Origin: Pseudomonadota bacterium
GTDB lineage: Bacteria > Pseudomonadota > Gammaproteobacteria > QQUJ01
DNA length: 64,000 bases
Direction: 5' to 3'
NCBI GenBank assembly: GCA_008501635.1
Contig: QQUJ01000010.1
Coordinates: 124,001 to 188,000 of the forward strand
The notes below the pieces were generated by a model. That model saw nothing but the letters and a program-made list of their open reading frames with translations, made no database searches and was not told the DNA's origin. Position 1 is the first letter of the stretch; every line of letters begins with the position of its first letter. Of the stretch, positions 1-64,000 are shown in pieces. The translations under genes were made by a program, and so were the position numbers.

Positions 1-378
1 GGGCAGCGGATTCTGATCGTCCGCGGTGTCGGGGGGCGCGAGCTGCTGGGACAGACCCTGGCGAAGCGGGGCGCCAAGGTCGAGTACGCGGAGGTCTACC
101 GCCGTGCCCTGCCCGCGGCAACGGATGATCGCCTGACCGACTGGTTGGTTGCCGATCAGCTCGACGTGGTCACGACCACCAGTCCGGCGGGACTGGAGAA
201 CCTGGTGGCATTGGCAGGGCGGGAGGGCAAGGATTTGCTCCTCCGGCTGCCGCTGGTGGTGGTGAGCGAACGTATGTTACAACTGGCCAGAGGGCTGGGA
301 TTCGAAGGACCCGTCCGGGTCGCGAGGGGCGCCGGTGAAGACGCTGTGAGTGATGCGGTGGTCGCGCTGAGGCGATAA
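1..378 (+). CDS. hemD: Uroporphyrinogen-III synthase, C-terminal part (cut by window edge)
   Basis: Coding sequence is already open at base 1 in frame 1 and stops at 378, giving the last 125 residues. It reads as the second Rossmann-like lobe of HemD: ILIVRGVGGRELL, then an AxVxYxEVYRR segment, then the TTTSPAGLENL stretch typical of the family. HemD cyclises hydroxymethylbilane to uroporphyrinogen III in the cytoplasm, the last shared step before haem and sirohaem diverge. The gene is 16 bases upstream of hemX and followed by hemY, the order commonly seen in Gammaproteobacteria, which supports the call. The N-terminal lobe and start lie outside the window. Confidence 0.9.
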   Translation, partial: GQRILIVRGVGGRELLGQTLAKRGAKVEYAEVYRRALPAATDDRLTDWLVADQLDVVTTTSPAGLENLVALAGREGKDLLLRLPLVVVSERMLQLARGLGFEGPVRVARGAGEDAVSDAVVALRR

Positions 379-394
379 CGGAGCACAGGCACCG

Positions 395-1531
395 ATGAGT
401 GAGAACGACAAACAAGACCCCGAGGTCGAGGCGGAGCGAGCGATTATCGAGGCGACCCCTGACGATTCGAAAGAGGCTCCTGTCGATACCGCCAGCGACG
501 ATTCCGCACCCGAACCGGATGATGCGGCCCCGGTGTCGTCGCCCCCCGCCAGGCGCGGTGGCAGGGCGGCACTGATCCTCGCCGTCGTTGCCCTGCTGCT
601 TGCAGCGGGTGTCGCCGGACTCGGCCATTACCGTTTTCAGCAGCTCGACAACCAGTTCAGCGCGCTGCCTCCCGCGATCGAACGCAATGCCGGGCGCCTC
701 AGTAGCGAGGAACAGCGCAGCGCCGATCTGAGCAGTGCCATCGAAGAGCAGAAAGCGGCCCTGGCGCGACAGAGCGGTAATCTGGAGGAAGCCATCGGCG
801 CCCTGCGCGCGCAGATCGGGCGGGATCAGTCCGGTTGGGTCATGGCGGAGACGGAGTATCTGATGCTGGTGGCCAACCACCGCCTGCAACTCGAGCGCGA
901 TGTCGTTACCGCGGTGGCGGCGTTGCAGATCGCCGATGAGCGGCTGCGTGAGATCGGCGATCCGGCACTGATCGAGGTGCGGGAGAAGCTCGCCGCCGAA
1001 ATCACGGCGCTGAACACCATCGCGCGTCCCGATCTCACCGGCCTGGCTCTGCGCTTGATGGGACTCGGCGGGCAGGTCGAACGCCTGACGCTCAAGGGTG
1101 GCTACCAACCTGCGCAGGCCACCCGCGGAGGGGATGCGGTCGCCGCAGCTGAGGCGCCGGCCTGGCGCCGCCTGATCCAGGGTATCTGGAGTGATCTCAA
1201 AGGATTGGTCACGGTACGCCGCACCGAGGAGGCCGTGCGCCCCATGCTGGCCCCCGAGCAGCAGTATTTCCTGCGGCAAAACCTGCGGCTGCAGCTCGAG
1301 GCGGCCCGGCTGGCGTTGCTGCGAACCGATACCGAGCAGTTGCGCATGGCGTTGCAGACGGCGCAGGAGTGGATAGGGCTGTACTTCGATGAGCGCTCCG
1401 AGGTGGCGCGTGGCATGCAGGAGGAGATCAGCGCCATCGCGGGCGTGGAGATTCGTCCGGCGCTGCCCGATATCTCGGGCTCGCTCAATGCGCTGCGCGC
1501 CCATATGCGCCAGACGGCACGGCAGGAGTAG
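395..1531 (+). CDS. hemX: HemX-type membrane protein
   Basis: This 378-residue protein has an acidic, low-complexity N-terminal tail (residues 1-50), one membrane segment at about 57-77 and a long coiled, helical domain ending near 375. It matches the HemX family, annotated historically as a uroporphyrin-III C-methyltransferase although no methyltransferase motif is visible here. An ACGGAG-like ribosome site precedes the ATG. It sits between hemD and hemY with only 16 and 3 bases of spacing, so the three are probably co-transcribed. Likely topology is a short cytoplasmic tail with the bulk in the periplasm. The biochemical role of HemX is not settled. Confidence 0.88.
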   Translation: MSENDKQDPEVEAERAIIEATPDDSKEAPVDTASDDSAPEPDDAAPVSSPPARRGGRAALILAVVALLLAAGVAGLGHYRFQQLDNQFSALPPAIERNAGRLSSEEQRSADLSSAIEEQKAALARQSGNLEEAIGALRAQIGRDQSGWVMAETEYLMLVANHRLQLERDVVTAVAALQIADERLREIGDPALIEVREKLAAEITALNTIARPDLTGLALRLMGLGGQVERLTLKGGYQPAQATRGGDAVAAAEAPAWRRLIQGIWSDLKGLVTVRRTEEAVRPMLAPEQQYFLRQNLRLQLEAARLALLRTDTEQLRMALQTAQEWIGLYFDERSEVARGMQEEISAIAGVEIRPALPDISGSLNALRAHMRQTARQE

Positions 1532-1534
1532 ACG

Positions 1535-2809
1535 ATGAAGCTGCTGATCGGGATCATGGTGGTCCTGCTGGCGGCCGCGGGACTCTCGCTGCTGCTGATG
1601 GAAGATCCTGGATACCTGCTGGTCGGCTACGGTCACTGGACATTGGAGACCTCGGTTGCGGTTGCGGTGATTGTCACCGTACTGACCTTTCTCACCCTCT
1701 ACTATGCCTTGCGGACATTGGCCAACGTCCGTGGAATGCCGCGCCGCTTCCGGCACTGGCGGCAGATCAAGCGCGGCGAAAGGGCACGGCGCTATCTCTC
1801 TCAGGGCCTGGTGGAGCTGGCGGAGGGTAATTGGGGGGCGGCCGAGAAACACCTGTTGCGCCACGTGCACGACAGCGACACCAAGCTGTTGAACTATCTC
1901 GGCGCCGCGCGCGCCGCCCAACAGCGCGGCGACTCGGATCAGCGCGACGTCTATCTGCAACACGCCCATCACAGCATGCCCGAGGCGGATGTGGCGGTGG
2001 GACTGACCCAGGCCGATCTGCAGCTCGCTCAAGGGCAGTTGGAGCAGGCGCTGGCGACCGCCACCCATCTCAAGCAGGTGGCGCCGCATCATGCCCACGT
2101 TCTCAAGCTGTTGGCCAAGCTCTATCGCGAACTGCGCGACTGGGAGCGGCTGCATGAGCTGCTGCCTGAGCTGCGCAAGCGTAAGGTGCTGGATGAGGCG
2201 CAGCTGCGGCGACTGACGCGCGAGGTGTGCAGCCATCGCCTCGACAACGCCGCGCGCGAACGCGACGCCCAACGCCTGCAGGCGGTATGGAAAGCGATGC
2301 CACGTGAACTGCACAGCGACGTTGAGCTGCTCCTCAACTACGTGCAGCACCTGGTCGAACTGGGAGAGGGCCTGACCGCCGAGCGACTGGTGGCAAAGGC
2401 GCTTGGCGAGCAGTGGGACGATCGGCTGGTGGCGCTCTACGGCCAATTACAGGGACCGGATGCGGCGCGGCAACTGGCCCACGCCGAGGGGTGGCTCAAG
2501 GCACACCCCCAGGAAGCGACGCTGCTCTATACACTGGCGCAGTTGGCCCTGCGTAACCGCTTGTGGGGCAAGGCGCGGATCTATCTGGAATCGAGCATCA
2601 GCGCCGGGGCCAGGGTCGAGGCTTACAGCGATCTCGGTGCCCTGCTCGAACAGCTGGGCGATCGCGACAGCGCCATGGATTACTACCGCAAGGGTCTGCA
2701 GCTGGCGACCGGCAGCGCGCTCGCGTTGCCCGCGCCGGCGCCTGAACACGAGGAGACAGAGATCTCCGGCGGCGGTGACTCCGGTATTGCCCAGCTCGAG
2801 AAAAGCTAA
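1535..2809 (+). CDS. hemY: HemY: membrane TPR protein of haem-biosynthesis operon
   Basis: 424 residues with two N-terminal hydrophobic segments (about 1-20 and 38-60) followed by a basic stretch (RRFRHWRQIKRGERARR) and a long array of TPR-like helices (YLSQGLVELAEGNW, LGALLEQLGDRDSAM, YYRKGLQLA). This is the proteobacterial HemY_N plus TPR architecture, unrelated to the Bacillus protoporphyrinogen oxidase also called HemY. AGGAG lies just upstream of the ATG, and only 3 bases separate it from hemX. It probably acts as an inner-membrane scaffold for haem enzymes, though its exact role is not established. Last gene of the operon; the next gene is convergent. Confidence 0.88.
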   Translation: MKLLIGIMVVLLAAAGLSLLLMEDPGYLLVGYGHWTLETSVAVAVIVTVLTFLTLYYALRTLANVRGMPRRFRHWRQIKRGERARRYLSQGLVELAEGNWGAAEKHLLRHVHDSDTKLLNYLGAARAAQQRGDSDQRDVYLQHAHHSMPEADVAVGLTQADLQLAQGQLEQALATATHLKQVAPHHAHVLKLLAKLYRELRDWERLHELLPELRKRKVLDEAQLRRLTREVCSHRLDNAARERDAQRLQAVWKAMPRELHSDVELLLNYVQHLVELGEGLTAERLVAKALGEQWDDRLVALYGQLQGPDAARQLAHAEGWLKAHPQEATLLYTLAQLALRNRLWGKARIYLESSISAGARVEAYSDLGALLEQLGDRDSAMDYYRKGLQLATGSALALPAPAPEHEETEISGGGDSGIAQLEKS

Positions 2810-2839
2810 AACCTGCTGACAACCCTGGGGCGATCAGGC

Positions 2840-3883
2840 CTAGGCCTGTTTCTGCTGCGGCGAACCGTCGTGCGCGAAGGTGAAGGCGTCGTTGAACATG
2901 TGATCGGCCGACAAGCCATGGGAGATGTAGAGTCGCGCCGCTGCCTCAACCATGGCCGGCGGACCGCTGGCGTAGACCTCGTGGGCGCGCAGATCCGGGT
3001 AATCCTCCACAACGGCGTGAGTTACCAGCCCCGTTCGGCCCACCCAGCTGCTCTCCGGCAGCGGATCCTCAACCACTGGCGTGAACTGGATATGAGGGTG
3101 GCTGGCCACCCAGTGCTCGGCCAGTTCGCGCAGATAGATATCGCTTTCGGTGCGCCCTCCCCAATAGAGGTGCAGGGGTTTGCCGAGACCGATGTAGATC
3201 GCGTGCTCGATCATTGCCTTGAGCGGGGCGAATCCGGTTCCTCCTCCCACCAGCAGGGCCGGCCGCGAGGAACCTTCGCGCAGGTAGAAATCTCCCAGGG
3301 GACCCTCGAGGCGCAGGATCTCGCGCTCCTTCATATCGGCAAATACATGCGCGCTGAATTCCCCACCCTTGATGTAGCGCACGTGCAGCTCGATGAACTC
3401 ATCGTCGTGGGGGGCGTTGGCGATCGAGAAGGCGCGGCGTTTGCCGTCGCGCAACAGGATGTTGAGGTATTGGCCAGCCCGAAACGGCATGCGCACGGTC
3501 TCGGGTAGTTTCAGGCGCAGGCGCATCACGTCGGGGCTGACATGCTCGATCTGCTCGACCCGGGCCGGCACGATACGCGGTGGTGGCAACTCGTGATCCT
3601 GGGTGGTGTTGACTTCGAGCACCAGATCTTCCGTGGCGAAGGCACTGCATACCAGCACCGCTCCATCGCCCACCTCATCCGGACGCAGTGCGGGCGGCAC
3701 CAGATCAAGCGGATAGCGTACCGCTCCGCTGACCAGTCGGGCACGACAGCTGCCGCAGGCCCCGTTGCGACAGCCGTAGGGGAGTTCCACACCGGCGCGC
3801 AACGCGGCATCCAGCAGAGTTTCGTTCTCCTGGGCCTGGAAGTGGACGTTGGAGTGAGCGAGGGTGACGGTGAATGGCATCAA
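2840..3883 (-). CDS. Ferredoxin-domain NAD(P)H flavin reductase (CDP-6-deoxyglucoseen-reductase-like)
   Basis: 347 residues. The N-terminal third is a plant-type 2Fe-2S ferredoxin with ligands in CRNGACGSC (about residues 37-45) and a fourth Cys in VLVCSA. An FAD-binding barrel follows with RAFSIAN at about 170, then an NAD-binding domain with GGGTGFAP and YASGPPAMVEA. This is the oxygenase-reductase/AscD layout, passing electrons from NAD(P)H through FAD to the iron-sulphur cluster. Close relatives in sulphur- and hydrocarbon-oxidising proteobacteria are often called CDP-6-deoxy-delta-3,4-glucoseen reductase. No oxygenase or sugar gene is adjacent, so the electron acceptor cannot be read from context. 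A UbiD gene lies nearby but not in an operon with it. Confidence 0.82.
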   Translation of the reverse strand: MMPFTVTLAHSNVHFQAQENETLLDAALRAGVELPYGCRNGACGSCRARLVSGAVRYPLDLVPPALRPDEVGDGAVLVCSAFATEDLVLEVNTTQDHELPPPRIVPARVEQIEHVSPDVMRLRLKLPETVRMPFRAGQYLNILLRDGKRRAFSIANAPHDDEFIELHVRYIKGGEFSAHVFADMKEREILRLEGPLGDFYLREGSSRPALLVGGGTGFAPLKAMIEHAIYIGLGKPLHLYWGGRTESDIYLRELAEHWVASHPHIQFTPVVEDPLPESSWVGRTGLVTHAVVEDYPDLRAHEVYASGPPAMVEAAARLYISHGLSADHMFNDAFTFAHDGSPQQKQA

Positions 3884-3946
3884 TAAACTTCTGAAACAGT
3901 GAAAGAGCCATTGTCACCCAGGGCGGGTGATCCGCACAAACTCCGG

Positions 3947-4588
3947 TTACTCGGTGGGGTGGCTGCGCTTGCTGCGCAGCCAGCGCAACAACGGTTGCCA
4001 CTGCTCAAGATCCCGCTCTACCGAGGAGGGCGCCAGCTCAAAGATCCCCACGCCGCCGGCCGCGGCGCGAATGTAGTTCTGGGTATCGCGCAACGACCCT
4101 ACGAAGGGCACCTTGAGGTGTTTCAGAAACGCCTCAAGCTCATGGAAGATGCGGGTGTGCTCGCGCACCCGGTTTGCCACCAGCGCAATACGGGTTTTGT
4201 CGTTCTGTACCCGCCCACTGGCGAGCAGCTCCTGCACGAAGTGTCCCGCCGCGCGGATGTCGATGGGTGAGGGAAGTACCGGTACGAGCAAGGTTTCGGT
4301 GCGGCGGATCAGCGCGGTGAGCGCCTTGCCGTGGGTACCGGCCGGAGCGTCCAGCAGTACCACATCGCACCCTTTGGGGACCCGCAACGGCTCCTTCCAG
4401 GCGGCGATGCCGTGAATCTCGGGGCGGGTGGGTGGTCGCGCCTGCAGCCATTCCAGACTCGATCCTTGCGGGTCGAGATCGGCCAAGGTGACACTCTGAC
4501 CTTGGCTGGCGTAATAGCTGGCGAGGTTGGTGGTCAGGGTGCTTTTGCCGCAGCCCCCCTTGGGATTGAGCAACATGATTGTGCGCAT
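3947..4588 (-). CDS. Orphan ParA/MinD-type ATPase
   Basis: 213 residues beginning at an ATG preceded by AAGGGGGCGCCT; longer in-frame extensions upstream read as non-coding. The deviant Walker A motif KGGCGKST is at residues 10-17, followed by DLDPQGSS (Walker A') and a VLLDAPAG Walker B-like segment. ParA-family ATPases dimerise on ATP, bind DNA or membrane and position cargo. There is no parB or minCE neighbour, and the length suits the small single-domain orphan ParA group. It is divergent from the kinase-HDOD gene across about 170 bases. Cargo unknown. Confidence 0.85.
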
Positions 4589-4757
4589 AGGCGCCCCCTT
4601 GTGCAGATTCTCCGGGTTGGGGTCTCTTCTTATCCGGGGTATTCCTTCCTCCCCATCGGCCGCACCATAGCAGGAATACACCGTCGGGTGCCAGAATGCC
4701 GCAATATTCCCGGTCCGGGTACACTTGAGTTCAGGTGTGCTGCAGACAGTGGGTGTC

Positions 4758-7130
4758 ATGGGGGATCCGACGACCAAAACACTACCGCGCCAGATCGATC
4801 GCTTCCAGGTGCGTCGCGTTCTGGGTCGAGGCGCGCAGGGTGTGGTGCTGCTCGCCTTCGATCCCAAGCTCGAACGCGAGGTGGCCATCAAGACCCTGGC
4901 GCGGACGCTGTCTGCGAGTTCGGGGGCCGAGGAGCTGCTCAAGGAGGCGCGTCTCGCGGCGCGGCTGCAGCACCCGAACATCGTCCGGGTGTTCGACTGC
5001 GGTACCAGTGCAGGGCTGCCTTACGTGGTCTTCGAGTATGTCGAGGGGGTCTCCCTCCAGGAGATCTCCACCGCCGAGGGTCCGATGACGCCGAACCGCG
5101 CCATGGAGATCGTCACCCCCATTCTCGAAGCCGTCCATTACGCCCACGAACAGGGCGTGGTGCATCGTGATCTCAAGCCCGCCAATATCCTTATAGACGA
5201 CCGGGGCGTGCCGCGGATCGCCGATTTCGGTATAGCGGGTCTGCTGGGGCAGAAGGTGCCAGGCGACATGACGGGTTCGGCCGGCTACATGCCGCCCGAG
5301 CAGCTCGAATCGCGTCCCCTGCGCCGCGAACTCGATATTTTTGCGGTCGGTATGGTGCTCTATCAACTGGTGGCGGGGCGCTTGCCGATTCAGGCGGGCA
5401 ATCTCAATGTACAGCTCTTGCAGATGTCGCATGAGGAGATTCCACCCCCATCGCAGGTGCGCAAGGAGATCGATGGCGCGGTGGATGCACTCATCCTCCG
5501 GGCGCTGGAGAAAGAGCCGGGGCGACGCTACGCCGACGCCGCCGAGTTTCTGGCTGCGCTGCGTATCTATCAGTCGCGGGGACGCGAGGAGGGTGAGGCC
5601 GCATCGTCCGCGGGCTCGGGCACCCTGGAGTTTCTGCTGCGGCGCATGCGCCACAAACCCGATTTTCCTGCCATGTCGCAGCATGTGGCGGAGATCAACC
5701 GCATGTCCGCCGATGGCAGCGATTGGTCGGCGAATGTTCTCGCCAATCTGGTGCTGAACGACTATTCGCTGACGACCAAGCTGCTGCGCCTGGTCAACTC
5801 GCCCCTGTTCGGCCAGTACGGGCGCGAGATCAGCACCATCTCACGCGCCATCGTCATTCTCGGGTTCAAGCAGGTGCGGCTTGCGGCACTCAGCCTGCTG
5901 CTGTTCGAGCACCTGCAAGGTGGCGATGGCGCCGACGAGCTGCGCGATGCCGCCGTCGGTGCGCTGATGAGCGGTCTCATGGCCCACCGCCTGGCCGGCA
6001 AGCTGCGCCTCGAAGAGCCGGAGGAGGCCTACGTGTGCGCCATGTTCCACGGTCTCGGCCGGCATCTGGTGATCTATTACTTCCCGGAGGAGTACCGCGT
6101 GATCCAGGAGCGCATGGCCCACCGCAACGACAGCGAACAGTCAGCAGCCCGGGCGGTGCTGGGGGTCAGCTACGCCGATATCGGGGTTGGTGTGGCGCGC
6201 TCCTGGGGATTTCCGCCGGCCTTGAGCGCCAGCATTGCCGCACTGCCGTCCGGCAAGCTGCCGCGCGCGGGCACTCGTGACGCCAAACTCCACCAGTTGG
6301 CGGGTATCAGCAACGAGGTATGCCGCGCTTTTGCCACTCAGCGGGGTGGTGCGCGCAATCAGGCGCTGGCGGGTATTCGGGAACGTTTCGGTGACACCCT
6401 GGCCCTGGACGACAAAGCACTGCTCAGCCTGGTGGAAACGACACTGGAGGAGATTCGCGAGCATGCCGAGATGATGCACTTGCCGACCCGTGGCAGTTCG
6501 TTGCTGCGCCAGGTTCGTGAGTGGCGCAGCGAGCAGCTTGGCGAGGTTGATGAGGCTGAAGAAAGCGGGTCGCCGCTGGCGGAGGGGGTTCCCGCCGGGC
6601 AACATCCGCAGGCCGATGCCACCGCCACCCTGATGGCGGGTGTGCAGGAGATTACCCACGCCATGCTCGAGGAGTGCCCCCTCAATGAACTGCTGACCAT
6701 GGTTCTGGAGGTGATCTACCGCGGGCTGCAACCGACGCGTGTGCTGTTCTGGGTGCGTGACCCCAAGCACCGGCAGATGGTGACCCGCTTCGGATTCGGT
6801 AAGGATATCGATCACCTGCTGGGGCAACTGCGCTTTTCGCTGGGTGAGGGCGAGGACCTTTTCAATCGGGCGTTGCGCGAGGGTACCGATGTGGCCGTCG
6901 CCGACACGCGGGAGTCGAAGGTTGCGGCACAGATTCCCGAATGGTGCCGCACGCGGTTGTCGGCCCGGACGCTGCTGCTCTATCCCCTGATGATCAAGCA
7001 GGCACCGCTGGGGTTGATTCTGGTGGATTGGGAAGAGCCGCATCGCGTGCCCGCTGCGGCGATGGAGCGGCTGCTCAAGACGCTGCGCAACCAAGCGGTA
7101 TTGGCGGTGCGCCAGCAGGGGTCGAGGTAG
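4758..7130 (+). CDS. Ser/Thr protein kinase fused to HDOD and GAF domains
   Basis: About 790 residues from the ATG at 4758; an in-frame TTG at 4725 would add 11 residues, and neither start has a strong ribosome site. Domains in order: an eukaryote-like kinase with glycine loop [12 protein letters not shown] lysine, catalytic HRDLKPANI and metal-binding DFG, all intact; an HDOD domain (roughly residues 290-490, with [11 protein letters not shown] and [15 protein letters not shown]); a linker; then a GAF-like domain (about 620-785). HDOD proteins act in signalling and in c-di-GMP-linked behaviours without HD-type catalytic residues. The combination suggests a cytoplasmic hub linking ligand sensing to phosphorylation. 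Substrates are unknown and no phosphatase gene is adjacent. Confidence 0.88.
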
Positions 7131-7174
7131 CGACGAGGGAGTTGCAGGAGCGGTTTGCGCCGCTGCTGCGAGCC

Positions 7175-8638
7175 TCAGATTCCCAACTCTCCCCAGATTC
7201 CATCGATCCGCCGTTTCACCTCGTCGCTCATGGTGGCCGGACGACCCCATTCGCGGTCGGTCTCGCCCGGCCACTTGTTGGTGGCGTCGATGCCCATCTT
7301 GGAGCCCAGCCCGGCGACCGACGAAGCGAAGTCGAGGTAATCGATGGGGGTGTTGGCCAGCAGCGTGGTGTCGCGCAGCGGGTCGACACGCGTGGTCAAC
7401 GCCCAGATCACGTCCTCCCAGCTGCGCACGTCGATGTCATCGTCGGTCACGACGATGAATTTGGTGTACATGAACTGGCGCAGGTACGACCAGATGCCGA
7501 GCATGACGCGCTTGGCGTGTCCCGCGTAGCCTTTGCGGATGCTGACGCAGGCCATGCGGTAGGAGCATCCCTCCGGCGGCAGGTAGAAGTCGACGATCTC
7601 GGGAAACTGCTTCTGCAGGATCGGCACGAAGACCTCGTTGAGCGCCACACCCAGCACGGCCGGTTCGTCGGGCGGGCGGCCGGTGTAGGTGCTGTGGTAG
7701 ATCGGGTGGTCGCGATGGGTGATGCGTTCGATGGTGAAGACCGGGAAGCGCTCCACCTCGTTGTAGTAGCCGGTGTGATCGGCGTAGGGCCCTTCGTCGG
7801 CCTCTTCGCCGGGAGTGATGTAGCCCTCGAGGACGAATTCGGCGTTGGCGGGCACCTGCAGATCGTGGGTGCGGCACTTGACCAGTTCGGTCTTGGAACC
7901 GCGCAACAGCCCGGCGAAGGCGTATTCGGACAAGGTATCGGGAATCGGGGTGACGGCCGCCAGCAGGGTTGCCGGATCGGCACCCAGCGCCACCGCCACC
8001 GGAAAACGTTCGCCGGGGTGGCGCTTCTGCCACTCCGCGTAATCCTGCGCACCGCCGCGATGGGCGAGCCAGCGCATGATGACCTTGTTCCTGCCGATCA
8101 CCTGCAGGCGGTAGATACCGGTGTTCTGGCGCTCTTGGTGCGGGCCCTTGGTGACCACCAGCGCCCAGGTGATGAGCGGCGCCACGTCATCGGGCCAGCA
8201 GGTCTGGATGGGCAGGCGGCCGAGATCGACCGCCTCACCTTCGATCACATGCTCCTGACAGGCGGCCTTCTTCACCACCTTGGGGCTCATGGAGAAGACC
8301 TGCTTCAGCAGCGGCAGTTTGTCGAAGGCATCCCTGATCCCCTTGGGCGGTTCGGGTTCCCTGAGGTAGGCCAGCACCCGTCCCACCTCGCGCAGCGCCG
8401 CCACCGAATTCTGGCCCATGCCCAATGCCACCCGGCGTGGGGTGCCGAACAGGTTGCCGAGCAGAGGGATGTCATGGCCGGTGGGATGTTCGAAAAGCAG
8501 CGCCGGGCCCGCCTGGCGCAGGGTGCGGTCGCAGATCTCGGTGATCTCGAGGTGCGGAGAGACGGCGGGTCGCACGCGCTTGAGCTCGTTCAGGGCTTCG
8601 AGCTGGGTGATGAAGTCCCGCAGATCATGGTAGCGCAT
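7175..8638 (-). CDS. ubiD: UbiD: 4-hydroxy-3-polyprenylbenzoate decarboxylase
   Basis: 487 residues, the normal length for UbiD. Recognisable segments are the N-terminal [29 protein letters not shown], and the signature [12 protein letters not shown] that carries active-site acids. The C-terminal part reads [19 protein letters not shown], also typical. The enzyme removes the carboxyl group of polyprenyl-hydroxybenzoate during ubiquinone synthesis, using prenylated FMN made by UbiX. No ubiX or other ubi gene is nearby, so it is a stand-alone locus. It is convergent with the kinase-HDOD gene. Confidence in the family is high; use on aromatic acids other than the quinone precursor cannot be excluded. 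Confidence 0.93.
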
Positions 8639-8698
8639 GGCTCGGCCGTGGTGGTTGGGGGGAGCGCCCGATTATAGGCAAAAGCGGCCGGCTAGGCC

Positions 8699-9454
8699 CT
8701 AATCGGCAGGCAGTTGTCCGCGCAGCTTCGCGATGAGCGTGTCAAAGTCGTCCGCGATGGCCTGAGCTGCGGGCGGGTAGCGCAAGCGCACCGTTACCTC
8801 GCGCCGCAGACGGGTGTTGCTGGGGTAGATCCCGATGCTGACGCTGGGGTGGGCGATACTGAATGCTTCGAGTGGCGAGGCGATCGTCCCTTCGCCGGTG
8901 GGCAGAGTGTATTCACGCGTCAGCAGGGGTTGGCGTGCGCCGTCGCCCAGCAGTGCGGGCAGCACGCTCTCGATCATCGGTTGCAGCATGTTGGGAAAAC
9001 CGGGGAAACCATAGACGCCCTGACAGTGAAAACCGGGGGCGCCGAGAGGGTTGGTGATGAGTTCGCTGCCCTGGGGAAGTTCGGCCATGCGTTGGCGCTG
9101 CGGAGTAAACTGATCGCCATAGCGCTCGGCCAGGATCGCCAGGCACTCGGCGTGCTGCTCCAAGGGCACTGCCAGTCCCGCCGCGATGCCCTGGCGGGTG
9201 ACATCGTCGTGGGTACCGCCGATACCGCCGGAAACCAGAATCGGAAAGTACTCCGTGCTCTTCAGATGCTTTACCTCCTCTGCGATCTGTGTGGAGTCAT
9301 CGGCGAGGCTGAGCGCGATACGCGCCGATAGGCCGCATTCCCAGAGGCGTTTCAGCAGCCAGGCCTGATTGTCGTTGCTGCGTTCCCCGTAGATCAGCTC
9401 ATTACCGACGGTGATCACCGCGGGACGCAGAAAAGGATGGTTCGCTTTCGACAC
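8699..9454 (-). CDS. MoCF-domain protein (CinA/MogA-like competence-damage family)
   Basis: 251 residues from a GTG start, chosen because a clear GGGAGGAG site lies 6-8 bases upstream; the longer ATG reading at 9493 lacks such a site. The N-terminal domain shows ITVGNELIYGERSNDNQ and GGIGGTHDDVT, the hallmarks of the molybdopterin-binding (MoCF) fold shared by MogA, MoeA and CinA. Unlike full-length CinA it lacks the C-terminal nicotinamide-deamidase domain. Such short proteins are usually annotated as competence/damage-inducible protein A or molybdopterin-binding protein. It lies 60 bases downstream of ubiD on the same strand; no functional link is evident. Confidence 0.82.
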   Translation of the reverse strand: MSKANHPFLRPAVITVGNELIYGERSNDNQAWLLKRLWECGLSARIALSLADDSTQIAEEVKHLKSTEYFPILVSGGIGGTHDDVTRQGIAAGLAVPLEQHAECLAILAERYGDQFTPQRQRMAELPQGSELITNPLGAPGFHCQGVYGFPGFPNMLQPMIESVLPALLGDGARQPLLTREYTLPTGEGTIASPLEAFSIAHPSVSIGIYPSNTRLRREVTVRLRYPPAAQAIADDFDTLIAKLRGQLPAD

Positions 9455-9573
9455 CGATGACTCCTCCCGCTGAAGGCCAGGTAAGGGTAGCAAACCGACG
9501 CTAGCGGAGCGCCGGCGGCTCAGCTAGTCTCCGTAAAAGCAATGGGGATTTTCGCCTGCCTGCCACCTCGGGG

Positions 9574-11013
9574 ATGACAACCATGACCAAGAAAAGCTCC
9601 CGCAAACAACTCACCTTCCGCGAAAGCACCGACAGGATGGTCGATCGCGCCCTCGCCGTGCTCGATCTCGAAGAGGGTACGGCGCGCGCCATCAAGGCCT
9701 GTGAATCGGTCTTCCAGACGCGCTTTCCGGTACGGCTCAGCGACGGCCGCACCGAGGTGTTTACCGGTTGGCGCGCGGTGCACTCCACGCACCGCCTGCC
9801 GGTCAAGGGCGGCATCCGTTACGCCCCCTATGTCGATCAGGACGAGGTCGAGGCGCTGGCGGCGCTGATGAGTTACAAGTGCGCGCTGGTCGATGTGCCT
9901 TTCGGAGGCTCCAAGGGGGCGCTGCTCATCGATCCGACCCAGTACAACCGCGACGAGATGCAGCAGATCACCCGGCGCTTCACGCTGGAGCTGACCCGCA
10001 AGGGGTTTCTCAGTCCCGCCACCAACGTCCCCGCCCCGGATGTGGGCACCGGGCAGCGCGAGATGGCGTGGATGGCCGATACCTACAAGCACCTGTGCCC
10101 CGAGGATATCAACTACTCGGCCTGCGTCACCGGCAAGCCGGTGCATCACGGCGGCATTCGCGGGCGTGTCGAGGCGACCGGGCGCGGCGTGCAGTACGCC
10201 ATCCAGGAGTTTTTCCGCCACAAGGCCGATGTGAAAAAGGCCGGTATGAAGGGCGGGTTGGGCGGCAAGCGGATCGTCGTCCAAGGCCTGGGTAATGTGG
10301 GTTATCACGCCGCCAAATTCCTCTCCGAAGAAGATGGGGCCAAGATCATCGCCGTCATCGAACGCCACGGGGTGGTCACCAACGATAAAGGGATCGATAT
10401 CGAGGCGCTCTACCAGCACATGCTGGCCAAGGGTACCGTCGAGGGGTGTAAAGGCACCAAGTTCGACCGCAAAGGCGCCGCGGGACTGGAACTGGAGTGC
10501 GACATCCTGATTCCCGCCGCACTGGAGGGACAGATCACCGCCAGCAACGCCGAGCGCGTCAGGGCACGCTTGATCGTCGAGGCCGCCAACGGGCCGGTCA
10601 CTTATGAGGCCAACGAGATCTTGCGCGAGCGCGGCGTCACTATCATGCCCGATGTCTATGTCAACGCCGGTGGCGTGACCGTCTCCTACTTCGAGTGGAT
10701 CCGCAACATCTCGCACATCCGCTTCGGCCGCATGCAACGCCGTCACGAAGAGATGCGCGGCCATCAGGTCGCCACCATGCTCGAGGAGATGACCGGTACG
10801 GCGGTGTCGGAGAAGATGAAGAACGATATCGCCAAGGGTGCCTCGGAGATCGATCTGGTGCGTTCCGGTCTCGATGACACCATGCGCCTGGCCTATCAGG
10901 AGATGAGCGAGAAGCTGGCCAGCAATCCCAAGGTGGATGATCTGCGTACGGCGGCGTTTGTGATTGCGATCGAGAAGATTTCGCGGACCTATCTGGATTT
11001 GGGGGTTTACTAG
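9574..11013 (+). CDS. Glu/Leu/Phe/Val dehydrogenase (glutamate dehydrogenase type)
   Basis: 479 residues. The substrate-binding domain contains PVKGGIRYAP, the catalytic-lysine region KCALVDVPFGGSKGAL and PAPDVGTG. The Rossmann domain has VVQGLGNVGYHAA. These match hexameric glutamate dehydrogenases, which interconvert glutamate and 2-oxoglutarate using NAD(P). A second ATG 9 bases downstream is possible; neither has a strong ribosome site. The C-terminal extension after VTVSYFEW is somewhat long for the family. The gene stands alone with a repeat element after it, no paired glutamate synthase. Cofactor preference cannot be decided by eye. Confidence 0.92.
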   Translation: MTTMTKKSSRKQLTFRESTDRMVDRALAVLDLEEGTARAIKACESVFQTRFPVRLSDGRTEVFTGWRAVHSTHRLPVKGGIRYAPYVDQDEVEALAALMSYKCALVDVPFGGSKGALLIDPTQYNRDEMQQITRRFTLELTRKGFLSPATNVPAPDVGTGQREMAWMADTYKHLCPEDINYSACVTGKPVHHGGIRGRVEATGRGVQYAIQEFFRHKADVKKAGMKGGLGGKRIVVQGLGNVGYHAAKFLSEEDGAKIIAVIERHGVVTNDKGIDIEALYQHMLAKGTVEGCKGTKFDRKGAAGLELECDILIPAALEGQITASNAERVRARLIVEAANGPVTYEANEILRERGVTIMPDVYVNAGGVTVSYFEWIRNISHIRFGRMQRRHEEMRGHQVATMLEEMTGTAVSEKMKNDIAKGASEIDLVRSGLDDTMRLAYQEMSEKLASNPKVDDLRTAAFVIAIEKISRTYLDLGVY

Positions 11014-11016
11014 TTT

Positions 11017-11300
11017 TGGTTTTGTGCGGCTGCGCCGCGGTTAATTGAATCGGGGAGTCCGTCCCCCGTAACTCAATATGGGTTTTGTACGGCTACGCTG
11101 CGGTTGATTGGTTGCGGGTTCTCGCACCCGCAGGGCGAGGTACTTTTGTTTCGGCAAAAGTACCCAAAACCATTGTCCCGGCGTACGCGCCGCCCGTTGG
11201 GCGCACTTTCTTTCGTCTCTTTCTTTGGGCGAGCAAAGAAAGGGACCTGCGCTGCGGGCGCGGAACCCCGCCCTAAATTAATCGTGGTGCAGCCACACAA
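11017..11300. repeat. Hairpin-rich intergenic repeat element
   Basis: Contains two near-copies of a module: GGTTTTGTgCGGCTgCGCcG at 11017 and the related copy at 11081, each ending in its own small GC hairpin of different sequence (11056-11070 and 11114-11131). A perfect 10-bp stem (GGTACTTTTG with CAAAAGTACC, 11139-11164) and a perfect 9-bp stem (CTTTCTTTG with CAAAGAAAG, 11219-11242) follow. Between them lie GGCG/CGCC and CGCCC/GGGCG stems. The composition resembles a family of REP-like intergenic elements common in Gammaproteobacteria. No coding is supported despite short open frames on both strands. Confidence 0.7.
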
Positions 11301-11330
11301 AAAAACAAAAAGCGCCCCGAAGGGCGCTTT
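11299..11330 (-). terminator. Rho-independent terminator of hsp20
   Basis: Read on the minus strand, a 9-bp perfect stem (AAAGCGCCC with GGGCGCTTT, 11309-11317 and 11322-11330) closed by a four-base loop is followed by a T-rich tract (complement of 11299-11308). It lies 26 bases after the hsp20 stop. An outer inverted repeat, ATCGTGGT at 11281-11288 with ACCACGAT at 11338-11345, brackets it. Confidence 0.85.
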
Positions 11331-11355
11331 GTAAAAAACCACGATCAATTCTCCA

Positions 11356-11838
11356 CTAACTCACCTTGATCGATCTCTTCTTGGCGGTGGCAACCTTGGG
11401 CAGCGTTATCTCCAATACCCCATCCTGAAACTTCGCCGCTGCCTTGGCCGCATCCACATCGGCGGGCAGTTCGACCGTGCGCGAGAAGCTCCCGTAACGC
11501 GTCTCCATGCGGTGGTACTCGCCTTTCTCTTCCTTGTCCTCCTTGCGGTACTCGCCCTTGATGGTGATGCGATCGTCGGTGACCGTGACGTCGATCTCAT
11601 CCTTTTTGACACCGGGAAGTTCGGCGCGCACCAGCACCTCTTTCTCGCGATCGATAACGTCGACCGCCGGCATTCCGCCGCGCGCCACCTCCGGCCAGCT
11701 GGGCCAGTGGGTAGGCCACCCGCGCATTGGAAAACCGCTGTGGAAGAAGCGATCCATCTCGTCCAACAGACTCACGGGTTGACGCGCCGGAGTCGCGACC
11801 TGTTTACCCTTGCCTGCGACCTCTTTTTTCTTTGCCAT
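11356..11838 (-). CDS. Hsp20/alpha-crystallin small heat-shock protein
   Basis: 160 residues with a basic N-terminal tail, a variable region (LLDEMDRFFHSGFPM) and an alpha-crystallin domain from about 55 to 150 with LVRAELPGVKKDEIDVTV, GSFSRTVELPADVD and the end motif VLEITLPK. Small heat-shock proteins hold unfolded proteins in oligomers in an ATP-independent way. The lysine-rich MAKKKEVAGKGKQ tail is common in environmental homologues. AGGAGG lies upstream of the ATG. A sigma-32-like element at 11919-11940 and a strong terminator frame it as a single-gene transcript. Confidence 0.93.
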   Translation of the reverse strand: MAKKKEVAGKGKQVATPARQPVSLLDEMDRFFHSGFPMRGWPTHWPSWPEVARGGMPAVDVIDREKEVLVRAELPGVKKDEIDVTVTDDRITIKGEYRKEDKEEKGEYHRMETRYGSFSRTVELPADVDAAKAAAKFQDGVLEITLPKVATAKKRSIKVS

Positions 11839-11918
11839 GACGGGCCTCCTTTCTAGTGGCGGGTGTGCTGCCTGACACTATCAACGTAGTTCTGAACCGT
11901 GAAAATACTATAGATCGA

Positions 11919-11940
11919 ATGGGGGGTGGCAGCTGATCAA
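11919..11940 (-). promoter_or_regulatory. Possible heat-shock (sigma-32-like) promoter of hsp20
   Basis: On the minus strand TTGATC (11935-11940) and CCCCAT (11919-11924) lie 10 bases apart, upstream of hsp20. CCCCAT matches the sigma-32 -10 core; the -35 match is partial and the spacing slightly short of the usual 11-16, so this is tentative. Confidence 0.35.
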
Positions 11941-12013
11941 TGCAGGAGATTACGACGTTTATGACGGTATCACGCAGGTATACTGTTGCGTGTAAAAGGT
12001 GGGGAGTGCCGGA

Positions 12014-12466
12014 ATGAACAGGCCGGAGTGCGCAGAATGGCAATCGTATCTGCATCGTGAAATCCCGATCACGGCGGCGATGGGGTTGCAGGTGACGCGA
12101 CTCGATGCGCAGAGCATCGAGTTGAGGGCCCCGCTGAGCCTCAATCACAATGACAAAAACACCGGATTTGCCGGCAGCCTCTTCACGGTGGCGGTGCTTG
12201 CCGGATGGTCACAGGTGATGCTGCTGCTGCGCGATGCCGATCTGTCGGGGCAGGCGGTGATATCGGACAGTCAAGTGCGCTATCTGAAGCCGGCCACGGC
12301 TGACTTTCGCGCCCTTGCATCGCAACCGTCGGCGGCGGCTTTGCGCACCTTCTACGAGCAGTTGGGGAAACGCGGGCGAGCCCGATTGACTCTCACCATC
12401 GAGGTGACAGCCGGCGGGGAGCCGGTGCTGCGCTTCGCAGGCAAGTATGCGGCCATGCTGAGTTAA
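12014..12466 (+). CDS. Hot-dog thioesterase-like protein (YiiD C-terminal type)
   Basis: 150 residues with the single-domain hot-dog layout seen in the C-terminal half of YiiD: IELRAPLSLNHNDKNTGFAGSLF, where the N-H-N-D-K-x-T-x-F-x-G-S segment is the family signature, and a later VRYLKPATADF strand. It probably hydrolyses an acyl-CoA or acyl-carrier thioester in the cytoplasm, but the substrate is unknown. The ATG at 12014 is chosen over upstream alternatives because GGGGAG lies about 9 bases before it. A TATACT hexamer at 11980 may be its -10. It is divergent from hsp20. Confidence 0.8.
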   Translation: MNRPECAEWQSYLHREIPITAAMGLQVTRLDAQSIELRAPLSLNHNDKNTGFAGSLFTVAVLAGWSQVMLLLRDADLSGQAVISDSQVRYLKPATADFRALASQPSAAALRTFYEQLGKRGRARLTLTIEVTAGGEPVLRFAGKYAAMLS

Positions 12467-12505
12467 GGAACCTCCGTTCAGGCTCCGATCAGCAGTTCAC
12501 TGGTC

Positions 12506-12847
12506 TCAGGGGCGAAAGATGAAGTAGACCGCGCCCATCAGGCAGAGCGCAGCCCAAAGAAAGTCGAGTTTGAGCGGCTGCTGCATGTAGTAGACCGCGA
12601 AGGGGACGAACACCAACAGCGTGATCACCTCCTGCATGATCTTCAACTGCCCCAGATTCAGTTCGGTGTAGCCAATGCGGTTGGCGGGTACCTGCAACAG
12701 GTACTCAAAGAGCGCGATGCCCCAACTCACCAATGCGGCGACGATCCACGTCTTGTCGTTGAGGTTCTTGAGGTGCGCGTACCAGGCGAAGGTCATGAAA
12801 GCGTTGGAGAGGATGAGCAGTCCCGCGGTTTGCAGAATGACTGGCAT
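12506..12847 (-). CDS. DUF486/DMT-family small membrane protein
   Basis: 113 residues forming four membrane helices. Recognisable family pieces are ILSNAFMTFAWYAHLK, a WGIALFEYLLQVPANRIGY segment and the C-terminal GAVYFIFRP. DUF486 proteins are short members of the drug/metabolite transporter superfamily that probably dimerise, but transported substrates are not known. It is convergent with the thioesterase-like gene and has a free-standing position. Confidence 0.88.
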   Translation of the reverse strand: MPVILQTAGLLILSNAFMTFAWYAHLKNLNDKTWIVAALVSWGIALFEYLLQVPANRIGYTELNLGQLKIMQEVITLLVFVPFAVYYMQQPLKLDFLWAALCLMGAVYFIFRP

Positions 12848-13033
12848 GGCCGGAAGAATCTCGCAAGGCGTGACCGACTCGATGTGATGCGCCGGCCTCG
12901 GTCACAGGGCGCGAGCGGTGGCGTAATCTAGCATCAAGTCGTCAGGGAGCATAGGGCGGCCGTGGGCGCCTTGTTTGCAGTGCAGCATGGCTGTTAGAGT
13001 ATTTTCCGCCCTCTCCCGTCGACAAGATTTGCC

Positions 13034-14155
13034 GTGGACCAGACCGCCCTGCACAGCTCGGAACCGACAACGCCGCAGCAGCGCTATGCGCATGATCTGC
13101 GGTTGCCTGGGTTCGTGGCGGACAGTGCGCAGGAGCGCGCCGTCGCGCATCTGCAACGTCTGTTCGACGAGCTCGGTCGTGCCGGCCCGGTCAAACCCAA
13201 CAGACTGCTCGGGCGCTGGCTGGGCAAAAGCCGCCAGCCGCCCCAGGGACTCTACTTTTGGGGTGGTGTGGGGCGTGGCAAGACTTATCTCATGGATACC
13301 TTTTATGAGTGCCTGCCGTTTGTCGATAAGCAGCGGGTTCATTTTCACCGCTTCATGCGCGGCATCCATGAAGGACTTGCCGGGATGGATCGTCAGGCCG
13401 ATCCGTTGAAGGTCATCGCCGGGCGCCTGGCCGCACGCACGCGCGTGCTCTGTCTCGACGAATTTAGCGTCATCGATATCGGCGACGCCATGCTGCTGTC
13501 GGGATTGTTGGCCGGCCTCCTCGAGGAGGGTGTTGCACTACTGATCACCTCCAATAACCCCCCCGATGCACTCTATCGCAACGGCCTGCAGCGCGCGCGC
13601 TTCCTGCCGGCCATCGAGCTTCTCAAACGGCACACCGCCGTGGTCAATGTCGATGGCGGCACCGATTACCGGCTGCGCGCGCTGGAGCGTGCCGAGATCT
13701 ATCATTTCCCGCTCGATGATGGTGCCGATTCCAGCTTAAGCGCTACGTTCGAGGACGTGGCACCCGAGGCAGGTGTTGCCGGTGTGGTACTTATGATCGA
13801 GGGTCGACCGCTGCAGACAGTACGCCATGCCGACGGCGTGGTGTGGTTCGAGTTTGCGGAGCTTTGCGACGGGCCGCGTGGTACGGGTGACTACATAGAG
13901 CTGTCGCGTTGTTACCAGACCGTTCTGCTTGCCAATGTCCCGCGCATGGGGGCGGAGCGCGACGATGAGGCGCGGCGTTTCATCAGTCTGGTCGACGAGT
14001 TCTACGATCGTAATGTAAAAATGGTGATCTCGGCGGAGGCGGATGTCGATGACCTCTACACCGGAGCCCGATTGGACTCTGAATTTGAACGTACCAGGAG
14101 CCGCCTGCACGAAATGCAATCGCACGAATATCTGGCGCGACCACATCTCCCATGA
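13034..14155 (+). CDS. zapE: Cell division protein ZapE (AFG1-like ATPase)
   Basis: 373 residues starting at GTG. Walker A is GGVGRGKT (about residues 77-84) followed by MDTFYECLP; Walker B is LCLDEFSVIDIGDAM. The ITSNNPPDALYRNGLQR segment and C-terminal RFISLVDEFYDR are characteristic of the AFG1/ZapE family. ZapE is a cytoplasmic AAA-type ATPase linked to FtsZ-ring stability in Enterobacteria under stress. The length fits the family. There is no clear ribosome site before the GTG. A 7-bp hairpin at 14200-14219 follows the gene. Confidence 0.92.
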   Translation: MDQTALHSSEPTTPQQRYAHDLRLPGFVADSAQERAVAHLQRLFDELGRAGPVKPNRLLGRWLGKSRQPPQGLYFWGGVGRGKTYLMDTFYECLPFVDKQRVHFHRFMRGIHEGLAGMDRQADPLKVIAGRLAARTRVLCLDEFSVIDIGDAMLLSGLLAGLLEEGVALLITSNNPPDALYRNGLQRARFLPAIELLKRHTAVVNVDGGTDYRLRALERAEIYHFPLDDGADSSLSATFEDVAPEAGVAGVVLMIEGRPLQTVRHADGVVWFEFAELCDGPRGTGDYIELSRCYQTVLLANVPRMGAERDDEARRFISLVDEFYDRNVKMVISAEADVDDLYTGARLDSEFERTRSRLHEMQSHEYLARPHLP

Positions 14156-14360
14156 GATGTTGCGCTGTAGAACGACAAGCGGCGATGGGTGGTCGGCCGG
14201 CAGGAATGCCTTTTCCTGCTCGTGGCGGGAGCAGATGCGGCGGTGAGTTGTCACAGAAGTTGAACGTCCCCCCAGAGAGAGACGGGGAATGGAACCATCC
14301 GGGTAACATGCAGTGCGGAGATCGCTGGGGTTCTCTGGCCATATATCGAGGAGAGGCACC

Positions 14361-15038
14361 ATGACCAAAGTGGCGGTAATTCTGTCGGGCTGCGGGGTAT
14401 TCGACGGCGCCGAGATTCACGAAAGCGTCTTGACATTGCTGGCGCTGGATCGTGCGGGTGCCAGGTACAGTTGCCTGGCACCGAATATCGACCAGATGCA
14501 TGTGGTCAATCATCTCACAGGGGAAGTGGCCGAGGGCGAGTCGCGCAATGTACTGGTGGAGGCGGCGCGCATCGCACGTGGCGACATCAAGGATATCGCC
14601 AAGGCGAGCGCCGATGATTTCGATGCCCTGATTCTTCCTGGGGGATTCGGTGCTGCCAAGAACCTTTGCGATTTTGCCGTTAAAGGCGCCGAATGTACCG
14701 TGCAGCCGGATGTCGAGCGTTTCATCAAGGCGATGGCTGAAGCGGGCAAGCCGGTAGGTTTCGTCTGTATCGCGCCGGCGATGGTACCGCGTATCTACGC
14801 CAATGCCACCGTGACCATAGGCACCGATGCCGATACGGCAACGGCCATCGAATCCATGGGCGGCGTGCACGTGGAATGTCCGGTGCGTGAGTACGTGGTA
14901 GACGAGGAGAACAAACTGGTCAGCACTCCCGCCTATATGTTGGCGCAAAGCATCGGCGAGGCGGCCGAGGGAATCGAGAAACTGGTCCACGAGGTGCTGC
15001 GAATGGCGGGGCACGCCCGGGCGCCGGGAAGAAGTTAA
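14361..15038 (+). CDS. elbB: ElbB: isoprenoid-linked DJ-1/PfpI family glyoxalase
   Basis: 225 residues. The N-terminus VAVILSGCGVFDGAEIHE and the nucleophile-elbow region PVGFVCIAPAM place it in the ElbB branch of the DJ-1/PfpI superfamily; LILPGGFGAAKNL is another family segment. E. coli ElbB has weak glyoxalase activity and was tied to isoprenoid synthesis genetically. The start has GAGGAGAGG 5 bases upstream. ppsR starts 9 bases after its stop, so the two probably share a transcript. Confidence 0.92.
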   Translation: MTKVAVILSGCGVFDGAEIHESVLTLLALDRAGARYSCLAPNIDQMHVVNHLTGEVAEGESRNVLVEAARIARGDIKDIAKASADDFDALILPGGFGAAKNLCDFAVKGAECTVQPDVERFIKAMAEAGKPVGFVCIAPAMVPRIYANATVTIGTDADTATAIESMGGVHVECPVREYVVDEENKLVSTPAYMLAQSIGEAAEGIEKLVHEVLRMAGHARAPGRS

Positions 15039-15047
15039 GGAACGCGA

Positions 15048-15878
15048 TTGGCTAGTCCGCAACGGCGGCCGGTTTTCTTCGTTTCGGATCGCACCGGCAT
15101 CACTGCAGAGACGCTGGGGCATAGCCTGCTGACCCAGTTTGCAGGTGTTGAGTTCGAACAACACTCCCTGCCCTTTGTCGACAGCGTTGAGCGTGCCGAG
15201 CAGGTTGTTGCCGAGATCAATCGCGTCACCGAGGAGCGTGGCGTGCGCCCGCTGGTCTTCTCGACGCTGATCGTCGATGAGCTGCGGTTGACTGTGATGC
15301 AGAGCAAGGGCGTCTTCTTTGATTTCTTCGATGCCTTCATTGGACCCTTGGAGGAGGAGTTTCATCTCCAGTCGACGCATACGATAGGTCTATCGCACGG
15401 TGTCTCCGACGAGGCGCGCTACATGGTACGTATGGATGCGGTCAATTTCGCCCTGGAGACCGATGACGGCATATCCTCACATCGCTATGAGTACGCCGAT
15501 CTGATCCTGGCCGGTGTCTCGCGTTGCGGTAAGACGCCCACCTGCCTCTACATGGCGCTGCAGTTCGGAATCTTTGCCGCCAACTACCCGCTGACCGAGG
15601 AGGATTTCACCTCGCATCGCCTGCCCGCCGAACTCAGCGCCTTCAAACACAAGGTGTTCGGACTGACCATCGATGCGCACCGGCTTTCCGACATTCGTCA
15701 GGAACGCCGTCCCCATAGCCGCTATGCTTCATTGGAGGAGTGTCGTAAAGAGGTGCGTTTGGCGGAAGCGATGTTTCGCAACGAAGGAGTGATGGTGTAC
15801 GACACTTCCACCAGTTCGATCGAGGAGATCGCCACCACCATCCTGCAGCGCGCGCGCATCAAGCGGCGATTGTATTGA
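15048..15878 (+). CDS. ppsR: PEP synthase / PPDK regulatory protein, copy 1
   Basis: 276 residues of the DUF299 family. It has FFVSDRTGITAET at the N-terminus and the P-loop-like GVSRCGKTPTCLYMA near residue 160, and the C-terminal SIEEIATTIL. PpsR-type enzymes use ADP to phosphorylate, and Pi to release phosphate from, a threonine of PEP synthase or pyruvate phosphate dikinase, switching PEP formation off or on. The start appears to be a TTG nine bases after elbB; AAGGA is positioned just before it. A diverged tandem copy follows at 16046-16900. No ppsA or ppdK lies in the window. Confidence 0.9.
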   Translation: MASPQRRPVFFVSDRTGITAETLGHSLLTQFAGVEFEQHSLPFVDSVERAEQVVAEINRVTEERGVRPLVFSTLIVDELRLTVMQSKGVFFDFFDAFIGPLEEEFHLQSTHTIGLSHGVSDEARYMVRMDAVNFALETDDGISSHRYEYADLILAGVSRCGKTPTCLYMALQFGIFAANYPLTEEDFTSHRLPAELSAFKHKVFGLTIDAHRLSDIRQERRPHSRYASLEECRKEVRLAEAMFRNEGVMVYDTSTSSIEEIATTILQRARIKRRLY

Positions 15879-15902
15879 TTGTTTTATACCAAGCAAAATC
15901 GA

Positions 15903-16018
15903 TTCACCACAAAGTACACGAAGTAGACAAAGCGAAGATCAATGAAAAGCGCTGACACCATAACCGTTCCGATTGCAGATCTTGCGGTCGTTCCTGTTTC
16001 ATGCGCTTTGTGGTTCAA
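15903..16018. repeat. Short inverted-repeat element between ppsR copies
   Basis: A segment of about 115 bases bounded by ACCACAAAG (15906-15914) and its exact inverse CTTTGTGGT (16006-16014). The left arm continues with GTACACGAAGTAGACAAAG, the style of the CCACAAAG-CACGAAG repeats scattered in environmental proteobacterial genomes. It lies precisely in the gap between the tandem paralogues and encodes nothing. Confidence 0.55.
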
Positions 16019-16045
16019 AGCGATCTTGAGTAAACGGAACCAGCC

Positions 16046-16900
16046 TTGACCGCAAACGGAAATCCGGCACTGCAAGCCGGCGCAATGCGGCGCAGTATCT
16101 TCTACGTCTCCTGTCACACCGGGATAAGCGTGGAGACCCTCGGGCAGGGCCTGCTCACCCAGTTTCACGGTATCCCCTTCGAGCATGTCCTGATGCCCTA
16201 CGTAAACACGATCGAGCGGGCGCACGAAGCGGTGGCCCATATCGATGCCGCGGCCCAGCATGACGGGGTGCGCCCCATCGTTTTCACGACCCTGATCTCA
16301 TCCGAGGTGCGCCGGATCGTGGCGCAATGTAATGGGCTTTTTTTCGATTTTCTCGGCCGCTTCATCGAGCCTCTCGGCGAGGAGTTGGGAGTCACTCCAA
16401 CACCGACGGTGGGATTGTCGCATGGGATGGTTGACTACGAACGTTACAAGGTCCGTATCGATGCGGTGCAGTTTGCTCAACTCAACGATGAACACCTGCG
16501 TGTTAAAGACTACGATGAGGCGGACCTTATTCTGGTGGGCGTCTCGCGCTCCGGCAAGACACCGACCTGCCTCTATCTGGCGTTGCAGTTCGGTCTGCGC
16601 GCCGCCAACTACACGCTGCAGCTGGCGCACCTGGAGGGCGGCGAGCTGCCCGTGAAACTGAAACCTTGTCGCGAACGGCTGTTCGGGCTGACCATCGATC
16701 CCGAGCGCCTGCATCAGATTCGCAATCAGCGCAAACCCGACAGCGAATACGCCTCCCTTGAGCAGTGCCGGCACGAGACGCAGCTCGCCGAGCAACTGCT
16801 TGACGCGGAGGGTATTCCCTGCGCCAACGCCACTGCGGTTTCCATCGAGGAAATCGCCACCAAGATCCTGCATCAATGCAAACTACACCGCCGTATCTGA
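16046..16900 (+). CDS. PpsR-like regulatory protein, diverged copy 2
   Basis: 284 residues from TTG at 16046, or 271 from the ATG at 16085, which aligns better with the usual family N-terminus. It keeps GVSRSGKTPTCLY, FDFLGRFIEPL and SIEEIATKIL, so the kinase/phosphorylase core is preserved. The N-terminal SDRTGIT of copy 1 is replaced by SCHTGIS, changing conserved polar residues. The copies are similar over their whole length, showing tandem duplication. One may serve PEP synthase and the other pyruvate phosphate dikinase, but this is inference. Its last 25 bases overlap the start of the NodI-type ATPase gene. Confidence 0.85.
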   Translation: MTANGNPALQAGAMRRSIFYVSCHTGISVETLGQGLLTQFHGIPFEHVLMPYVNTIERAHEAVAHIDAAAQHDGVRPIVFTTLISSEVRRIVAQCNGLFFDFLGRFIEPLGEELGVTPTPTVGLSHGMVDYERYKVRIDAVQFAQLNDEHLRVKDYDEADLILVGVSRSGKTPTCLYLALQFGLRAANYTLQLAHLEGGELPVKLKPCRERLFGLTIDPERLHQIRNQRKPDSEYASLEQCRHETQLAEQLLDAEGIPCANATAVSIEEIATKILHQCKLHRRI

Positions 16901-17829
16901 AGCCGCCATCGCCCAATACCCAACCGGTCGTGCTGGCGCGTGGTCTGACCAAGCGCTTTGGTGCCAGCGAAGTGGTGCGCGGTATCGACTTCGACGTTCG
17001 ACAGGGGAGTTGCTTCGGCTTGCTGGGCCCCAACGGTGCGGGCAAGACCACCACACTGCGTATGATTCTCGGCATCTCCGATCCCAGCGGGGGTCACCTC
17101 AGCGTATTTGGCGAGCCGGTTCCCGGCGCGGGTCGTGCGGTGCGCGCGCGCATGGGTGTGGTGCCGCAGATCGACAACCTCGATCCGGATTTTACGGTCG
17201 TGGAGAATCTGCGGATCTACGCCAGCTACTTCCGCCTGAGCGGAAGTGCGCTCGAGCGGCGCATCGACGAGCTGATAAAGTTTGTCGAGCTTACCGAGAA
17301 GCGCGATGTGCGCATCGAGACACTGTCGGGGGGCATGAAACGTCGTCTCTCCATCGCCAGGGCACTGGTCAACGATCCTGATCTGCTGATACTCGACGAG
17401 CCCACGACCGGCCTCGATCCCCAGGTGCGGCATATGATCTGGGGGCGGTTGCGGGAGCTGAAGAAGGCCGGCAAGACCTTGTTGCTGACGACGCATTACA
17501 TGGAAGAGGCGGAGCGTCTCTGCGATGAACTCATCATCATGGATAAGGGCAGCATTCTCGAGCGCGGTTCACCGCCGCAGCTCGTCCAACGGCATGTGGA
17601 GAGCGAGGTGGTGGAACTTCGCGCCTTCTCCGCGGGGTTGCAGGAACGGTTGAAGGCGATACCGGAAGTGCGTGCCGAAGAGGTGGGTGATACGGTTTAC
17701 TGCTACACGCGCGATGGTGAAGCACTGCTGGAACGGCTCAAGGGAGACCCCGATCTGGTCTACCTGCATCGGCCTGGAAATCTCGAGGATGTCTTTTTGA
17801 AACTGACGGGACATGAGCTGCGTGACTGA
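16876..17829 (+). CDS. ABC exporter ATPase, NodI type
   Basis: 317 residues: Walker A GPNGAGKTTT at about 54-63, signature LSGGMKRRLSIARAL, Walker B LLILDEPTTGLDP, and H-loop TTHYMEEAE. The MRMILGISDPSGG and NLDPDFTVVENL segments match the DRA/NodI subfamily that exports polyketides, lipo-oligosaccharides or drugs. The C-terminal 80 residues form the small domain typical of these. It overlaps the preceding ppsR-like gene by 25 bases and its permease by 17, indicating translational coupling. The substrate is not evident; the nod name reflects family, not nodulation. Confidence 0.9.
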   Translation: MQTTPPYLKPPSPNTQPVVLARGLTKRFGASEVVRGIDFDVRQGSCFGLLGPNGAGKTTTLRMILGISDPSGGHLSVFGEPVPGAGRAVRARMGVVPQIDNLDPDFTVVENLRIYASYFRLSGSALERRIDELIKFVELTEKRDVRIETLSGGMKRRLSIARALVNDPDLLILDEPTTGLDPQVRHMIWGRLRELKKAGKTLLLTTHYMEEAERLCDELIIMDKGSILERGSPPQLVQRHVESEVVELRAFSAGLQERLKAIPEVRAEEVGDTVYCYTRDGEALLERLKGDPDLVYLHRPGNLEDVFLKLTGHELRD

Positions 17830-18631
17830 GCGAGCCAATACGCTGCCCGTGCAATCCAATTGGCGGTTGCCGCGGCTGCGACGCGATGCGCTCACGGTGT
17901 GGCGACGCAACGTCATGGTCTGGCGCAAATTGATGCTCGCCAGTATTACCATCAATTTCGGCGAGCCGTTCCTCTATCTGCTCGGTTTGGGGTACGGCTT
18001 GGGCTTTTTCATCGGCGAAATGGCAGGTATGCCCTACCTCACTTTCCTTGCCACCGGTATTGTCGCCGCTTCCGCCATGCAGACTGCAACCTTCGAAGCG
18101 ATGTATTCGGTCTTTACGCGCATGGTGCCGCAGAACACCTTCGAAGCGCAGCTTGCCACGCCGCTGGAGGTGGAGGACGTGCTCGCCGGGGAGATGCTGT
18201 GGTGTGCCTCGAAGGCGCTGCTCTCGGGTATCGCCATACTCATCGTCGCCTATCTGTTGGGCGCGGTGGAGGGGGTGCGTCCCCTGTTGGCGATACCGGT
18301 GATCTTTGTCGTAGGGCTCTGTTTCGCCGGACCCGCGCTGATCATGACCGCACTCTCGCCCAACTACGATTTCTTCGTCTACTACCAGACGCTGGCGTTG
18401 ACGCCGATGTTTCTGCTGTGCGGTGTTTTCTACCCCGTCGATACGCTTCCCAGCGTGGTGCAATCGGTGATACAGCTGTTGCCGCTGGCGCATGCGGTGA
18501 TGTTGGTGCGACCCCTGATTGCCGGGTTGGAAGTGACCAATGTGTTGCTGCATATCGCCGTAATGCTCGCGTATGCGGGAGTGGGCTACTACATCGCCGT
18601 GGTGCTGGTGCGCAGGCGTTTGCTCAAGTAG
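17813..18631 (+). CDS. ABC exporter permease, NodJ type
   Basis: 272 residues, ABC-2 family, with six hydrophobic segments. NodJ-like pieces include WRRNVMVWRKL, INFGEPFLYLLGLGYGLG, the ATFEAMYSVFTRM loop and FLLCGVFYPVDTLP. Paired with the overlapping NodI-type ATPase it should form a homodimeric inner-membrane exporter. The ATG at 17813 lies inside the ATPase gene; CTGGAAAT-type ribosome sites are not obvious, consistent with coupled translation. Confidence 0.9.
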   Translation: MSCVTERANTLPVQSNWRLPRLRRDALTVWRRNVMVWRKLMLASITINFGEPFLYLLGLGYGLGFFIGEMAGMPYLTFLATGIVAASAMQTATFEAMYSVFTRMVPQNTFEAQLATPLEVEDVLAGEMLWCASKALLSGIAILIVAYLLGAVEGVRPLLAIPVIFVVGLCFAGPALIMTALSPNYDFFVYYQTLALTPMFLLCGVFYPVDTLPSVVQSVIQLLPLAHAVMLVRPLIAGLEVTNVLLHIAVMLAYAGVGYYIAVVLVRRRLLK

Positions 18632-18976
18632 GCGACGCAGGTGAGTGGTCGCCCGATTTGTCGCGAACGACAGCGATCCGACGTGATTCGCGTCAAACTT
18701 CTTGGTGGCCGAGGTTTCCATAAGAAATTGACGTGCTATATTCGGGAGTGTGAAACTCGAGCGAATCGCGTTGCTGCGCAGGAGACCGATGAACCATAGG
18801 CGTAGCTGGAACGACTTACGCTACGCGAAGGGGCGAGTGAGTTTGGTAATCCCTCGCACTCGCCTGCACGAATAAGTGGGCCTCATAAACATCGTTCGGC
18901 GTCTGCCGGGAGGGTTCGGCGGAAGTTCAAAGCCGCGTGCCAAACATACAAGCAAAAAACCACAGGGAGTCTGACC
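18632..18976 (+). other. 345-base intergenic leader with two perfect hairpins
   Basis: Between the permease and the CsgG-like gene. Two perfect stems sit back to back: GCGTAGC with GCTACGC (18800-18826, 7 bp) and GGCGAGTG with CACTCGCC (18832-18864, 8 bp); a third weaker stem with one G-T pair lies near 18911-18930. An open frame of 28 codons from ATG 18789 to TAA 18875 is preceded by AGGAG and spans both stems. Either a structured RNA leader or a leader peptide is possible. No riboswitch class was recognised. Confidence 0.45.
18789..18875 (+). CDS. Possible 28-residue leader peptide
   Basis: A short open frame beginning ATGAACCATAGG and ending at TAA, too short for routine gene finding. CAGGAG lies 5 bases upstream of the ATG. 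The predicted peptide is very basic (MNHRRSWNDLRYAKGR and on) with no signal sequence. Because the same bases form two perfect hairpins, conservation may be at RNA rather than protein level. Treat as a candidate. Confidence 0.25.
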   Translation: MNHRRSWNDLRYAKGRVSLVIPRTRLHE

Positions 18977-19972
18977 ATGTCATTTTCATCACCATTTCCT
19001 TACGGTCGTGCATTTTGGATCGCGCTGTTTACCACCCTTTTCCTGGGCGGCTGCGTCACCCTCGATGGTGGCGGCACCAAAACCAATGTCACCTCGCAGA
19101 GCAGCCAGGACATCAACCAGGCCAGAGCCGAGGCCTACGATGGACCCAAGGCACGCATCGCCGTTGCCCGTTTCACCGATAAGTCAGGAGGCGGCTGGTA
19201 TAACCGCTCGCTGGGAGACGGTATGGCCGACCAACTCACCACCGCGCTGGTGCAATCCAACCGCTTCATCGTGCTGGAGCGACAGGCACTGGGTGAAGTG
19301 CTCGGAGAACAGGATCTGGGGGGCGGCGGCCGCATCAAACAGGGCACGGAAGCGAAGATCGGTGAGATCGAAGGCGCGGAGATTCTGGTCGTGGCTGCCG
19401 TTACCGAGTTCTCAGGCAACGCGGGTGGCACCAAAGGTGGTGTAGGGGGTAGCAGCGGCGGTTTGCTCGGCTCCATCTTCGGCGGTATCCGTAAAGCGCA
19501 CATGGCGATCGATCTGCGGCTGGTCGATGCAACGTCGTCCCGCGTGCTCTATGCAACCAGCGTCGAGGGTGAATCGACCGACGTCAATCTTGGCGGCGCG
19601 CTTGGCAACTATTACGGGGGCGGTGCCCTCGGCGGCGCGCTCAGCAGTTGGAAGAACACCCCCATCGAAAAGGCGTTGCGGCAGGTGATCAACGAAGCGG
19701 TGAACGTCGTTGTCAAGCACACTCCGCAGCAGTTTTATCGCCACGGTGGTGCCGGCGCCAAGCCCATGGCCAGCTCCGGCCCCAGCCGAGCCGAGGTCAA
19801 GACGATGCAGACACTGCTCAACAAACTCGGCTATCCAGCCGGCACGCCCGATGGCCTGATGGGCAGAAATTCCCGCGCGGCGATTCGCGCGTTTCAGACC
19901 GATAACAAACTGACCGTTACCGGCGATCTGGATAGCGCCACGATGGCGGCATTGCGTAAAGCCGCGCAGTAA
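18977..19972 (+). CDS. CsgG/HfaB-like outer-membrane lipoprotein with peptidoglycan-binding domain
   Basis: 331 residues. A lipobox LGGC places the lipidated cysteine at residue 26. The middle region (about 55-250) has CsgG features: RIAVARFTDKSGGGWYNRSLGDGMADQL, RFIVLERQALGEV, and IDLRLVDATSSRVLYATSVEG. A glycine/serine-rich stretch (about 150-170) falls where CsgG inserts into the membrane. Residues about 270-331 form a PG_binding_1 domain (MQTLLNKLGYPAGTPDGLMG, AAIRAFQ), unusual for CsgG itself, which is about 260 residues. It may form an outer-membrane channel or sensor tethered to the cell wall. No curli subunit, csgE or csgF is present. AGGGAG precedes the ATG. Confidence 0.85.
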   Translation: MSFSSPFPYGRAFWIALFTTLFLGGCVTLDGGGTKTNVTSQSSQDINQARAEAYDGPKARIAVARFTDKSGGGWYNRSLGDGMADQLTTALVQSNRFIVLERQALGEVLGEQDLGGGGRIKQGTEAKIGEIEGAEILVVAAVTEFSGNAGGTKGGVGGSSGGLLGSIFGGIRKAHMAIDLRLVDATSSRVLYATSVEGESTDVNLGGALGNYYGGGALGGALSSWKNTPIEKALRQVINEAVNVVVKHTPQQFYRHGGAGAKPMASSGPSRAEVKTMQTLLNKLGYPAGTPDGLMGRNSRAAIRAFQTDNKLTVTGDLDSATMAALRKAAQ

Positions 19973-19996
19973 CCGGTCCAAACCGGATTGGAGAAT

Positions 19997-20034
19997 GGGG
20001 CTGATGCACTCAGTGCATCAGCCCCGTTCTTTTG
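19997..20034 (+). terminator. Rho-independent terminator
   Basis: A 14-base arm starting GGGGCTGATGCAC is followed immediately by its exact inverse ending GCCCC, then GTTCTTTT. It lies 25 bases after the CsgG-like gene stop and is the strongest hairpin in the region. Confidence 0.9.
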
Positions 20035-20099
20035 GCGCCTCCGTGTTTGATACCTGTTCCGGTGTTGCGCTGGTATGTGGAGACGACTAGCCTCGGAGC

Positions 20100-20885
20100 A
20101 TGTGTCTGATCCTGGTCGCCTATCGTCACCATCCGCGCTATCACCTGATCATTGCCGCCAACCGTGACGAGTTTTTCCAGCGTCCCACCGCGCCCGCAGC
20201 GTGGTGGGGGAGTCGTCGCAGGGTGCTGGCGGGCCGCGACCTCGAGGCGGGTGGTACCTGGCTGGGTGTGACGCGCGGCGGGCGTTTCGCGGCGCTGACC
20301 AATTACCGGGATCCTCCGGCCCATCGACCGGAGGCGCCCTCGCGGGGTGCGCTGGTGACCGGGTATCTGGAAGGGGATCAGACGCCGGCCACCTACCTTG
20401 ATACGCTATCCCGGCAGGCCGGTGCCTACAACGGCTTCAATCTGCTGGTCGCGGATCGGCACGCGCTCTACGGGTACTCCAACCGGGGCGACGCTGTCCA
20501 ACAGCTGCAGCCGGGTGTGCACGGTATCAGCAACGGGCTGTTGGATGAGCCTTGGGCCAAGGTGACGCGGGGGCGGGCGTCACTGGATGCCGCGGTAGCG
20601 ACAGGGGGCGATCCCGACGTGGATGCATTGCTGGCCCTGTTGGCCGACCGCCGCCCCGTGACGGATGAGCACCTTCCGCACACCGGCATCGGCGAGGAGT
20701 GGGAGCGGCTGCTCTCGTCCCGATTTATCGCCGCACCCGGTTACGGAACACGTTGCTCGACGGTCCTGTTATGGGATGTCGAGGGCAGGGTTCGGTTTGT
20801 CGAGCGCAGTTTTGATGCGCTGGGCGGAGTGAGTGGTACGGTGGATTCCGTTTTCGAAATCGATGAACCGGAGATCCGGGTGTAG
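20100..20885 (+). CDS. NRDE-family (TANGO2-like) protein
   Basis: 261 residues starting MCLILVAYRHHP, where Cys2 would become the N-terminal nucleophile after methionine removal. The family name motif NRDEFF appears at about residues 21-26, followed by GGTWLGVTRGGRFAALTNYR. This is the NRDE fold related to human TANGO2, which is linked to haem or lipid handling, though the bacterial role is unproven. Length is normal for the family. The start codon has little spacing from a GGAG, but the MC start is required by the family. Confidence 0.9.
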   Translation: MCLILVAYRHHPRYHLIIAANRDEFFQRPTAPAAWWGSRRRVLAGRDLEAGGTWLGVTRGGRFAALTNYRDPPAHRPEAPSRGALVTGYLEGDQTPATYLDTLSRQAGAYNGFNLLVADRHALYGYSNRGDAVQQLQPGVHGISNGLLDEPWAKVTRGRASLDAAVATGGDPDVDALLALLADRRPVTDEHLPHTGIGEEWERLLSSRFIAAPGYGTRCSTVLLWDVEGRVRFVERSFDALGGVSGTVDSVFEIDEPEIRV

Positions 20886-20940
20886 ACCTACGCCATGCCC
20901 AGCTGGCCGTAGTGTTGTAACGCTTTAACTGGAAGGACGA

Positions 20941-22164
20941 ATGATGCAGTCGACTAGCCTTACGTTTCCCAACGCCCAGGGGCAGCAACTGGCTGCGCGG
21001 CTCGATCTGCCGGTGACCGGTCAGGCGGTGGCCTACGCGCTGTTCGCGCACTGCTTTACCTGCAGCAAGAATCTCAAGGCGGTCGCCAACATTACCCGCG
21101 CACTGGCGCGCGAGGGGATTGCTACGCTGCGCTTCGATTTCACGGGGTTGGGAGAGAGCGAAGGAGATTTCGCTGACACCCATTTCTCCTCCAATGTCGA
21201 CGATCTGATCGCGGCCGCCGCATTTCTCAGCCAGCAGCATCAGGCGCCGAGCATTCTCATCGGCCATTCGCTGGGCGGTGCTGCGGTGTTGCAGGCCGCC
21301 GGCCGTATTGCATCGGTCGCCGCGGTGGCCACCATCGGTGCGCCCAGCGATCCCGAACATGTGACGCGCTTGCTGGGTGACCAAAAAGCCGTCATTGCGG
21401 AACGGGGTGAGGCCGAAGTAACCCTGGCGGGCCGCACCTTCCGTATCAGGAAAACCTTTCTCGACGATCTTGCCGAACAGAAGATGCGTGAAACCATCCA
21501 TACGCTGCGCAAGCCGCTGCTCATCCTTCATTCGCCGCTCGACGCCACGGTGGGTGTGGAGAACGCCGCGCGTATCTTTCAGGCTGCCATGCACCCAAAG
21601 AGTTACATCTCTCTCGACAAGGCCGATCATCTGCTCAGCCAGGAGCGCGACTCCCTCTATGCCGGTTCGGTCATCGCAGCGTGGGCGGCGAACTATCTGG
21701 AAGCGCATCCCCGCGACCTGTGCGGCGACAGGCTGGGCGACAATCGGGTGGTCTCGCGCACCGGATCGGGAAGCTTCACGACGGAGATCTGTGCCAACGG
21801 CCATGCCTTGATCGCTGATGAACCGATCGCGGTGGGTGGGGCCAATGCGGGACCTTCCCCCTATGAGCTGCTCGCAGCGGCACTGGGCGCTTGCACCACG
21901 ATGACTCTGCAGATGTACGCCAAGCGCAAGAAATGGCCGCTGGAGGCGGCGCAGGTCTACCTCCACCATCAGAAGATTCACGCCAACGATTGCGACGAGT
22001 GCGAAACCACCTCCGGAATGATCGACCAGATCGAGCGCGAGGTGGAGCTGATCGGGCCGCTCGATGATGAGCAGCGTCAGCGCCTGTTGGAGATCGCCGA
22101 TCGCTGCCCGGTGCATCGCACGTTGCATGCAGAAATACGCGTTCCGACGCGTCTCAAGGAGTAG
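20941..22164 (+). CDS. Bifunctional alpha/beta hydrolase - OsmC fusion
   Basis: 407 residues joining two domains. Residues 1-255 are an alpha/beta hydrolase with nucleophile elbow GHSLGGAA at about 103 and partners D and H in LHSPLDATVG and LDKADHLL. Residues 270-405 are an OsmC/Ohr-type peroxidase domain with GPSPYELLAAALGACTTMTL and DRCPVHRTL containing the two redox cysteines. OsmC proteins reduce organic peroxides with thiols, so the fusion could couple ester cleavage to peroxide removal. GGAAGGA lies upstream of tandem ATGs (20941, 20944). The fused form recurs in Proteobacteria. Confidence 0.92.
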   Translation: MMQSTSLTFPNAQGQQLAARLDLPVTGQAVAYALFAHCFTCSKNLKAVANITRALAREGIATLRFDFTGLGESEGDFADTHFSSNVDDLIAAAAFLSQQHQAPSILIGHSLGGAAVLQAAGRIASVAAVATIGAPSDPEHVTRLLGDQKAVIAERGEAEVTLAGRTFRIRKTFLDDLAEQKMRETIHTLRKPLLILHSPLDATVGVENAARIFQAAMHPKSYISLDKADHLLSQERDSLYAGSVIAAWAANYLEAHPRDLCGDRLGDNRVVSRTGSGSFTTEICANGHALIADEPIAVGGANAGPSPYELLAAALGACTTMTLQMYAKRKKWPLEAAQVYLHHQKIHANDCDECETTSGMIDQIEREVELIGPLDDEQRQRLLEIADRCPVHRTLHAEIRVPTRLKE

Positions 22165-22242
22165 TGATCGTTCTTTGGCACCGGTTCCGATGCTTGTGCT
22201 GGCGCGAAGAACGCCGGCAAAACTCTCAAGACAAACCGCGCC

Positions 22243-23736
22243 TTAGCGGTTAGGACGATTGAAAGTGGCCGCCAGCAGCCGGGGTACGCTGTCGCCGTGC
22301 AGGGGACTCAGCTCCATGATGCGCAGCCGCTGACGGCTGAGATCGTTGCGGTGGCGCTCATAGACCGCGGGGTCGAACCAGCGTGCGCCGATCAGGGCGT
22401 AGATGGCATCCGGATGGCGTTGCGCCTCGTAGAACTGGTAGACCAGGTAATACCCTTCCGCGATCCGTTGGCGATCCTGAGCGCTCAACTCGCTGGGCGC
22501 GCCCTGCAGTTCAGGCAGCGTCAGCGGGTCACCGATATAAATCAGGTTTGGATTATCCACGCGCGGATGGTTGGCGCGATAGATGTGCGGCCACAGGATC
22601 GGTTCCTCATAGTGCCGATCCGACAGCCGCCACAGGCTGTCGCCGGTGCTGACCGAATAGGTTATGGCACTGAAAAAAGGCTGTAGCGCGCCACTGGTGG
22701 AGGTGGGCACCTGTGCGATGGGTGAGCGCTCGGGTGTGTCGATCGTGGTGGTTGTCGCCGCGGTCGAAAGATCGGCTCCGGCCGCGTTGAGTACCGGTTC
22801 TACAGGCGGTGTGGTAGAGGCGATCGGTTGCCCTGATTCGGGCAGCGCTTCACCCATCTCGCGAGCCAGGGCGTCGGGCCGATGAGTTTGCCAGGTGTCG
22901 GGTTCCGCAGGTGTGGAGACCCTGGCCTCCCCGCGGATGGGCGCAGCAGTGTCGGGTTGATGCTCGAGCGGTGCAGCGAGTGGCGGAGGCGGTTCTTCTG
23001 TCGTTGCGACGCTGGCCGGCGGTTCAGTGGCGGGCATCTCCCCGGATGACGCGGTGTCGTTTTCCATGGGCCGGGGCGCTGTCAGTGCTTGCATACTGGT
23101 TGTGGCGCCGGGCTCGGTCGCGGTGTCCGGTAAGAGCGGCGGCGCTACCGATTTTTCGGTGTCGACCACGCGGGTGGTCACACGCTCATCTTTGCTGGGT
23201 AGCAGCAGTATCACCAACACCGCGACAGCGGCGAGGAGCGCGGCAGCCGCCATCCAGCGACGCTCGGGTTGTTGCCTTGCGGCCGGCGCCTCGGGAGGTG
23301 GGGCGCCGATGACGCGCCCCGCATCCGGCTCTGGAGCCCTGGCCGCGGGTCGTATCGGCGGTGCCGTTGCCGAGGCTATCGCCTTTGGCACGGCCTCGGC
23401 CTCGGCGACCGGCAGCGGGACCGGGATGGGATGGATGGGTTCGATCCGGTCGAGCAGTGCCTTGGCCGGTGTAAAAAGCACCCGCCGATGAGCGGCGATG
23501 ACCAGCGGCGCGCCGGTCCGCGGATTGATGCCCTTGCGGGCGGCGACCGCTTTGAGGCGAAAGGTGCCGAACTGATGCAGCCGCACCGCACCATCGCGGA
23601 TCAGACCGTCGCGGATCAGATCGAGCATTCCCTTGGCCGCCTGATGCAGCAACGTCACGCGCTCGCGAACATCGGCCTGGCCCTCGGCCTTGGCGATCTC
23701 CTTGCTCAACGCGCCGGTGAAAACCCGCCGGGTCAT
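22243..23736 (-). CDS. HU-type DNA-binding domain fused to membrane segment and LysM
   Basis: 497 residues with a striking layout. Residues 1-95 are an HU/IHF domain: LHQFGTFRLKAVAARKG with the canonical DNA-arm INPRTGAPLVI. Residues 100-160 are proline/alanine-rich, 161-179 a single membrane helix, and 185-345 a long Pro/Thr/Ala/Glu spacer. Residues 358-408 are LysM (YSVSTGDSLWRLSDRHYE, then NPNLIYIGDPLTLP), followed by a helical tail. The likely orientation is DNA-binding in the cytoplasm and peptidoglycan-binding in the periplasm, which would connect nucleoid to cell wall. It overlaps the preceding small HU gene by 4 bases, so the two are one operon. Function beyond the domains is not known to me. 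Confidence 0.85.
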   Translation of the reverse strand: MTRRVFTGALSKEIAKAEGQADVRERVTLLHQAAKGMLDLIRDGLIRDGAVRLHQFGTFRLKAVAARKGINPRTGAPLVIAAHRRVLFTPAKALLDRIEPIHPIPVPLPVAEAEAVPKAIASATAPPIRPAARAPEPDAGRVIGAPPPEAPAARQQPERRWMAAAALLAAVAVLVILLLPSKDERVTTRVVDTEKSVAPPLLPDTATEPGATTSMQALTAPRPMENDTASSGEMPATEPPASVATTEEPPPPLAAPLEHQPDTAAPIRGEARVSTPAEPDTWQTHRPDALAREMGEALPESGQPIASTTPPVEPVLNAAGADLSTAATTTTIDTPERSPIAQVPTSTSGALQPFFSAITYSVSTGDSLWRLSDRHYEEPILWPHIYRANHPRVDNPNLIYIGDPLTLPELQGAPSELSAQDRQRIAEGYYLVYQFYEAQRHPDAIYALIGARWFDPAVYERHRNDLSRQRLRIMELSPLHGDSVPRLLAATFNRPNR

Positions 23737-24020
23737 GAGGGTTCAGGTTCCTGGATTTCGGCCTTGAGTTTGGCCGCAGGGCGAAAATGCGGACGGCGAT
23801 GTCCGGGTATCAGGGCCTCGGCGTCGGCGTTTGGCAAATAACCTTTGTGGGTGTGCGTGTGCTTGATACCGAAGGTGCCGAAACCGCGCAGCACCACGCT
23901 GTCACCCATCGCCAGGTGGTGGGTGATCGCCTCCAGGTGGGCCTGCACCAAGCGCTTCGCCTCAGCCTTGCTGATGGCCAGTTGTTTGGCGAGGCGCTCG
24001 ACGAGTTCGGTGGTGTTCAT
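23733..24020 (-). CDS. Small HU/IHF-like DNA-binding protein
   Basis: 95 residues: MNTTELVERLAKQLAISKAEAKRLV is the HU helical part and VVLRGFGTFGIK the dimer strand. The usual RNPxTG arm tip is replaced by HTHTHKGYLPNADAEALIPGHRRP, so DNA bending may differ from standard HU. It is the first gene of a two-gene operon with the membrane-anchored HU-LysM protein, overlapping it ATGA-style, and the two may form a heterodimer. The ATG is preceded only by a weak GGG. A repeated GTATTTA occurs twice in the upstream 60 bases. Confidence 0.85.
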   Translation of the reverse strand: MNTTELVERLAKQLAISKAEAKRLVQAHLEAITHHLAMGDSVVLRGFGTFGIKHTHTHKGYLPNADAEALIPGHRRPHFRPAAKLKAEIQEPEPS

Positions 24021-24115
24021 TAAATACCCATATTCAATACGTGTATAAATACTCTAGGTTGATATCGGCAGATTTGCCACAATCCCAAGTCTGATGTGGT
24101 GGCAAACACGCGCCT

Positions 24116-24796
24116 GTGACGGAAGTCGCAGCCCGAACCCTCACGGACAAGGAGCCCTTCACGGTGCTTGGTACTGCGGTTTACGGCCTCGATCTGTTCG
24201 GTACGGGGGTTTTTGCGATCTCCGGAGCGCTTTCCGCGGGACGCAAGCAGATGGACCTGTTCGGCGCGGTGGTGCTCGCGCTGGTAACGGCGGTCGGCGG
24301 CGGAACCTTTCGCGATCTGGTGCTGGGGCGTACACCGGTCTTCTGGGTGGGCGATGCCACTTATATCGTGCTCGCCGTCGGCGCCGGCATCGCCGCTTTC
24401 GTGATGGCGCGTTACGCGCGGTGCCTGATTGGCATGCTGGCGGTGGCCGATGCCGTGGGTCTCGCCACCTTTACCGTGATCGGTACGCGCATTGCGATGG
24501 ATCAGGGTGCGACGCCGGTGATCGCGGTGATGATGGGGGTCATGACCGGCGTGGTGGGCGGCATGCTTCGCGATGTGCTCTCCGGTGAGGTGCCACTGGT
24601 GTTGCGCCGCGAAATCTACGCAACCGCCTCGCTGATCGGCGCGCTGATCTATGTGCTGCTGGCGCAGAACTGGGGGCACTCGCCGGGCAACGTGGGTGCA
24701 GCCGCGCTGGTGACACTGGGCATCCGCTTGGTCGCACTGCGCTGGCATCTCACTCTGCCGCGCTTTCCGCATTGGCACCACAGCGACAGACAATGA
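24116..24796 (+). CDS. TRIC-family cation channel (YadS/UPF0126)
   Basis: 226 residues from GTG with seven hydrophobic segments built as two UPF0126 repeats: FGTGVFAISGALSAGRKQMD with GGGTFRDLVLGR, then ADAVGLATFTVIGTRIA with GGMLRDVLSGEVP. Bacterial TRIC proteins are trimeric monovalent-cation channels in the inner membrane. The stop codon overlaps the ATG of the following DMT transporter (ATGA), indicating coupled translation. It is divergent from the HU operon. Confidence 0.9.
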   Translation: MTEVAARTLTDKEPFTVLGTAVYGLDLFGTGVFAISGALSAGRKQMDLFGAVVLALVTAVGGGTFRDLVLGRTPVFWVGDATYIVLAVGAGIAAFVMARYARCLIGMLAVADAVGLATFTVIGTRIAMDQGATPVIAVMMGVMTGVVGGMLRDVLSGEVPLVLRREIYATASLIGALIYVLLAQNWGHSPGNVGAAALVTLGIRLVALRWHLTLPRFPHWHHSDRQ

Positions 24797-25695
24797 ATCG
24801 CGACCGGAAGGCGTATCTCTTTGCGGGACTCGCCATTGCCGCCTGGTCGACCGTCGCATCGGCCTTCAAGCTGAGTCTGCGGGAACTCTCGCCTGCCGAG
24901 TTGCTGCTCTACGCGTCGCTTACCTCCACCTTGGTGCTGGCCGTGGTGATCGCCTGGCAACATGGCTGGCGCAGTTTGCGCGAGTGGCGGGGAGCGGATT
25001 ATCTTGCCAGCTTTGGACTGGGATTGCTCAATCCGTTTCTCTACTACCTGGTGTTGTTCGGCGCCTACGATCGACTCCCCGCGCAGGAGGCGCAGCCACT
25101 CAACTACGCCTGGCCCATTGTGCTGGTGTTGCTCGCGGCGGTTTTCCTGGGCCAGCGCCTCAAGCCGGCAATATTGCTGGCGATGGGGGTGAGCCTCGCC
25201 GGGGTGGCGGTGATCTCTACGCGCGGTGAATTGCTGGCGATGCGTTTTACCGATCCCGCCGGCGTGTCGCTGGCGCTCGCCAGTACGGTGATTTGGGCCA
25301 GTTACTGGCTGCTCACGCTGCGCGATCGTCGTGATCCGGTAGTGCGTCTGTGGGTGAGTTTTCTGTTTGGCAGTATCGCCATCCTGATCTACGTGTTGTG
25401 CGTCGAACCCTTGCGCATGCCGGGCGTGCGGGGTCTGATGGGCGCGGCCTATGTCGGTTGCTTCGAGATGGGCCTGACCTTTGTCTGGTGGCTGAGCGCC
25501 CTGCGCTATGCGCGCAACGCCGCACAGGTGAGCGGGCTGATTTTTCTTTCACCCTTTATTTCGCTGTTTTTCATTCATTTTACAGTGGGCGAGCCGATCT
25601 ACTCCTCAACAGTGATTGGTCTGGTCCTGATAGTTGGGGGTATCATTGCCCAACGACACTTCCAGGCTAATACCCTGAAGACGGACGTGCAGTGA
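24793..25695 (+). CDS. EamA/DMT-family exporter
   Basis: 300 residues from the ATG overlapping the TRIC gene stop. Ten hydrophobic segments in two EamA repeats are visible, with internal landmarks SLRELSPAELLLYASL, AQEAQPLNYAWPIVLVLLAAVFLGQ and a second repeat beginning SLALASTVIWASYW. DMT exporters move amino acids, nucleosides or metabolites out through the inner membrane; the substrate is not inferable. Co-translation with a TRIC channel suggests a joint role in solute balance, but this is only context. Confidence 0.87.
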   Translation: MNRDRKAYLFAGLAIAAWSTVASAFKLSLRELSPAELLLYASLTSTLVLAVVIAWQHGWRSLREWRGADYLASFGLGLLNPFLYYLVLFGAYDRLPAQEAQPLNYAWPIVLVLLAAVFLGQRLKPAILLAMGVSLAGVAVISTRGELLAMRFTDPAGVSLALASTVIWASYWLLTLRDRRDPVVRLWVSFLFGSIAILIYVLCVEPLRMPGVRGLMGAAYVGCFEMGLTFVWWLSALRYARNAAQVSGLIFLSPFISLFFIHFTVGEPIYSSTVIGLVLIVGGIIAQRHFQANTLKTDVQ

Positions 25696-25761
25696 ACCGC
25701 GCTGGCGCTGCGGGACCATCGAGGCCGATAACAGAGAAGATGCGCCTCACCATAAAAGACG

Positions 25762-28380
25762 ATGAAGACAACGACTCATAAAGCGGCGGACAGATCGCGC
25801 TGGAACGTCTGGTGGATTGTCGCCGCACCACTTCTTGTCGTGTGCGCCGGCCTCATCTACGAGGCTTATCTTGCGCAACGGGCGGAACAGGATCTGCGCC
25901 TGCGCACGGTCAGCGCGCTCTCCACCCTGCGCGCCCAGCTCGAAGGGGCTCTCAACAGCAATATCAGCCTGGCGCAGGGGCTGGTCGCGGTTGTCGCCAC
26001 CAAACCCGATATTGATCAAAACGAGTTTGTGGATCTGGCACGCGAACTGTTCCGCCAACCCTCGCAAATGCGCAACATTGCACTGGCTCGCGACATGGTC
26101 ATCTCGCATGTCTACCCCGTGGAAGCTAATAGAGCCTCGTTAGGGCTCAACTACATGACGCATCCCCAGCAGCGCGAGGCGGCCATACGCGTGCGCGAAA
26201 GCGGCAAGATCGTCGTCGCCGGACCGGTCAACCTGGTGCAGGGCGGTGTCGGTCTGATAGCCAGAGCACCGGTCTTCGTGCGCGATCCCGCAACCGGGCA
26301 AGCCGGTCGGTTCTGGGGTTTGATCGCTGCGGTCATCGACACGAAAGCGCTCTATCGCGCCGCCGGTCTGGTAAATGTCGGAGCAAACCTACAGGTCGCG
26401 CTGCGGGGCAAAGATGGCTCTGGAGATATCGGTGACGTGTTTTTCGGCGATCCCGAAGTTTTCAAACAACAACCGGTGTCGCAGACCATTTCGCTGCCCC
26501 TGGGCACGTGGCGCATCGCTGCCATTCCCAGCGGAGGCTGGCAGGTCGATCATCCCGACGTGTGGCAACTGCGCACAGCCACGGTGGTGTTTGCGGCCAT
26601 GGCCTTGGTGTTCGCTGCCTTTTGGCGGCGCTATCTCAAAGAGCGACGGGAATCCGAGTTGCGCCTGCTGCAGGCACAGGCAAAGCTGCTCGCCGCGCTG
26701 GAGCAGAGCCCCGCCGGCATCATCCTAGCCGATGCGCCGGGCGGGGAGATCCGCGTAGTCAACTCGGCGGCGCTGAAGATCCGGGGTCTGGCAGAGGAAG
26801 AGATCTGCGGCAAGTCCTACATAGAACTGGGGCGGCTTGTTCCCACCTACCATTTGGATGGAAGAGTTTTTGATGATGACGAATTGCCGCTATCGCGCGC
26901 CATCCACCATGGCGAGAGCCCGCGCAACATGGAGCTGTTGTTGCACAAGGGGACACCCAACGAACGTTGGGTACTGGCCAATTCGGGCCCGGTGCGCGAC
27001 GATGCCGGTGAGATCATCGGTGGTGTCGTGGTCTTTTCCGATGTCACCGATGTAAAGCGCACCGAAGAACAGATCCGCCAACGCGCCTATTACGACTCCC
27101 TGACCGCCCTGCCGAATCGAGTACTGTTTCTCGAAGTGCTGGAGAAGGCGATCAAGCGCAACAACCGGCAGGGAAAGATCCTGGCGTTGATGTATATCGA
27201 CCTCGATCGTTTCAAGATCGTCAATGACACCCTGGGACACGATGTCGGCGATCTGTTGCTGCATGAAGCGGCAGGACGAATTCGCGAACTGATACGCGGC
27301 AGCGACACCGTGGCACGGCTTGGCGGTGATGAGTTCACCGTAATACTTCCCGAACTCACGCACCCCGACAACGCGACGGTGATCGCCGAGAAACTGATTC
27401 GCAAGCTCGCGGAACCCTATCAACTGATGGGCCACGAGGTGTACTCGGGTGCGAGCATCGGTATTACCTTTTCACCGGGGGATGGCCTCGCACCCAGCAC
27501 GCTGCTCAAGAACGCTGATATGGCGATGTACCAGGCCAAGGATCAGGGTCGCAACGCTTTTCAGTGTTTCAGCGCCGAGATGACCGAGCGCGCCGAATCG
27601 TTCGTCGCGGTGGAGAAGGATCTACGCCGGGCATTGGAACGCGGTGAGCTGCGCATGGAATATCAACCGATCTTTCAGGTCACCGCCCGTAAGGTCGCTG
27701 GTGTCGAGGCGCTGGTGCGATGGGAACATCCGGAGCTGGGAATGGTGGGCCCCGACAAGTTCATCCCTGTCGCCGAAGAGACCGGGTTGATCCATCGCCT
27801 GGGGATTTGGGTGTTGCGCACCGCCTGCCGGGAGAACATGGAACTGGGGGCGGCGCTGGGTAGAGACCCGTTGCGCCTGGCGGTCAATGTATCGAGTCGG
27901 CAGTTCCGATTGGGATTCGATGCCGCGCTTGTCGCGCGCATTCTGGAAGAGACGGGATATCCGGCTGATCGACTCGCGCTGGAGATTACCGAGTCGCTGT
28001 TGGTGGAAGAGGACAATCGAGTCCACCAGACGCTGGTCGAGTTGCGCGAGATGGGTGTGGCGCTGTCGGTGGACGATTTCGGCACCGGCTATTCGTCACT
28101 CGGTTATCTGCGCCGCTTTCCCGTTTCGGTGCTCAAAGTGGATCGCTCCTTCATGCGCGAGTTGGGACACAACCCCCGTGATACCAATCTGGTCGAAGCC
28201 ATCGTCGCCATTGCGCGCAGCCTGCAGATGCGCGTCGTCGCAGAGGGTGTTGAAACCGAAGATCAGCTGGCGCAGCTAGCCCATATCGGCTGCGAGTACG
28301 CGCAAGGGTTTTTACTCGGTCGGCCGGTCGCCGTTGCGGTTCTTGCAGAATCGTTGAACGACTCGGATCTGGTCGACTAA
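25762..28380 (+). CDS. Membrane CHASE-PAS-GGDEF-EAL c-di-GMP enzyme
   Basis: 872 residues. A membrane segment (about 17-37) precedes a periplasmic CHASE-like sensor (to about 275) and a second membrane segment near 278-296. A PAS domain (about 310-430) comes next. The GGDEF motif is intact near 521 with an RGSD inhibitory site five residues before it. The EAL domain begins VEALVRW near 647 and keeps NVSSRQF, EITESLL, DDFGTGYSS, KVDRSFM and AEGVETE, so both cyclase and phosphodiesterase activities are possible. It could make or degrade c-di-GMP depending on an extracellular signal. Its stop overlaps the convergent RuBisCO-like gene by 4 bases. Confidence 0.92.
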   Translation: MKTTTHKAADRSRWNVWWIVAAPLLVVCAGLIYEAYLAQRAEQDLRLRTVSALSTLRAQLEGALNSNISLAQGLVAVVATKPDIDQNEFVDLARELFRQPSQMRNIALARDMVISHVYPVEANRASLGLNYMTHPQQREAAIRVRESGKIVVAGPVNLVQGGVGLIARAPVFVRDPATGQAGRFWGLIAAVIDTKALYRAAGLVNVGANLQVALRGKDGSGDIGDVFFGDPEVFKQQPVSQTISLPLGTWRIAAIPSGGWQVDHPDVWQLRTATVVFAAMALVFAAFWRRYLKERRESELRLLQAQAKLLAALEQSPAGIILADAPGGEIRVVNSAALKIRGLAEEEICGKSYIELGRLVPTYHLDGRVFDDDELPLSRAIHHGESPRNMELLLHKGTPNERWVLANSGPVRDDAGEIIGGVVVFSDVTDVKRTEEQIRQRAYYDSLTALPNRVLFLEVLEKAIKRNNRQGKILALMYIDLDRFKIVNDTLGHDVGDLLLHEAAGRIRELIRGSDTVARLGGDEFTVILPELTHPDNATVIAEKLIRKLAEPYQLMGHEVYSGASIGITFSPGDGLAPSTLLKNADMAMYQAKDQGRNAFQCFSAEMTERAESFVAVEKDLRRALERGELRMEYQPIFQVTARKVAGVEALVRWEHPELGMVGPDKFIPVAEETGLIHRLGIWVLRTACRENMELGAALGRDPLRLAVNVSSRQFRLGFDAALVARILEETGYPADRLALEITESLLVEEDNRVHQTLVELREMGVALSVDDFGTGYSSLGYLRRFPVSVLKVDRSFMRELGHNPRDTNLVEAIVAIARSLQMRVVAEGVETEDQLAQLAHIGCEYAQGFLLGRPVAVAVLAESLNDSDLVD

Positions 28381-29735
28381 CTCGCCCGGTGGTGGGGTTC
28401 CCTATTTTCCTCTTGCGGGGGTTTCTCGAAGTGATCGAAGGCACTCCGTAACTCGGGGTGACTGAGCGCGTAGTGTCGCGCAGCAATGCCATCGCGGTAC
28501 GCTTCCCACGCTTGTACCACGCTGCGCGCTCCCGCCAGGGCGCCAGCGGGATGGGCGTAGACTCCGTGTCCGATTATCATCCCCACTTCCCGTATGCCGC
28601 CCGCGTCCAATATCGCGCCGAGGTTGGTTGCCTTCACGCCACCGCCGAACAAGGGTTGCGACGGCCGTATCGAACCCATGGGTTCCTGGTGGACGGCGAT
28701 CTCATCCGCGATGTCGCTGGAGTACTCCATCTGCGTGGCCCCGGGCGCGGGGACCATGACGTTATCGAGACCCGCCAGCCGCTGGAGTTTGGCCCAGACT
28801 TTATGGCTGACGCCATGGAACGGAACCTTGGCGTTGCAGGCGGTCATGCCGAAATGCGACGTCACCGGCACTTCGCTGTGCTGAGTCAATAAACGGGTAC
28901 CGGCGAGTCCCACGGCCATCGCGTTGACCATGACCAGGTCTGCGCCGTTGGCGACCGCCAGGTCATGATTGCGCAGAAGTTGATCGAGATCAGCGGTGAT
29001 ATTGGCCTGGTAGTAAACCTTGCGACCCAGGTGATCGGCGGCGCGTTTGGCCGCATCGCTGACGGCGCGCACCCGGCTCACCAGGGGAGACTCGTCGATG
29101 TCCACCAGCAACTCGTCGTCTTTCACCATGTCGAGACCGCCGATCAGGCTCTGGTAGGCCAGTTCGGCGAACAGGCCGGTGGGCGCCGGGCTGGGTTTTA
29201 TAGCGCCGATCAGCAGCGGTCTCCCGATTTCCGCCCCCAAGCGCTTACGAACATCCGTGGCCCCGAACTTGGGTCCGGCGTAGCGCTCCAGATAGACGAT
29301 GGGAAATTCAACATCGACCAGCTTGATGGAGATGAAGGGCTCGAGGTTGTGGATCTCGCCGGCTACCGCGGTGAGCAACAGTGCGATGCTTGATCCGAGG
29401 TTGCCTACCGGTATCGCGATACGCGCGCTCGCCCGCCAGAGCTTGCCGTACCCATTGCGCTGAAGTTTGGGCGCGACCGGCGGCATATCGGGTAGATCTC
29501 CGGCTTCAACGATATCGTAGTGGAGCAGTTTGGCGCCGTAACGCTCGACAATCGCGCGATTTTCGCCGGCCACTGTACCACTGGTTCCCCAGCCTGCGCC
29601 GGAGGTGCTGCGCGATTTGCACAATTCCACCGCAGCGCGAATAGGATTCTGGTGCGTCTGGTAGGAATAGGTGCAGATCAGGTAGTCGTCAGGGTTGGTG
29701 AGACCCTCCAATGCGGTGAAACGTTTGTCGATCAT
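28377..29735 (-). CDS. RuBisCO-like protein (form IV type)
   Basis: 452 residues with RuBisCO large-subunit fold landmarks, but the active site is altered. Retained: IKP (K180, equivalent of K175) and the carbamylation/metal motif KDDE (K205-E208). Changed: the K177 position is S182; H294-R295 becomes H294-F295; the H327 region is NVMVPAP; the flexible loop-6 lysine motif GKLEG is missing; and the phosphate-site GGG is IGHG. So ribulose bisphosphate carboxylation is not expected. RuBisCO-like proteins are known as enolases/isomerases in methionine salvage and as enzymes in tetronate/apionate catabolism. No companion gene is present, so the substrate is unknown. Confidence 0.87.
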   Translation of the reverse strand: MIDKRFTALEGLTNPDDYLICTYSYQTHQNPIRAAVELCKSRSTSGAGWGTSGTVAGENRAIVERYGAKLLHYDIVEAGDLPDMPPVAPKLQRNGYGKLWRASARIAIPVGNLGSSIALLLTAVAGEIHNLEPFISIKLVDVEFPIVYLERYAGPKFGATDVRKRLGAEIGRPLLIGAIKPSPAPTGLFAELAYQSLIGGLDMVKDDELLVDIDESPLVSRVRAVSDAAKRAADHLGRKVYYQANITADLDQLLRNHDLAVANGADLVMVNAMAVGLAGTRLLTQHSEVPVTSHFGMTACNAKVPFHGVSHKVWAKLQRLAGLDNVMVPAPGATQMEYSSDIADEIAVHQEPMGSIRPSQPLFGGGVKATNLGAILDAGGIREVGMIIGHGVYAHPAGALAGARSVVQAWEAYRDGIAARHYALSHPELRSAFDHFEKPPQEENREPHHRAS

Positions 29736-29815
29736 GGTGTCGCACTCCCTGTCTGTGCTGCGATCCCTGCCGGGCGATCAGGCATGAACGTTGGTGGCAT
29801 GGCGCTGCAAAACCG

Positions 29816-31789
29816 TTACTGACCTGCCACCTGCGCCAGTTGTACCAAAGACCCTTCGCGCATCAACGCTTCGAGGTCGAGGGTATTCAGCGGTTTACTG
29901 ATGCGCGCGCCCTGCATCAGGTTGCAACCACGCGAAGCCAGCCAGCGCAACTGCGCGTCGGTGTCGACACCGTCCGCCACCACCTCGATCCGAGTGCGCT
30001 CGGCAATGGCCAGCAGCGCCTCCACCAGGGTGCAACTGATGGGGTCATCCGGCAGATGGGTAACCAGCGAAGGAGCAATCACAATCCGGTCGATGGGGTA
30101 TCGCGTAAGAAATCTCAATGCCGTGTAACCGGTGCCGAAATTGTTCACCACAATGCGAATGCCCGTTTCGTGCAATGCGCGAATCATCGCCGTCACGGGG
30201 TCGGAGTCTTCGATCAGGAGGGTCTCGTTCATCTGGAGCGCGAGCGCGCTGGTAGGCAGGTCGTGTTCCGCAAGCAACCGCTGCAGGTGCGTGAGAAAAT
30301 TGGTGTTCGCCAGCTGTTGGGCGGTGATCTCAACATGGACGATAGGTTGGCTGAGTCCCGCCCGGCGCCAGGCAGCGGCGTCGGTTACGGCTCGTTCCAG
30401 CGTCAGTTTGCCGAGCGTGGCACTCATGCCCGATAGCTCGATGAACTCACTGAATTCGCTCAGCGGAACCATGCCGCGTTGGTCGCGGTGCCAATAGATT
30501 TGCGCCTCGATGCTGTCGATCACCGCTGCGGGGTAGCGGCCTATAGGCTGGTAAAGAATCTTGAACTGCTGGGTCTCGATGGCTTGGCGCAGTTGATCGC
30601 GCAGCGCGAGTTGGGTGGCCACCTCGCTGGACATGGCGGGATCGTAGAGTCGGAACTGATTGGTGCCGGAAGCCTTGGCGCGATACATGGCGGTGTCGGC
30701 GTTCTTGATCAGCGTCTGGCTGTCGCTGCCGTCGTTGGGGAAGATCGCAACCCCGCAACTCCAGGTCACGAAGGCACGGTATTCGCCCAACTGATAGTAG
30801 CGTCCAACGCAGGAGAAAAGCTGCTCGACGACTGCGGCGACCTCGCTGGGCCCGTTGGTCTCTTCAATGAGAATGATGAATTCGTCTCCGCCGAGGCGCG
30901 CCACCGTGTCGCCGCGGCGTACCGAGGCCTTCAGGCAGGCGGCGATCTTCTGCAGCAGCAGGTCGCCGTATTCGTGGCCAAAGTTGTCGTTGATCGCCTT
31001 GAAGCCGTCGAGGTCGATGAACACCACGGCGGGTCGCGATCCGTGGCGGGATGCCTTGCGCAGCGCGAGGCCCAAGCGGTCCTCGAGCATGACGCGGTTG
31101 GGCAGGTCGGTCAGCCGATCATGGCGGGCCAGATATTCCGCCTCCTCCTTCTGCTCCCGCAGTGCGTGGTTGGCTTCGGCGAGGCGGCGGATCATCACCA
31201 GGAAGAACTTCGGCATGATGATCAGGCCGATCAACAGACCAGTGACGACGCCCGGATGCTGAAACAGCACGTCGTCAAGGACATTGGCGACAAGGAAGCC
31301 GCTGATGCCGATCAGGGTAGCGGAGAAGAGGTAGCGAGGCCCGAAACGCAACCCGTTGCCGATCATGATCCACAAGAAAAGCGGATAGAAGCCGAGGCCG
31401 GCGAGTCCGAAACTGTAGGTGACATAGGAGGTACAGACGAGGTCGCCGACGATGGCCAGGTAGCGCCGCCCGATGAAGCGCTCTGGATAGCGTCGGGTCC
31501 ACCAGAGGTGAATCAGACTGTAGAACAGCCAGCTGAATCCAACGGCCAGGTTTTCCGCAGCGGTGGGCGTGAGGCCGTTGAGCGCGGTATTGGTAACGAG
31601 AAACAGCATCACCAGTCCGAGTATGGTGATACGCGCGATCGCCTGCGACTGCTCGTGAGAGACCTGCTGCGAGGCTTGAAAAAAGATGTGGTCTACTACG
31701 GACCGATGGTCAGTTCGACTGACCAGCGCGTCGTCCAGAGCATTGACAGCTTCTGTCTCACTAGCGGGTGGTTGATGGTGTTTTGCCAA
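29816..31789 (-). CDS. Multi-pass membrane GGDEF protein with degenerate EAL
   Basis: 657 residues from a TTG start with AAGG nine bases upstream; no ATG gives the same N-terminus. Five or more membrane segments occupy about 55-205. GGDEF is intact near residue 300 with RRGD inhibitory site. The EAL domain is decayed: IEAQIYW replaces the E-A-L-x-R-W signature, QMNETLL replaces EITES, NNFGTGY replaces DDFGTGY, and IAPSLV replaces KIDxSFV. It is predicted to be a diguanylate cyclase whose EAL domain binds ligand or partner instead of hydrolysing c-di-GMP. It lies 80 bases upstream of the RuBisCO-like gene on the same strand. Confidence 0.88.
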   Translation of the reverse strand: MAKHHQPPASETEAVNALDDALVSRTDHRSVVDHIFFQASQQVSHEQSQAIARITILGLVMLFLVTNTALNGLTPTAAENLAVGFSWLFYSLIHLWWTRRYPERFIGRRYLAIVGDLVCTSYVTYSFGLAGLGFYPLFLWIMIGNGLRFGPRYLFSATLIGISGFLVANVLDDVLFQHPGVVTGLLIGLIIMPKFFLVMIRRLAEANHALREQKEEAEYLARHDRLTDLPNRVMLEDRLGLALRKASRHGSRPAVVFIDLDGFKAINDNFGHEYGDLLLQKIAACLKASVRRGDTVARLGGDEFIILIEETNGPSEVAAVVEQLFSCVGRYYQLGEYRAFVTWSCGVAIFPNDGSDSQTLIKNADTAMYRAKASGTNQFRLYDPAMSSEVATQLALRDQLRQAIETQQFKILYQPIGRYPAAVIDSIEAQIYWHRDQRGMVPLSEFSEFIELSGMSATLGKLTLERAVTDAAAWRRAGLSQPIVHVEITAQQLANTNFLTHLQRLLAEHDLPTSALALQMNETLLIEDSDPVTAMIRALHETGIRIVVNNFGTGYTALRFLTRYPIDRIVIAPSLVTHLPDDPISCTLVEALLAIAERTRIEVVADGVDTDAQLRWLASRGCNLMQGARISKPLNTLDLEALMREGSLVQLAQVAGQ

Positions 31790-32043
31790 GATATCAACCT
31801 TTTCTGCTTATTTCTCATACCGATAGTTTGTGGATACAACTTGTTACATGAGCATTTGTAAACCAAATAGTCGCATGATGCGAGTGACTTGTACCGGTGA
31901 AAGATTTGAAACTTGGGAGTGTGAACCAGTACCGTTATGCGTGTGGTACCACGGTAATTCCTTATAAATTTTCAGGATAATGGGTTGGCGGTGCCTCTGC
32001 GAATGAACTTCGTTTGTATCCCCTGCCGGCGTGAGTAGCGACG
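31790..32043. other. Divergent intergenic region
   Basis: Separates the GGDEF protein from the 32044 operon. It holds several small inverted repeats: CGCAT-G-ATGCG near 31873, and GTACC with GGTAC near 31927-31949. No promoter pair is convincing, and no gene is seen. Confidence 0.3.
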
Positions 32044-32391
32044 ATGATCTGGCTGCAATTGGTGATGGCGGTAGCGATGATGGGCGTTGCGCTGATGCTG
32101 GGAGGCGCGGCGCTCGGTTGGTTGGTGGCGCGCTACCGGCTCCACGCGGTTCAGGTTGCCGGCGCTGATCCCGCGAGAGCGGCGCGCACCGGTCCCGTGT
32201 TTATCGCGCTTCTGGTGGTATGGACAGCAGGTTGGCTGGTGCTGTCGGTGCTCATGGCGCAAGGGGGTGGGCACCCCCCCGCCATTGTTTTACTGCCCGC
32301 CGCGGTGGGCTTGTGGCTGCTCGGCGTAGCGGGGTTCTGGTGTTATCGCTTTGCGTTGCGCCGCCTCACCCATGGGGCCCTGAACCGCTAG
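32044..32391 (+). CDS. Small membrane protein of unknown function
   Basis: 115 residues with three strong hydrophobic segments (about 3-28, 52-72 and 79-103), a basic loop at 30-48 and a C-terminal RRLTHGALNR tail. I do not recognise a family. It begins with ATG, has no clear ribosome site, and ends 17 bases before the HMCES gene, so the two may be co-transcribed. Codon use looks like the surrounding genes. Confidence 0.6.
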   Translation: MIWLQLVMAVAMMGVALMLGGAALGWLVARYRLHAVQVAGADPARAARTGPVFIALLVVWTAGWLVLSVLMAQGGGHPPAIVLLPAAVGLWLLGVAGFWCYRFALRRLTHGALNR

Positions 32392-32408
32392 AGGCGGATT
32401 GATTTCCG

Positions 32409-33071
32409 ATGTGCGGTCGTTTCAATCTCATCACCGATGCCCAGGGGCTGGTGGAGTTTTTCAACGTACTCTACTGCCCGGAGCTGACGCCCCGCTACAA
32501 CATTGCGCCGACTCAGGAGGTGCCCGCGGTGGTACTGATCGAAGGCGCACGGCAGGTGGTGATGCTGCGCTGGGGTCTGATCCCTTCCTGGGCCAGGGAC
32601 CCGGGCATCGGCAATCGCATGATAAACGCGCGAGCGGAAACCGCGGCGACCAAACCATCGTTTCGTGCGGCGTTCCGTCGTCGACGCTGCCTGATTCCAG
32701 CCTCCGGATTCTACGAGTGGCAGACGCGCTCCGACGGCAAGCAGCCCTATCACATTCACCCCGCTGGGGGTGGGCTCATGGCCTTCGCCGGGCTGTGGGA
32801 ACACTGGGAGGCGCAGGGTCAGGTGTTACGCAGCTGCACCATTCTGACCACCGCTGCCAATGTCACGATCGCCCCGGTGCACGACCGTATGCCGGTGATC
32901 CTGGACCGGGCCGATCATGCGGCGTGGCTCGCTGCAGACGCCTCACCAGAGGTGTTGCAGGCGCTACTCCGACCGTGTGCGGAGAACTGGTTGGTCGCCG
33001 ATGCGGTGAGCCGGCATGTGAACAGTCCCGCCAACGACGATCCCGCCTGCATCCAGCCGTTGACGCAGTGA
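32409..33071 (+). CDS. HMCES/YedK-type SRAP protein for abasic-site protection
   Basis: 220 residues with the SRAP-domain active site: MCGRFN puts Cys2 at the mature N-terminus, RYNIAPTQ, then MINARAET and FRAAFRRRRCLIPASGFYEW, and VHDRMPVIL carrying the conserved histidine. These proteins form a covalent thiazolidine crosslink between Cys2 and abasic sites in single-stranded DNA, shielding them during replication and SOS. The family is often listed as SOS response-associated peptidase. No LexA box was recognised upstream by eye. Confidence 0.94.
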   Translation: MCGRFNLITDAQGLVEFFNVLYCPELTPRYNIAPTQEVPAVVLIEGARQVVMLRWGLIPSWARDPGIGNRMINARAETAATKPSFRAAFRRRRCLIPASGFYEWQTRSDGKQPYHIHPAGGGLMAFAGLWEHWEAQGQVLRSCTILTTAANVTIAPVHDRMPVILDRADHAAWLAADASPEVLQALLRPCAENWLVADAVSRHVNSPANDDPACIQPLTQ

Positions 33072-33077
33072 ATACCG

Positions 33078-33719
33078 CTAACGGGTCGTGCGCGTTGCGC
33101 TCACCGGCAGTCGGGCGATGCGTTGCATCTCCGTACTTGCGAAAAGCGCGGGGTTGGCAAGATAGTCCAACAGGAAGTCGAAGCCGTCCTGTCCCCAGAA
33201 CAGTTCGCCGGCGACGATAAAAGTCGGCACGCCGAAAACGCCCTGCTCAATGGCTAATTGCGTATTGTCGCGCAGACGCTGCTTCACTTCGGAAGCATCG
33301 ATGCGGGTCCGCAGTTCATCATCCGCGAAGGAGTCGACCAGCGCGTTCCACGCTGCGGTCTGCTCCGGAATGTGCCCGTCCTGCCAGAGGTAAGTAAAAA
33401 TCCTGGCGACAGCCGATGGGTCGTTGTTCAGCGCCAGCGACAGGCGCAGCGGCGGAAGTGGATTGAATGGATGGGCGTCAGGGGTGCGGAACGCAATCTC
33501 TTTTCGTTGCGCCAGCCAGTGGCAATAGCGAAAGGTGAACAGGCGCTGGCGTTCCAGTTCGGCGGGCCCTTTGGTACCCCAATGCTTCAGCAGCCCGGCA
33601 AACAGTACCGGCGTGTAGACAAGATCTACATCGCCAGGCAGTCGCTGCAGCTGCTCATGCGCGATGTAGGAGTAGGGCGACAAAAAGTCGTAGTACCAGA
33701 TCAGCTTCCGTCTGGACAT
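33078..33719 (-). CDS. 2-hydroxychromene-2-carboxylate isomerase-like (DsbA fold)
   Basis: 213 residues. YYDFLSPYSYIAHEQL contains the kappa-class glutathione-transferase/HCCA isomerase active-site region with Ser in place of a redox CxxC; GVFGVPTFIVAGELFWGQD is the conserved cis-proline/substrate segment. The characterised enzyme isomerises a naphthalene-degradation intermediate with glutathione; many homologues have no defined substrate, and no aromatic-degradation genes are nearby. It lies 15 bases downstream of the lipoprotein hydrolase, in the same direction. Confidence 0.85.
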   Translation of the reverse strand: MSRRKLIWYYDFLSPYSYIAHEQLQRLPGDVDLVYTPVLFAGLLKHWGTKGPAELERQRLFTFRYCHWLAQRKEIAFRTPDAHPFNPLPPLRLSLALNNDPSAVARIFTYLWQDGHIPEQTAAWNALVDSFADDELRTRIDASEVKQRLRDNTQLAIEQGVFGVPTFIVAGELFWGQDGFDFLLDYLANPALFASTEMQRIARLPVSATRTTR

Positions 33720-33734
33720 AAAGACACCGTCCGC

Positions 33735-35129
33735 CTACTTATCCACCGCCTCAAGCCAGCGGCACTGCAATGGCTGCTCAGCCTCCGGCGTCGCGTTAGC
33801 GGTACCATTGACCATCAACTCGATGACGCGCGGGTCGGCATCGTAGTTTACATGCGCCGCCACCGGGTCGGCGATGGAACCGATCTGGAAGATATTGAGT
33901 GTGGGTGTGACGTTGACGCTGACGTTGACGATCTTCGCGCAGAGACGCGAATCCATGAAGTTCTCCGCAAAACCCGGCGGAATGGCGTAGCTCAACAGAT
34001 CGTTGGGATCGCTGAATGCGACGATGAACAGTTCCTTGAAGAGCCGCTTGTTGTAAGAGCGCCCCCCGGGTCTGCAATAGGCATCCCAGCGGCCCTCTAT
34101 TGCCGGAGGTTCGCGACCCAGGCGCAACAAAGGCAGTTGATTGGCCAGCATGTAGACACGCGCGGAGTAGTTGCGTATCCCTTCGTTGAGGTGTTCGAGT
34201 CGTTGTCGGTCGCTATTGGTTTCTGCCTCGTCAAGAAAGGCGCGCCAACGTTCGGCCTCCTGTTGCAGCATGTCGACGACCACCTGACTGCCAAGACTGT
34301 GAGTGATGAAGACGAACTCCGTGTCGGGCGTGCGTTGCGTGTGGGGTGCGAAAAACCGCAGGGCGTTGAGTCGATCGCAACTTTGCGCCGAAGTTGCCGG
34401 CAGTTCCGACCAGGTGCTCGACAGCGCCCAACAGGCTGCCTGGCTGGCGGCTTCCAGAATCGCGGTCCGTGACGTGCCGCGATACATCATGGGATCGGCG
34501 GCGTGCGAGTTCACGAACTCCTTTATCGATTGATTGACGCCCGCGCGCCGGTGCCGGTAGTTGCCGGACACGTCGTAGGCGAGCGCGGCCTCTTTTTCGA
34601 TGCGGGTGATTGCAGACCAGGTGAGTTCGTAGAATTCCAGCGCGCGCTTTTCGTCTTTGCTGAGGTAGCGCGTCACGTGTACTTCGCCCAGCGGTCCCGG
34701 TATCGGCTCCTGGGATTGCAGGGTGATCTGCTTGACGGTGGTGGCGACTTTCTCCAAGTGCAGCGCCTGGATGAGGTGTGTCTGCAGGCGGGCCGAGTAG
34801 CCGGGTTTGGCGCTGCCGATGCCGTGGACCATCAAGACCTTGAGTGTCTGGATGGCGTCCGCCGCCGGTGTTGCACGGTAGAGGCTTGCCATGCCGCCAA
34901 AGGCCGGCCCGGTCAATTCGCAGCGCAGTGTATTCTCCGCACTGCTGCGGTTTTCGAGCACTGCTTTGGTGACACCTTCCGCCATCGAAGCACAGCCCTG
35001 AAGTATGGCTGCAAGCACGATGATCGGCACAAGCGCCCTGTTGGGTGCATACCTTCGCGGCGTAACGCGGTGGTCAAGGTGGTGCTCGGCGGCGATTCCG
35101 CCTTCTTCATGGCTATGGGGGTCGTGCAT
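33735..35129 (-). CDS. Putative lipoprotein with alpha/beta-hydrolase fold
   Basis: 464 residues. A 30-residue hydrophilic lead precedes a hydrophobic stretch and an ILQGC lipobox (Cys46), longer than a usual signal region. Hydrolase landmarks are LMVHGIGS (oxyanion region) near 105 and FITHSLGSQVV with the nucleophile serine near 275; no clear family name. The EFYELTWSAITR segment suggests a DUF-type serine hydrolase. It is likely outer-membrane anchored. The isomerase-like gene follows by 15 bases. Confidence 0.6.
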   Translation of the reverse strand: MHDPHSHEEGGIAAEHHLDHRVTPRRYAPNRALVPIIVLAAILQGCASMAEGVTKAVLENRSSAENTLRCELTGPAFGGMASLYRATPAADAIQTLKVLMVHGIGSAKPGYSARLQTHLIQALHLEKVATTVKQITLQSQEPIPGPLGEVHVTRYLSKDEKRALEFYELTWSAITRIEKEAALAYDVSGNYRHRRAGVNQSIKEFVNSHAADPMMYRGTSRTAILEAASQAACWALSSTWSELPATSAQSCDRLNALRFFAPHTQRTPDTEFVFITHSLGSQVVVDMLQQEAERWRAFLDEAETNSDRQRLEHLNEGIRNYSARVYMLANQLPLLRLGREPPAIEGRWDAYCRPGGRSYNKRLFKELFIVAFSDPNDLLSYAIPPGFAENFMDSRLCAKIVNVSVNVTPTLNIFQIGSIADPVAAHVNYDADPRVIELMVNGTANATPEAEQPLQCRWLEAVDK

Positions 35130-35234
35130 CGTGCTCGGACTCCGGTGCCCGCTGCGGAAATCCGGCTCAGTTTGAAGAGAGTCGCCGGCTCATGCAACTG
35201 GGATGCAAAAGCGCAGCGGATCATGGGCTACGCG

Positions 35235-36443
35235 CTAGCCGATTTCCTCGGCCCGTTGTAGACGCGCGCGCCCTACAGCCACCTCATTGCCAGGTTGCGG
35301 CGCCAACGGCACCAGCCGCGAAAGGAACAGCGAGATACCCGCCATGACAGCGCCGGCGAGAAACACCGCCGCCGGTGAGACCAGCCACAGCAGCCCGAAG
35401 GCCGCCGGAATCACCACCGCGGCGATGTGATTGATGGAGAAGGCAACACCCGCGGTGGGGGCGATGTCGGCGGGATCGGCGATCTTCTGGAAGTAGGTCT
35501 TCATGGCGATGGCCATGGCGAAGAAGAGGTGGTCGAGGATATAGAGACCGACCGCCACCCACGGATGATCGACGATGGCGTACGCGCTGAAGACGACGAT
35601 CAGCCCGATGTACTCCACGGTCAGGGCGCGCCGTTCACCCCAGCGACCGATCAGGCGGCCGATACGCGGCGCGGCGACGATATTGATGGCCATGTTGGCG
35701 AGGAACATCAGCGTGATGGCCGCCGCGTCGAAGCCGAACTTCTCCACCATGAGGAAGCCGGCAAAGACCATGAAGATCTGCCGCCGCGCGCCGCTCATGA
35801 AGGTGAGCGCATAGTAGAGCCAGTAGCGGCGGCGCAGGATCAATCTCTTGTGCTGTTCCACCTTCTCCGGGAAATGCGGGAAGACAATCCAGGCGAACAG
35901 GGCGACGGCGGCGGTGATCCCACCGCCCAGAAGGTAGACCCACTCCATCGGCAGATCGCCCAGTTCCAGCGCCAGGTAGATGATGCTGTAGACGCTCAGC
36001 GAAGCGGTCGCGCCGGCGGCGATCAGTTTGCCGAGCACTGCCGCGGTTTCGCCCTTCTTCAGCCACTGCAACTGCAGCGACTGATTGACCGTTTCGTAGT
36101 AGTGAAAGCCGATGGACATCAGCACGGTGGTGAAGATCAGTCCCCAGAAGCTGGGAAAGACGCCGGTCAGCGCCGTGCCGATGCCGAGCAGCAGCAGGGA
36201 GACCAGCGCCAGCGTCTGCTCGCGAAACACCAGCAGCAGGAAGATCACCGCGAACGAAAGAAAGCCGGGCACCTCGCGCAGGCTCTGCAGGATGCCCATG
36301 TCGGCACCGGTGAAGGCGGCGCGCTCCACGGCGAAGTTGTTGATCAGCGCCATCCAGGTACCCAGCGACAGCGGCATGGCCGCGGCCATGATAAACAGCA
36401 GGGTGGTCGGGGTCCGCCAGTCGCGGGCAGGGGTCTGATTCAA
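35235..36443 (-). CDS. MFS transporter
   Basis: 402 residues with about 12 hydrophobic helices. Features of the major facilitator fold include RVLREVPGFLSFAV-like loop text, SIGFHYYETVNQSLQLQWLKKGE and a central basic loop (HKRLILRRRYW) between the two six-helix halves. The substrate is unknown. The divergent AraC-type regulator across 80 bases with a perfect palindrome between them suggests it controls this transporter, as with NimR/NimT in E. coli. Confidence 0.87.
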   Translation of the reverse strand: MNQTPARDWRTPTTLLFIMAAAMPLSLGTWMALINNFAVERAAFTGADMGILQSLREVPGFLSFAVIFLLLVFREQTLALVSLLLLGIGTALTGVFPSFWGLIFTTVLMSIGFHYYETVNQSLQLQWLKKGETAAVLGKLIAAGATASLSVYSIIYLALELGDLPMEWVYLLGGGITAAVALFAWIVFPHFPEKVEQHKRLILRRRYWLYYALTFMSGARRQIFMVFAGFLMVEKFGFDAAAITLMFLANMAINIVAAPRIGRLIGRWGERRALTVEYIGLIVVFSAYAIVDHPWVAVGLYILDHLFFAMAIAMKTYFQKIADPADIAPTAGVAFSINHIAAVVIPAAFGLLWLVSPAAVFLAGAVMAGISLFLSRLVPLAPQPGNEVAVGRARLQRAEEIG

Positions 36444-36479
36444 CGGAGTGCCTCGTCAATTCCAATGGGTCGCGCTCAG

Positions 36480-36495
36480 CTATTGTTGACAATAG
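36480..36495. promoter_or_regulatory. Palindromic operator between MFS and AraC genes
   Basis: Perfect 7-2-7 inverted repeat CTATTGT-TG-ACAATAG centred between the divergent start codons (36443 and 36524). The position suits autoregulation plus control of the transporter by the AraC-type protein. Confidence 0.6.
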
Positions 36496-36523
36496 CCGCT
36501 AACCGCGTTGTCTTATACAGACG

Positions 36524-37336
36524 ATGACGACAGAAAATACCCCAATCGAGACAAGCTTAAGGGAGGCCTTCGCGGTCCCGGACGACAGTATCGATGTGGA
36601 GGCCGTTCCGCGTCCGGTGACTTTTCGCTCGCGGGACTACGATGGTCCTCATATCGTGGCGATGCATACCCATCGACGCGCCCAGCTGCTCTACGCCAGC
36701 CGCGGGGTGATGCAGGTCCATACCCCACGCGGGATCTGGGTGGTGCCGCCGCAGCGCGCCGTTTGGCTGCCGCCGGCCACCGAGCATGCGGTGAGTTCGC
36801 CGGGGCCGCTGGCGTTGCGCAATCTCTACTTCGAGCCGGGTTGCTGCGCCGAACTGCCCGCCGCCTGTTGCGTGGTAACGGTCTCGCCGCTGCTGCGCGA
36901 GCTGATCCTCTATGCCGTGTCGCTGGAACCGCTCTACGACGAAGCGGGTGCCGCCGGCCGGCTGATGCAGGTCATCGTCGATCAGATCAAGATCCTGCCC
37001 ATCGCGCCGCTGCATCTCCCGCTGCCGGAGGAGCCGCGCATCCGCTCCATTACCCTTGCCTTGCAGCACGACCCGGCTGATACAAAGTCGTTGGAGGAGT
37101 GGGGCCATCGTGTCGGGGCGAGCGCTCGCACCCTGGCGCGGCTGTTCCAGCGCGAGACCGGCTACACCTTCGGTCAATGGCGTCAACAGGTGCGCCTGCT
37201 GGCGGCGCTGGAGGGATTGGCACAGGGGCAATCGGTTGCCGCGGTCGCGGCCGGCCTCGGCTATGAAAAGCAGAGCGCCTTCATCGCCATGTTCAAAAAA
37301 GCATTGGGGAAAACGCCAGGGCGATTCTTTGATTGA
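36524..37336 (+). CDS. AraC-family transcriptional regulator (NimR-like)
   Basis: 270 residues: an N-terminal cupin (HIVAMHTHRRAQLLYASRGVM, then GIWVVPPQRAVWLPPATEHAV) and a C-terminal double helix-turn-helix (EWGHRVGASARTLARLFQRE and AGLGYEKQSAFIAMFKKALG). The cupin matches the subgroup of E. coli NimR (YeaM), which controls an efflux MFS. It is divergent from an MFS gene with a 16-bp palindrome between, strongly suggesting a regulator-exporter pair. The inducer is unknown. Confidence 0.9.
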   Translation: MTTENTPIETSLREAFAVPDDSIDVEAVPRPVTFRSRDYDGPHIVAMHTHRRAQLLYASRGVMQVHTPRGIWVVPPQRAVWLPPATEHAVSSPGPLALRNLYFEPGCCAELPAACCVVTVSPLLRELILYAVSLEPLYDEAGAAGRLMQVIVDQIKILPIAPLHLPLPEEPRIRSITLALQHDPADTKSLEEWGHRVGASARTLARLFQRETGYTFGQWRQQVRLLAALEGLAQGQSVAAVAAGLGYEKQSAFIAMFKKALGKTPGRFFD

Positions 37337-37408
37337 GCCGCCGGGAATCGGTGCTGCGGTGAGTCTATGCAGAGCGGTGCAAGGGTGCCGCAACGGCCTG
37401 AGTGCGGC

Positions 37409-38128
37409 TCACACCTTGCCTTTGAGATAGCGCTGCCGCAACGCTTCGGGAAACTTCTCGATGGCGTAGCGCAGCATGGTGCGCGGCATTCTTTGATAGT
37501 GCGGTTTCAGGAAACGCTCCTCGATCGCGCGGTCGCGGTTGCCCACCTCGCGCAGCATCCACCCCACCGCTTTGTGGATCAGGTCGTGTTCGTCGTCGAG
37601 CAGCAGCTCGGCGATCCGCAGCGTTGGAGCGAATTCGCCGCGACGAATCGGGTGAAATGTCGCCATGATGGCGATGCGTCGCTCCCACAGCGAAGCCGAT
37701 GCGGCGAGTGCCGGCAGTAGCGCGGCGTTCTCTGCGATATGCGGTCCGACCAGGTGCTCGGCCGAAAGATCGACCAGATCCCAGTTGTTGATGTGGCGGG
37801 TATTGTCCAGATAGAGACGGTGGATCACGGACTGCTGATCGGCTGCGGCGCGACGATGCTGGTCCACCAATATCAGCAACGCCAGCAGGCGCGCCTCATG
37901 CCACTGCGAATGCAGCAACGCGGTGATCTGTTGGAGCGGCAGCGCGCGGTGTTGGCGGACCAGTTTGCGGGTGACCGGTACGCGGATTCCCAAAAAACGA
38001 TCGCCGGCGCCGTACTCGCCGGGGGCGGTTTTAAAAAAGCGCTTTAGAAACTCGGCATCCTTGGGATCGCCCAGGCGTTCGAGTTCGGCGAGCAGGCTCC
38101 TGGCAGTGGCGCTGGTCTCAACAGGCAT
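37409..38128 (-). CDS. AlkD-like DNA alkylation repair protein
   Basis: 239 residues of helical HEAT-like repeats. Family landmarks are FLGIRVPVTRKLVRQ, LYLDNTRHINNWDLVDLSAEHLVG, WERRIAIMATFHPIRRGEF and the C-terminal PRTMLRYAIEKFP. AlkD glycosylases remove bulky alkylated purines without base flipping. Its start overlaps the end of the RidA gene by 11 bases, implying translational coupling in a small operon. Confidence 0.9.
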   Translation of the reverse strand: MPVETSATARSLLAELERLGDPKDAEFLKRFFKTAPGEYGAGDRFLGIRVPVTRKLVRQHRALPLQQITALLHSQWHEARLLALLILVDQHRRAAADQQSVIHRLYLDNTRHINNWDLVDLSAEHLVGPHIAENAALLPALAASASLWERRIAIMATFHPIRRGEFAPTLRIAELLLDDEHDLIHKAVGWMLREVGNRDRAIEERFLKPHYQRMPRTMLRYAIEKFPEALRQRYLKGKV

Positions 38129-38513
38129 GAGCCACGAAGGCGTCGGCCTCGAACTCCACCAGCCATTCGGGATCGATGAAGCGCGTCACCTGCATGATGG
38201 TGTCCACCGGGCGGATATCGCGGAAGTATTCGCCGTGCACCCTCCCCACCGCTTCCCAATCCTCGATGCGCGTCAGCAGAATGCGCGTGCGCACCACATC
38301 GTGCAGTCCCGATCCGGCCTCTTCCAGTGCCGCTTTGATGATCTCGATGCAGCGCCGTGCTTGCGCCGCCGGATCGCCCGCACCGACGGTCTTGCCATCC
38401 GGCCCCAGCGGCGCGGTGCCGCCTACCGATATGACCGGACCCACCCGCACGGCGCGGGAAAAACCCAGTATCGACTCGTACGGACTGCCGCTGGAAATGA
38501 GCTGCCTTTGCAT
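38118..38513 (-). CDS. RidA-family protein
   Basis: 131 residues from the ATG preceded by GGGGAGG; the longer frame lacks a ribosome site. RidA features are GPVISVGGTAPLGPDGKTVG, AQARRCIEIIKAALEEAG and VVRTRILLTRIEDWE; the substrate-binding arginine of canonical RidA is at the usual R in RTRI. RidA hydrolyses reactive enamine/imine intermediates from pyridoxal-phosphate enzymes. It overlaps AlkD by 11 bases downstream. Confidence 0.88.
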   Translation of the reverse strand: MQRQLISSGSPYESILGFSRAVRVGPVISVGGTAPLGPDGKTVGAGDPAAQARRCIEIIKAALEEAGSGLHDVVRTRILLTRIEDWEAVGRVHGEYFRDIRPVDTIMQVTRFIDPEWLVEFEADAFVAHAC

Positions 38514-38600
38514 GTTTGCCTCCCCGTTGCAGGCCCCAACCCTCTTCAGAGTGTGGACCACAGGGCTTCAACCACAAGGGTCGAATTGAGAGATGACCTC

Positions 38601-39128
38601 TCAGACCGCGGTATCGAACTCCTTGCGGTAGAACGCCACACCACCACGCAGGTTGGCCGGTGGCACGCCCGGAAAGCGCATCATGAAGGCTTCCTCCGGT
38701 ACCTCCCACTGACAGCGAATCTCGAACTCATCCGCGGGGATGAAGCCGAAGCGCGGGTAATAGGCGGGGTGGCCGAGGACGATGAGGAAGGGGCACGCCG
38801 CGGCGTCGAGGTGCGCGATGCCGGCTTCGATCAACGCCGCGCCGATGCCCTGTTTCTGAAACTCGGGCAACACCGCAACGGGCGCGAGCGCCATCCCGTA
38901 AAGGACCTGATCACCGGTCTCCAGTATGGCGGGCGTGAACAGGATGTGCCCGACGACCCGTTCGTCGACGACCGCCACCCACGAATGAAACTCCGGGCAT
39001 TCCCGGCGCAGTTCATCGACCAGATCAGCCTCTATCGCTTGGCCGAAGGCGAGCTCATTCACCTGGTGGATAGCGGCAATATCGCTCGCTTGTTCAGGGC
39101 GTATCTGCGGCAGAGATGTGTCAGACAT
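38601..39128 (-). CDS. GNAT-family N-acetyltransferase (YhbS-like)
   Basis: 175 residues. The true start is likely the ATG giving MSDTSLPQIRPE; upstream open frame runs through a repeat element. Acetyl-CoA site LPEFQKQGIGAALIEAG (the Q/R-x-x-G-x-G/A pattern) and HPAYYPRFGFIPA identify the YhbS-like branch. Substrate unknown. The stop lies 87 bases from the RidA start in the same direction. Confidence 0.87.
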   Translation of the reverse strand: MSDTSLPQIRPEQASDIAAIHQVNELAFGQAIEADLVDELRRECPEFHSWVAVVDERVVGHILFTPAILETGDQVLYGMALAPVAVLPEFQKQGIGAALIEAGIAHLDAAACPFLIVLGHPAYYPRFGFIPADEFEIRCQWEVPEEAFMMRFPGVPPANLRGGVAFYRKEFDTAV

Positions 39129-39196
39129 AGTGGGCGAGTTCCCGTTTAAATGAAATGATAGTGGGCACAGGAGTCCCTGATCGATCATCGTATCGT

Positions 39197-39218
39197 GATT
39201 CCCGCGAAAGTGGGAATC
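39197..39218. repeat. ATTCCC-type inverted repeat, copy 1
   Basis: GATTCCC (39197-39203) and GGGAATC (39212-39218) form a perfect 7-bp inverted repeat with CCAGTAACGCG following. This matches a widespread intergenic element style (ATTCCCGC-AAA-GCGGGAATCCAG). A second GC stem, GCGGGCT with AGCCCGC (39242-39265), is next to it. A degenerate second copy lies at 40439-40472. Confidence 0.6.
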
Positions 39219-39340
39219 CAGTAACGCGCTGACTGGAAATTGCGGGCTTGCATCGCGGAGCCCGCTAACGACGCTCCCTGCGCCATTGCTCCGGCTCTTC
39301 GTCGTGTTCAGCGCGGCGGGGCGCGCAACCAGAGAATTCC

Positions 39341-39718
39341 TTAACGGCGTTTGGTTCGCCTGGATTTGGCAGCAGCCGATTTTTCGGGAAGTTGCCCGCA
39401 GAAGGCGATGCCGCGATCTATCCATTCCGCAAGCTGGTTGTCGTGTGCAAATCCAGGCGCATCGACAAACACCATCCCTTTCAGCGGCCGGCCGGTGAAA
39501 TCCATCTCCGTGGCGTGGGGTTGGCGCAACGCATCGTCATAGGCATCGCCACCCACGCGCACCATGAGCCGTGCCTCCTTGGTAACGCCGCAGCACATGT
39601 TGCCGTTGAGCAGGAAACAGAGGCCGCCAAACATCCTCTTCTCGTCAAAACCGGGATGGGCCTGCAGGAGCGGACGGATGCGCTGCGCGAGTTGTTCGGC
39701 GGCTTCGGGCCACGCCAT
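39341..39718 (-). CDS. TfoX N-terminal domain protein
   Basis: 125 residues: KRMFGGLCFLLNGNMCCGVTKEARLMVRVG is broken into the classic TfoX_N layout (MFGG near 29, MVRV near 52), and MKGMVFVD-like text follows; the C-terminus is a basic KSAAAKSRRTKRR tail. The N-terminal TfoX domain occurs in competence regulators, but solo domains like this have unknown roles. The stop is 31 bases from the SGNH hydrolase stop-side region. Confidence 0.85.
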   Translation of the reverse strand: MAWPEAAEQLAQRIRPLLQAHPGFDEKRMFGGLCFLLNGNMCCGVTKEARLMVRVGGDAYDDALRQPHATEMDFTGRPLKGMVFVDAPGFAHDNQLAEWIDRGIAFCGQLPEKSAAAKSRRTKRR

Positions 39719-39748
39719 GGTAAGGACCTCCTGCGCTGTGGTGTCGGT

Positions 39749-40396
39749 TCAGTGGCCGCCGGCGAGCAGCGGGCGAACGATGGGCGCCAACGTTTTGCCC
39801 AGAGTGATGTGCGTTTCGGCATCCAGGTGTACGCCATCCACGGGGCTGGCGCTGATGACGCTGTTGGTATCGAAAAAAGCGCACTGCTTCAAATCGGCCA
39901 CCGCTTTCAGTTCGGCGGGCAGTCCTGCGTATTTCCTGTCGCCTCCGGCAAACTTCGGCGCGATGATTCCCCGCGGCGTGCCGATGGCCGGCGGGCACAG
40001 AATCAATATCGGCGGCTGCGGCATGCCCGGTTCGATGGGAGCGGTGCGGATGGTGTCCACCAGCGTCGCGGTCCCCTGCGCCGAGTGCCACGCGTTGTGC
40101 GGGTGCATCGATTGAAAGTCGTTGCCCCCCAGCATCAGCACGACCAGTGCCAGTGGCGAGTGAATCTCGATGCGCTGCGCCAATCCCTGCAGGCCGTTGC
40201 GTCCCGCTTTGAAAGGGTCCTCCCACAGCGTGCGCCGGCCGTTGAGGCAGTCCTCGATGATCCGCACCGACTCGCCGTCGGCATTGAGTTCCAGCTCCAG
40301 CACGCCGGGCCAGCGCACGTGGAAGGGATGTCGGTGGCGGGTATCGGGAATGATGCCCCAGGAGAGTGAATCACCGTAAACCAGGATCTGTTTCAT
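39749..40396 (-). CDS. SGNH/GDSL-family hydrolase (arylesterase-like)
   Basis: 215 residues with block I GDSLSWG near 8-14, block III LGGNDFQ near 90-96 and block V DGVHLDAETH near 188-197, giving Ser, Asn, Asp and His of the SGNH active site. It lacks a signal peptide, so it is probably cytoplasmic. Such enzymes deacylate sugar or aryl esters. The upstream TfoX-like gene follows in the same direction at 30 bases. Confidence 0.88.
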   Translation of the reverse strand: MKQILVYGDSLSWGIIPDTRHRHPFHVRWPGVLELELNADGESVRIIEDCLNGRRTLWEDPFKAGRNGLQGLAQRIEIHSPLALVVLMLGGNDFQSMHPHNAWHSAQGTATLVDTIRTAPIEPGMPQPPILILCPPAIGTPRGIIAPKFAGGDRKYAGLPAELKAVADLKQCAFFDTNSVISASPVDGVHLDAETHITLGKTLAPIVRPLLAGGH

Positions 40397-40971
40397 AAGC
40401 GTTCGCTGTCGTTCAGGGGGTTCTGTCTGTTGTACTTGTCGTCATTTCCGCAAAAGCGGGAACCCGGTAACACAACGTCTAGAGAGTACTCGATTCCGAG
40501 TTCTTGCGAGGGACCGCCAGGATTGATGGCCTGGTTAGAGTCTCCCCGGATTTTAGCCAGTGTAGTTCAGCTCTGAATGCAGTGCAGTATCAGGTACCGA
40601 CAGTCGCGCCGCTACTCTGCATGTGACGCTGGGCGAGGCGTGCCACATGTAATCGAGGAGCGTGTAGTAGTGCTACTCTGGGTCAACGCTAATCGGTGTT
40701 TTTGCTTGACGGCACGATGTATCTCGATATATTCGGGAAAACGGCTCGCTTTTCCATTTAACCCGGCGATGAAGTCACGAGCGAGCGGCACAGCTCGCGT
40801 GGGATTTTGAGATAGATTCCAAATAACGGGACCAGCGTGTTTGCACGGGGAAGGGAATTCACCGAGCCAAGAAAATCCCTTCATAAACAATTCAGTGTAG
40901 GTGATCACGGAAAAGTCGTAATCGGGATACCGGGACCAGCTCGATATACAAATGTTAGGCGAAAGGAAAAA
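40397..40971. other. Intergenic stretch at boundary of the AT-rich island
   Basis: No convincing gene; short open frames on both strands have no recognisable domain. A degraded ATTTCCGC/GCGGGAAC repeat lies at 40439-40472. CGGGACCAGC occurs twice (near 40829 and 40931) as a direct repeat. Base composition falls toward the cassette region. GTTAGGC at 40954-40960 matches an integron core site; a full attC before it is not evident. Confidence 0.4.
40439..40472. repeat. ATTCCC-type inverted repeat, degenerate copy 2
   Basis: ATTTCCGC-AAAA-GCGGGAACCCGGTAAC shares arm and flank pattern with the copy at 39197, including the downstream C-C-x-G-T-A-A-C. The stem is imperfect. Confidence 0.5.
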
Positions 40972-41397
40972 ATGAGTATTTACTATTGTCATGAGTGTGC
41001 GGCGCAAAAAAGAATGTTGAGGTCGCCACCGCAAGGAAATACTCTTGCTGACAATAACTACAAATTAGAGAAATATATAAAGCATACATTGCCTAATTCA
41101 TATGCTGACTATAGAACCGTATTTACTGGGGTTTCGTCTGAGAGTTATCAAAATTATATAGTTACGGCAGTATCATCGGGTCATGTGCAAATAGATGATA
41201 AAAACAGAACAAATATTGTATGGGTAGGTTCCGAGACAATAGGTATTGCCTTACAAGGTGGTAAATTTATGGGTGATATGTCAGCTGTGAAAGTTGTATG
41301 CCATTCTGACTCAAATAAAATACACGGGTATCCTATACAAGTTAGTGAGTTAAAATCTGTTACCTGTGCCCATTGTGGCAAGCCAATTCCGTATTAG
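40972..41397 (+). CDS. Unknown protein with N- and C-terminal zinc-knuckle cysteines
   Basis: 141 residues from ATG preceded by AAAGGAAAA. I do not recognise the family. Cysteine pairs occur at YYCHEC near the start and CAHCGKPIPY at the end, likely metal ligands that would be brought together. The central part has mixed strands (FTGVSSESYQNY, KNRTNIVWVGSE). Base composition is much more AT-rich than the flanks, suggesting transfer. It lies just inside the first cassette, 21 bases before another cysteine-rich gene. Confidence 0.72.
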   Translation: MSIYYCHECAAQKRMLRSPPQGNTLADNNYKLEKYIKHTLPNSYADYRTVFTGVSSESYQNYIVTAVSSGHVQIDDKNRTNIVWVGSETIGIALQGGKFMGDMSAVKVVCHSDSNKIHGYPIQVSELKSVTCAHCGKPIPY

Positions 41398-41418
41398 ACA
41401 CTGGTAAAAGAGTAAGAT

Positions 41419-42159
41419 ATGGGAATATTTAAATCAATAATAACACACTATCGGAAAAGAAAATTTCCAATGGTTGGTAATGTGGAAGCCATATGTCCAT
41501 ATTGCAATTATGCGCTTGATAAAAAGCCAGGTCGAAAAAAGAAATGCCCAGGGTGCAACAATTTCATTTATGTGCGCACCAGTCCGAAAACTGGAGAAAA
41601 AATTCTAATTACTGAGACCCAAATCGACACTATCGAAGAACAATGGTCAATTATTGATGGCACTCATTCAGAGTACAAACAAAAGAAGAAAATAATTGAA
41701 AATAAGAGAAAATCACTTACAAAGAAATTTGGTCGAGAACCATCCGAAAATGATATTAAATGGTCTTTGCTGAATAAAGAGCTGATAGATAACGCCAGCA
41801 GTGGTAATTGGGGGCTATATAGAAACACTAAATTTGCTATGGCTGAAATACTCTCAGCAGAATCAAAATCTAAACAGGCCTTATCTATATTCCTTGAAGT
41901 AACTTATTTAGATGTCAATGGTCCATGTAACACTGGCGGATATACTTCGAAAGAATTTCCACCATTTCAGAAATCGCATGCCATGATCGCACCCGGCGTT
42001 ATTAGTCGCGCCTCGAAAATTATTACTAATATGGAATTAAATATGAACGACACTAAAGCCATATTCGATGACATAGCTGAAGTAAACTTTAAAAACCTCA
42101 AACTACCAGTTAAGCCTGAAACAGCATGGAAAAAAATAAAGAAAGAGTTATTTCAGTAA
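41419..42159 (+). CDS. Unknown zinc-ribbon protein, second gene of cassette
   Basis: 246 residues. The N-terminus has a typical zinc ribbon: CPYC near 26-29 and CPGC near 43-46. The remainder is lysine-rich and mainly helical (EQWSIIDGTHSEYKQKKK, then KFGREPSENDIKWSLL), ending WKKIKKELFQ. There is no recognised catalytic motif. Codon use and AT content match the preceding gene. The pair probably forms a two-gene cassette with shared expression. A role in defence, stress or regulation is possible but not shown. Confidence 0.72.
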   Translation: MGIFKSIITHYRKRKFPMVGNVEAICPYCNYALDKKPGRKKKCPGCNNFIYVRTSPKTGEKILITETQIDTIEEQWSIIDGTHSEYKQKKKIIENKRKSLTKKFGREPSENDIKWSLLNKELIDNASSGNWGLYRNTKFAMAEILSAESKSKQALSIFLEVTYLDVNGPCNTGGYTSKEFPPFQKSHAMIAPGVISRASKIITNMELNMNDTKAIFDDIAEVNFKNLKLPVKPETAWKKIKKELFQ

Positions 42160-42163
42160 TCTC

Positions 42164-42235
42164 GCCTAACAAGGCGCTCGTTCGGACGCAAACTACGCTG
42201 CGCTTCGTTGGCGCCGCACAGCTTAAACGTTGTAC
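42164..42235. other. Integron attC-like site between cassettes
   Basis: Starts with the core R'' GCCTAAC (42164-42170), holds an inner GGCGC with GCGCC pair (42173-42177, 42210-42214), and ends GTTGTAC (42229-42235), which differs from GTTRRRY by one base. The 72-base length and extended-palindrome layout fit attC. It separates the zinc-ribbon cassette from BrnT. Confidence 0.65.
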
Positions 42236-42260
42236 CGCTGTCTAGCTGCGGCATGCATAC

Positions 42261-42289
42261 TTGACATATGCATATATAATACATATTCT
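42261..42289 (+). promoter_or_regulatory. Promoter and palindrome of brnTA
   Basis: TTGACA (42261-42266) and TATTCT (42284-42289) are 17 bases apart, seven bases before the brnT ATG region. The palindrome ATATGCATAT (42266-42275) sits in the spacer, a plausible site for BrnA autorepression. Confidence 0.6.
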
Positions 42290-42295
42290 TTTTTC

Positions 42296-42574
42296 ATGGA
42301 CTTTGAATGGGACCCTGCAAAAGCAAGGTCAAATCTCACCAAGCATGGAATTTGCTTTTCTGACGTAGAAACAGCGTTCTACGATCAGTACGCAATTTCA
42401 ATGCCCGATCCAGGGGCATCGACTGAAGAGCGATTCATCTTGGTAGGTACGGATGCCTTGGGCACGATTGTGGTGGTGGTATACGCCTATCGTGGTAATT
42501 CGATACGCGTTATTTCCGCGCGTAGGGCGACCAAATCAGAGCGAAAGAGTTATGAGGCAGGAATACGATTTTAG
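42296..42574 (+). CDS. brnT: BrnT family toxin
   Basis: 92 residues, DUF497 family: FEWDPAKARSNLTKHGICF at the start, then TEERFILVGTDALGTIVVVVYAYRG and VRVISARRATKSER, with the E-R-K and R-R catalytic-type residues of the RelE-like RNase fold. BrnT cleaves RNA and halts growth until bound by BrnA. A consensus-like promoter and palindrome lie just upstream. It overlaps brnA by 23 bases. It is within a cassette flanked by attC-like sites, where such modules stabilise arrays. Confidence 0.9.
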   Translation: MDFEWDPAKARSNLTKHGICFSDVETAFYDQYAISMPDPGASTEERFILVGTDALGTIVVVVYAYRGNSIRVISARRATKSERKSYEAGIRF

Positions 42575-42803
42575 TAAAGGCAAGCGGGGACCGGTGGCAA
42601 AAAATACTGGTAAGACTCGCATTACTATTTATCTGGACGACGACATCATTGCTGCCTTTCGGGAGAAAGGCGATGAACTCGGTCGGGGTTACCAGACGCT
42701 TATCAATGATGCGTTAAGGGGGGCATTGTCAAAAGCCGAACCCGCGGTAGACGCAAAAACCCTTAGGCGCATCATACGTGAAGAACTTAAAAAAGTTGGT
42801 TAA
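42552..42803 (+). CDS. brnA: BrnA family antitoxin
   Basis: 83 residues beginning MRQEYDFSKGKRGPV, characteristic of BrnA. TRITIYLDDDIIAAFREKGDELGRGYQTLINDALRG reads as a ribbon-helix-helix DNA-binding domain, with a helical C-terminus for toxin binding. The ATG lies within brnT, so translation is coupled. It would neutralise BrnT and repress the shared promoter at 42261. Confidence 0.9.
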   Translation: MRQEYDFSKGKRGPVAKNTGKTRITIYLDDDIIAAFREKGDELGRGYQTLINDALRGALSKAEPAVDAKTLRRIIREELKKVG

Positions 42804-42807
42804 GCGG

Positions 42808-42870
42808 TATAACCAATCGCCCAAGCCGACACCAACTTCGCTGGTTGCGACTTGGCTCAGTCGTTAAATA
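42808..42870. other. Integron attC-like site after brnTA
   Basis: 63 bases from GTATAAC (42808-42814) to a perfect GTTRRRY-type GTTAAAT (42864-42870). Inside, CCAAG (42822-42826) and CTTGG (42852-42856) pair, and ACCA/TGGT pair around a short loop. Together with the site at 42164 it encloses brnTA as a mobile cassette. Confidence 0.65.
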
Positions 42871-42915
42871 TTGTGGTGTTATTGTTTGCAAGTGCGACGA
42901 AAAAAGGGAAGAGAA

Positions 42916-43263
42916 ATGAATATTTTGATTCACCGTATTTATGATGATGATCCGCCGCAGGGATATCATGCCCTTGTGGATCGTTTGTGGCCGCGTGGCA
43001 TTTCAAAAGATAGAGCTGGCCTTGACGGTCATTGGAAGGATCTGGCTCCAAGTAACGATCTGCGTAAGTGGTTTGACCATGATCCGGAAAAATGGGGCGA
43101 ATTCAGAAAAATATATCTGAGCGAACTGAGTAAAAATAAAAAGGAGGCGAAAGAACACCTGGAAGAAGTGAGTCAGAAAAACCTTATCCTCCTCTATGGT
43201 GCGAAAGACAAAAAACATACTCACGCCCTTGTCTTGAAAGAGTACCTGGAAAAGCTGGTCTGA
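42916..43263 (+). CDS. DUF488 family protein
   Basis: 115 residues: IHRIYDDDPPQGYHALVDRLWPRGIS, then KDLAPSNDLRKWFDHDPEKWGEF and a final ILLYGAKDKKHTHALVLKEYLE, a near-complete DUF488 pattern. The function is not known, though members are common in stress and accessory contexts. GGGAAGAG lies before the ATG. It follows the second attC-like site and is AT-rich like the cassettes, so it may be a third cassette whose right-hand site I could not find. Confidence 0.88.
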   Translation: MNILIHRIYDDDPPQGYHALVDRLWPRGISKDRAGLDGHWKDLAPSNDLRKWFDHDPEKWGEFRKIYLSELSKNKKEAKEHLEEVSQKNLILLYGAKDKKHTHALVLKEYLEKLV

Positions 43264-43444
43264 GAAATACTGGGCAACAGAATCATTGAACACGGCTTGA
43301 TCAGAGGGCCCCGAAGTAATCGGAGACGGGCTATGGTTTGATGGATCCGGTTGCTGCGAAGAACCAACAAATGGGTGTATCCCCGGCTATCTCATAATCG
43401 CTTGCCAGGAAGTTCTAAATCACATTGGGAGATAGTTGTTGAAC

Positions 43445-44386
43445 ATGCAGAGCATCAACCGGCTGATTTTCCCGATGGTGGCGGCAGGACTGTCGCTGGG
43501 TTGCGGCTCAACCGGTTTCGCCACGGATCGTGACGCCGCACCCGTCGAGCAACGACAAACTCTGGTTCACAACGGGATCACACGGACCTATGTCGCGCGT
43601 ACTCCACGCGCGATGCCATCGCGCAATGTGCGGATGCCGCTCGTGCTGGTTCTGCACGGCGGCGGTGGCAATGCCTTCAATGCCGAACGAATGACGGGTT
43701 TTACGGAGCAGGCGAAAACTCGGGGCTTCATCGTTGCCTATCCCGAAGGCACAGGCCGTTTCAATGGCAAGCTGCTGACCTGGAATGCGGGGCATTGCTG
43801 CGGCTACGCGATGAAAAACCGAACGAAGGACGTCGACTTCATCGGCACACTCATTGACAAACTCATCGCGGAGTACCCGATTGATCCACGGCGGGTCTAC
43901 GTTACGGGAATGTCGAACGGGGGGATGATGGCGCACCGGCTTGGCATCGAACTCGCGCACAAACTGGCCGCGATCGCGCCGGTGGTCGCAACGGTGTTCG
44001 GCGACGAAGTCCGGCCCCGGCATCCGGTGTCAGCCATCATGATCAATGGCATGCTCGATGAGTCGGTTCCTTATCAGGGCGGTCCCTCCGGCGGGCGTTT
44101 CGCCGACGCCTGGGACGGCGTACCCGCCAGGCCGGCGCTGGAGCAGGCGGGTTTCTGGGCGAACGTCAATGGCTGCGGAAAAGAGCCGGCCAAGCTTGAT
44201 AGGGGCCGATACGTTTTGTGGCGCTACCGTTGCCCGGCTGGCAGAGCCGTCGAGATCTACCTTGTCAAGGACAATGGCCATGCCTGGCCGGGTGGGCAGA
44301 AGGGCAGCCGCAGGGGCGACGCGCCAAGTTCCGCCCTGAGCGCTACGGAGGTTATCTGGGAGTTTTTTGAGACGCATGGGAAATAG
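43445..44386 (+). CDS. Poly(3-hydroxybutyrate) depolymerase-like esterase (LpqC family)
   Basis: About 313 residues from the ATG at 43445; an in-frame TTG nine bases upstream is possible. A signal-type N-terminus ends near GFAT. The alpha/beta-hydrolase triad is visible: Ser in GMSNGG, Asp in NGMLDESVPYQGG and His in NGHAWPGG; VLHGGGGNA is the oxyanion region and WNAGHCCGYA is typical of the family. It is probably an exported esterase acting on polyesters or feruloyl-type esters. The SRPBCC gene follows by 8 bases. Confidence 0.85.
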   Translation: MQSINRLIFPMVAAGLSLGCGSTGFATDRDAAPVEQRQTLVHNGITRTYVARTPRAMPSRNVRMPLVLVLHGGGGNAFNAERMTGFTEQAKTRGFIVAYPEGTGRFNGKLLTWNAGHCCGYAMKNRTKDVDFIGTLIDKLIAEYPIDPRRVYVTGMSNGGMMAHRLGIELAHKLAAIAPVVATVFGDEVRPRHPVSAIMINGMLDESVPYQGGPSGGRFADAWDGVPARPALEQAGFWANVNGCGKEPAKLDRGRYVLWRYRCPAGRAVEIYLVKDNGHAWPGGQKGSRRGDAPSSALSATEVIWEFFETHGK

Positions 44387-44394
44387 CAGGGTGA

Positions 44395-44910
44395 ATGACC
44401 GGTCTTCCAGCAGCACGCACCCATCCGGGTGAGTCCGTCGTGATCCTCCGAGAGACTACGGATGTCCACGCCACGCCGAAGGCCATCTTTCAGTTCTTCG
44501 AGGAGATGGAAGGCCACTACCTGCAGTGGCACCCCGACCACAAACTGTTTCGGTGGGTCTCCGGCCGCGGTCTGGCCGAGGGTAATGTCTTTTACTTCGA
44601 GGAGGTCATAGCCGGAAAGCTGCTGAAGAAGAAGGTTGTCTTTACGCGCATCGAGTGCCACACACATATCGAGTTCGCGCCAACGTTCTGGTTGCTCAGG
44701 TTGTTTCTGCCGCGCCTGATCTTCCACATCGAACAGCCGTCGCCGGGCCTCTGCCGTTTTGTCGCCGAGATTCACCTGCGCATGGGACCGCTCGCGGCAA
44801 GACTCCACAAACGCGAGCTCGACGCCGTACGTGAGCATATGCGTGTCGAGGGTCTCAATCTCAAGGCTCTCGTCGAGCGCGGCGGAAAAGCGGTTGAGAG
44901 CGGGCGATAA
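44395..44910 (+). CDS. SRPBCC-family lipid/ligand-binding protein
   Basis: 171 residues with the helix-grip layout: VVILRETTDVHATPKAIF leading into HYLQWHPDHKLFRWVSG and a final helix HKRELDAVREHMRVEG. Such proteins bind hydrophobic ligands and include polyketide cyclases. No specific function is evident. The ATG is 8 bases after the esterase stop, and the next gene starts 30-50 bases on, so all three may be one transcript. Confidence 0.75.
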   Translation: MTGLPAARTHPGESVVILRETTDVHATPKAIFQFFEEMEGHYLQWHPDHKLFRWVSGRGLAEGNVFYFEEVIAGKLLKKKVVFTRIECHTHIEFAPTFWLLRLFLPRLIFHIEQPSPGLCRFVAEIHLRMGPLAARLHKRELDAVREHMRVEGLNLKALVERGGKAVESGR

Positions 44911-44961
44911 ATTCCCGCTAGTCGAACCAGAGAGCCTGCCTTGCGTATACCCGAAACCGCG

Positions 44962-45600
44962 ATGAAGGCTTACTACTCCGCGCGTGCGAGCTACTACGAT
45001 GCGGTTTACGAGAAACCCGAACGCCAGAACGATATCGCATTTCTCCGCGAGTACTTGCCCGTTCGTTTGGCGGGTCGCAACGTCGTTGAAGTTGCGTGTG
45101 GAACGGGCTACTGGTCGCAGTACATCGCGCCTGTCTGTCTATCGTACGTCGCCACGGATGGGATTGCGGAGCCTTTGGAGTTTGCACGGCAACGACCCGG
45201 GATTCTTCACGCTCAATGCAGGGTGGCCGACGCCTACGCGTTGCCCAATGGTCTGGGGCGTTTCAACGGCGCGTTTGCGGGTCTTTGGCTCTCTCATGTA
45301 CCCGTCGAACGTCGGGCGGAGTTTTTCCGTAGCCTGCATGGCTTGCTGGAACCCGGCTCCCGCGTTGTGCTGATAGACAACTCCGAAGTGCAGTGCCGCG
45401 AGTTTCCGATTGCCGAGCGCGATGAGCAGGGGAACACCTATCAACAAAGACCCCTGCGGGACGGCTCGGTGCATCGGGTCCTCAAGAATTTTCCGTCCGA
45501 AGCAGAGTTGTATGAATTGGCTTTGTCGTTTGCGGCAAAGACCTGTTGGTACAAACCCCTCGAAAACTTCTGGTTATTTGAGTACGAACTGCCGGATTGA
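44962..45600 (+). CDS. Class I SAM-dependent methyltransferase
   Basis: 212 residues from the ATG at 44962, or 219 from a TTG at 44941. The SAM motif VVEVACGTGYWSQYI is near 42-56, followed by an acidic ATDGIAEPLEFARQ post-I segment and the FNGAFAGLWLSHVP motif IV-like region. The later SRVVLIDNSEVQ is motif VI-like. Substrate unknown. It may belong to the transcript starting at the esterase. Confidence 0.85.
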   Translation: MKAYYSARASYYDAVYEKPERQNDIAFLREYLPVRLAGRNVVEVACGTGYWSQYIAPVCLSYVATDGIAEPLEFARQRPGILHAQCRVADAYALPNGLGRFNGAFAGLWLSHVPVERRAEFFRSLHGLLEPGSRVVLIDNSEVQCREFPIAERDEQGNTYQQRPLRDGSVHRVLKNFPSEAELYELALSFAAKTCWYKPLENFWLFEYELPD

Positions 45601-45777
45601 TTGGGATTTTCCAGCCGTAGCAGATGAGAGCAACAACGTTTCACCGGTTTTCACCAGTGGGGCGGCCCGCTTCAAACTTTCAGCCCTGAGGGGTTTTGAG
45701 GTTCCATTCTTGAATCGATTGCTTCATCCTGACTCCCCTTCCGATTCCTCTGAATCGCCAGCGAAGTAAAGCTAGCC

Positions 45778-46437
45778 GTGGGTCGATCCGATCTAGAGAT
45801 TCCCAACGACATCGGTTGTCTGGACACTCCGAATCTGCGCGCCCAGTTCATGTCGGGCCTCGGCTTCTACTGCGACGCCTGGCAGGTGAGCCGGCTGTTC
45901 CTGCGCGATGACAAAAGGTTGATTCGCAACTACATCATCAAGCGTTACCGACTGCCGTGCAGCATGCGCGAGATTCAGTTCTACCAGCAGGATTACATGG
46001 AACTGCGCGCCCAGTTGGGGCCGATGGTTCCCAAGGCGATGTTTCTGCAAACCCGTGTCGACGGTGAGGTGACGGTGGTGGCGGTGGCGCGCGCCGTCAC
46101 CCGCTGGTTCAACATCGCCAATCCGACCTTCGAGGACGATGTGGTGCCCCTGTTGCGTAATCTGACCAAGGCGCGGGCACAATTGCGGGACTTCGTGAGC
46201 GCGGCGCATCGGTGGTACGAGTCGTCGGAGATGAAGGTGATCGACCTGTACGGCATGGACAACCTGGTGCTCGACAACAAACAGGACATACGCTATCTCG
46301 ACAGTTTTAATGTGTTCTTCTATCCGGACACCTTCCACGCCATCGATGAAGCGAATGAGGTGCTCGAAGAGAAGATAGCGGTGTCGCGCAGGCGATTGGA
46401 GTATCTGCAGTACCTTCTGGACCAGACCAGGCCCTAG
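45778..46437 (+). CDS. Unknown protein with kinase-like segment
   Basis: 219 residues from GTG. I do not recognise it securely. The central stretch RWYESSEMKVIDLYGMDNLVLD followed by IRYLDSFNVFF resembles the D-x-x-x-x-N and D-F-x motifs of protein-kinase-like folds such as YrbL, yet the N-terminal ATP-binding glycine loop is not visible. The C-terminus is a coiled helix. It lies alone between two oppositely arranged genes. Confidence 0.55.
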   Translation: MGRSDLEIPNDIGCLDTPNLRAQFMSGLGFYCDAWQVSRLFLRDDKRLIRNYIIKRYRLPCSMREIQFYQQDYMELRAQLGPMVPKAMFLQTRVDGEVTVVAVARAVTRWFNIANPTFEDDVVPLLRNLTKARAQLRDFVSAAHRWYESSEMKVIDLYGMDNLVLDNKQDIRYLDSFNVFFYPDTFHAIDEANEVLEEKIAVSRRRLEYLQYLLDQTRP

Positions 46438-46490
46438 CAACCCGGCCGCCATCCGCGCCAGGCAGCGGCCGGCGCCCGAGCGGTTGATCC

Positions 46491-47408
46491 TCAGAGCGTG
46501 GGTGGTACGGCCCGCACGCGGCGGCGGTCGAGCAGGGTGTGAGCAATCAACGCGCCCATGACCACGCCGGCACCGAGCAGCGCGGTGGCGCTTGGCTCTT
46601 CACCCAGAAAAAGCCACACCCAAACCGGTCCGAGTATCGGCTCCAACAATCCGATCAATGCCACCTCCGCAGCAGGCGCATGGCGTGCCCCGGCCGTAAA
46701 CAGCGCCAGCCCCAATCCCAACTGCCCCGCTCCAAAAAAGATCAATAGTGAAAAATCATGGGTCGATACAGCGAGCGGCGTCGCCAATGGAAAGGCAATG
46801 GTGGCGGCGAGGAGGGTGGCGAGACAGCTGGCGGGCGTCATGCGCAGGTGGCGATGCCGGCGGATGGTAACGATGGCGATCGCCAGTGCGCTGGCAACGG
46901 TGAGTGCGATCAGGTCGCCGGCAAGCGCGCCGCGACCCGCCGATTCCGATACCATCAGCGCGATGCCGCAAAAGGCTGCGAACATCGCCAACCAACTGCT
47001 GGGCGAGGGTTTCTCCCCCAGTACCACACGACCGATACCGGCGGCGACCAGCGGTGAGATGCTGAGGATGATCAGCGTGTTGGCCACGGTCGTCAGGCTG
47101 AGAGCGATCACCAGGCCGATGGAGGCGGCGGTGAAGCAGGCGGCGACCACCAGACCGGCCCCTCCCATCTGACGAAAGACGGTGAATGTGTTGCCGCGCT
47201 CGCGCCAGACGATGTAGCCGAGCAGAAAGAGCGCGGCGAATACCGAACGCCAGAACACCGTAGTCCAGGGATCGGCGGTGTCGAGCGAACGTACGATCAG
47301 ACCGCCGCTGCTGAAGAGGAGCGCCGAAAGGGCAACCAATACCAGCCCGCGGCTGCGCAGGGCGGCTTCCAGGGCTGTAGAAACGGTAGCGTTCGACGGG
47401 GCGCTCAT
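46491..47408 (-). CDS. EamA/DMT-family transporter
   Basis: 305 residues with ten hydrophobic helices in two EamA repeats: ALLFSSGGLIVRSLDTADPWTTVFWRS and, later, AEVALIGLLEPILGPVWVWLFLGEEP, the signature end of the second repeat. It is probably an inner-membrane exporter or importer of small metabolites. Its stop is 53 bases from the convergent unknown gene. Confidence 0.88.
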   Translation of the reverse strand: MSAPSNATVSTALEAALRSRGLVLVALSALLFSSGGLIVRSLDTADPWTTVFWRSVFAALFLLGYIVWRERGNTFTVFRQMGGAGLVVAACFTAASIGLVIALSLTTVANTLIILSISPLVAAGIGRVVLGEKPSPSSWLAMFAAFCGIALMVSESAGRGALAGDLIALTVASALAIAIVTIRRHRHLRMTPASCLATLLAATIAFPLATPLAVSTHDFSLLIFFGAGQLGLGLALFTAGARHAPAAEVALIGLLEPILGPVWVWLFLGEEPSATALLGAGVVMGALIAHTLLDRRRVRAVPPTL

Positions 47409-47445
47409 AGGGAGGCGGGAATGTGCTTTCGCTCAGCTCGGGAGG

Positions 47446-47640
47446 TCAGTCGGAAAGTGACGGCGGTTCGCCTTTATCACGCATCAGTAGATACACACCC
47501 AGACCTACCAACGCGATCCACAGCACCATGGCCCAGATGCCGAGTATTTCCGATAGCCTGCCCAGGGCCAGCAGGACGATCAGCGCCAGCGCCAGGATGG
47601 CGTTGCCCGCCCAGAAGTTTTTCGACCTACTATTGTTCAC
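47446..47640 (-). CDS. Small two-helix membrane protein
   Basis: 64 residues from GTG with two hydrophobic segments (about 10-28 and 33-52) and a polar tail MRDKGEPPSLSD. There is no recognised family and no strong ribosome site. It lies upstream of the DMT transporter gene in the same direction by 37 bases, so it may be a co-transcribed accessory. Confidence 0.5.
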   Translation of the reverse strand: MNNSRSKNFWAGNAILALALIVLLALGRLSEILGIWAMVLWIALVGLGVYLLMRDKGEPPSLSD

Positions 47641-48743
47641 TTGTTGTTTCGCTGTGATGGTATAGGTTCGCCCGTTGGTGCGCGAAGCGCTGTTGTCCAG
47701 TGTGGAAAAAACAACCGTTCTGCTGAACCGTCATGCCAGTGACGATTGCGTCCCTGGCCGATATCCAACGCCTCGCGAACCGGGGAGTGGGCCGGTCCTG
47801 GCGGTGTGCCGTTTTCGAGCACCACCAAGCGTGATATCGCCGGCTGACTTTGGGTATCCGCTGGGCTGATTCTAAGGCCTGCGCCGCAATAGCGATAGCC
47901 GCGGCGCAGCGCATCGTCCCCATAGACCCTTGTGGTGCGTTGGTTGTCGATTACGACCGAACTTTCATCCTTGTCCGCGAGACTCACCGAGTAACGCCGC
48001 CCGTCCGTTCGATCGGGGAACGGGGTTGTCGGAGGTCGAAAAGCACCTGTAAAAAAAGTTGTGGTCCTGCAACCACGGAACGATCTGTTGGGAACTCGTT
48101 TGCGAATTGCTCGATGGGTTGGGTGAGTCATCGCACGGGCGATGTGCACAGATCCCGGATCGGCCGCCTACACGAACTCCGTCTAACAGCATCCCCCCGT
48201 CCCCGAGTTCCGCTCCCTGCGATCCTGTGAACAGTGCCCGTAGCGCCTGCGTGTTGAATCCGTCTCCGGTAGTGCCCGCCACACCGAAGGCAATCGGCCG
48301 CTTCGGGAGCGTGACAGTGCGCAAGCCGGCAGTGAATGGGCAACTGTTCGAAGCAGGGTCGAGCAGTTGTGTGGGTGGGTTAAAAAATATCGGACTGGAT
48401 GTAGGGGGATATCGAGCGTCGACCGCACATTTTTCTGCGCGCGTTCTTGACGGCGTAAAAATCTGTGCATTACTCAATTCACCAGAGCCAGGGGATCACT
48501 GAGCACGACCTAATCAGAGGTTCCCCAAATCGCCTTAACCACTGTGCGTCCGTCGGAGTTGGTATGAACGATGACAGCCCCGGTGTAGTGGTGTGCCTCG
48601 ATGTTCCCGCGTTCGCCCGGTGGTTCCGCTTTGCTTCTAACTCACAGCGATGTGCTGCTGGGACCACCGCGGCGGATGACGTGCAAGTCTCGCGCTCCCG
48701 TTTCGCGACCCCCTGATCACCCTTATTGCGACTGGATACCAGG
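47641..48743. other. 1.1 kb without an intact gene
   Basis: Overlapping minus-strand frames of 170 codons exist (47637-48149 and 47965-48477) but neither has a start, ribosome site or full domain. One contains RRYSVSLADKDESSVVID, similar to the repeat pattern RYAYTAVSPEDKDKYFLVVDG of the gene at 48744, so part may be decayed propeller coding in the opposite direction. No RNA or repeat was recognised. Confidence 0.35.
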
Positions 48744-50876
48744 ATGAAAAAAATCCCTTGTTCGCTAATTATGGCCGCCACGCTGTTCGTGGCGTTCTCC
48801 TCCCACGCGGCGGTAAAAATCGACGAGCAGGTCATCGGACCGGTTACTGCGGGCGGTGTTTACGCGGTCAGTCCGAGCGGCGTGCGCGTGGCCTATATCA
48901 ACACCAAGGGCAGTCGATTGGTGGTGGCTGTCGACGGGGTCGAGGGGCCGGTCATGGACGATTTGTTCACGCCCCGTGGCCAGAGCTTTTACTCCCCGCC
49001 AAGGGTCTCGCCGATGACGGCAAGCGCCGGGGGAAGGAGCAATATCGCCGCGCAACGCGGCCCGGTGATCATGAGTCCCGACGGCAAGCACTATGCCTAC
49101 GCCGGTCGTCAGGGTAATGAATACGTCGTCATTCACGACGGCAAGGAGATCGCCCGCGGGCCGCGGCCAGCGCTTGCGTTGAACTACGGACAACTGACCC
49201 TTTCACCCGGCGGCAATCATGTGCACTGGAACGAGCAGGAGAAACAGGGCGGGCGTACGCTGCAGCGGCTGGTCATGGACGGTAAGCCGGGGCCCTGGAG
49301 CGGGCATCAGGACATGCTGCCGGTCTTCAGTTCCGACGATTCCCGTTACGCCTACACCGCCGTCAGCCCTGAGGACAAAGACAAGTACTTCCTGGTGGTG
49401 GACGGCAAGGTGGCCGACTACATCGGCATGGAGCCGATGTTCACCGCCGACGGCAAGCTGCTGTTGACCATCGGGACCATCGACTACAAACGCAAATTGC
49501 AGGTTAACGGCAAGGTGGTCTCCAGCGGGCAGGGGGTCGGTAAAGTGGTGACCGCGCCGGTGGGTAACCGCTACGCCGCCATTGATCTGGCGCGGGTCGA
49601 AAACGGTAAGGGTGTCCCGATGCTCTACCTCGACGGCAGGGAGGTGCCCGGCACCGAAGGCGCCCAGCAGGTCTGGTTCAGCCCCGACGGGAAGCGTTAC
49701 GCGGTGGCCTGCGTGAACGACGTGGCGCGCTCCGCCTTCATGGTGGTCGATGGCAGGAAGGGTCAGGAGTACCAGACCCTTTCGATCAACGAGCCGTACT
49801 GGACCCCCGACTCTTCGAAGCTGATCTACACCGCCGCGAGCGGCGGCCGCAATTTTCTGATCGTCGAGAATCAGGAGTTCCCGATCACCAGCCTGATCGG
49901 CGGGCTGATGGAGTCGCCCATTGCGATGGCTGCGCAAGGTAACCGTTACGCTTTCGGGACACGCGATGGTTCGAATCGCGTGTTTTCGGTGGTCGTGGAC
50001 GGTCAGTCGGTACTGCCCCCGAACCTCTCTCCTAACGATGGCTCGCTGACATTCAGCGCGGACGGCTCGCGTTTCGTGTATGTCGTCGGACCGGTGGGGC
50101 GCAACGAGGTCACCGGACTGGTGGTGGACGGTAAGCTCAACGAGGCGCTGACGCCTCTGGAGTTTCACCAGTGGGCCAGGCCGCTGCCCTCAAAGTGGTA
50201 CCTGTTGAGCGACGACGGCAAGCACCTCGCTCAAGTGGCCGGTACCGGTGATCGCTCGACGGTGGGTTTGTATGTTGACGGCACGCTGGTGTATCCGTCG
50301 CCGCGCTCTATCGGCAGCCCCGAATTTACGCCGGACAGCCGGCACCTGTTCTGGCTGGCATCGGAAGCCGGTGACAAACCCGGGCAGTATCTCACCGTCT
50401 ACGCCGATGGAGAGCCAACGGTAAAGTTCGCGGCCAACGATTTTATGCGTACGCCGGGCTGGTGGGAGATGGGTGGCGATGGCGTACTGACATTCCTAGC
50501 GGTCGATGGCGATGTGGTGAAGCGCTACCGCATCACGCCCTCATCCGAGATGACGGTGGCCAGGCTGGTCACGGAAGCCGAGGCCAATCGCGCCAAGGCT
50601 GCGGCAGATGCACAGGCGCAGCAAAAGGCGGCGGTGGAGACCGCGGCGACGGATTCAAAGAAGGCCGCGGAAGAGGCTGCAGCCGCCAAACTGAAGGCGC
50701 AGGAGGAAGCGGCCGCGGCGGCAGCCAAGCGCCAGGCGGACTATGCGGCAGCCGTGGCCGCGAAGCAGAAGGCGCGCGCCGATGCCATGGAGGCGAAACG
50801 GCAGGCGCGGCTGCTCTACCTCGAAAACGTCAAGCGTAAAAAGCTGGGTTTACCGCCGCTTAAGGAACTCCCGTAG
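48744..50876 (+). CDS. Exported beta-propeller (WD40/TolB-like) protein with coiled tail
   Basis: 710 residues from ATG with a signal peptide ending SSHAA (about 1-25). Multiple repeats of the form x-RYA-x-x-x-x-x-x-D-K-x-x-x-x-VVDG-x-x (for example VVVDGKVADYIGMEPMFTADGK and VVDGRKGQEY) suggest a TolB/WD40-like propeller. The last 100 residues are Ala/Lys/Glu-rich (AEEAAAAKLKAQEEAAAAAA), a coiled coil like those of TolA. It may work in the periplasm, possibly near Tol-type complexes, but no tol gene is adjacent. Confidence 0.7.
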   Translation: MKKIPCSLIMAATLFVAFSSHAAVKIDEQVIGPVTAGGVYAVSPSGVRVAYINTKGSRLVVAVDGVEGPVMDDLFTPRGQSFYSPPRVSPMTASAGGRSNIAAQRGPVIMSPDGKHYAYAGRQGNEYVVIHDGKEIARGPRPALALNYGQLTLSPGGNHVHWNEQEKQGGRTLQRLVMDGKPGPWSGHQDMLPVFSSDDSRYAYTAVSPEDKDKYFLVVDGKVADYIGMEPMFTADGKLLLTIGTIDYKRKLQVNGKVVSSGQGVGKVVTAPVGNRYAAIDLARVENGKGVPMLYLDGREVPGTEGAQQVWFSPDGKRYAVACVNDVARSAFMVVDGRKGQEYQTLSINEPYWTPDSSKLIYTAASGGRNFLIVENQEFPITSLIGGLMESPIAMAAQGNRYAFGTRDGSNRVFSVVVDGQSVLPPNLSPNDGSLTFSADGSRFVYVVGPVGRNEVTGLVVDGKLNEALTPLEFHQWARPLPSKWYLLSDDGKHLAQVAGTGDRSTVGLYVDGTLVYPSPRSIGSPEFTPDSRHLFWLASEAGDKPGQYLTVYADGEPTVKFAANDFMRTPGWWEMGGDGVLTFLAVDGDVVKRYRITPSSEMTVARLVTEAEANRAKAAADAQAQQKAAVETAATDSKKAAEEAAAAKLKAQEEAAAAAAKRQADYAAAVAAKQKARADAMEAKRQARLLYLENVKRKKLGLPPLKELP

Positions 50877-51006
50877 CAGTGGCGGTGGAGTTGCTGCGGC
50901 CTACCGCATTTCGGGCGGGCCGCCGTTCCGTGTCCGTTGGGAGGGTTGCGGCGATCCGGGCAACGGAGTGATTGTAGTCGCCCTTTTCGGCGGCACCTAC
51001 GCGGTG

Positions 51007-51663
51007 TCAGCGCAAGGAGCGGGGGCGAGCGAGGTGATCACATCCACCCGGTGCGGTGGCCACGTTGCGGTGGTGGGCGTAGCCGCTGCCGTCCCAGCGC
51101 CAGATCCCATCGCACCAACCCATGCCGCCGAAGCGCAGATCAGGGAAACCCGCGTTGCGCTCGTCGAGCACGGTATAGGCAGCGGCCGGGAATCCCAGGT
51201 GCATGCGCCAGGTCTGATCGGTTGCCGACTTGATGAACAGCCAGATCGAGCTGCCGGTGCCACCCGACAGGTAGGCATTGCCGCCGAGGAGAAAGATCTC
51301 ATCCTGTCCGTCGCCGTTGAGGTCTTGGCGCGAAGCCTTGATGGTGACCGGTCCCGCTGCTTCGACGTCGGGGACCAGCAGATACCTGCCGTCAGCGCTG
51401 ATTGCCAGGCCCATCTGGGCGTAGATCGCTTGCTGGTCTTGCGCCGGCAACGCTTCGGTCAACGAGTGAAAAAGGAGCCGCCAACCCTCATCGGCGCGCA
51501 AGGCGCCGGCACCGACGAGATATATCGCCAATGCCATGCCGAAGAGCAAGAGCCATTTCAATGATTCTTTGACACGGTTTGACGGTGCGGTCACCGGATT
51601 GGTCAAGCGGGGTGGAATACACGCTCGACCCACTTGCCGGGCAGACCGCTCATCTGGCTTCAT
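51007..51663 (-). CDS. Exported or anchored protein of unknown function
   Basis: 218 residues with an N-terminal basic lead and one hydrophobic segment (about 36-54), followed by a soluble domain including RQDLNGDGQDEIFLLGGNAYLSGG, which resembles a calcium-type DxNGDGxxE loop as in FG-GAP/VCBS repeats. Only one such unit is seen. The start (ATG) has no clear ribosome site, and a GTG at residue 24 is possible. No operon partner. Confidence 0.5.
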   Translation of the reverse strand: MKPDERSARQVGRACIPPRLTNPVTAPSNRVKESLKWLLLFGMALAIYLVGAGALRADEGWRLLFHSLTEALPAQDQQAIYAQMGLAISADGRYLLVPDVEAAGPVTIKASRQDLNGDGQDEIFLLGGNAYLSGGTGSSIWLFIKSATDQTWRMHLGFPAAAYTVLDERNAGFPDLRFGGMGWCDGIWRWDGSGYAHHRNVATAPGGCDHLARPRSLR

Positions 51664-51834
51664 CGAGGATCAGCGGGGCGGCGTCGCGCCGCGCTGCTCG
51701 GCAGTGCTGGCTGCAACTGTAATGAGGCGGCCGAACAAAAACCGTAGCGACCGTAGTGTGGACGAGACGAGTGTGAAAAGTTTTCCCATGGATAGCGCCC
51801 GGATGTGCGGAAATCATAGCGGCTATCGGTGGAT

Positions 51835-52308
51835 TTACTCGAAGGCGACTTCGACGTAGAAGTCACCGTATTCGGTGGTGAAGGGTACCAGAATTGCGGG
51901 TCCCTTGGCCTTGTGGGTAACGCTGTGGTTCTTGCCGGCGATCATGCCGGGGATGGCCAGATCGAAATCGTAGCCTTTGTTGGCGAGTTCGCTCTTGGCG
52001 CCGCCGCAGACCATGTTGGTGATCTCGCCCACCAGATCGACAACGGACTCGTCAATGGCGGCCGGTGCTTCACCGAGCATGCGCCGGTTGATTTCCAGCA
52101 CCACTGATTCGGTAAAGGTGATAGCCAAAGAGCCCTTGGCCTTTTCACTGGTCATGCCGATCAGGCCTGTGACGTCGCCTCTGGCGACCTGGCCTTTCTT
52201 CAGAAGCGGTTTGCCGGCTTTGGCCTCCAGCTTCGCCATCGTGGCAAGCACGTTGACGATGGACTTCAGGAACGGATTGATAAACTCGACATTCACAGCG
52301 GGCTCCAT
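51835..52308 (-). CDS. cheX: CheX-type chemotaxis phosphatase
   Basis: 157 residues of the CheC/CheX/FliY fold. The start INPFLKSIVNVLATM and the phosphatase motif E-I-T-N in VGEITNMVCGGAK are visible, with NHSVTHKAKGPAILVPF at the end. CheX speeds loss of phosphate from CheY or other response regulators. It stands alone with no che genes adjacent. AAGAAGGT precedes the ATG. A 12-base unit TTATTTGGGGGC is tandemly repeated (52315-52338) just upstream. Confidence 0.85.
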   Translation of the reverse strand: MEPAVNVEFINPFLKSIVNVLATMAKLEAKAGKPLLKKGQVARGDVTGLIGMTSEKAKGSLAITFTESVVLEINRRMLGEAPAAIDESVVDLVGEITNMVCGGAKSELANKGYDFDLAIPGMIAGKNHSVTHKAKGPAILVPFTTEYGDFYVEVAFE

Positions 52309-52314
52309 ACCTTC

Positions 52315-52338
52315 TTATTTGGGGGCTTATTTGGGGGT
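52315..52338. repeat. Tandem 12-base repeat before cheX
   Basis: Two head-to-tail copies of TTATTTGGGGG(C/T) directly upstream of the cheX ribosome site on the minus strand. Could affect the leader of cheX; slippage is possible. Confidence 0.7.
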
Positions 52339-52414
52339 TTCTCGCGTCGTTGCGCAACCACACTATAAAGGGAGTTATCGGTCACGCGCCAGAATCGTGT
52401 AGCGGCAAAGGCGG

Positions 52415-53299
52415 CTACGGTCCGTTATAGCGCACTGTGCCGTGACCGCTCAGGTCATAGCCGCCCAGCTCCTCGGCCTTGCGCCGGAAGGCGGATCTTC
52501 TGGTGAAGGTGTCGAGCAGCTGTAGCGGCGGTTCGAACCAGCAGCGCCGCCAGACCAGCAGATCGTAACGCTCGCGCGCCAGGGGCAGGTAGTCGAGCCG
52601 GAACTGACGCGCCATGCTGGAGACCCCCAGTCCCACATCGGCCCGACCCTCGACCACCGCGAGTGCCACCTCGGTTTCGTTGCGCGCTGCATCGCCTGCG
52701 CGGATCAGAGCGTCACGTTCGATTCCCGCCGTGGCCAGCAGGGTCTCCAGCAAGACGTGGCTGCCCGCTTTGGTCTGGCGGAAAACGAACCGCTTGCCGG
52801 GCAGATCGGTGATGCCGCGTATCCCCAGCGGATTGCCAGGCGCGACGATCAAACCCTGTTCGCGCAGTGCCCACTCGATCAGTACCACCGGCTGATCGGG
52901 CAGGCGGTGCTGCACCGTGCCGACGTTGTAGCTCTCCGCGTCGCCTTCGATGACATGCATGCCGCCGGCAACCGCCTGACGGCGCGCGAGTCGTTCCAAT
53001 CCATCCAGCGAGCCATCGAACAATATGGCTAAACCCGAGCCCGATTCGCGCACCGCCCACTCCAGCAAGGGGTCGTGACTGCCGGCCACGATAGGTGGCG
53101 GGTCGGCGCGCAGATGCCCTGCGGCGGGTCCCTCGCTGCGCTCGCGCAGCCAGGCATCCACCAGATCACGGGGAAAGAGCCACTTGCCGGCTACCCGGGT
53201 GCAGGGGATTTCGCGCTTGGCGACGAGGTCGTAAACCTTGCGTTCACCGAGGCGCAGATACTCTGCCAATTCCGATGTCGTGAGCAGTTCCTGACTCAT
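52415..53299 (-). CDS. HTH/periplasmic-binding-like regulator of tungstate uptake
   Basis: 294 residues from the ATG at 53299, chosen since AAGGATG is well spaced from it. Residues 5-55 are an excisionase/MerR-like helix-turn-helix (HTH_17: LLTTSELAEYLRLGERKVYDLV, then TRVAGKWLFPRDLVDAWL). The rest is a PBP-like domain (PF12727 type: FRQTKAGSHVLLETLLATAGI, VEGRADVGLGV). Such proteins are one-component regulators that sense oxyanions and neighbour molybdate/tungstate transporters. It is divergent from tupBCA, so it probably controls it in response to tungstate or molybdate. Confidence 0.85.
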   Translation of the reverse strand: MSQELLTTSELAEYLRLGERKVYDLVAKREIPCTRVAGKWLFPRDLVDAWLRERSEGPAAGHLRADPPPIVAGSHDPLLEWAVRESGSGLAILFDGSLDGLERLARRQAVAGGMHVIEGDAESYNVGTVQHRLPDQPVVLIEWALREQGLIVAPGNPLGIRGITDLPGKRFVFRQTKAGSHVLLETLLATAGIERDALIRAGDAARNETEVALAVVEGRADVGLGVSSMARQFRLDYLPLARERYDLLVWRRCWFEPPLQLLDTFTRRSAFRRKAEELGGYDLSGHGTVRYNGP

Positions 53300-53433
53300 G
53301 AGTAGCATCCTTTTCCCATGGTTCTTGTGGGTTCATCCAATAATCCATGCTGCATTGTAGTGCTGATGACTGCATATATTACCGCGACTTGCATTTTTTG
53401 GGAACGCAGCGTTAATTAGTCAGGCATCTGCAC

Positions 53434-53449
53434 TGTTTGAGTTCAAACA
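53434..53449 (+). promoter_or_regulatory. Palindromic operator at tupB start
   Basis: Perfect 7-2-7 inverted repeat TGTTTGA-GT-TCAAACA ending 6 bases before the tupB ATG. It replaces a normal ribosome site. A likely binding site of the divergent regulator, or a stem that hides the start. Confidence 0.6.
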
Positions 53450-53455
53450 ATTCCT

Positions 53456-54160
53456 ATGGAATCCAGCAGTAACGCCTTCAATGTCGCCTTTCAGATGATC
53501 TGGACTCTGGATCCGGATTTTCTGGAGATCGTTGGCCTTTCGTTGCGGGTCAGTCTGACGGCAGTGGTGCTGGCGACGCTGATCGCATTGCCGCTGGGTG
53601 CGGCGCTGGCGCTGTGGCGGTTCCCTGGCCGTGGTGCGGTGGTGATCGTGCTCAATGCGTTGATGGGGCTCCCTCCGGTGGTGGCGGGATTGATGATCTA
53701 CCTGCTGCTGTCGCGTGCCGGACCGCTGGGCAGTTGGGGTCTGTTGTACACGCCCACGGCGATGATCATCGTCCAATGCCTGTTGGTGACACCGATCATC
53801 GCGGCCCTCACGCGCCAGGTGATCGCTGACCTGCATGAAGAGTATCGGGAACAGCTGGGGTCCCTGAATGTTAGTGCGCTGCGTGCGGTTCCGACGTTGC
53901 TCTGGGACGGGCGCTTCAGCCTGCTGACCGGGGTGCTGGCGGGATTTGGCCGCGCCACCGCCGAGGTGGGGGCGGTCATCATCGTCGGCGGCAACATCAA
54001 TCATGTGACCCGGGTCATGACCACCACCATTGCTCTCGAGACCAGCAAAGGGAATCTGGCGCTGGCGGTGGGTCTGGGTGTGGTGCTGCTGTTGCTGGCG
54101 GTGGCGGTGACCGCAGCCCTGACCGGGGTACAGAATCTGGCACGGCGTTATCAGGGATGA
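53456..54160 (+). CDS. tupB: Tungstate ABC transporter permease
   Basis: 234 residues with about five or six membrane helices. The EAA-like loop is VGGNINHVTRVMTTTIALETSKG, and LNALMGLPPVVAGLMIYLLLSRAGPLG matches TupB/WtpB-type permeases. It imports oxyanion from TupA through the inner membrane, driven by TupC. Its start is directly after a perfect palindrome with no ribosome site. It overlaps tupC by 4 bases. Confidence 0.9.
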   Translation: MESSSNAFNVAFQMIWTLDPDFLEIVGLSLRVSLTAVVLATLIALPLGAALALWRFPGRGAVVIVLNALMGLPPVVAGLMIYLLLSRAGPLGSWGLLYTPTAMIIVQCLLVTPIIAALTRQVIADLHEEYREQLGSLNVSALRAVPTLLWDGRFSLLTGVLAGFGRATAEVGAVIIVGGNINHVTRVMTTTIALETSKGNLALAVGLGVVLLLLAVAVTAALTGVQNLARRYQG

Positions 54161-54927
54161 CGGTGCGCCCCAAGATCCTCGATTTTCAGCGTTCGATCGG
54201 CGAGGGAGCGCGCGATCCGATTTTGCCGTTACGACTCGAAGCGGTCGGTTTTGAATCGAATGGCAACACGCTGCTCGATGACATCAACCTGCAACTGGAT
54301 GCCGGCGCCCGGACCGTGGTGCTGGGACCCAACGGTGCCGGCAAGAGCCTGTTGCTGCGCATCTGTCACGGTTTGCTGCAGCCGACGCAGGGCAGGGTGC
54401 TCTGGTGCGGTGAATGTCCCGCTTCAGCGCCCCGTCTGCAGGCCTTTGTGTTTCAGCGTCCGGTCCTGCTGCGCCGTTCGGTGATTGCCAATGTCGAGTA
54501 CGCGCTTGCTATCCAGGGCGTTCCGGGTCGGGAACGCCGCGAGAGGGCCGCGGCCGCACTGCAGCGTACCGGGCTCGGTGAGATCGCGCAGCGCCCCGCG
54601 CGGGTGTTGAGCGGTGGCGAGCAGCAGCGCCTGGCATTGGCGCGCGCCTGGGCGCTGGAGCCGCGCGTGCTGTTCCTCGATGAACCCACTGCCAGCCTCG
54701 ATCCCGCGGCGACGCGCACCGTCGAGAAACTGGTGGATGCGATTCGGGCCGGCGGGACCAAGGTGGTGATGACCACACATGATCTGGGTCAGGCGCGCCG
54801 GCTGGCCGATGAGGTGATCTTTATGCACCGCGGGCAATTGTTGGAGCACACGCCCGCCAACCGATTTTTCCACAAACCACACAGCGAGACGGCCGCAGCG
54901 TTTCTGGCGGGTGACCTGCTGTGGTAA
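54157..54927 (+). CDS. tupC: Tungstate ABC transporter ATPase
   Basis: 256 residues with Walker A GPNGAGKS, signature LSGGEQQRLALARAW, Walker B VLFLDEPTASLDP, and H-loop TTHDLGQA. The short form without a TOBE/MOP domain differs from ModC and suits TupC. It overlaps tupB by 4 bases and is followed by tupA after 29 bases with GAGAGAGGAG. Confidence 0.88.
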   Translation: MTVRPKILDFQRSIGEGARDPILPLRLEAVGFESNGNTLLDDINLQLDAGARTVVLGPNGAGKSLLLRICHGLLQPTQGRVLWCGECPASAPRLQAFVFQRPVLLRRSVIANVEYALAIQGVPGRERRERAAAALQRTGLGEIAQRPARVLSGGEQQRLALARAWALEPRVLFLDEPTASLDPAATRTVEKLVDAIRAGGTKVVMTTHDLGQARRLADEVIFMHRGQLLEHTPANRFFHKPHSETAAAFLAGDLLW

Positions 54928-54956
54928 TCCAAAACCAGAGAGAGGAGAGCAGTACC

Positions 54957-55775
54957 ATGAGGTGCAGATGGGTTTCAGTTGCGGCGGGTGCGCTGCTGGC
55001 GATTGCGAGCGTGACGTCGCAGGCCGCCGATCGCTTTATCACGGTGGCGTCGACGACATCGACGCAGAACTCCGGGCTTTTCGACTACATGTTGCCCAAG
55101 TTCCAACAGCAGACGGGGATCGAGGTGCGAGTAGTGGCGGTGGGTACCGGGCAGGCGATTCGCAACGCCCGGAACGGTGATGCCGATGTGCTGTTTGTGC
55201 ATCACAAGCCCTCCGAGGAGAAGTTTGTCGCCGCGGGTTTTGGCGTCCAGCGGTTCGATGTGATGTACAACGATTTTGTTGTTATCGGGCCGAGCAGCGA
55301 TCCAGCGGCGGTGCGCGGTATGAAAGATGTCGCGGCGGCGCTGGGAAAGATCGCGGCCAGCAAAGCCGTCTTCGCCTCGCGCGGGGACGACAGCGGCACG
55401 CACAAGAAGGAGCAGTCGCTGTGGCAGCTGGCCGGTGTCGACATCAAGGCCGCGAGCGGCAGCTGGTACCGCGAGACGGGCTCGGGAATGGGGGCGACCC
55501 TCAACGCCGCCAGCGGTATGGGCGGTTATGTGTTGAGCGATCGCGCCACCTGGCTCAATTTCGGCAACAAAGGGGGATTGGAGATTCTGGTGGAAGGTGA
55601 TTCACGCTTGTTCAATCAATACGGGATCATTCTCGTCAATGCGCAGAAGCACCCGCATGTAAAAGCGGCGGATGGCCAGCAGTTCATCGACTGGGTGATT
55701 TCCGCGGCAGGGCAGAAGGTGATCGGCGATTATCAGATCAAGGGCAATCAGGCGTTTTTCCCCAATGCCCGGTAA
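54957..55775 (+). CDS. tupA: Tungstate-binding periplasmic protein
   Basis: 272 residues from ATG with strong GAGAGAGGAG site. Signal peptide about 1-24. The TupA binding motif TTSTQNSG (about 31-38) and SRGDDSGTHKKE carry the oxyanion-binding Ser/Thr residues. Gene order tupB-tupC-tupA differs from the usual A-B-C. It captures tungstate, with possible molybdate cross-binding, for TupBC. A strong terminator follows at 55984. Confidence 0.92.
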   Translation: MRCRWVSVAAGALLAIASVTSQAADRFITVASTTSTQNSGLFDYMLPKFQQQTGIEVRVVAVGTGQAIRNARNGDADVLFVHHKPSEEKFVAAGFGVQRFDVMYNDFVVIGPSSDPAAVRGMKDVAAALGKIAASKAVFASRGDDSGTHKKEQSLWQLAGVDIKAASGSWYRETGSGMGATLNAASGMGGYVLSDRATWLNFGNKGGLEILVEGDSRLFNQYGIILVNAQKHPHVKAADGQQFIDWVISAAGQKVIGDYQIKGNQAFFPNAR

Positions 55776-55843
55776 ACGTGATGCCGAGAGTAGTTGGCGC
55801 GGAAAAACCGCGCCCGCAATCAGCTCAGGAGGACCATAAAGAG

Positions 55844-55957
55844 TTGACGCGCGGTGCCGCGAACCCCGGGGTCATCATCGGGGTGGTACCTGCAGAGGTC
55901 GGCGGCTCGCGCGGGATGGTGCGGTTGTCTCAAATCGGTTTCTCACTCTCCGGGTAA
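55844..55957 (+). CDS. Possible 37-residue small protein after tupA
   Basis: TTG start with AGGAGG 11 bases upstream and stop at 55955-55957, between tupA and the terminator. The peptide is GVIIGVVPAEVGG-like, without clear signal. Low support. Confidence 0.2.
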   Translation: MTRGAANPGVIIGVVPAEVGGSRGMVRLSQIGFSLSG

Positions 55958-55983
55958 GCCCGACTGCTCGGGGTGACGGTTGA

Positions 55984-56011
55984 GCGGTGTCATCGGACAC
56001 CGCTTTTTTTT
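55984..56011 (+). terminator. Terminator of tupBCA
   Basis: 8-bp perfect stem GCGGTGTC with GACACCGC (55984-55991, 55996-56003), ATCG loop, and eight Ts. Confidence 0.9.
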
Positions 56012-56040
56012 CGCCGTTCCGTCCGGTGACCGGCAGCCCC

Positions 56041-56523
56041 CTACAACCGCTCGAATCGCCCGGCGTCGATATTCTTGCGCGCCTTGCCCGGTTCGAAGAC
56101 CTCCCCGTTCATGGTGACGTACGCCCCCGGCGGCAGCAGCTGGACTGCGGCGAGCGCAAAGCCGATGTTGAAGATGGCATCACTGGAGTGAAACCGGGCC
56201 GGCTGCATGGCGCCGGTCAGCACCATGGTTTTATCAGGGATCTGCCGCAGCGCTTCAGCCGTCAACAGCATGGTATCGGTGCCGTGCGTGATCAGAATGC
56301 GCTTGGCGGGTTCTCTGCGTACCGCCTCCACGACGATCTGACGATCCGCGTCGGTCATCTCCAGGCTGTCTTTGCGCATCAACGAGGTAACCGAGCAGTC
56401 GAGGGTGAAGCGTGCCTCTGCAAGCAACCGGGTAATCTGCGGATCGCCGATCTGATAAGTGCTCTTGGCGTCGAAGTAGATTTTGTCGATGGTGCCGCCG
56501 GTGGTGAAGATCTTGATGGTCAT
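56041..56523 (-). CDS. Asparaginase N-terminal-domain protein (short form)
   Basis: 160 residues, half of an L-asparaginase (about 330). It retains both threonine motifs: TTGGTIDK near 7-14 and THGTDTM near 79-85, plus TGAMQPARF near 102. The C-terminal domain that completes the active site is missing; the stop is a clean terminator-side stop. Short single-domain forms exist in the databases as asparaginase domain-containing protein. It may be a fragment that dimerises or lost amidase activity. Confidence 0.85.
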   Translation of the reverse strand: MTIKIFTTGGTIDKIYFDAKSTYQIGDPQITRLLAEARFTLDCSVTSLMRKDSLEMTDADRQIVVEAVRREPAKRILITHGTDTMLLTAEALRQIPDKTMVLTGAMQPARFHSSDAIFNIGFALAAVQLLPPGAYVTMNGEVFEPGKARKNIDAGRFERL

Positions 56524-56879
56524 TCCCGTTTTCTCATGGTGCTTCGTGCCCTGGAAGGCACGAGTATAGCGCTGTGCAGGACCCGGGATTGGACTGACCT
56601 AGTGCAACGCAACATCAAAAGGGGTTGCAAATTCGATGATGGGTCACTTTAATTTGAACGTTCGTTTGAACTGCCCGGATAGTCATCACGTCGATCTTCA
56701 CAACCCGAAAAAGAACAAACTGGAACCCCCGAATCCTGAGATTTCCCAAGACAGAGCAAGACATTAGCCGTTGTTCGTCTTTAATTAAGCGTACGGTGGT
56801 CCGGTTTTCTTGGTTACCGACCGATGAAAGAGGCAATTCCCCAAAATCAACCGAAGAGCAATGTAAGGAGCAGAGGGAT
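56524..56879. other. Regulatory region of amino-acid ABC operon
   Basis: 356 bases. A CGTGCC/GGCACG hairpin lies at 56547-56564. The promoter at 56625-56653 and an inverted repeat TGCAAC/GTTGCA (56603-56608, 56624-56629) overlap; GAACGTTC palindrome occurs at 56656-56663 within two TTTGAAC copies. The leader to aapJ is about 220 bases with no gene. Confidence 0.5.
56625..56653 (+). promoter_or_regulatory. Candidate promoter of the amino-acid ABC operon
   Basis: TTGCAA (56625-56630) and TTTAAT (56648-56653) with exactly 17 bases between. The -10 differs from consensus at one base. Confidence 0.6.
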
Positions 56880-57902
56880 ATGAAACGTACCTCCATTTTT
56901 GTAGCCGCAGCGGCAGCTGCCGGTTTGTTGGCAATGAGCCAGGCACAGGCGGGCGCCACTGTGGACAACGTCAAGAAGAAGGGTTTTGTTCAGTGTGGCG
57001 TGAGTACCGGGCTGCCGGGATTCTCGACGGCCGACGAAAAGGGTAACTGGAACGGTATCGATGTCGATGTGTGCCGTGCCGTTGCCGCAGCCGTATTTGG
57101 CGATTCCGAACGCGTCAAATACAGCCCCTTGACCGCGAAAGAGCGCTTTACTGCGCTGCAGTCGGGTGAGATCGACATGCTGTCGCGCAATACCACATGG
57201 ACAATCACCCGCGATACCAACCTGGGCTTGAACTTTACCGGCGTCACCTACTACGACGGTCAGGGCTACATGGTCACCAAGAAGCTGGGTGTGAAGAGCG
57301 CGTTGGAGTTGGACGGCGCTTCGGTCTGTATCCAGGCCGGCACCACCACCGAGCTGAACCTCGCCGACCACTTCCGCGCCAACAATATGAAGTATCAGCC
57401 GATCACCTACGATTCCTCCGACGAGACCGTCAAGGGTTTCGAATCAGGGCGTTGCGACGTGCTGACCTCCGACCAGTCGCAACTCTACGCGCTGCGCATC
57501 AAGCTGTCCGACCCCAGCAGCGCCTTCGTGCTGCCCGAAATCATCTCCAAGGAGCCTCTGGGACCGGTAGTGCGTCAGGGCGATGACGAGTGGTTCAACA
57601 TTGTGCGCTGGGCGCTGTTTGCACAGATCAACGCCGAAGAGATGGGTGTGACCTCTGATAATGTCGATAAGATGATGGAGAGCAGCGACCCTAACATTCG
57701 CCGGCTGCTGGGGCTGGAAGGCATCAAGGGTGAAGGGCTGAAGCTATCCGACAAGTGGGCTTACTACATCATCAAGCAGGTCGGTAACTACGGCGAGATG
57801 TTCGAGCGCAATGTCGGCAAGGGCAGCCCGCTGGGCATCGCCCGTGGCCAGAACGCCCTGTGGAACAAGGGTGGACTGCAGTACGCACCGCCGATTCGTT
57901 AA
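56880..57902 (+). CDS. aapJ: General L-amino-acid ABC transporter, binding protein
   Basis: 340 residues from ATG with AAGGAGCAGAGGG upstream. Signal peptide about 1-24 (AMSQAQA). FVQCGVSTGLPGFSTADEKGNW and VDVCRAVAAAVFGD are AapJ landmarks, and a disulphide-capable cysteine pair is present in the mature protein. It captures a broad range of L-amino acids in the periplasm. A perfect 12-bp hairpin separates it from the permeases. Confidence 0.93.
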   Translation: MKRTSIFVAAAAAAGLLAMSQAQAGATVDNVKKKGFVQCGVSTGLPGFSTADEKGNWNGIDVDVCRAVAAAVFGDSERVKYSPLTAKERFTALQSGEIDMLSRNTTWTITRDTNLGLNFTGVTYYDGQGYMVTKKLGVKSALELDGASVCIQAGTTTELNLADHFRANNMKYQPITYDSSDETVKGFESGRCDVLTSDQSQLYALRIKLSDPSSAFVLPEIISKEPLGPVVRQGDDEWFNIVRWALFAQINAEEMGVTSDNVDKMMESSDPNIRRLLGLEGIKGEGLKLSDKWAYYIIKQVGNYGEMFERNVGKGSPLGIARGQNALWNKGGLQYAPPIR

Positions 57903-57942
57903 GCGTTGTTGATGGGTCGAAATACGCGACCCTGTGACAGAT

Positions 57943-57974
57943 TACCCGGGGCGCTGCTGAGCGCGCCCCGGGTA
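57943..57974 (+). terminator. 12-bp hairpin between aapJ and aapQ
   Basis: TACCCGGGGCGC (57943-57954) and its exact inverse (57963-57974) around an 8-base loop, followed only by TCTTCT. Likely an attenuator or mRNA-stabilising stem giving more binding protein than permease. Confidence 0.75.
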
Positions 57975-58014
57975 TCTTCTCGCGTCACCGCAATGAGGGA
58001 TTCGAGTCCTCGCC

Positions 58015-59205
58015 ATGGCAGATGAACAAAAAGTCGGGGAGCTGCCCAGCAAGCCACCCCTGTGGACCGATCCGAAGTTCCGGGCAATCGCCTTTCAGGT
58101 CATCATCAGCGCCGCGCTTGCCCTGTTTATTGTCTATATCGTGCGCAACACGCTTCACAACATGGAGCTGCGCGGTATAGCGACCGGTTTCGGATTTCTT
58201 TCCAATGAGGCGGGATTTGGGGTCCTGCAATCGCTCATCGACTACGATGAGACGTACTCCTATGGGCGTACCTTTCTGGTCGGGTTGCTCAATACCCTGT
58301 TGGTTTCTGCGCTCGGCATATTCTTCGCTACGCTGCTGGGATTCATCATGGGTGTGGCGCGTCTGTCGACCAACTGGCTCATCGCGCGTATCGCCGCGAC
58401 CTATATCGAGATATTCCGCAACATCCCGCTGCTGCTGCAGATCTTCTTCTGGTACTTCGCCGTCGGCATCAATCTTCCCCATCCGCGTCAGAGCATCGCA
58501 CTCAGCGATGTTGCTTTTCTCAGCAACCGGGGCATCTACATTCCACGACCCGTACAGGGCGAGCTCTTCTGGCTGACGCTGCTGGCCGTAGCGACGGCGA
58601 TAGTCGCGGTGATCGTAGTGGCAAAATGGGCACGTAAACGTCAGGAGCAGACCGGGCAGTTGTTCCATACTTTTTATGTATCGCTGGCGATACTCATCGG
58701 CTTGCCGGGGGCGGTGTTTCTCATAACCGGGTCGCCACTGTCGTGGGAGTACCCGGAGCTCAAGGGTTTCAACTTCAGCGGTGGTATTGCGATCATCCCG
58801 GAACTCTTCTCGCTGGTGTTGGCGCTGACGGTTTACACCGGAACCTTTATCGCCGAAACGGTGCGATCGGGTATCCAGGCGGTCTCGCACGGACAAACCG
58901 AAGCGGCCCGAGCGTTGGGACTGCGTGAGTCCTGGACGCTGCGCCTGATCATCATTCCGCAGGCGATGCGGGTGATCATTCCGCCACTCACCAGTCAGTA
59001 TCTCAATCTCACCAAAAACTCATCGCTTGCTGCAGCGGTTGGGTATCCCGATCTGGTGGCGGTGTTCGCGGGCACGACACTCAATCAGACCGGACAGGCG
59101 GTGGAGATCATCGCCATGACCATGGCGGTCTATCTCACCATCAGTCTGGTGATCTCAATGTTCATGAACTGGTACAACGCCAAGATGGCGTTGCGGGAGC
59201 GCTGA
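58015..59205 (+). CDS. aapQ: General L-amino-acid ABC transporter permease Q
   Basis: 396 residues with about eight membrane helices. The EAA loop is HGQTEAARALGLRESWTLRLI, the usual ABC permease contact. The long first half with FGFLSNEAGFG and later SNRGIYIPRP is the AapQ extension compared with simple HisQ. It pairs with AapM in the inner membrane. Its stop is 3 bases before aapM. Confidence 0.93.
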   Translation: MADEQKVGELPSKPPLWTDPKFRAIAFQVIISAALALFIVYIVRNTLHNMELRGIATGFGFLSNEAGFGVLQSLIDYDETYSYGRTFLVGLLNTLLVSALGIFFATLLGFIMGVARLSTNWLIARIAATYIEIFRNIPLLLQIFFWYFAVGINLPHPRQSIALSDVAFLSNRGIYIPRPVQGELFWLTLLAVATAIVAVIVVAKWARKRQEQTGQLFHTFYVSLAILIGLPGAVFLITGSPLSWEYPELKGFNFSGGIAIIPELFSLVLALTVYTGTFIAETVRSGIQAVSHGQTEAARALGLRESWTLRLIIIPQAMRVIIPPLTSQYLNLTKNSSLAAAVGYPDLVAVFAGTTLNQTGQAVEIIAMTMAVYLTISLVISMFMNWYNAKMALRER

Positions 59206-59208
59206 GCC

Positions 59209-60312
59209 ATGACTGACTTCAAGCCGCATCCTGATCTGCCGCCACCGATCACAGAGGTGGGTGTGATCGGCTGGTTGCGCCGCAATCTCTTCTCGGATTG
59301 GCTCAACACGGGTTTGACGTTACTGGCCATTTACCTGATCTACATCATGATCCCGCCCCTGCTCGATTGGGCGCTGATCAAGGCCGACTGGGTGGGCGAC
59401 AGCCGCGAAGCGTGTAATAGCGGTGGCGCATGCTGGGTGTTTGTCAACGTACGTTTCAATACCTTCATGTACGGCTTCTACCCCGAGGCTGAACAGTGGC
59501 GAGTGAATCTGGTCTACGGCTCGCTCTTTCTGTTGATGATTCCGCTGTTTCTCAAACAGTTTGTCTACAAGGTCTGGCTGGGCGGATTCATTCTCTTTGT
59601 GTTCCCCATCCTCGCTTTCGTGTTGCTCGGGGGTGGTGTGTTCGGGCTGGAACCCATCGAAACGACCAAGTGGGGCGGCTTGACGCTGACACTGATCCTG
59701 GCCGGCATCGGTTGTGTCGCAGCATTGCCGCTGGGTGTGGTGCTGGCTCTCGGGCGACGCGCGACCAATATGCCGATCGTCAAATCGATCTGCGTCGTGT
59801 TCATCGAGTTCTGGCGCGGCGTGCCTTTGATCACCGTGCTCTTCATGTCCTCGGTGATGCTGCCGCTCTTCCTCCCCGAGGGGGTGACCTTCGACAAACT
59901 GATGCGCGCGCTGATCGGCATTACGCTGTTCCAGTCGGCCTATATGGCCGAGGTGGTGCGCGGTGGTCTGCAGGCGATTCCCAGCGGGCAGTACGAAGCC
60001 GCCGATGCGATGGGGTTCGGTTATTGGAAAAAAATGGGGCTGATCATCCTGCCGCAGGCGTTGAAGATTGTCATACCGGGCATCGTAAACACCTTTATCG
60101 CGCTCTTCAAAGACACCACGCTGGTGCTGATCATTGGCCTCCTGGAACTGCTCGGCATGGTTCAGAACGCACTCAACGATCCCAACTGGTTGGGCTACTC
60201 CACCGAGGGGTATGTCTTCACCGCACTGATGTTCTGGATCTTCTGTTTCGGCATGTCGCGCTACAGTCAGCAACTGGAACGCAAACTGCACACCGGCCAC
60301 AAGCGCCGCTAG
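59209..60312 (+). CDS. aapM: General L-amino-acid ABC transporter permease M
   Basis: 367 residues; the EAA loop SGQYEAADAMGFGYWKKMGLI is intact, and EFWRGVPLITVLFMSSVMLPLF is a classic segment. AGCC-ATG follows the aapQ stop directly. It completes the heterodimer with AapQ. Confidence 0.93.
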   Translation: MTDFKPHPDLPPPITEVGVIGWLRRNLFSDWLNTGLTLLAIYLIYIMIPPLLDWALIKADWVGDSREACNSGGACWVFVNVRFNTFMYGFYPEAEQWRVNLVYGSLFLLMIPLFLKQFVYKVWLGGFILFVFPILAFVLLGGGVFGLEPIETTKWGGLTLTLILAGIGCVAALPLGVVLALGRRATNMPIVKSICVVFIEFWRGVPLITVLFMSSVMLPLFLPEGVTFDKLMRALIGITLFQSAYMAEVVRGGLQAIPSGQYEAADAMGFGYWKKMGLIILPQALKIVIPGIVNTFIALFKDTTLVLIIGLLELLGMVQNALNDPNWLGYSTEGYVFTALMFWIFCFGMSRYSQQLERKLHTGHKRR

Positions 60313-60334
60313 TTTATAGAGTACGGAGTCCACC

Positions 60335-61114
60335 ATGACGGAAACCGCATCGGATAGAACACCCAGCGCTGCCTCAACGGAGCTGATGATCGAACTGCGT
60401 GGCATGCACAAGTGGTACGACAAGTTCCATGTGCTGAAAGATATCAACCTGACGGTCACCAAAGGTGAACGTATTGTGATCTGCGGCCCTTCGGGATCGG
60501 GTAAATCGACCATGATCCGCTGTATCAACCGGCTGGAGGAGCATCAGCGCGGACAGATCTTCGTCGACGGCGTCGAGTTGACCGGCGACCTCAAACACGT
60601 CGAGCAGATCCGCAAGGAAGTCGGCATGGTGTTCCAGCATTTCAACCTGTTTCCACATCTCACCGTGCTCGAGAACTGCGCCCTGGCGCCGATCTGGGTG
60701 CGCAAGACGCCGCGCCGGGAAGCCGAAGAACTTGCCATGCAGTACCTGGAGCGGGTGAAGATACCCGAGCAGGCGAAGAAGTATCCCGGCCAGCTTTCGG
60801 GTGGTCAGCAGCAGCGTGTGGCGATCGCCCGCAGTCTCTGTATGAGTCCCAAGATCATGCTCTTCGACGAACCCACCTCGGCACTCGATCCCGAGATGAT
60901 CAAGGAGGTGCTGGATGTCATGGTCGAACTGGCGGGTACCGGCATGACTATGCTGTGCGTCACTCACGAGATGGGGTTTGCCAAAACGGTCGCCGACCGG
61001 GTGATCTTCATGGATGGCGGCGAGATCATCGAGGAGAACGAACCTCACGAGTTCTTCAACAATCCGCAAAACGACAGAACCAAGCTCTTCTTAAGTCAGA
61101 TTCTGGAGCATTGA
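60335..61114 (+). CDS. aapP: Amino-acid ABC transporter ATPase
   Basis: 259 residues. Walker [10 protein letters not shown], signature [15 protein letters not shown], Walker [14 protein letters not shown] and H-loop [15 protein letters not shown] are intact. It resembles GlnQ/AapP-type ATPases that power polar amino-acid uptake. It is the last gene of the operon and a terminator follows 32 bases later. Confidence 0.94.
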
Positions 61115-61146
61115 CCCGCCCTCCCCGCACCCACGCAACAGCCACC

Positions 61147-61174
61147 AGAGAGGCCCTTCGGGGCCTCTCTTTTT
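61147..61174 (+). terminator. Terminator of aap operon
   Basis: AGAGAGGCCC (61147-61156), TTCG loop, GGGCCTCTCT (61161-61170), then TTTT. Confidence 0.92.
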
Positions 61175-61465
61175 GTGCCTCCGGAAACACCGTCGGGAGG
61201 TGCGTGACGGGTGAGCCAGGCTTTTCAAGCCAAGAGCAATACCTGCCTATAGCGCAGGGTAATATGCTTATGGCGAAAAAATAGAGATCGGCAGACTAAG
61301 GAATTGGCGGCACCGGCCGATGCATGGAACGCGGTGCAGCCAACTACGTGGCAATAAGCTGCGACCGGCGCGATCCGTTGAATTCAGTGAGCGAAATGCG
61401 GCATGAGACCGCTCGTTTCAGCCGGGCGCCAATGTGCGAATTTAAACCTTGATAGGGGAGTCTTC
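61175..61465. other. Intergenic region before rhodanese gene
   Basis: About 290 bases with no gene. I saw no clear promoter or named RNA; GGCACCGGCC with GGCCG-type GC repeats near 61311 may fold locally. Confidence 0.3.
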
Positions 61466-61888
61466 ATGAAAGTGCTTCGTATTCTGTCTACTGCTGTTTT
61501 GCTTCTTTTTGCCTCGTCTGCGGGTTGGGCAGCCGAAGATACACCGGAACAGATTCCCGGGACGACTCGCGTCACCGCCGAGGATGTCGTGGCACTGGTG
61601 GGCAAATTCGATGACCTGGTGATTATCGATGCGCGCACGAAAAAGGATAACTCAGCCGGTTTTATCGAAGGCGCCATCTCACTGCCCGATACCGAGACCA
61701 CACCTGCAAGCTTGGCAGCTCATATCCCCACCAAGACGACGCCGGTCCTGTTCTACTGCAACGGCGTCAAGTGCGGGCGTAGTGTGACATCCTGTCAGAT
61801 GGCACTGGCCGAAGGTTACAGCAATGTCTATTGGTTCCGCGGCGGGTGGGGCGAATGGACGGCCAAAGGGATGCCGGTCGCGCATTGA
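61466..61888 (+). CDS. Exported rhodanese-like sulphurtransferase
   Basis: 140 residues from ATG with AGGGGAG upstream. The signal peptide is about 1-22 (FASSAGWAA). The rhodanese domain has VVIIDAR-like text, EGAISLPD and an active-site loop FYCNGVKCGRS with Cys98. It likely handles sulphane sulphur in the periplasm. The MCP gene follows 94 bases later on the same strand. Confidence 0.9.
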   Translation: MKVLRILSTAVLLLFASSAGWAAEDTPEQIPGTTRVTAEDVVALVGKFDDLVIIDARTKKDNSAGFIEGAISLPDTETTPASLAAHIPTKTTPVLFYCNGVKCGRSVTSCQMALAEGYSNVYWFRGGWGEWTAKGMPVAH

Positions 61889-61982
61889 TCCCGATGGGAA
61901 AGACGCTTTGAGTAGACCGGGGGTGCTCCGTTCGCGGGGCGGCTCCCCGGCAACTCCTGATTTGGCGGGATAGGGACTGACA

Positions 61983-63860
61983 ATGTGGTTTGAACGCATT
62001 TCCATCAAACACTTCATCCTGGCGATGCTCGGTGGCCTTGGCATCGTGGTTATGGTGCTGTCGCTGTTCATGACACAGAAGTTTCGCCAGGCCTCACTCG
62101 AGTTTCAGGAGCAATCGCTGCAGCGGATGATCGCCAGTGCCGCGCAGACCGAGATGCGTGCGTTGGAGAAAAGAGCCGCCGAACTCGGCGAGTTTGCACT
62201 CAAGGACAACAACTTTAAAAGTCTGATCGGAAAGCTGAGATCAGGTGAAGACGTGGAGGCCAGGCAGCGTCTGCTTGAACTTCTGCAATCGCAGTTCAAT
62301 CAGCGCTTTGTCACCACGGGCATCGTCGATCTGGTGCTGCTGCGCCTTTACGACAAGCAACTGAATCTGCTCGTGCAGACCGCCGCAGAGGGAACGACAG
62401 CCCCGGAGGCGATGAATTCGGGATTGCGGGCGCTGGCCGGGGCTCGCGAGGGGGCGGATCGCATGAAGCGCATCGGGGGTTTGTGGAATTGGAACGACCG
62501 GCCGGTGCATTCGACATTGATCCCTGTGGGCGGCCTGAGACTGGCCGGTTATCTGGAGGTGGTCGCCAATCCCATCCACGCATTGCGTCAGCTCGGCACG
62601 GCGATCGACATGCCGGTGCGGCTGGTTAGCATGGCCGGCATCGAGCTCGAAAAAAGCGAGTCCTGGCGGACCGATGCCGAGGCCAACCAGCACGTGGTCC
62701 CGGTCCACATGCCGGACCTTGGCGCCGATGGCGTGCTGCGCATCGAAGCGGTCGAGGATTTCAGCGACCTCAACGCCAGGATCGCCGCGATTCAGTGGCA
62801 GATTCTCGCCGCCTTTGCCGCCCTCATCGGGTTCGGTATCTTCGCGTCGCTCTGGGTGCTTCGCAAGGCGCTGTTTATCCCGGTCACTGAAACCGTGCAG
62901 GCGATGGAGAGAGTCGCAGCCGGCGACCTGACGGTGATCCCCAGTGCCAAAGGGCTCAAGGAACTCGCGGCCATCACCCGCGCCCTCTCCGATTTGATCG
63001 GTAGTGTCCGCGCTGATGTGCTGGGGGTGATCGATATCTCGCATCAACTCATGAGCCAGGCGAACTCGCTGGAGAACGTGGCCAGCGGCACCAACCAGGG
63101 TATCCAGGAGCTGCAGAAGGAGATGGCCTATATCGCCTCAGCAATGACGGAGATGGCGGCAACGGTCCAGCAGGTGGCAGGTAACGCCAATTCCGCGGCC
63201 GATGCGGCGCAGCAGGCCGATCAGGAATCGAGCAGCGGGCGCAAGGTGGTCGCGGATGCCGTCAGTGTGATCGAGTCTTTGGCCAAGGAAGTGGAATCGG
63301 CCTCCGCCGTCATCTTGCGCCTGGAGAACGAGACCGACACCATCGGCGCGGTGCTGGACGTGATCAAGGGCATTGCGGAACAGACCAATCTCCTGGCGCT
63401 GAATGCGGCCATCGAGGCGGCGCGCGCCGGCGAACAGGGTCGCGGATTTGCAGTGGTGGCGGATGAGGTGCGCACGCTCGCTTCGCGCACACAGCAGTCG
63501 ACGCGCGAAATACACGACATGATCGAACGCCTGCAGACAGGGGCCGGTGAAGCCGTCAAAGCGATGGAGATCAGCCGTGACCGCGCCGGTGCATGTGTGG
63601 ATCAGGCGATCAAGGCCGGCTCTTCGCTCGACAACATCGCCGCGGCAGTAGGAACCATCAACGATATGAACACCCAGATCGCCAGTGCCGCCGAAGAGCA
63701 GAGCGCGGTAGCGGCCGAGATCAATCGCAATGCCAACAATATCAGCCACGTCGCCGACGTGAGCGCGGAAGGGGCGCAACACACCTCCGCCGCCAGCGAG
63801 CAATTGCTGCAGCTTTCAGAGCAATTGCGTCGCCAGGTCGGGCGCTTCAATGTCGGCTGA
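61983..63860 (+). CDS. Methyl-accepting chemotaxis protein
   Basis: 625 residues. Membrane helix about 11-31, a periplasmic ligand domain (32-265), a second helix about 270-292, a HAMP-like region to about 345, then the cytoplasmic signalling domain with the highly conserved hairpin tip [20 protein letters not shown] and [15 protein letters not shown]. The C-terminus lacks the NWETF-type pentapeptide for CheR/CheB docking. It senses an unknown compound; the rhodanese upstream may or may not be linked. Confidence 0.94.
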
Positions 63861-63886
63861 CAGACCTCTCTGCATGAGCGCCGGAT

Positions 63887-64000
63887 TCAGCCCCCGGCAC
63901 CCAGGTTCTCCCACAGCATCAGCAGCGCGATGGCCAGCAGAATCACTCCGGTGGTGACCGATACCGCGCGCTCCACCCGGGGTCTGCTCATCCAATGTCG
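63887..64000 (-). CDS. LysE-type exporter, C-terminal part (cut by window edge)
   Basis: The last 37 residues of a minus-strand gene: RHWMSRPRVERAVSVTT is followed by a terminal membrane helix VILLAIALLMLWENLG, resembling the end of LysE/RhtB-family amino-acid exporters. The rest lies beyond the window. Confidence 0.55.
   Translation of the reverse strand, partial: RHWMSRPRVERAVSVTTGVILLAIALLMLWENLGAGG

Follow-up and report, generated by a model that had tools for sequence, protein, structure and literature searches.

HU and IHF work as dimers, in which two arms clasp the DNA and each inserts a proline. Burroughs et al. are said to have predicted, in 2017, membrane-bound proteins from Bacteroidetes that combine a CCDC81-like HU with a SPOR domain. 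Another precedent is Rv3852 of Mycobacterium tuberculosis, which is described as a nucleoid-associated protein with a one-helix membrane anchor, linked to cell-wall growth (PMC8233713). The words membrane, peptidoglycan and LysM are absent from a recent review of nucleoid-associated proteins (PMC11894785), and no description of an HU/HU-LysM bicistron or of an HU-LysM fusion was found in our literature search.

In the present work, we examine two overlapping genes, called A and B, on the minus strand of a 64,000-nucleotide stretch of contig QQUJ01000010.1 from a gammaproteobacterial assembly (the whole stretch is called the window below). We propose, with a probability of about one half, that A and B constitute a dedicated HU/IHF-type heterodimer that is anchored via the inner membrane to the peptidoglycan and serves as a DNA-to-wall tether. 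The fold, the topology and the pairing of the two proteins are well supported; the heterodimer, the binding of DNA and of peptidoglycan, and the cellular role are what we infer.

Gene A (23733-24020, minus strand) encodes a free-standing HU/IHF-type protein of 95 residues. It matches the Pfam family PF00216 from end to end (E 3.5e-21, 75.7 bits, cut-off 22.4), and the AlphaFold2 model is a clean HU fold with a pLDDT of 88, for which Foldseek gives TM scores of 0.7-0.8 to HU/IHF structures. The arm has normal length and the sequence HKGYLP, with the proline P63 at the intercalating position, and this proline is invariant in all 20 A proteins of the alignment. The NPxTG motif is absent, as YLP or YRP replaces RNP and the TG is missing. 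The initial annotation, according to which A lacks the usual arm tip, was thus correct about the motif and would be wrong only if taken to imply a loss of the proline. In the HU tree, all A proteins form one clade (support 98/94) that is separate from the hosts' other HU and IHF proteins. An AT-rich intergenic stretch (24021-24115), presumed to be the promoter region, separates A from a divergent Gly_transporter/UPF0126 gene; a promoter scan found no consensus sigma-70 site in it.

Gene B (22243-23736, minus strand) encodes 497 residues that comprise an HU domain, a membrane helix, a spacer, a LysM domain and a helical tail. Its start overlaps the stop of A by 4 bp in the sequence ATGA (23733-23736, minus strand), an arrangement that points to translational coupling. 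The reading frames, strand and positions of the two genes, their overlap, and the description of B as an HU with complete arm motif followed by one membrane helix, a Pro-rich spacer and LysM had all been proposed before, and they are borne out by the Pfam searches, the hydropathy analysis and the structural model.

The HU domain of B occupies residues ca 6-98 (23443-23721, minus strand). PF00216 matches residues 32-98 (E 3e-16, 59.9 bits, cut-off 22.4) and is also matched by 21 of 21 aligned B proteins. In the AlphaFold2 model, the HU fold is found at residues 9-97 with a weak first helix, and a Foldseek search with this part returns HU/IHF structures. This first helix is divergent in the B protein of the window, where the Pfam match begins only at profile position 23 and the pLDDT is below 50. 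The arm, RKGINPRTG, carries the canonical motif GINPRTG. Its proline P72 is invariant in the alignment, and at the arm tip of the relatives NPxTG is relaxed to (N/D/H)Px(T/S)G. The B HU domains do not resolve as a single clade in the HU tree (support 62/29).

Next to the HU domain, B contains one strongly hydrophobic stretch at residues 161-179 (23200-23256, minus strand), with a basic flank toward HU. The Kyte-Doolittle mean is 2.8, compared to 0.95 for the next best stretch, and a lone helix is modelled at 158-178. A single helix is present in 26/26 B proteins (Kyte-Doolittle 2.0-3.3) and appears to be membrane-spanning in all of them, as had been assumed for the window. Lysine and arginine are more abundant on the HU-side flank than on the far side, the two being equal only in the B protein of the window (n=26). 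These charged flanks suggest an N-in, C-out topology, which places HU in the cytoplasm and LysM beyond the membrane, where this domain would have to be.

The helix is followed by a Pro/Ala/Thr/Ser-rich spacer of about 175 residues (22681-23199, minus strand), 68% of which are P, A, T, S, V or E. It is predicted to be disordered, with pLDDT mostly below 50, and ranges from 35 to 275 residues among the homologues; by simple contour length, even the shortest spacer of 35 residues should still reach the wall. The LysM domain (residues 360-408; 22513-22659, minus strand) matches PF01476 with an E-value of 1.9e-6 (28.2 bits, cut-off 20.9) and is modelled from about 353 to 407, followed by a confident helical tail to residue 476. 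This tail (residues 409-476; 22309-22512, minus strand) has a pLDDT of mostly about 90 and is conserved in the alignment. It is important to point out that the Pfam LysM model matches only 10 of the 21 aligned B proteins, which raised the possibility that the domain is missing in one of the two clades of the family, called the short clade below. We rejected this option, as our own LysM profile, made from unrelated secreted LysM proteins, matches all 21 with E-values of 3e-13 or better. LysM by itself is no proof of peptidoglycan binding.

We now compare the pair with the known systems. With HU/IHF (DNABII, PF00216), A and B share the fold, the arm proline and the two-subunit logic of IHF-alpha/beta and of E. 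coli HU-alpha/beta. They differ from it by the membrane helix, spacer, LysM and tail of B, by the overlapping bicistron, and by the absence of NPxTG in A. No NCBIfam equivalog is passed by either protein, the best scores to the IHF models (himA/hip) being 56.1 bits for A (cut-off 111) and 44.6 for B. The Bacteroidetes HU-SPOR proteins, as reportedly predicted, are similar in concept, with HU inside, a membrane helix, and a peptidoglycan-binding domain outside. The present pair is distinguished from them by its classical PF00216 HU, its LysM, the obligate second HU gene and the proteobacterial hosts. The CCDC81-type HU models (PF18174/PF18175) give 21.5 bits for the A protein of the window (cut-off 35) and no match for its B protein, and a domain search detects no SPOR domain in B, leaving LysM as the only wall-binding domain. 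Secreted LysM proteins (dprA-type and others) have the LysM pattern WP-I--N and NP-LI-PG in common with B; unlike B, they start with a signal peptide or lipoprotein sequence and contain no HU. Rv3852, in turn, is described as a non-HU protein with a C-terminal helix, lacking a wall-binding domain and a partner gene (PMC8233713).

Membrane-anchored nucleoid proteins and fusions of HU with wall domains thus already have precedents, and it is the HU/HU-LysM two-gene form that seems to be new. The original suggestion of a new system is accordingly fair for this form and too broad for the general idea. That the pair is an undescribed module joining the chromosome to peptidoglycan through an HU heterodimer, independently of transertion or ParABS/MinD-type anchoring, is a tentative proposal, to which we assign slightly less than even odds.

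The fusion of HU with LysM belongs to a family. Profile searches yield 26 distinct B proteins, from Gammaproteobacteria (including Gallionellaceae) and from MAGs filed as Zetaproteobacteria and Desulfobacterota, and all 26 combine HU, one membrane helix and LysM; homologues devoid of LysM, which would have spoken against the initial annotation, do not occur among them. Gene A lies directly upstream of B with an overlap of exactly 4 bp in each of the 25 loci in which its position can be seen (GTGA in one of them), such that the pairing is kept across the lineages. When GTDB contigs were scanned with a LysM-plus-tail profile, derived from the homologues of the class-wide search described below, 80 loci were obtained. 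In 19 of these the LysM is part of an HU-containing ORF, and a complete second HU gene (~100 residues) immediately precedes B in 18, the 19th being located at a contig end. In Gallionellaceae, B is found in 16 of 150 genomes and A in exactly the same 16, scoring at least 139 bits, whereas ordinary HU/IHF-type matches do not exceed 71 bits. These results confirm that the A/B unit is real and not a one-off fusion. The conserved, translationally coupled pair of HU genes also suggests an IHF-like heterodimer.

Every folded part of the two proteins is under purifying selection, while the spacer is relaxed: the medians of pairwise dN/dS in Gallionellaceae, from pairs that are not independent of each other, are 0.19 (A), 0.17 (HU domain of B), 0.27 (LysM plus tail) and 0.59 (spacer). 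We also note a 195-residue protein in another genome (G300, L065 9736-10323, minus strand) that combines a membrane helix with LysM and the helical tail seen in B and lacks HU; there is no HU gene within 20 kb of it.

The main question is then whether the HU domains bind DNA. In the window, the net charge is +11 for the HU domain of B (arm +7) and +3 for A (arm +3), values comparable to the canonical HU/IHF medians of +5 and +6 for domain and arm, respectively. The short clade, which is the larger of the two in the family, has medians of -3 for the HU domain of B (arm -1) and +1 for A (arm +2), and its B arm, HDPNSG, contains little K or R. The HU domain of B thus ranges from acidic to neutral in this clade and that of A is close to neutral, which does not resemble a general DNA binder and casts doubt on ordinary non-specific DNA binding by these proteins. 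Two scenarios can be considered for these proteins: a specialised DNA binding that relies on A, or HU folds that now bind protein. The latter would make the pair an envelope scaffold or adaptor that binds DNA little or not at all, in the short clade if not throughout the family. Such a conversion may have a parallel, as HU folds of the CCDC81 clade have reportedly taken a protein-module role (Burroughs and co-workers, 2017). However, the window's clade has basic HU domains, purifying selection has preserved the arm proline as well as the xPx(T/S)G tip of B, and both A and B score far higher with classical PF00216 than with the CCDC81-type models. We therefore regard the scaffold as unlikely, although it is the alternative that survives best. 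As for the operon for a nucleoid-peptidoglycan heterodimer envisaged in the initial annotation, the two HU folds and the conserved, coupled two-gene unit hold, and the DNA half of the proposal is weakened by the charge of the short-clade B proteins.

The host genome also carries a canonical HU and two proteins that group with IHF, and the A/B pair is thus an addition to these and not a replacement. A sixth, divergent HU-like gene is located about 50 kb from the pair (L006 1501-1794; G000:C10:197521-197814). It has an odd N-terminal half, a canonical GRNPFTG arm and the longest branch in the HU tree.

In the tether mechanism that we favour, A and B would be made in equal amounts through translational coupling. 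The HU domain of B would pair with A in the cytoplasm, and the pair would bind or bend chromosomal DNA. From there, the single helix of B would span the inner membrane and the disordered spacer would cross the periplasm, allowing LysM and the helical tail to grip the peptidoglycan. The outcome would be a physical tether between chromosome and wall, perhaps positioning or stabilising part of the nucleoid.

The same topology is found in one-component regulators of the ToxR/CadC type, and another option is therefore a membrane-spanning regulator, in which LysM senses the wall state or muropeptides and the HU pair alters local DNA shape and transcription. The conservation of LysM and tail would fit this option as well. 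However, no conserved neighbouring target gene is present in any lineage, HU folds show little sequence preference in DNA binding, and the tolerance of the spacer to lengths from 35 to 275 residues is more in keeping with a tether than with a signal path. We consider a regulator rather improbable.

No neighbour of A/B is common to the lineages, which indicates that the bicistron is the whole unit and that the only constant partner of each gene is the other one. A gene with SBP and SLT (lytic transglycosylase) domains beside the pair in one locus (L063) was considered as a functional clue, and it is not a shared neighbour in the other lineages. Several neighbour clusters from the crude gene calls, which are probably ORFs in the wrong frame, were left out of this comparison. 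Around the pair in the window, we note three further genes: a CsgG-like protein with PG_binding_1 (PF03783, PF01471; 18977-19972, plus strand), which lies about 2.3 kb from the pair and is, like B, an envelope protein with a domain for wall binding; a fusion of an alpha/beta hydrolase and an OsmC domain (20941-22164, plus strand); and a gene at 28377-29735 (minus strand) with the RuBisCO large-chain catalytic domain (PF00016) as its sole match, which could encode a RuBisCO-like protein. In a Desulfobacterales MAG (L106 3620-4959 and 7386-10097), some 2.4 kb separate A/B from a pheT-ihfA-like gene pair.

The pair is rare, and its distribution is patchy. In a class-wide search of 369 Gammaproteobacteria genomes, full homologues were found in three genomes besides that of the window (4/369 in total), and the window protein as query and a 21-row profile gave the same four. 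Outside this class, there is 1 carrier among the 78 genomes of the class to which the Zetaproteobacteria MAG belongs and 1 among the 297 of the phylum that contains the Desulfobacterales MAG; the spread across phyla is softer than the other results, as it depends on MAG record names and some short contigs could be misbinned. There are also signs of decay. One genome (G154) has an intact pair adjoining a gene that encodes SBP and SLT domains, and its congener (G265) retains only a decayed C-terminal remnant of B (L068 1268-1819) that adjoins a transglycosylase gene. In G422, one of the 16 Gallionellaceae carriers, B is interrupted by an apparent IS200-type transposase ORF (L192 about 1501-2007) and A persists in altered form. 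Loss, horizontal transfer or both are likely behind this pattern, and a pair that is rare and sometimes decayed is not an essential housekeeping system.

The patchiness, the differing chromosomal contexts and the decay could also be explained if A/B were a stability or partition factor of mobile or horizontally moving DNA, which it would tether to the envelope. Against this, viral contigs yielded no relative, the plasmid search gave HU-only or LysM-only matches and no full-length one, and there is no conserved mobile-element neighbour, so we give this possibility little credence. The PADLOC defence models gave no match. Finally, one could invoke that the gene order of the window has no comparison genome and see the unit as a functionless product of chance fusion or misassembly. 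This reading is already refuted by the 26 distinct homologues, the dN/dS values well below 1, the conserved overlap and the strict co-occurrence of A and B.

Whether and how the bacterial nucleoid is mechanically linked to the envelope has long been asked, and the answers, such as transertion, have mostly been indirect. If the tether proposed here is correct, some proteobacteria would have a direct connection from DNA to the cell wall, and a compact and portable unit, with its HU pair in the cytoplasm and its wall-binding domain beyond the membrane, would make this linkage testable by addition or removal. The basic HU half of the window type and the acidic one of the Gallionella type also offer a natural test of whether HU has shifted from DNA to protein partners.
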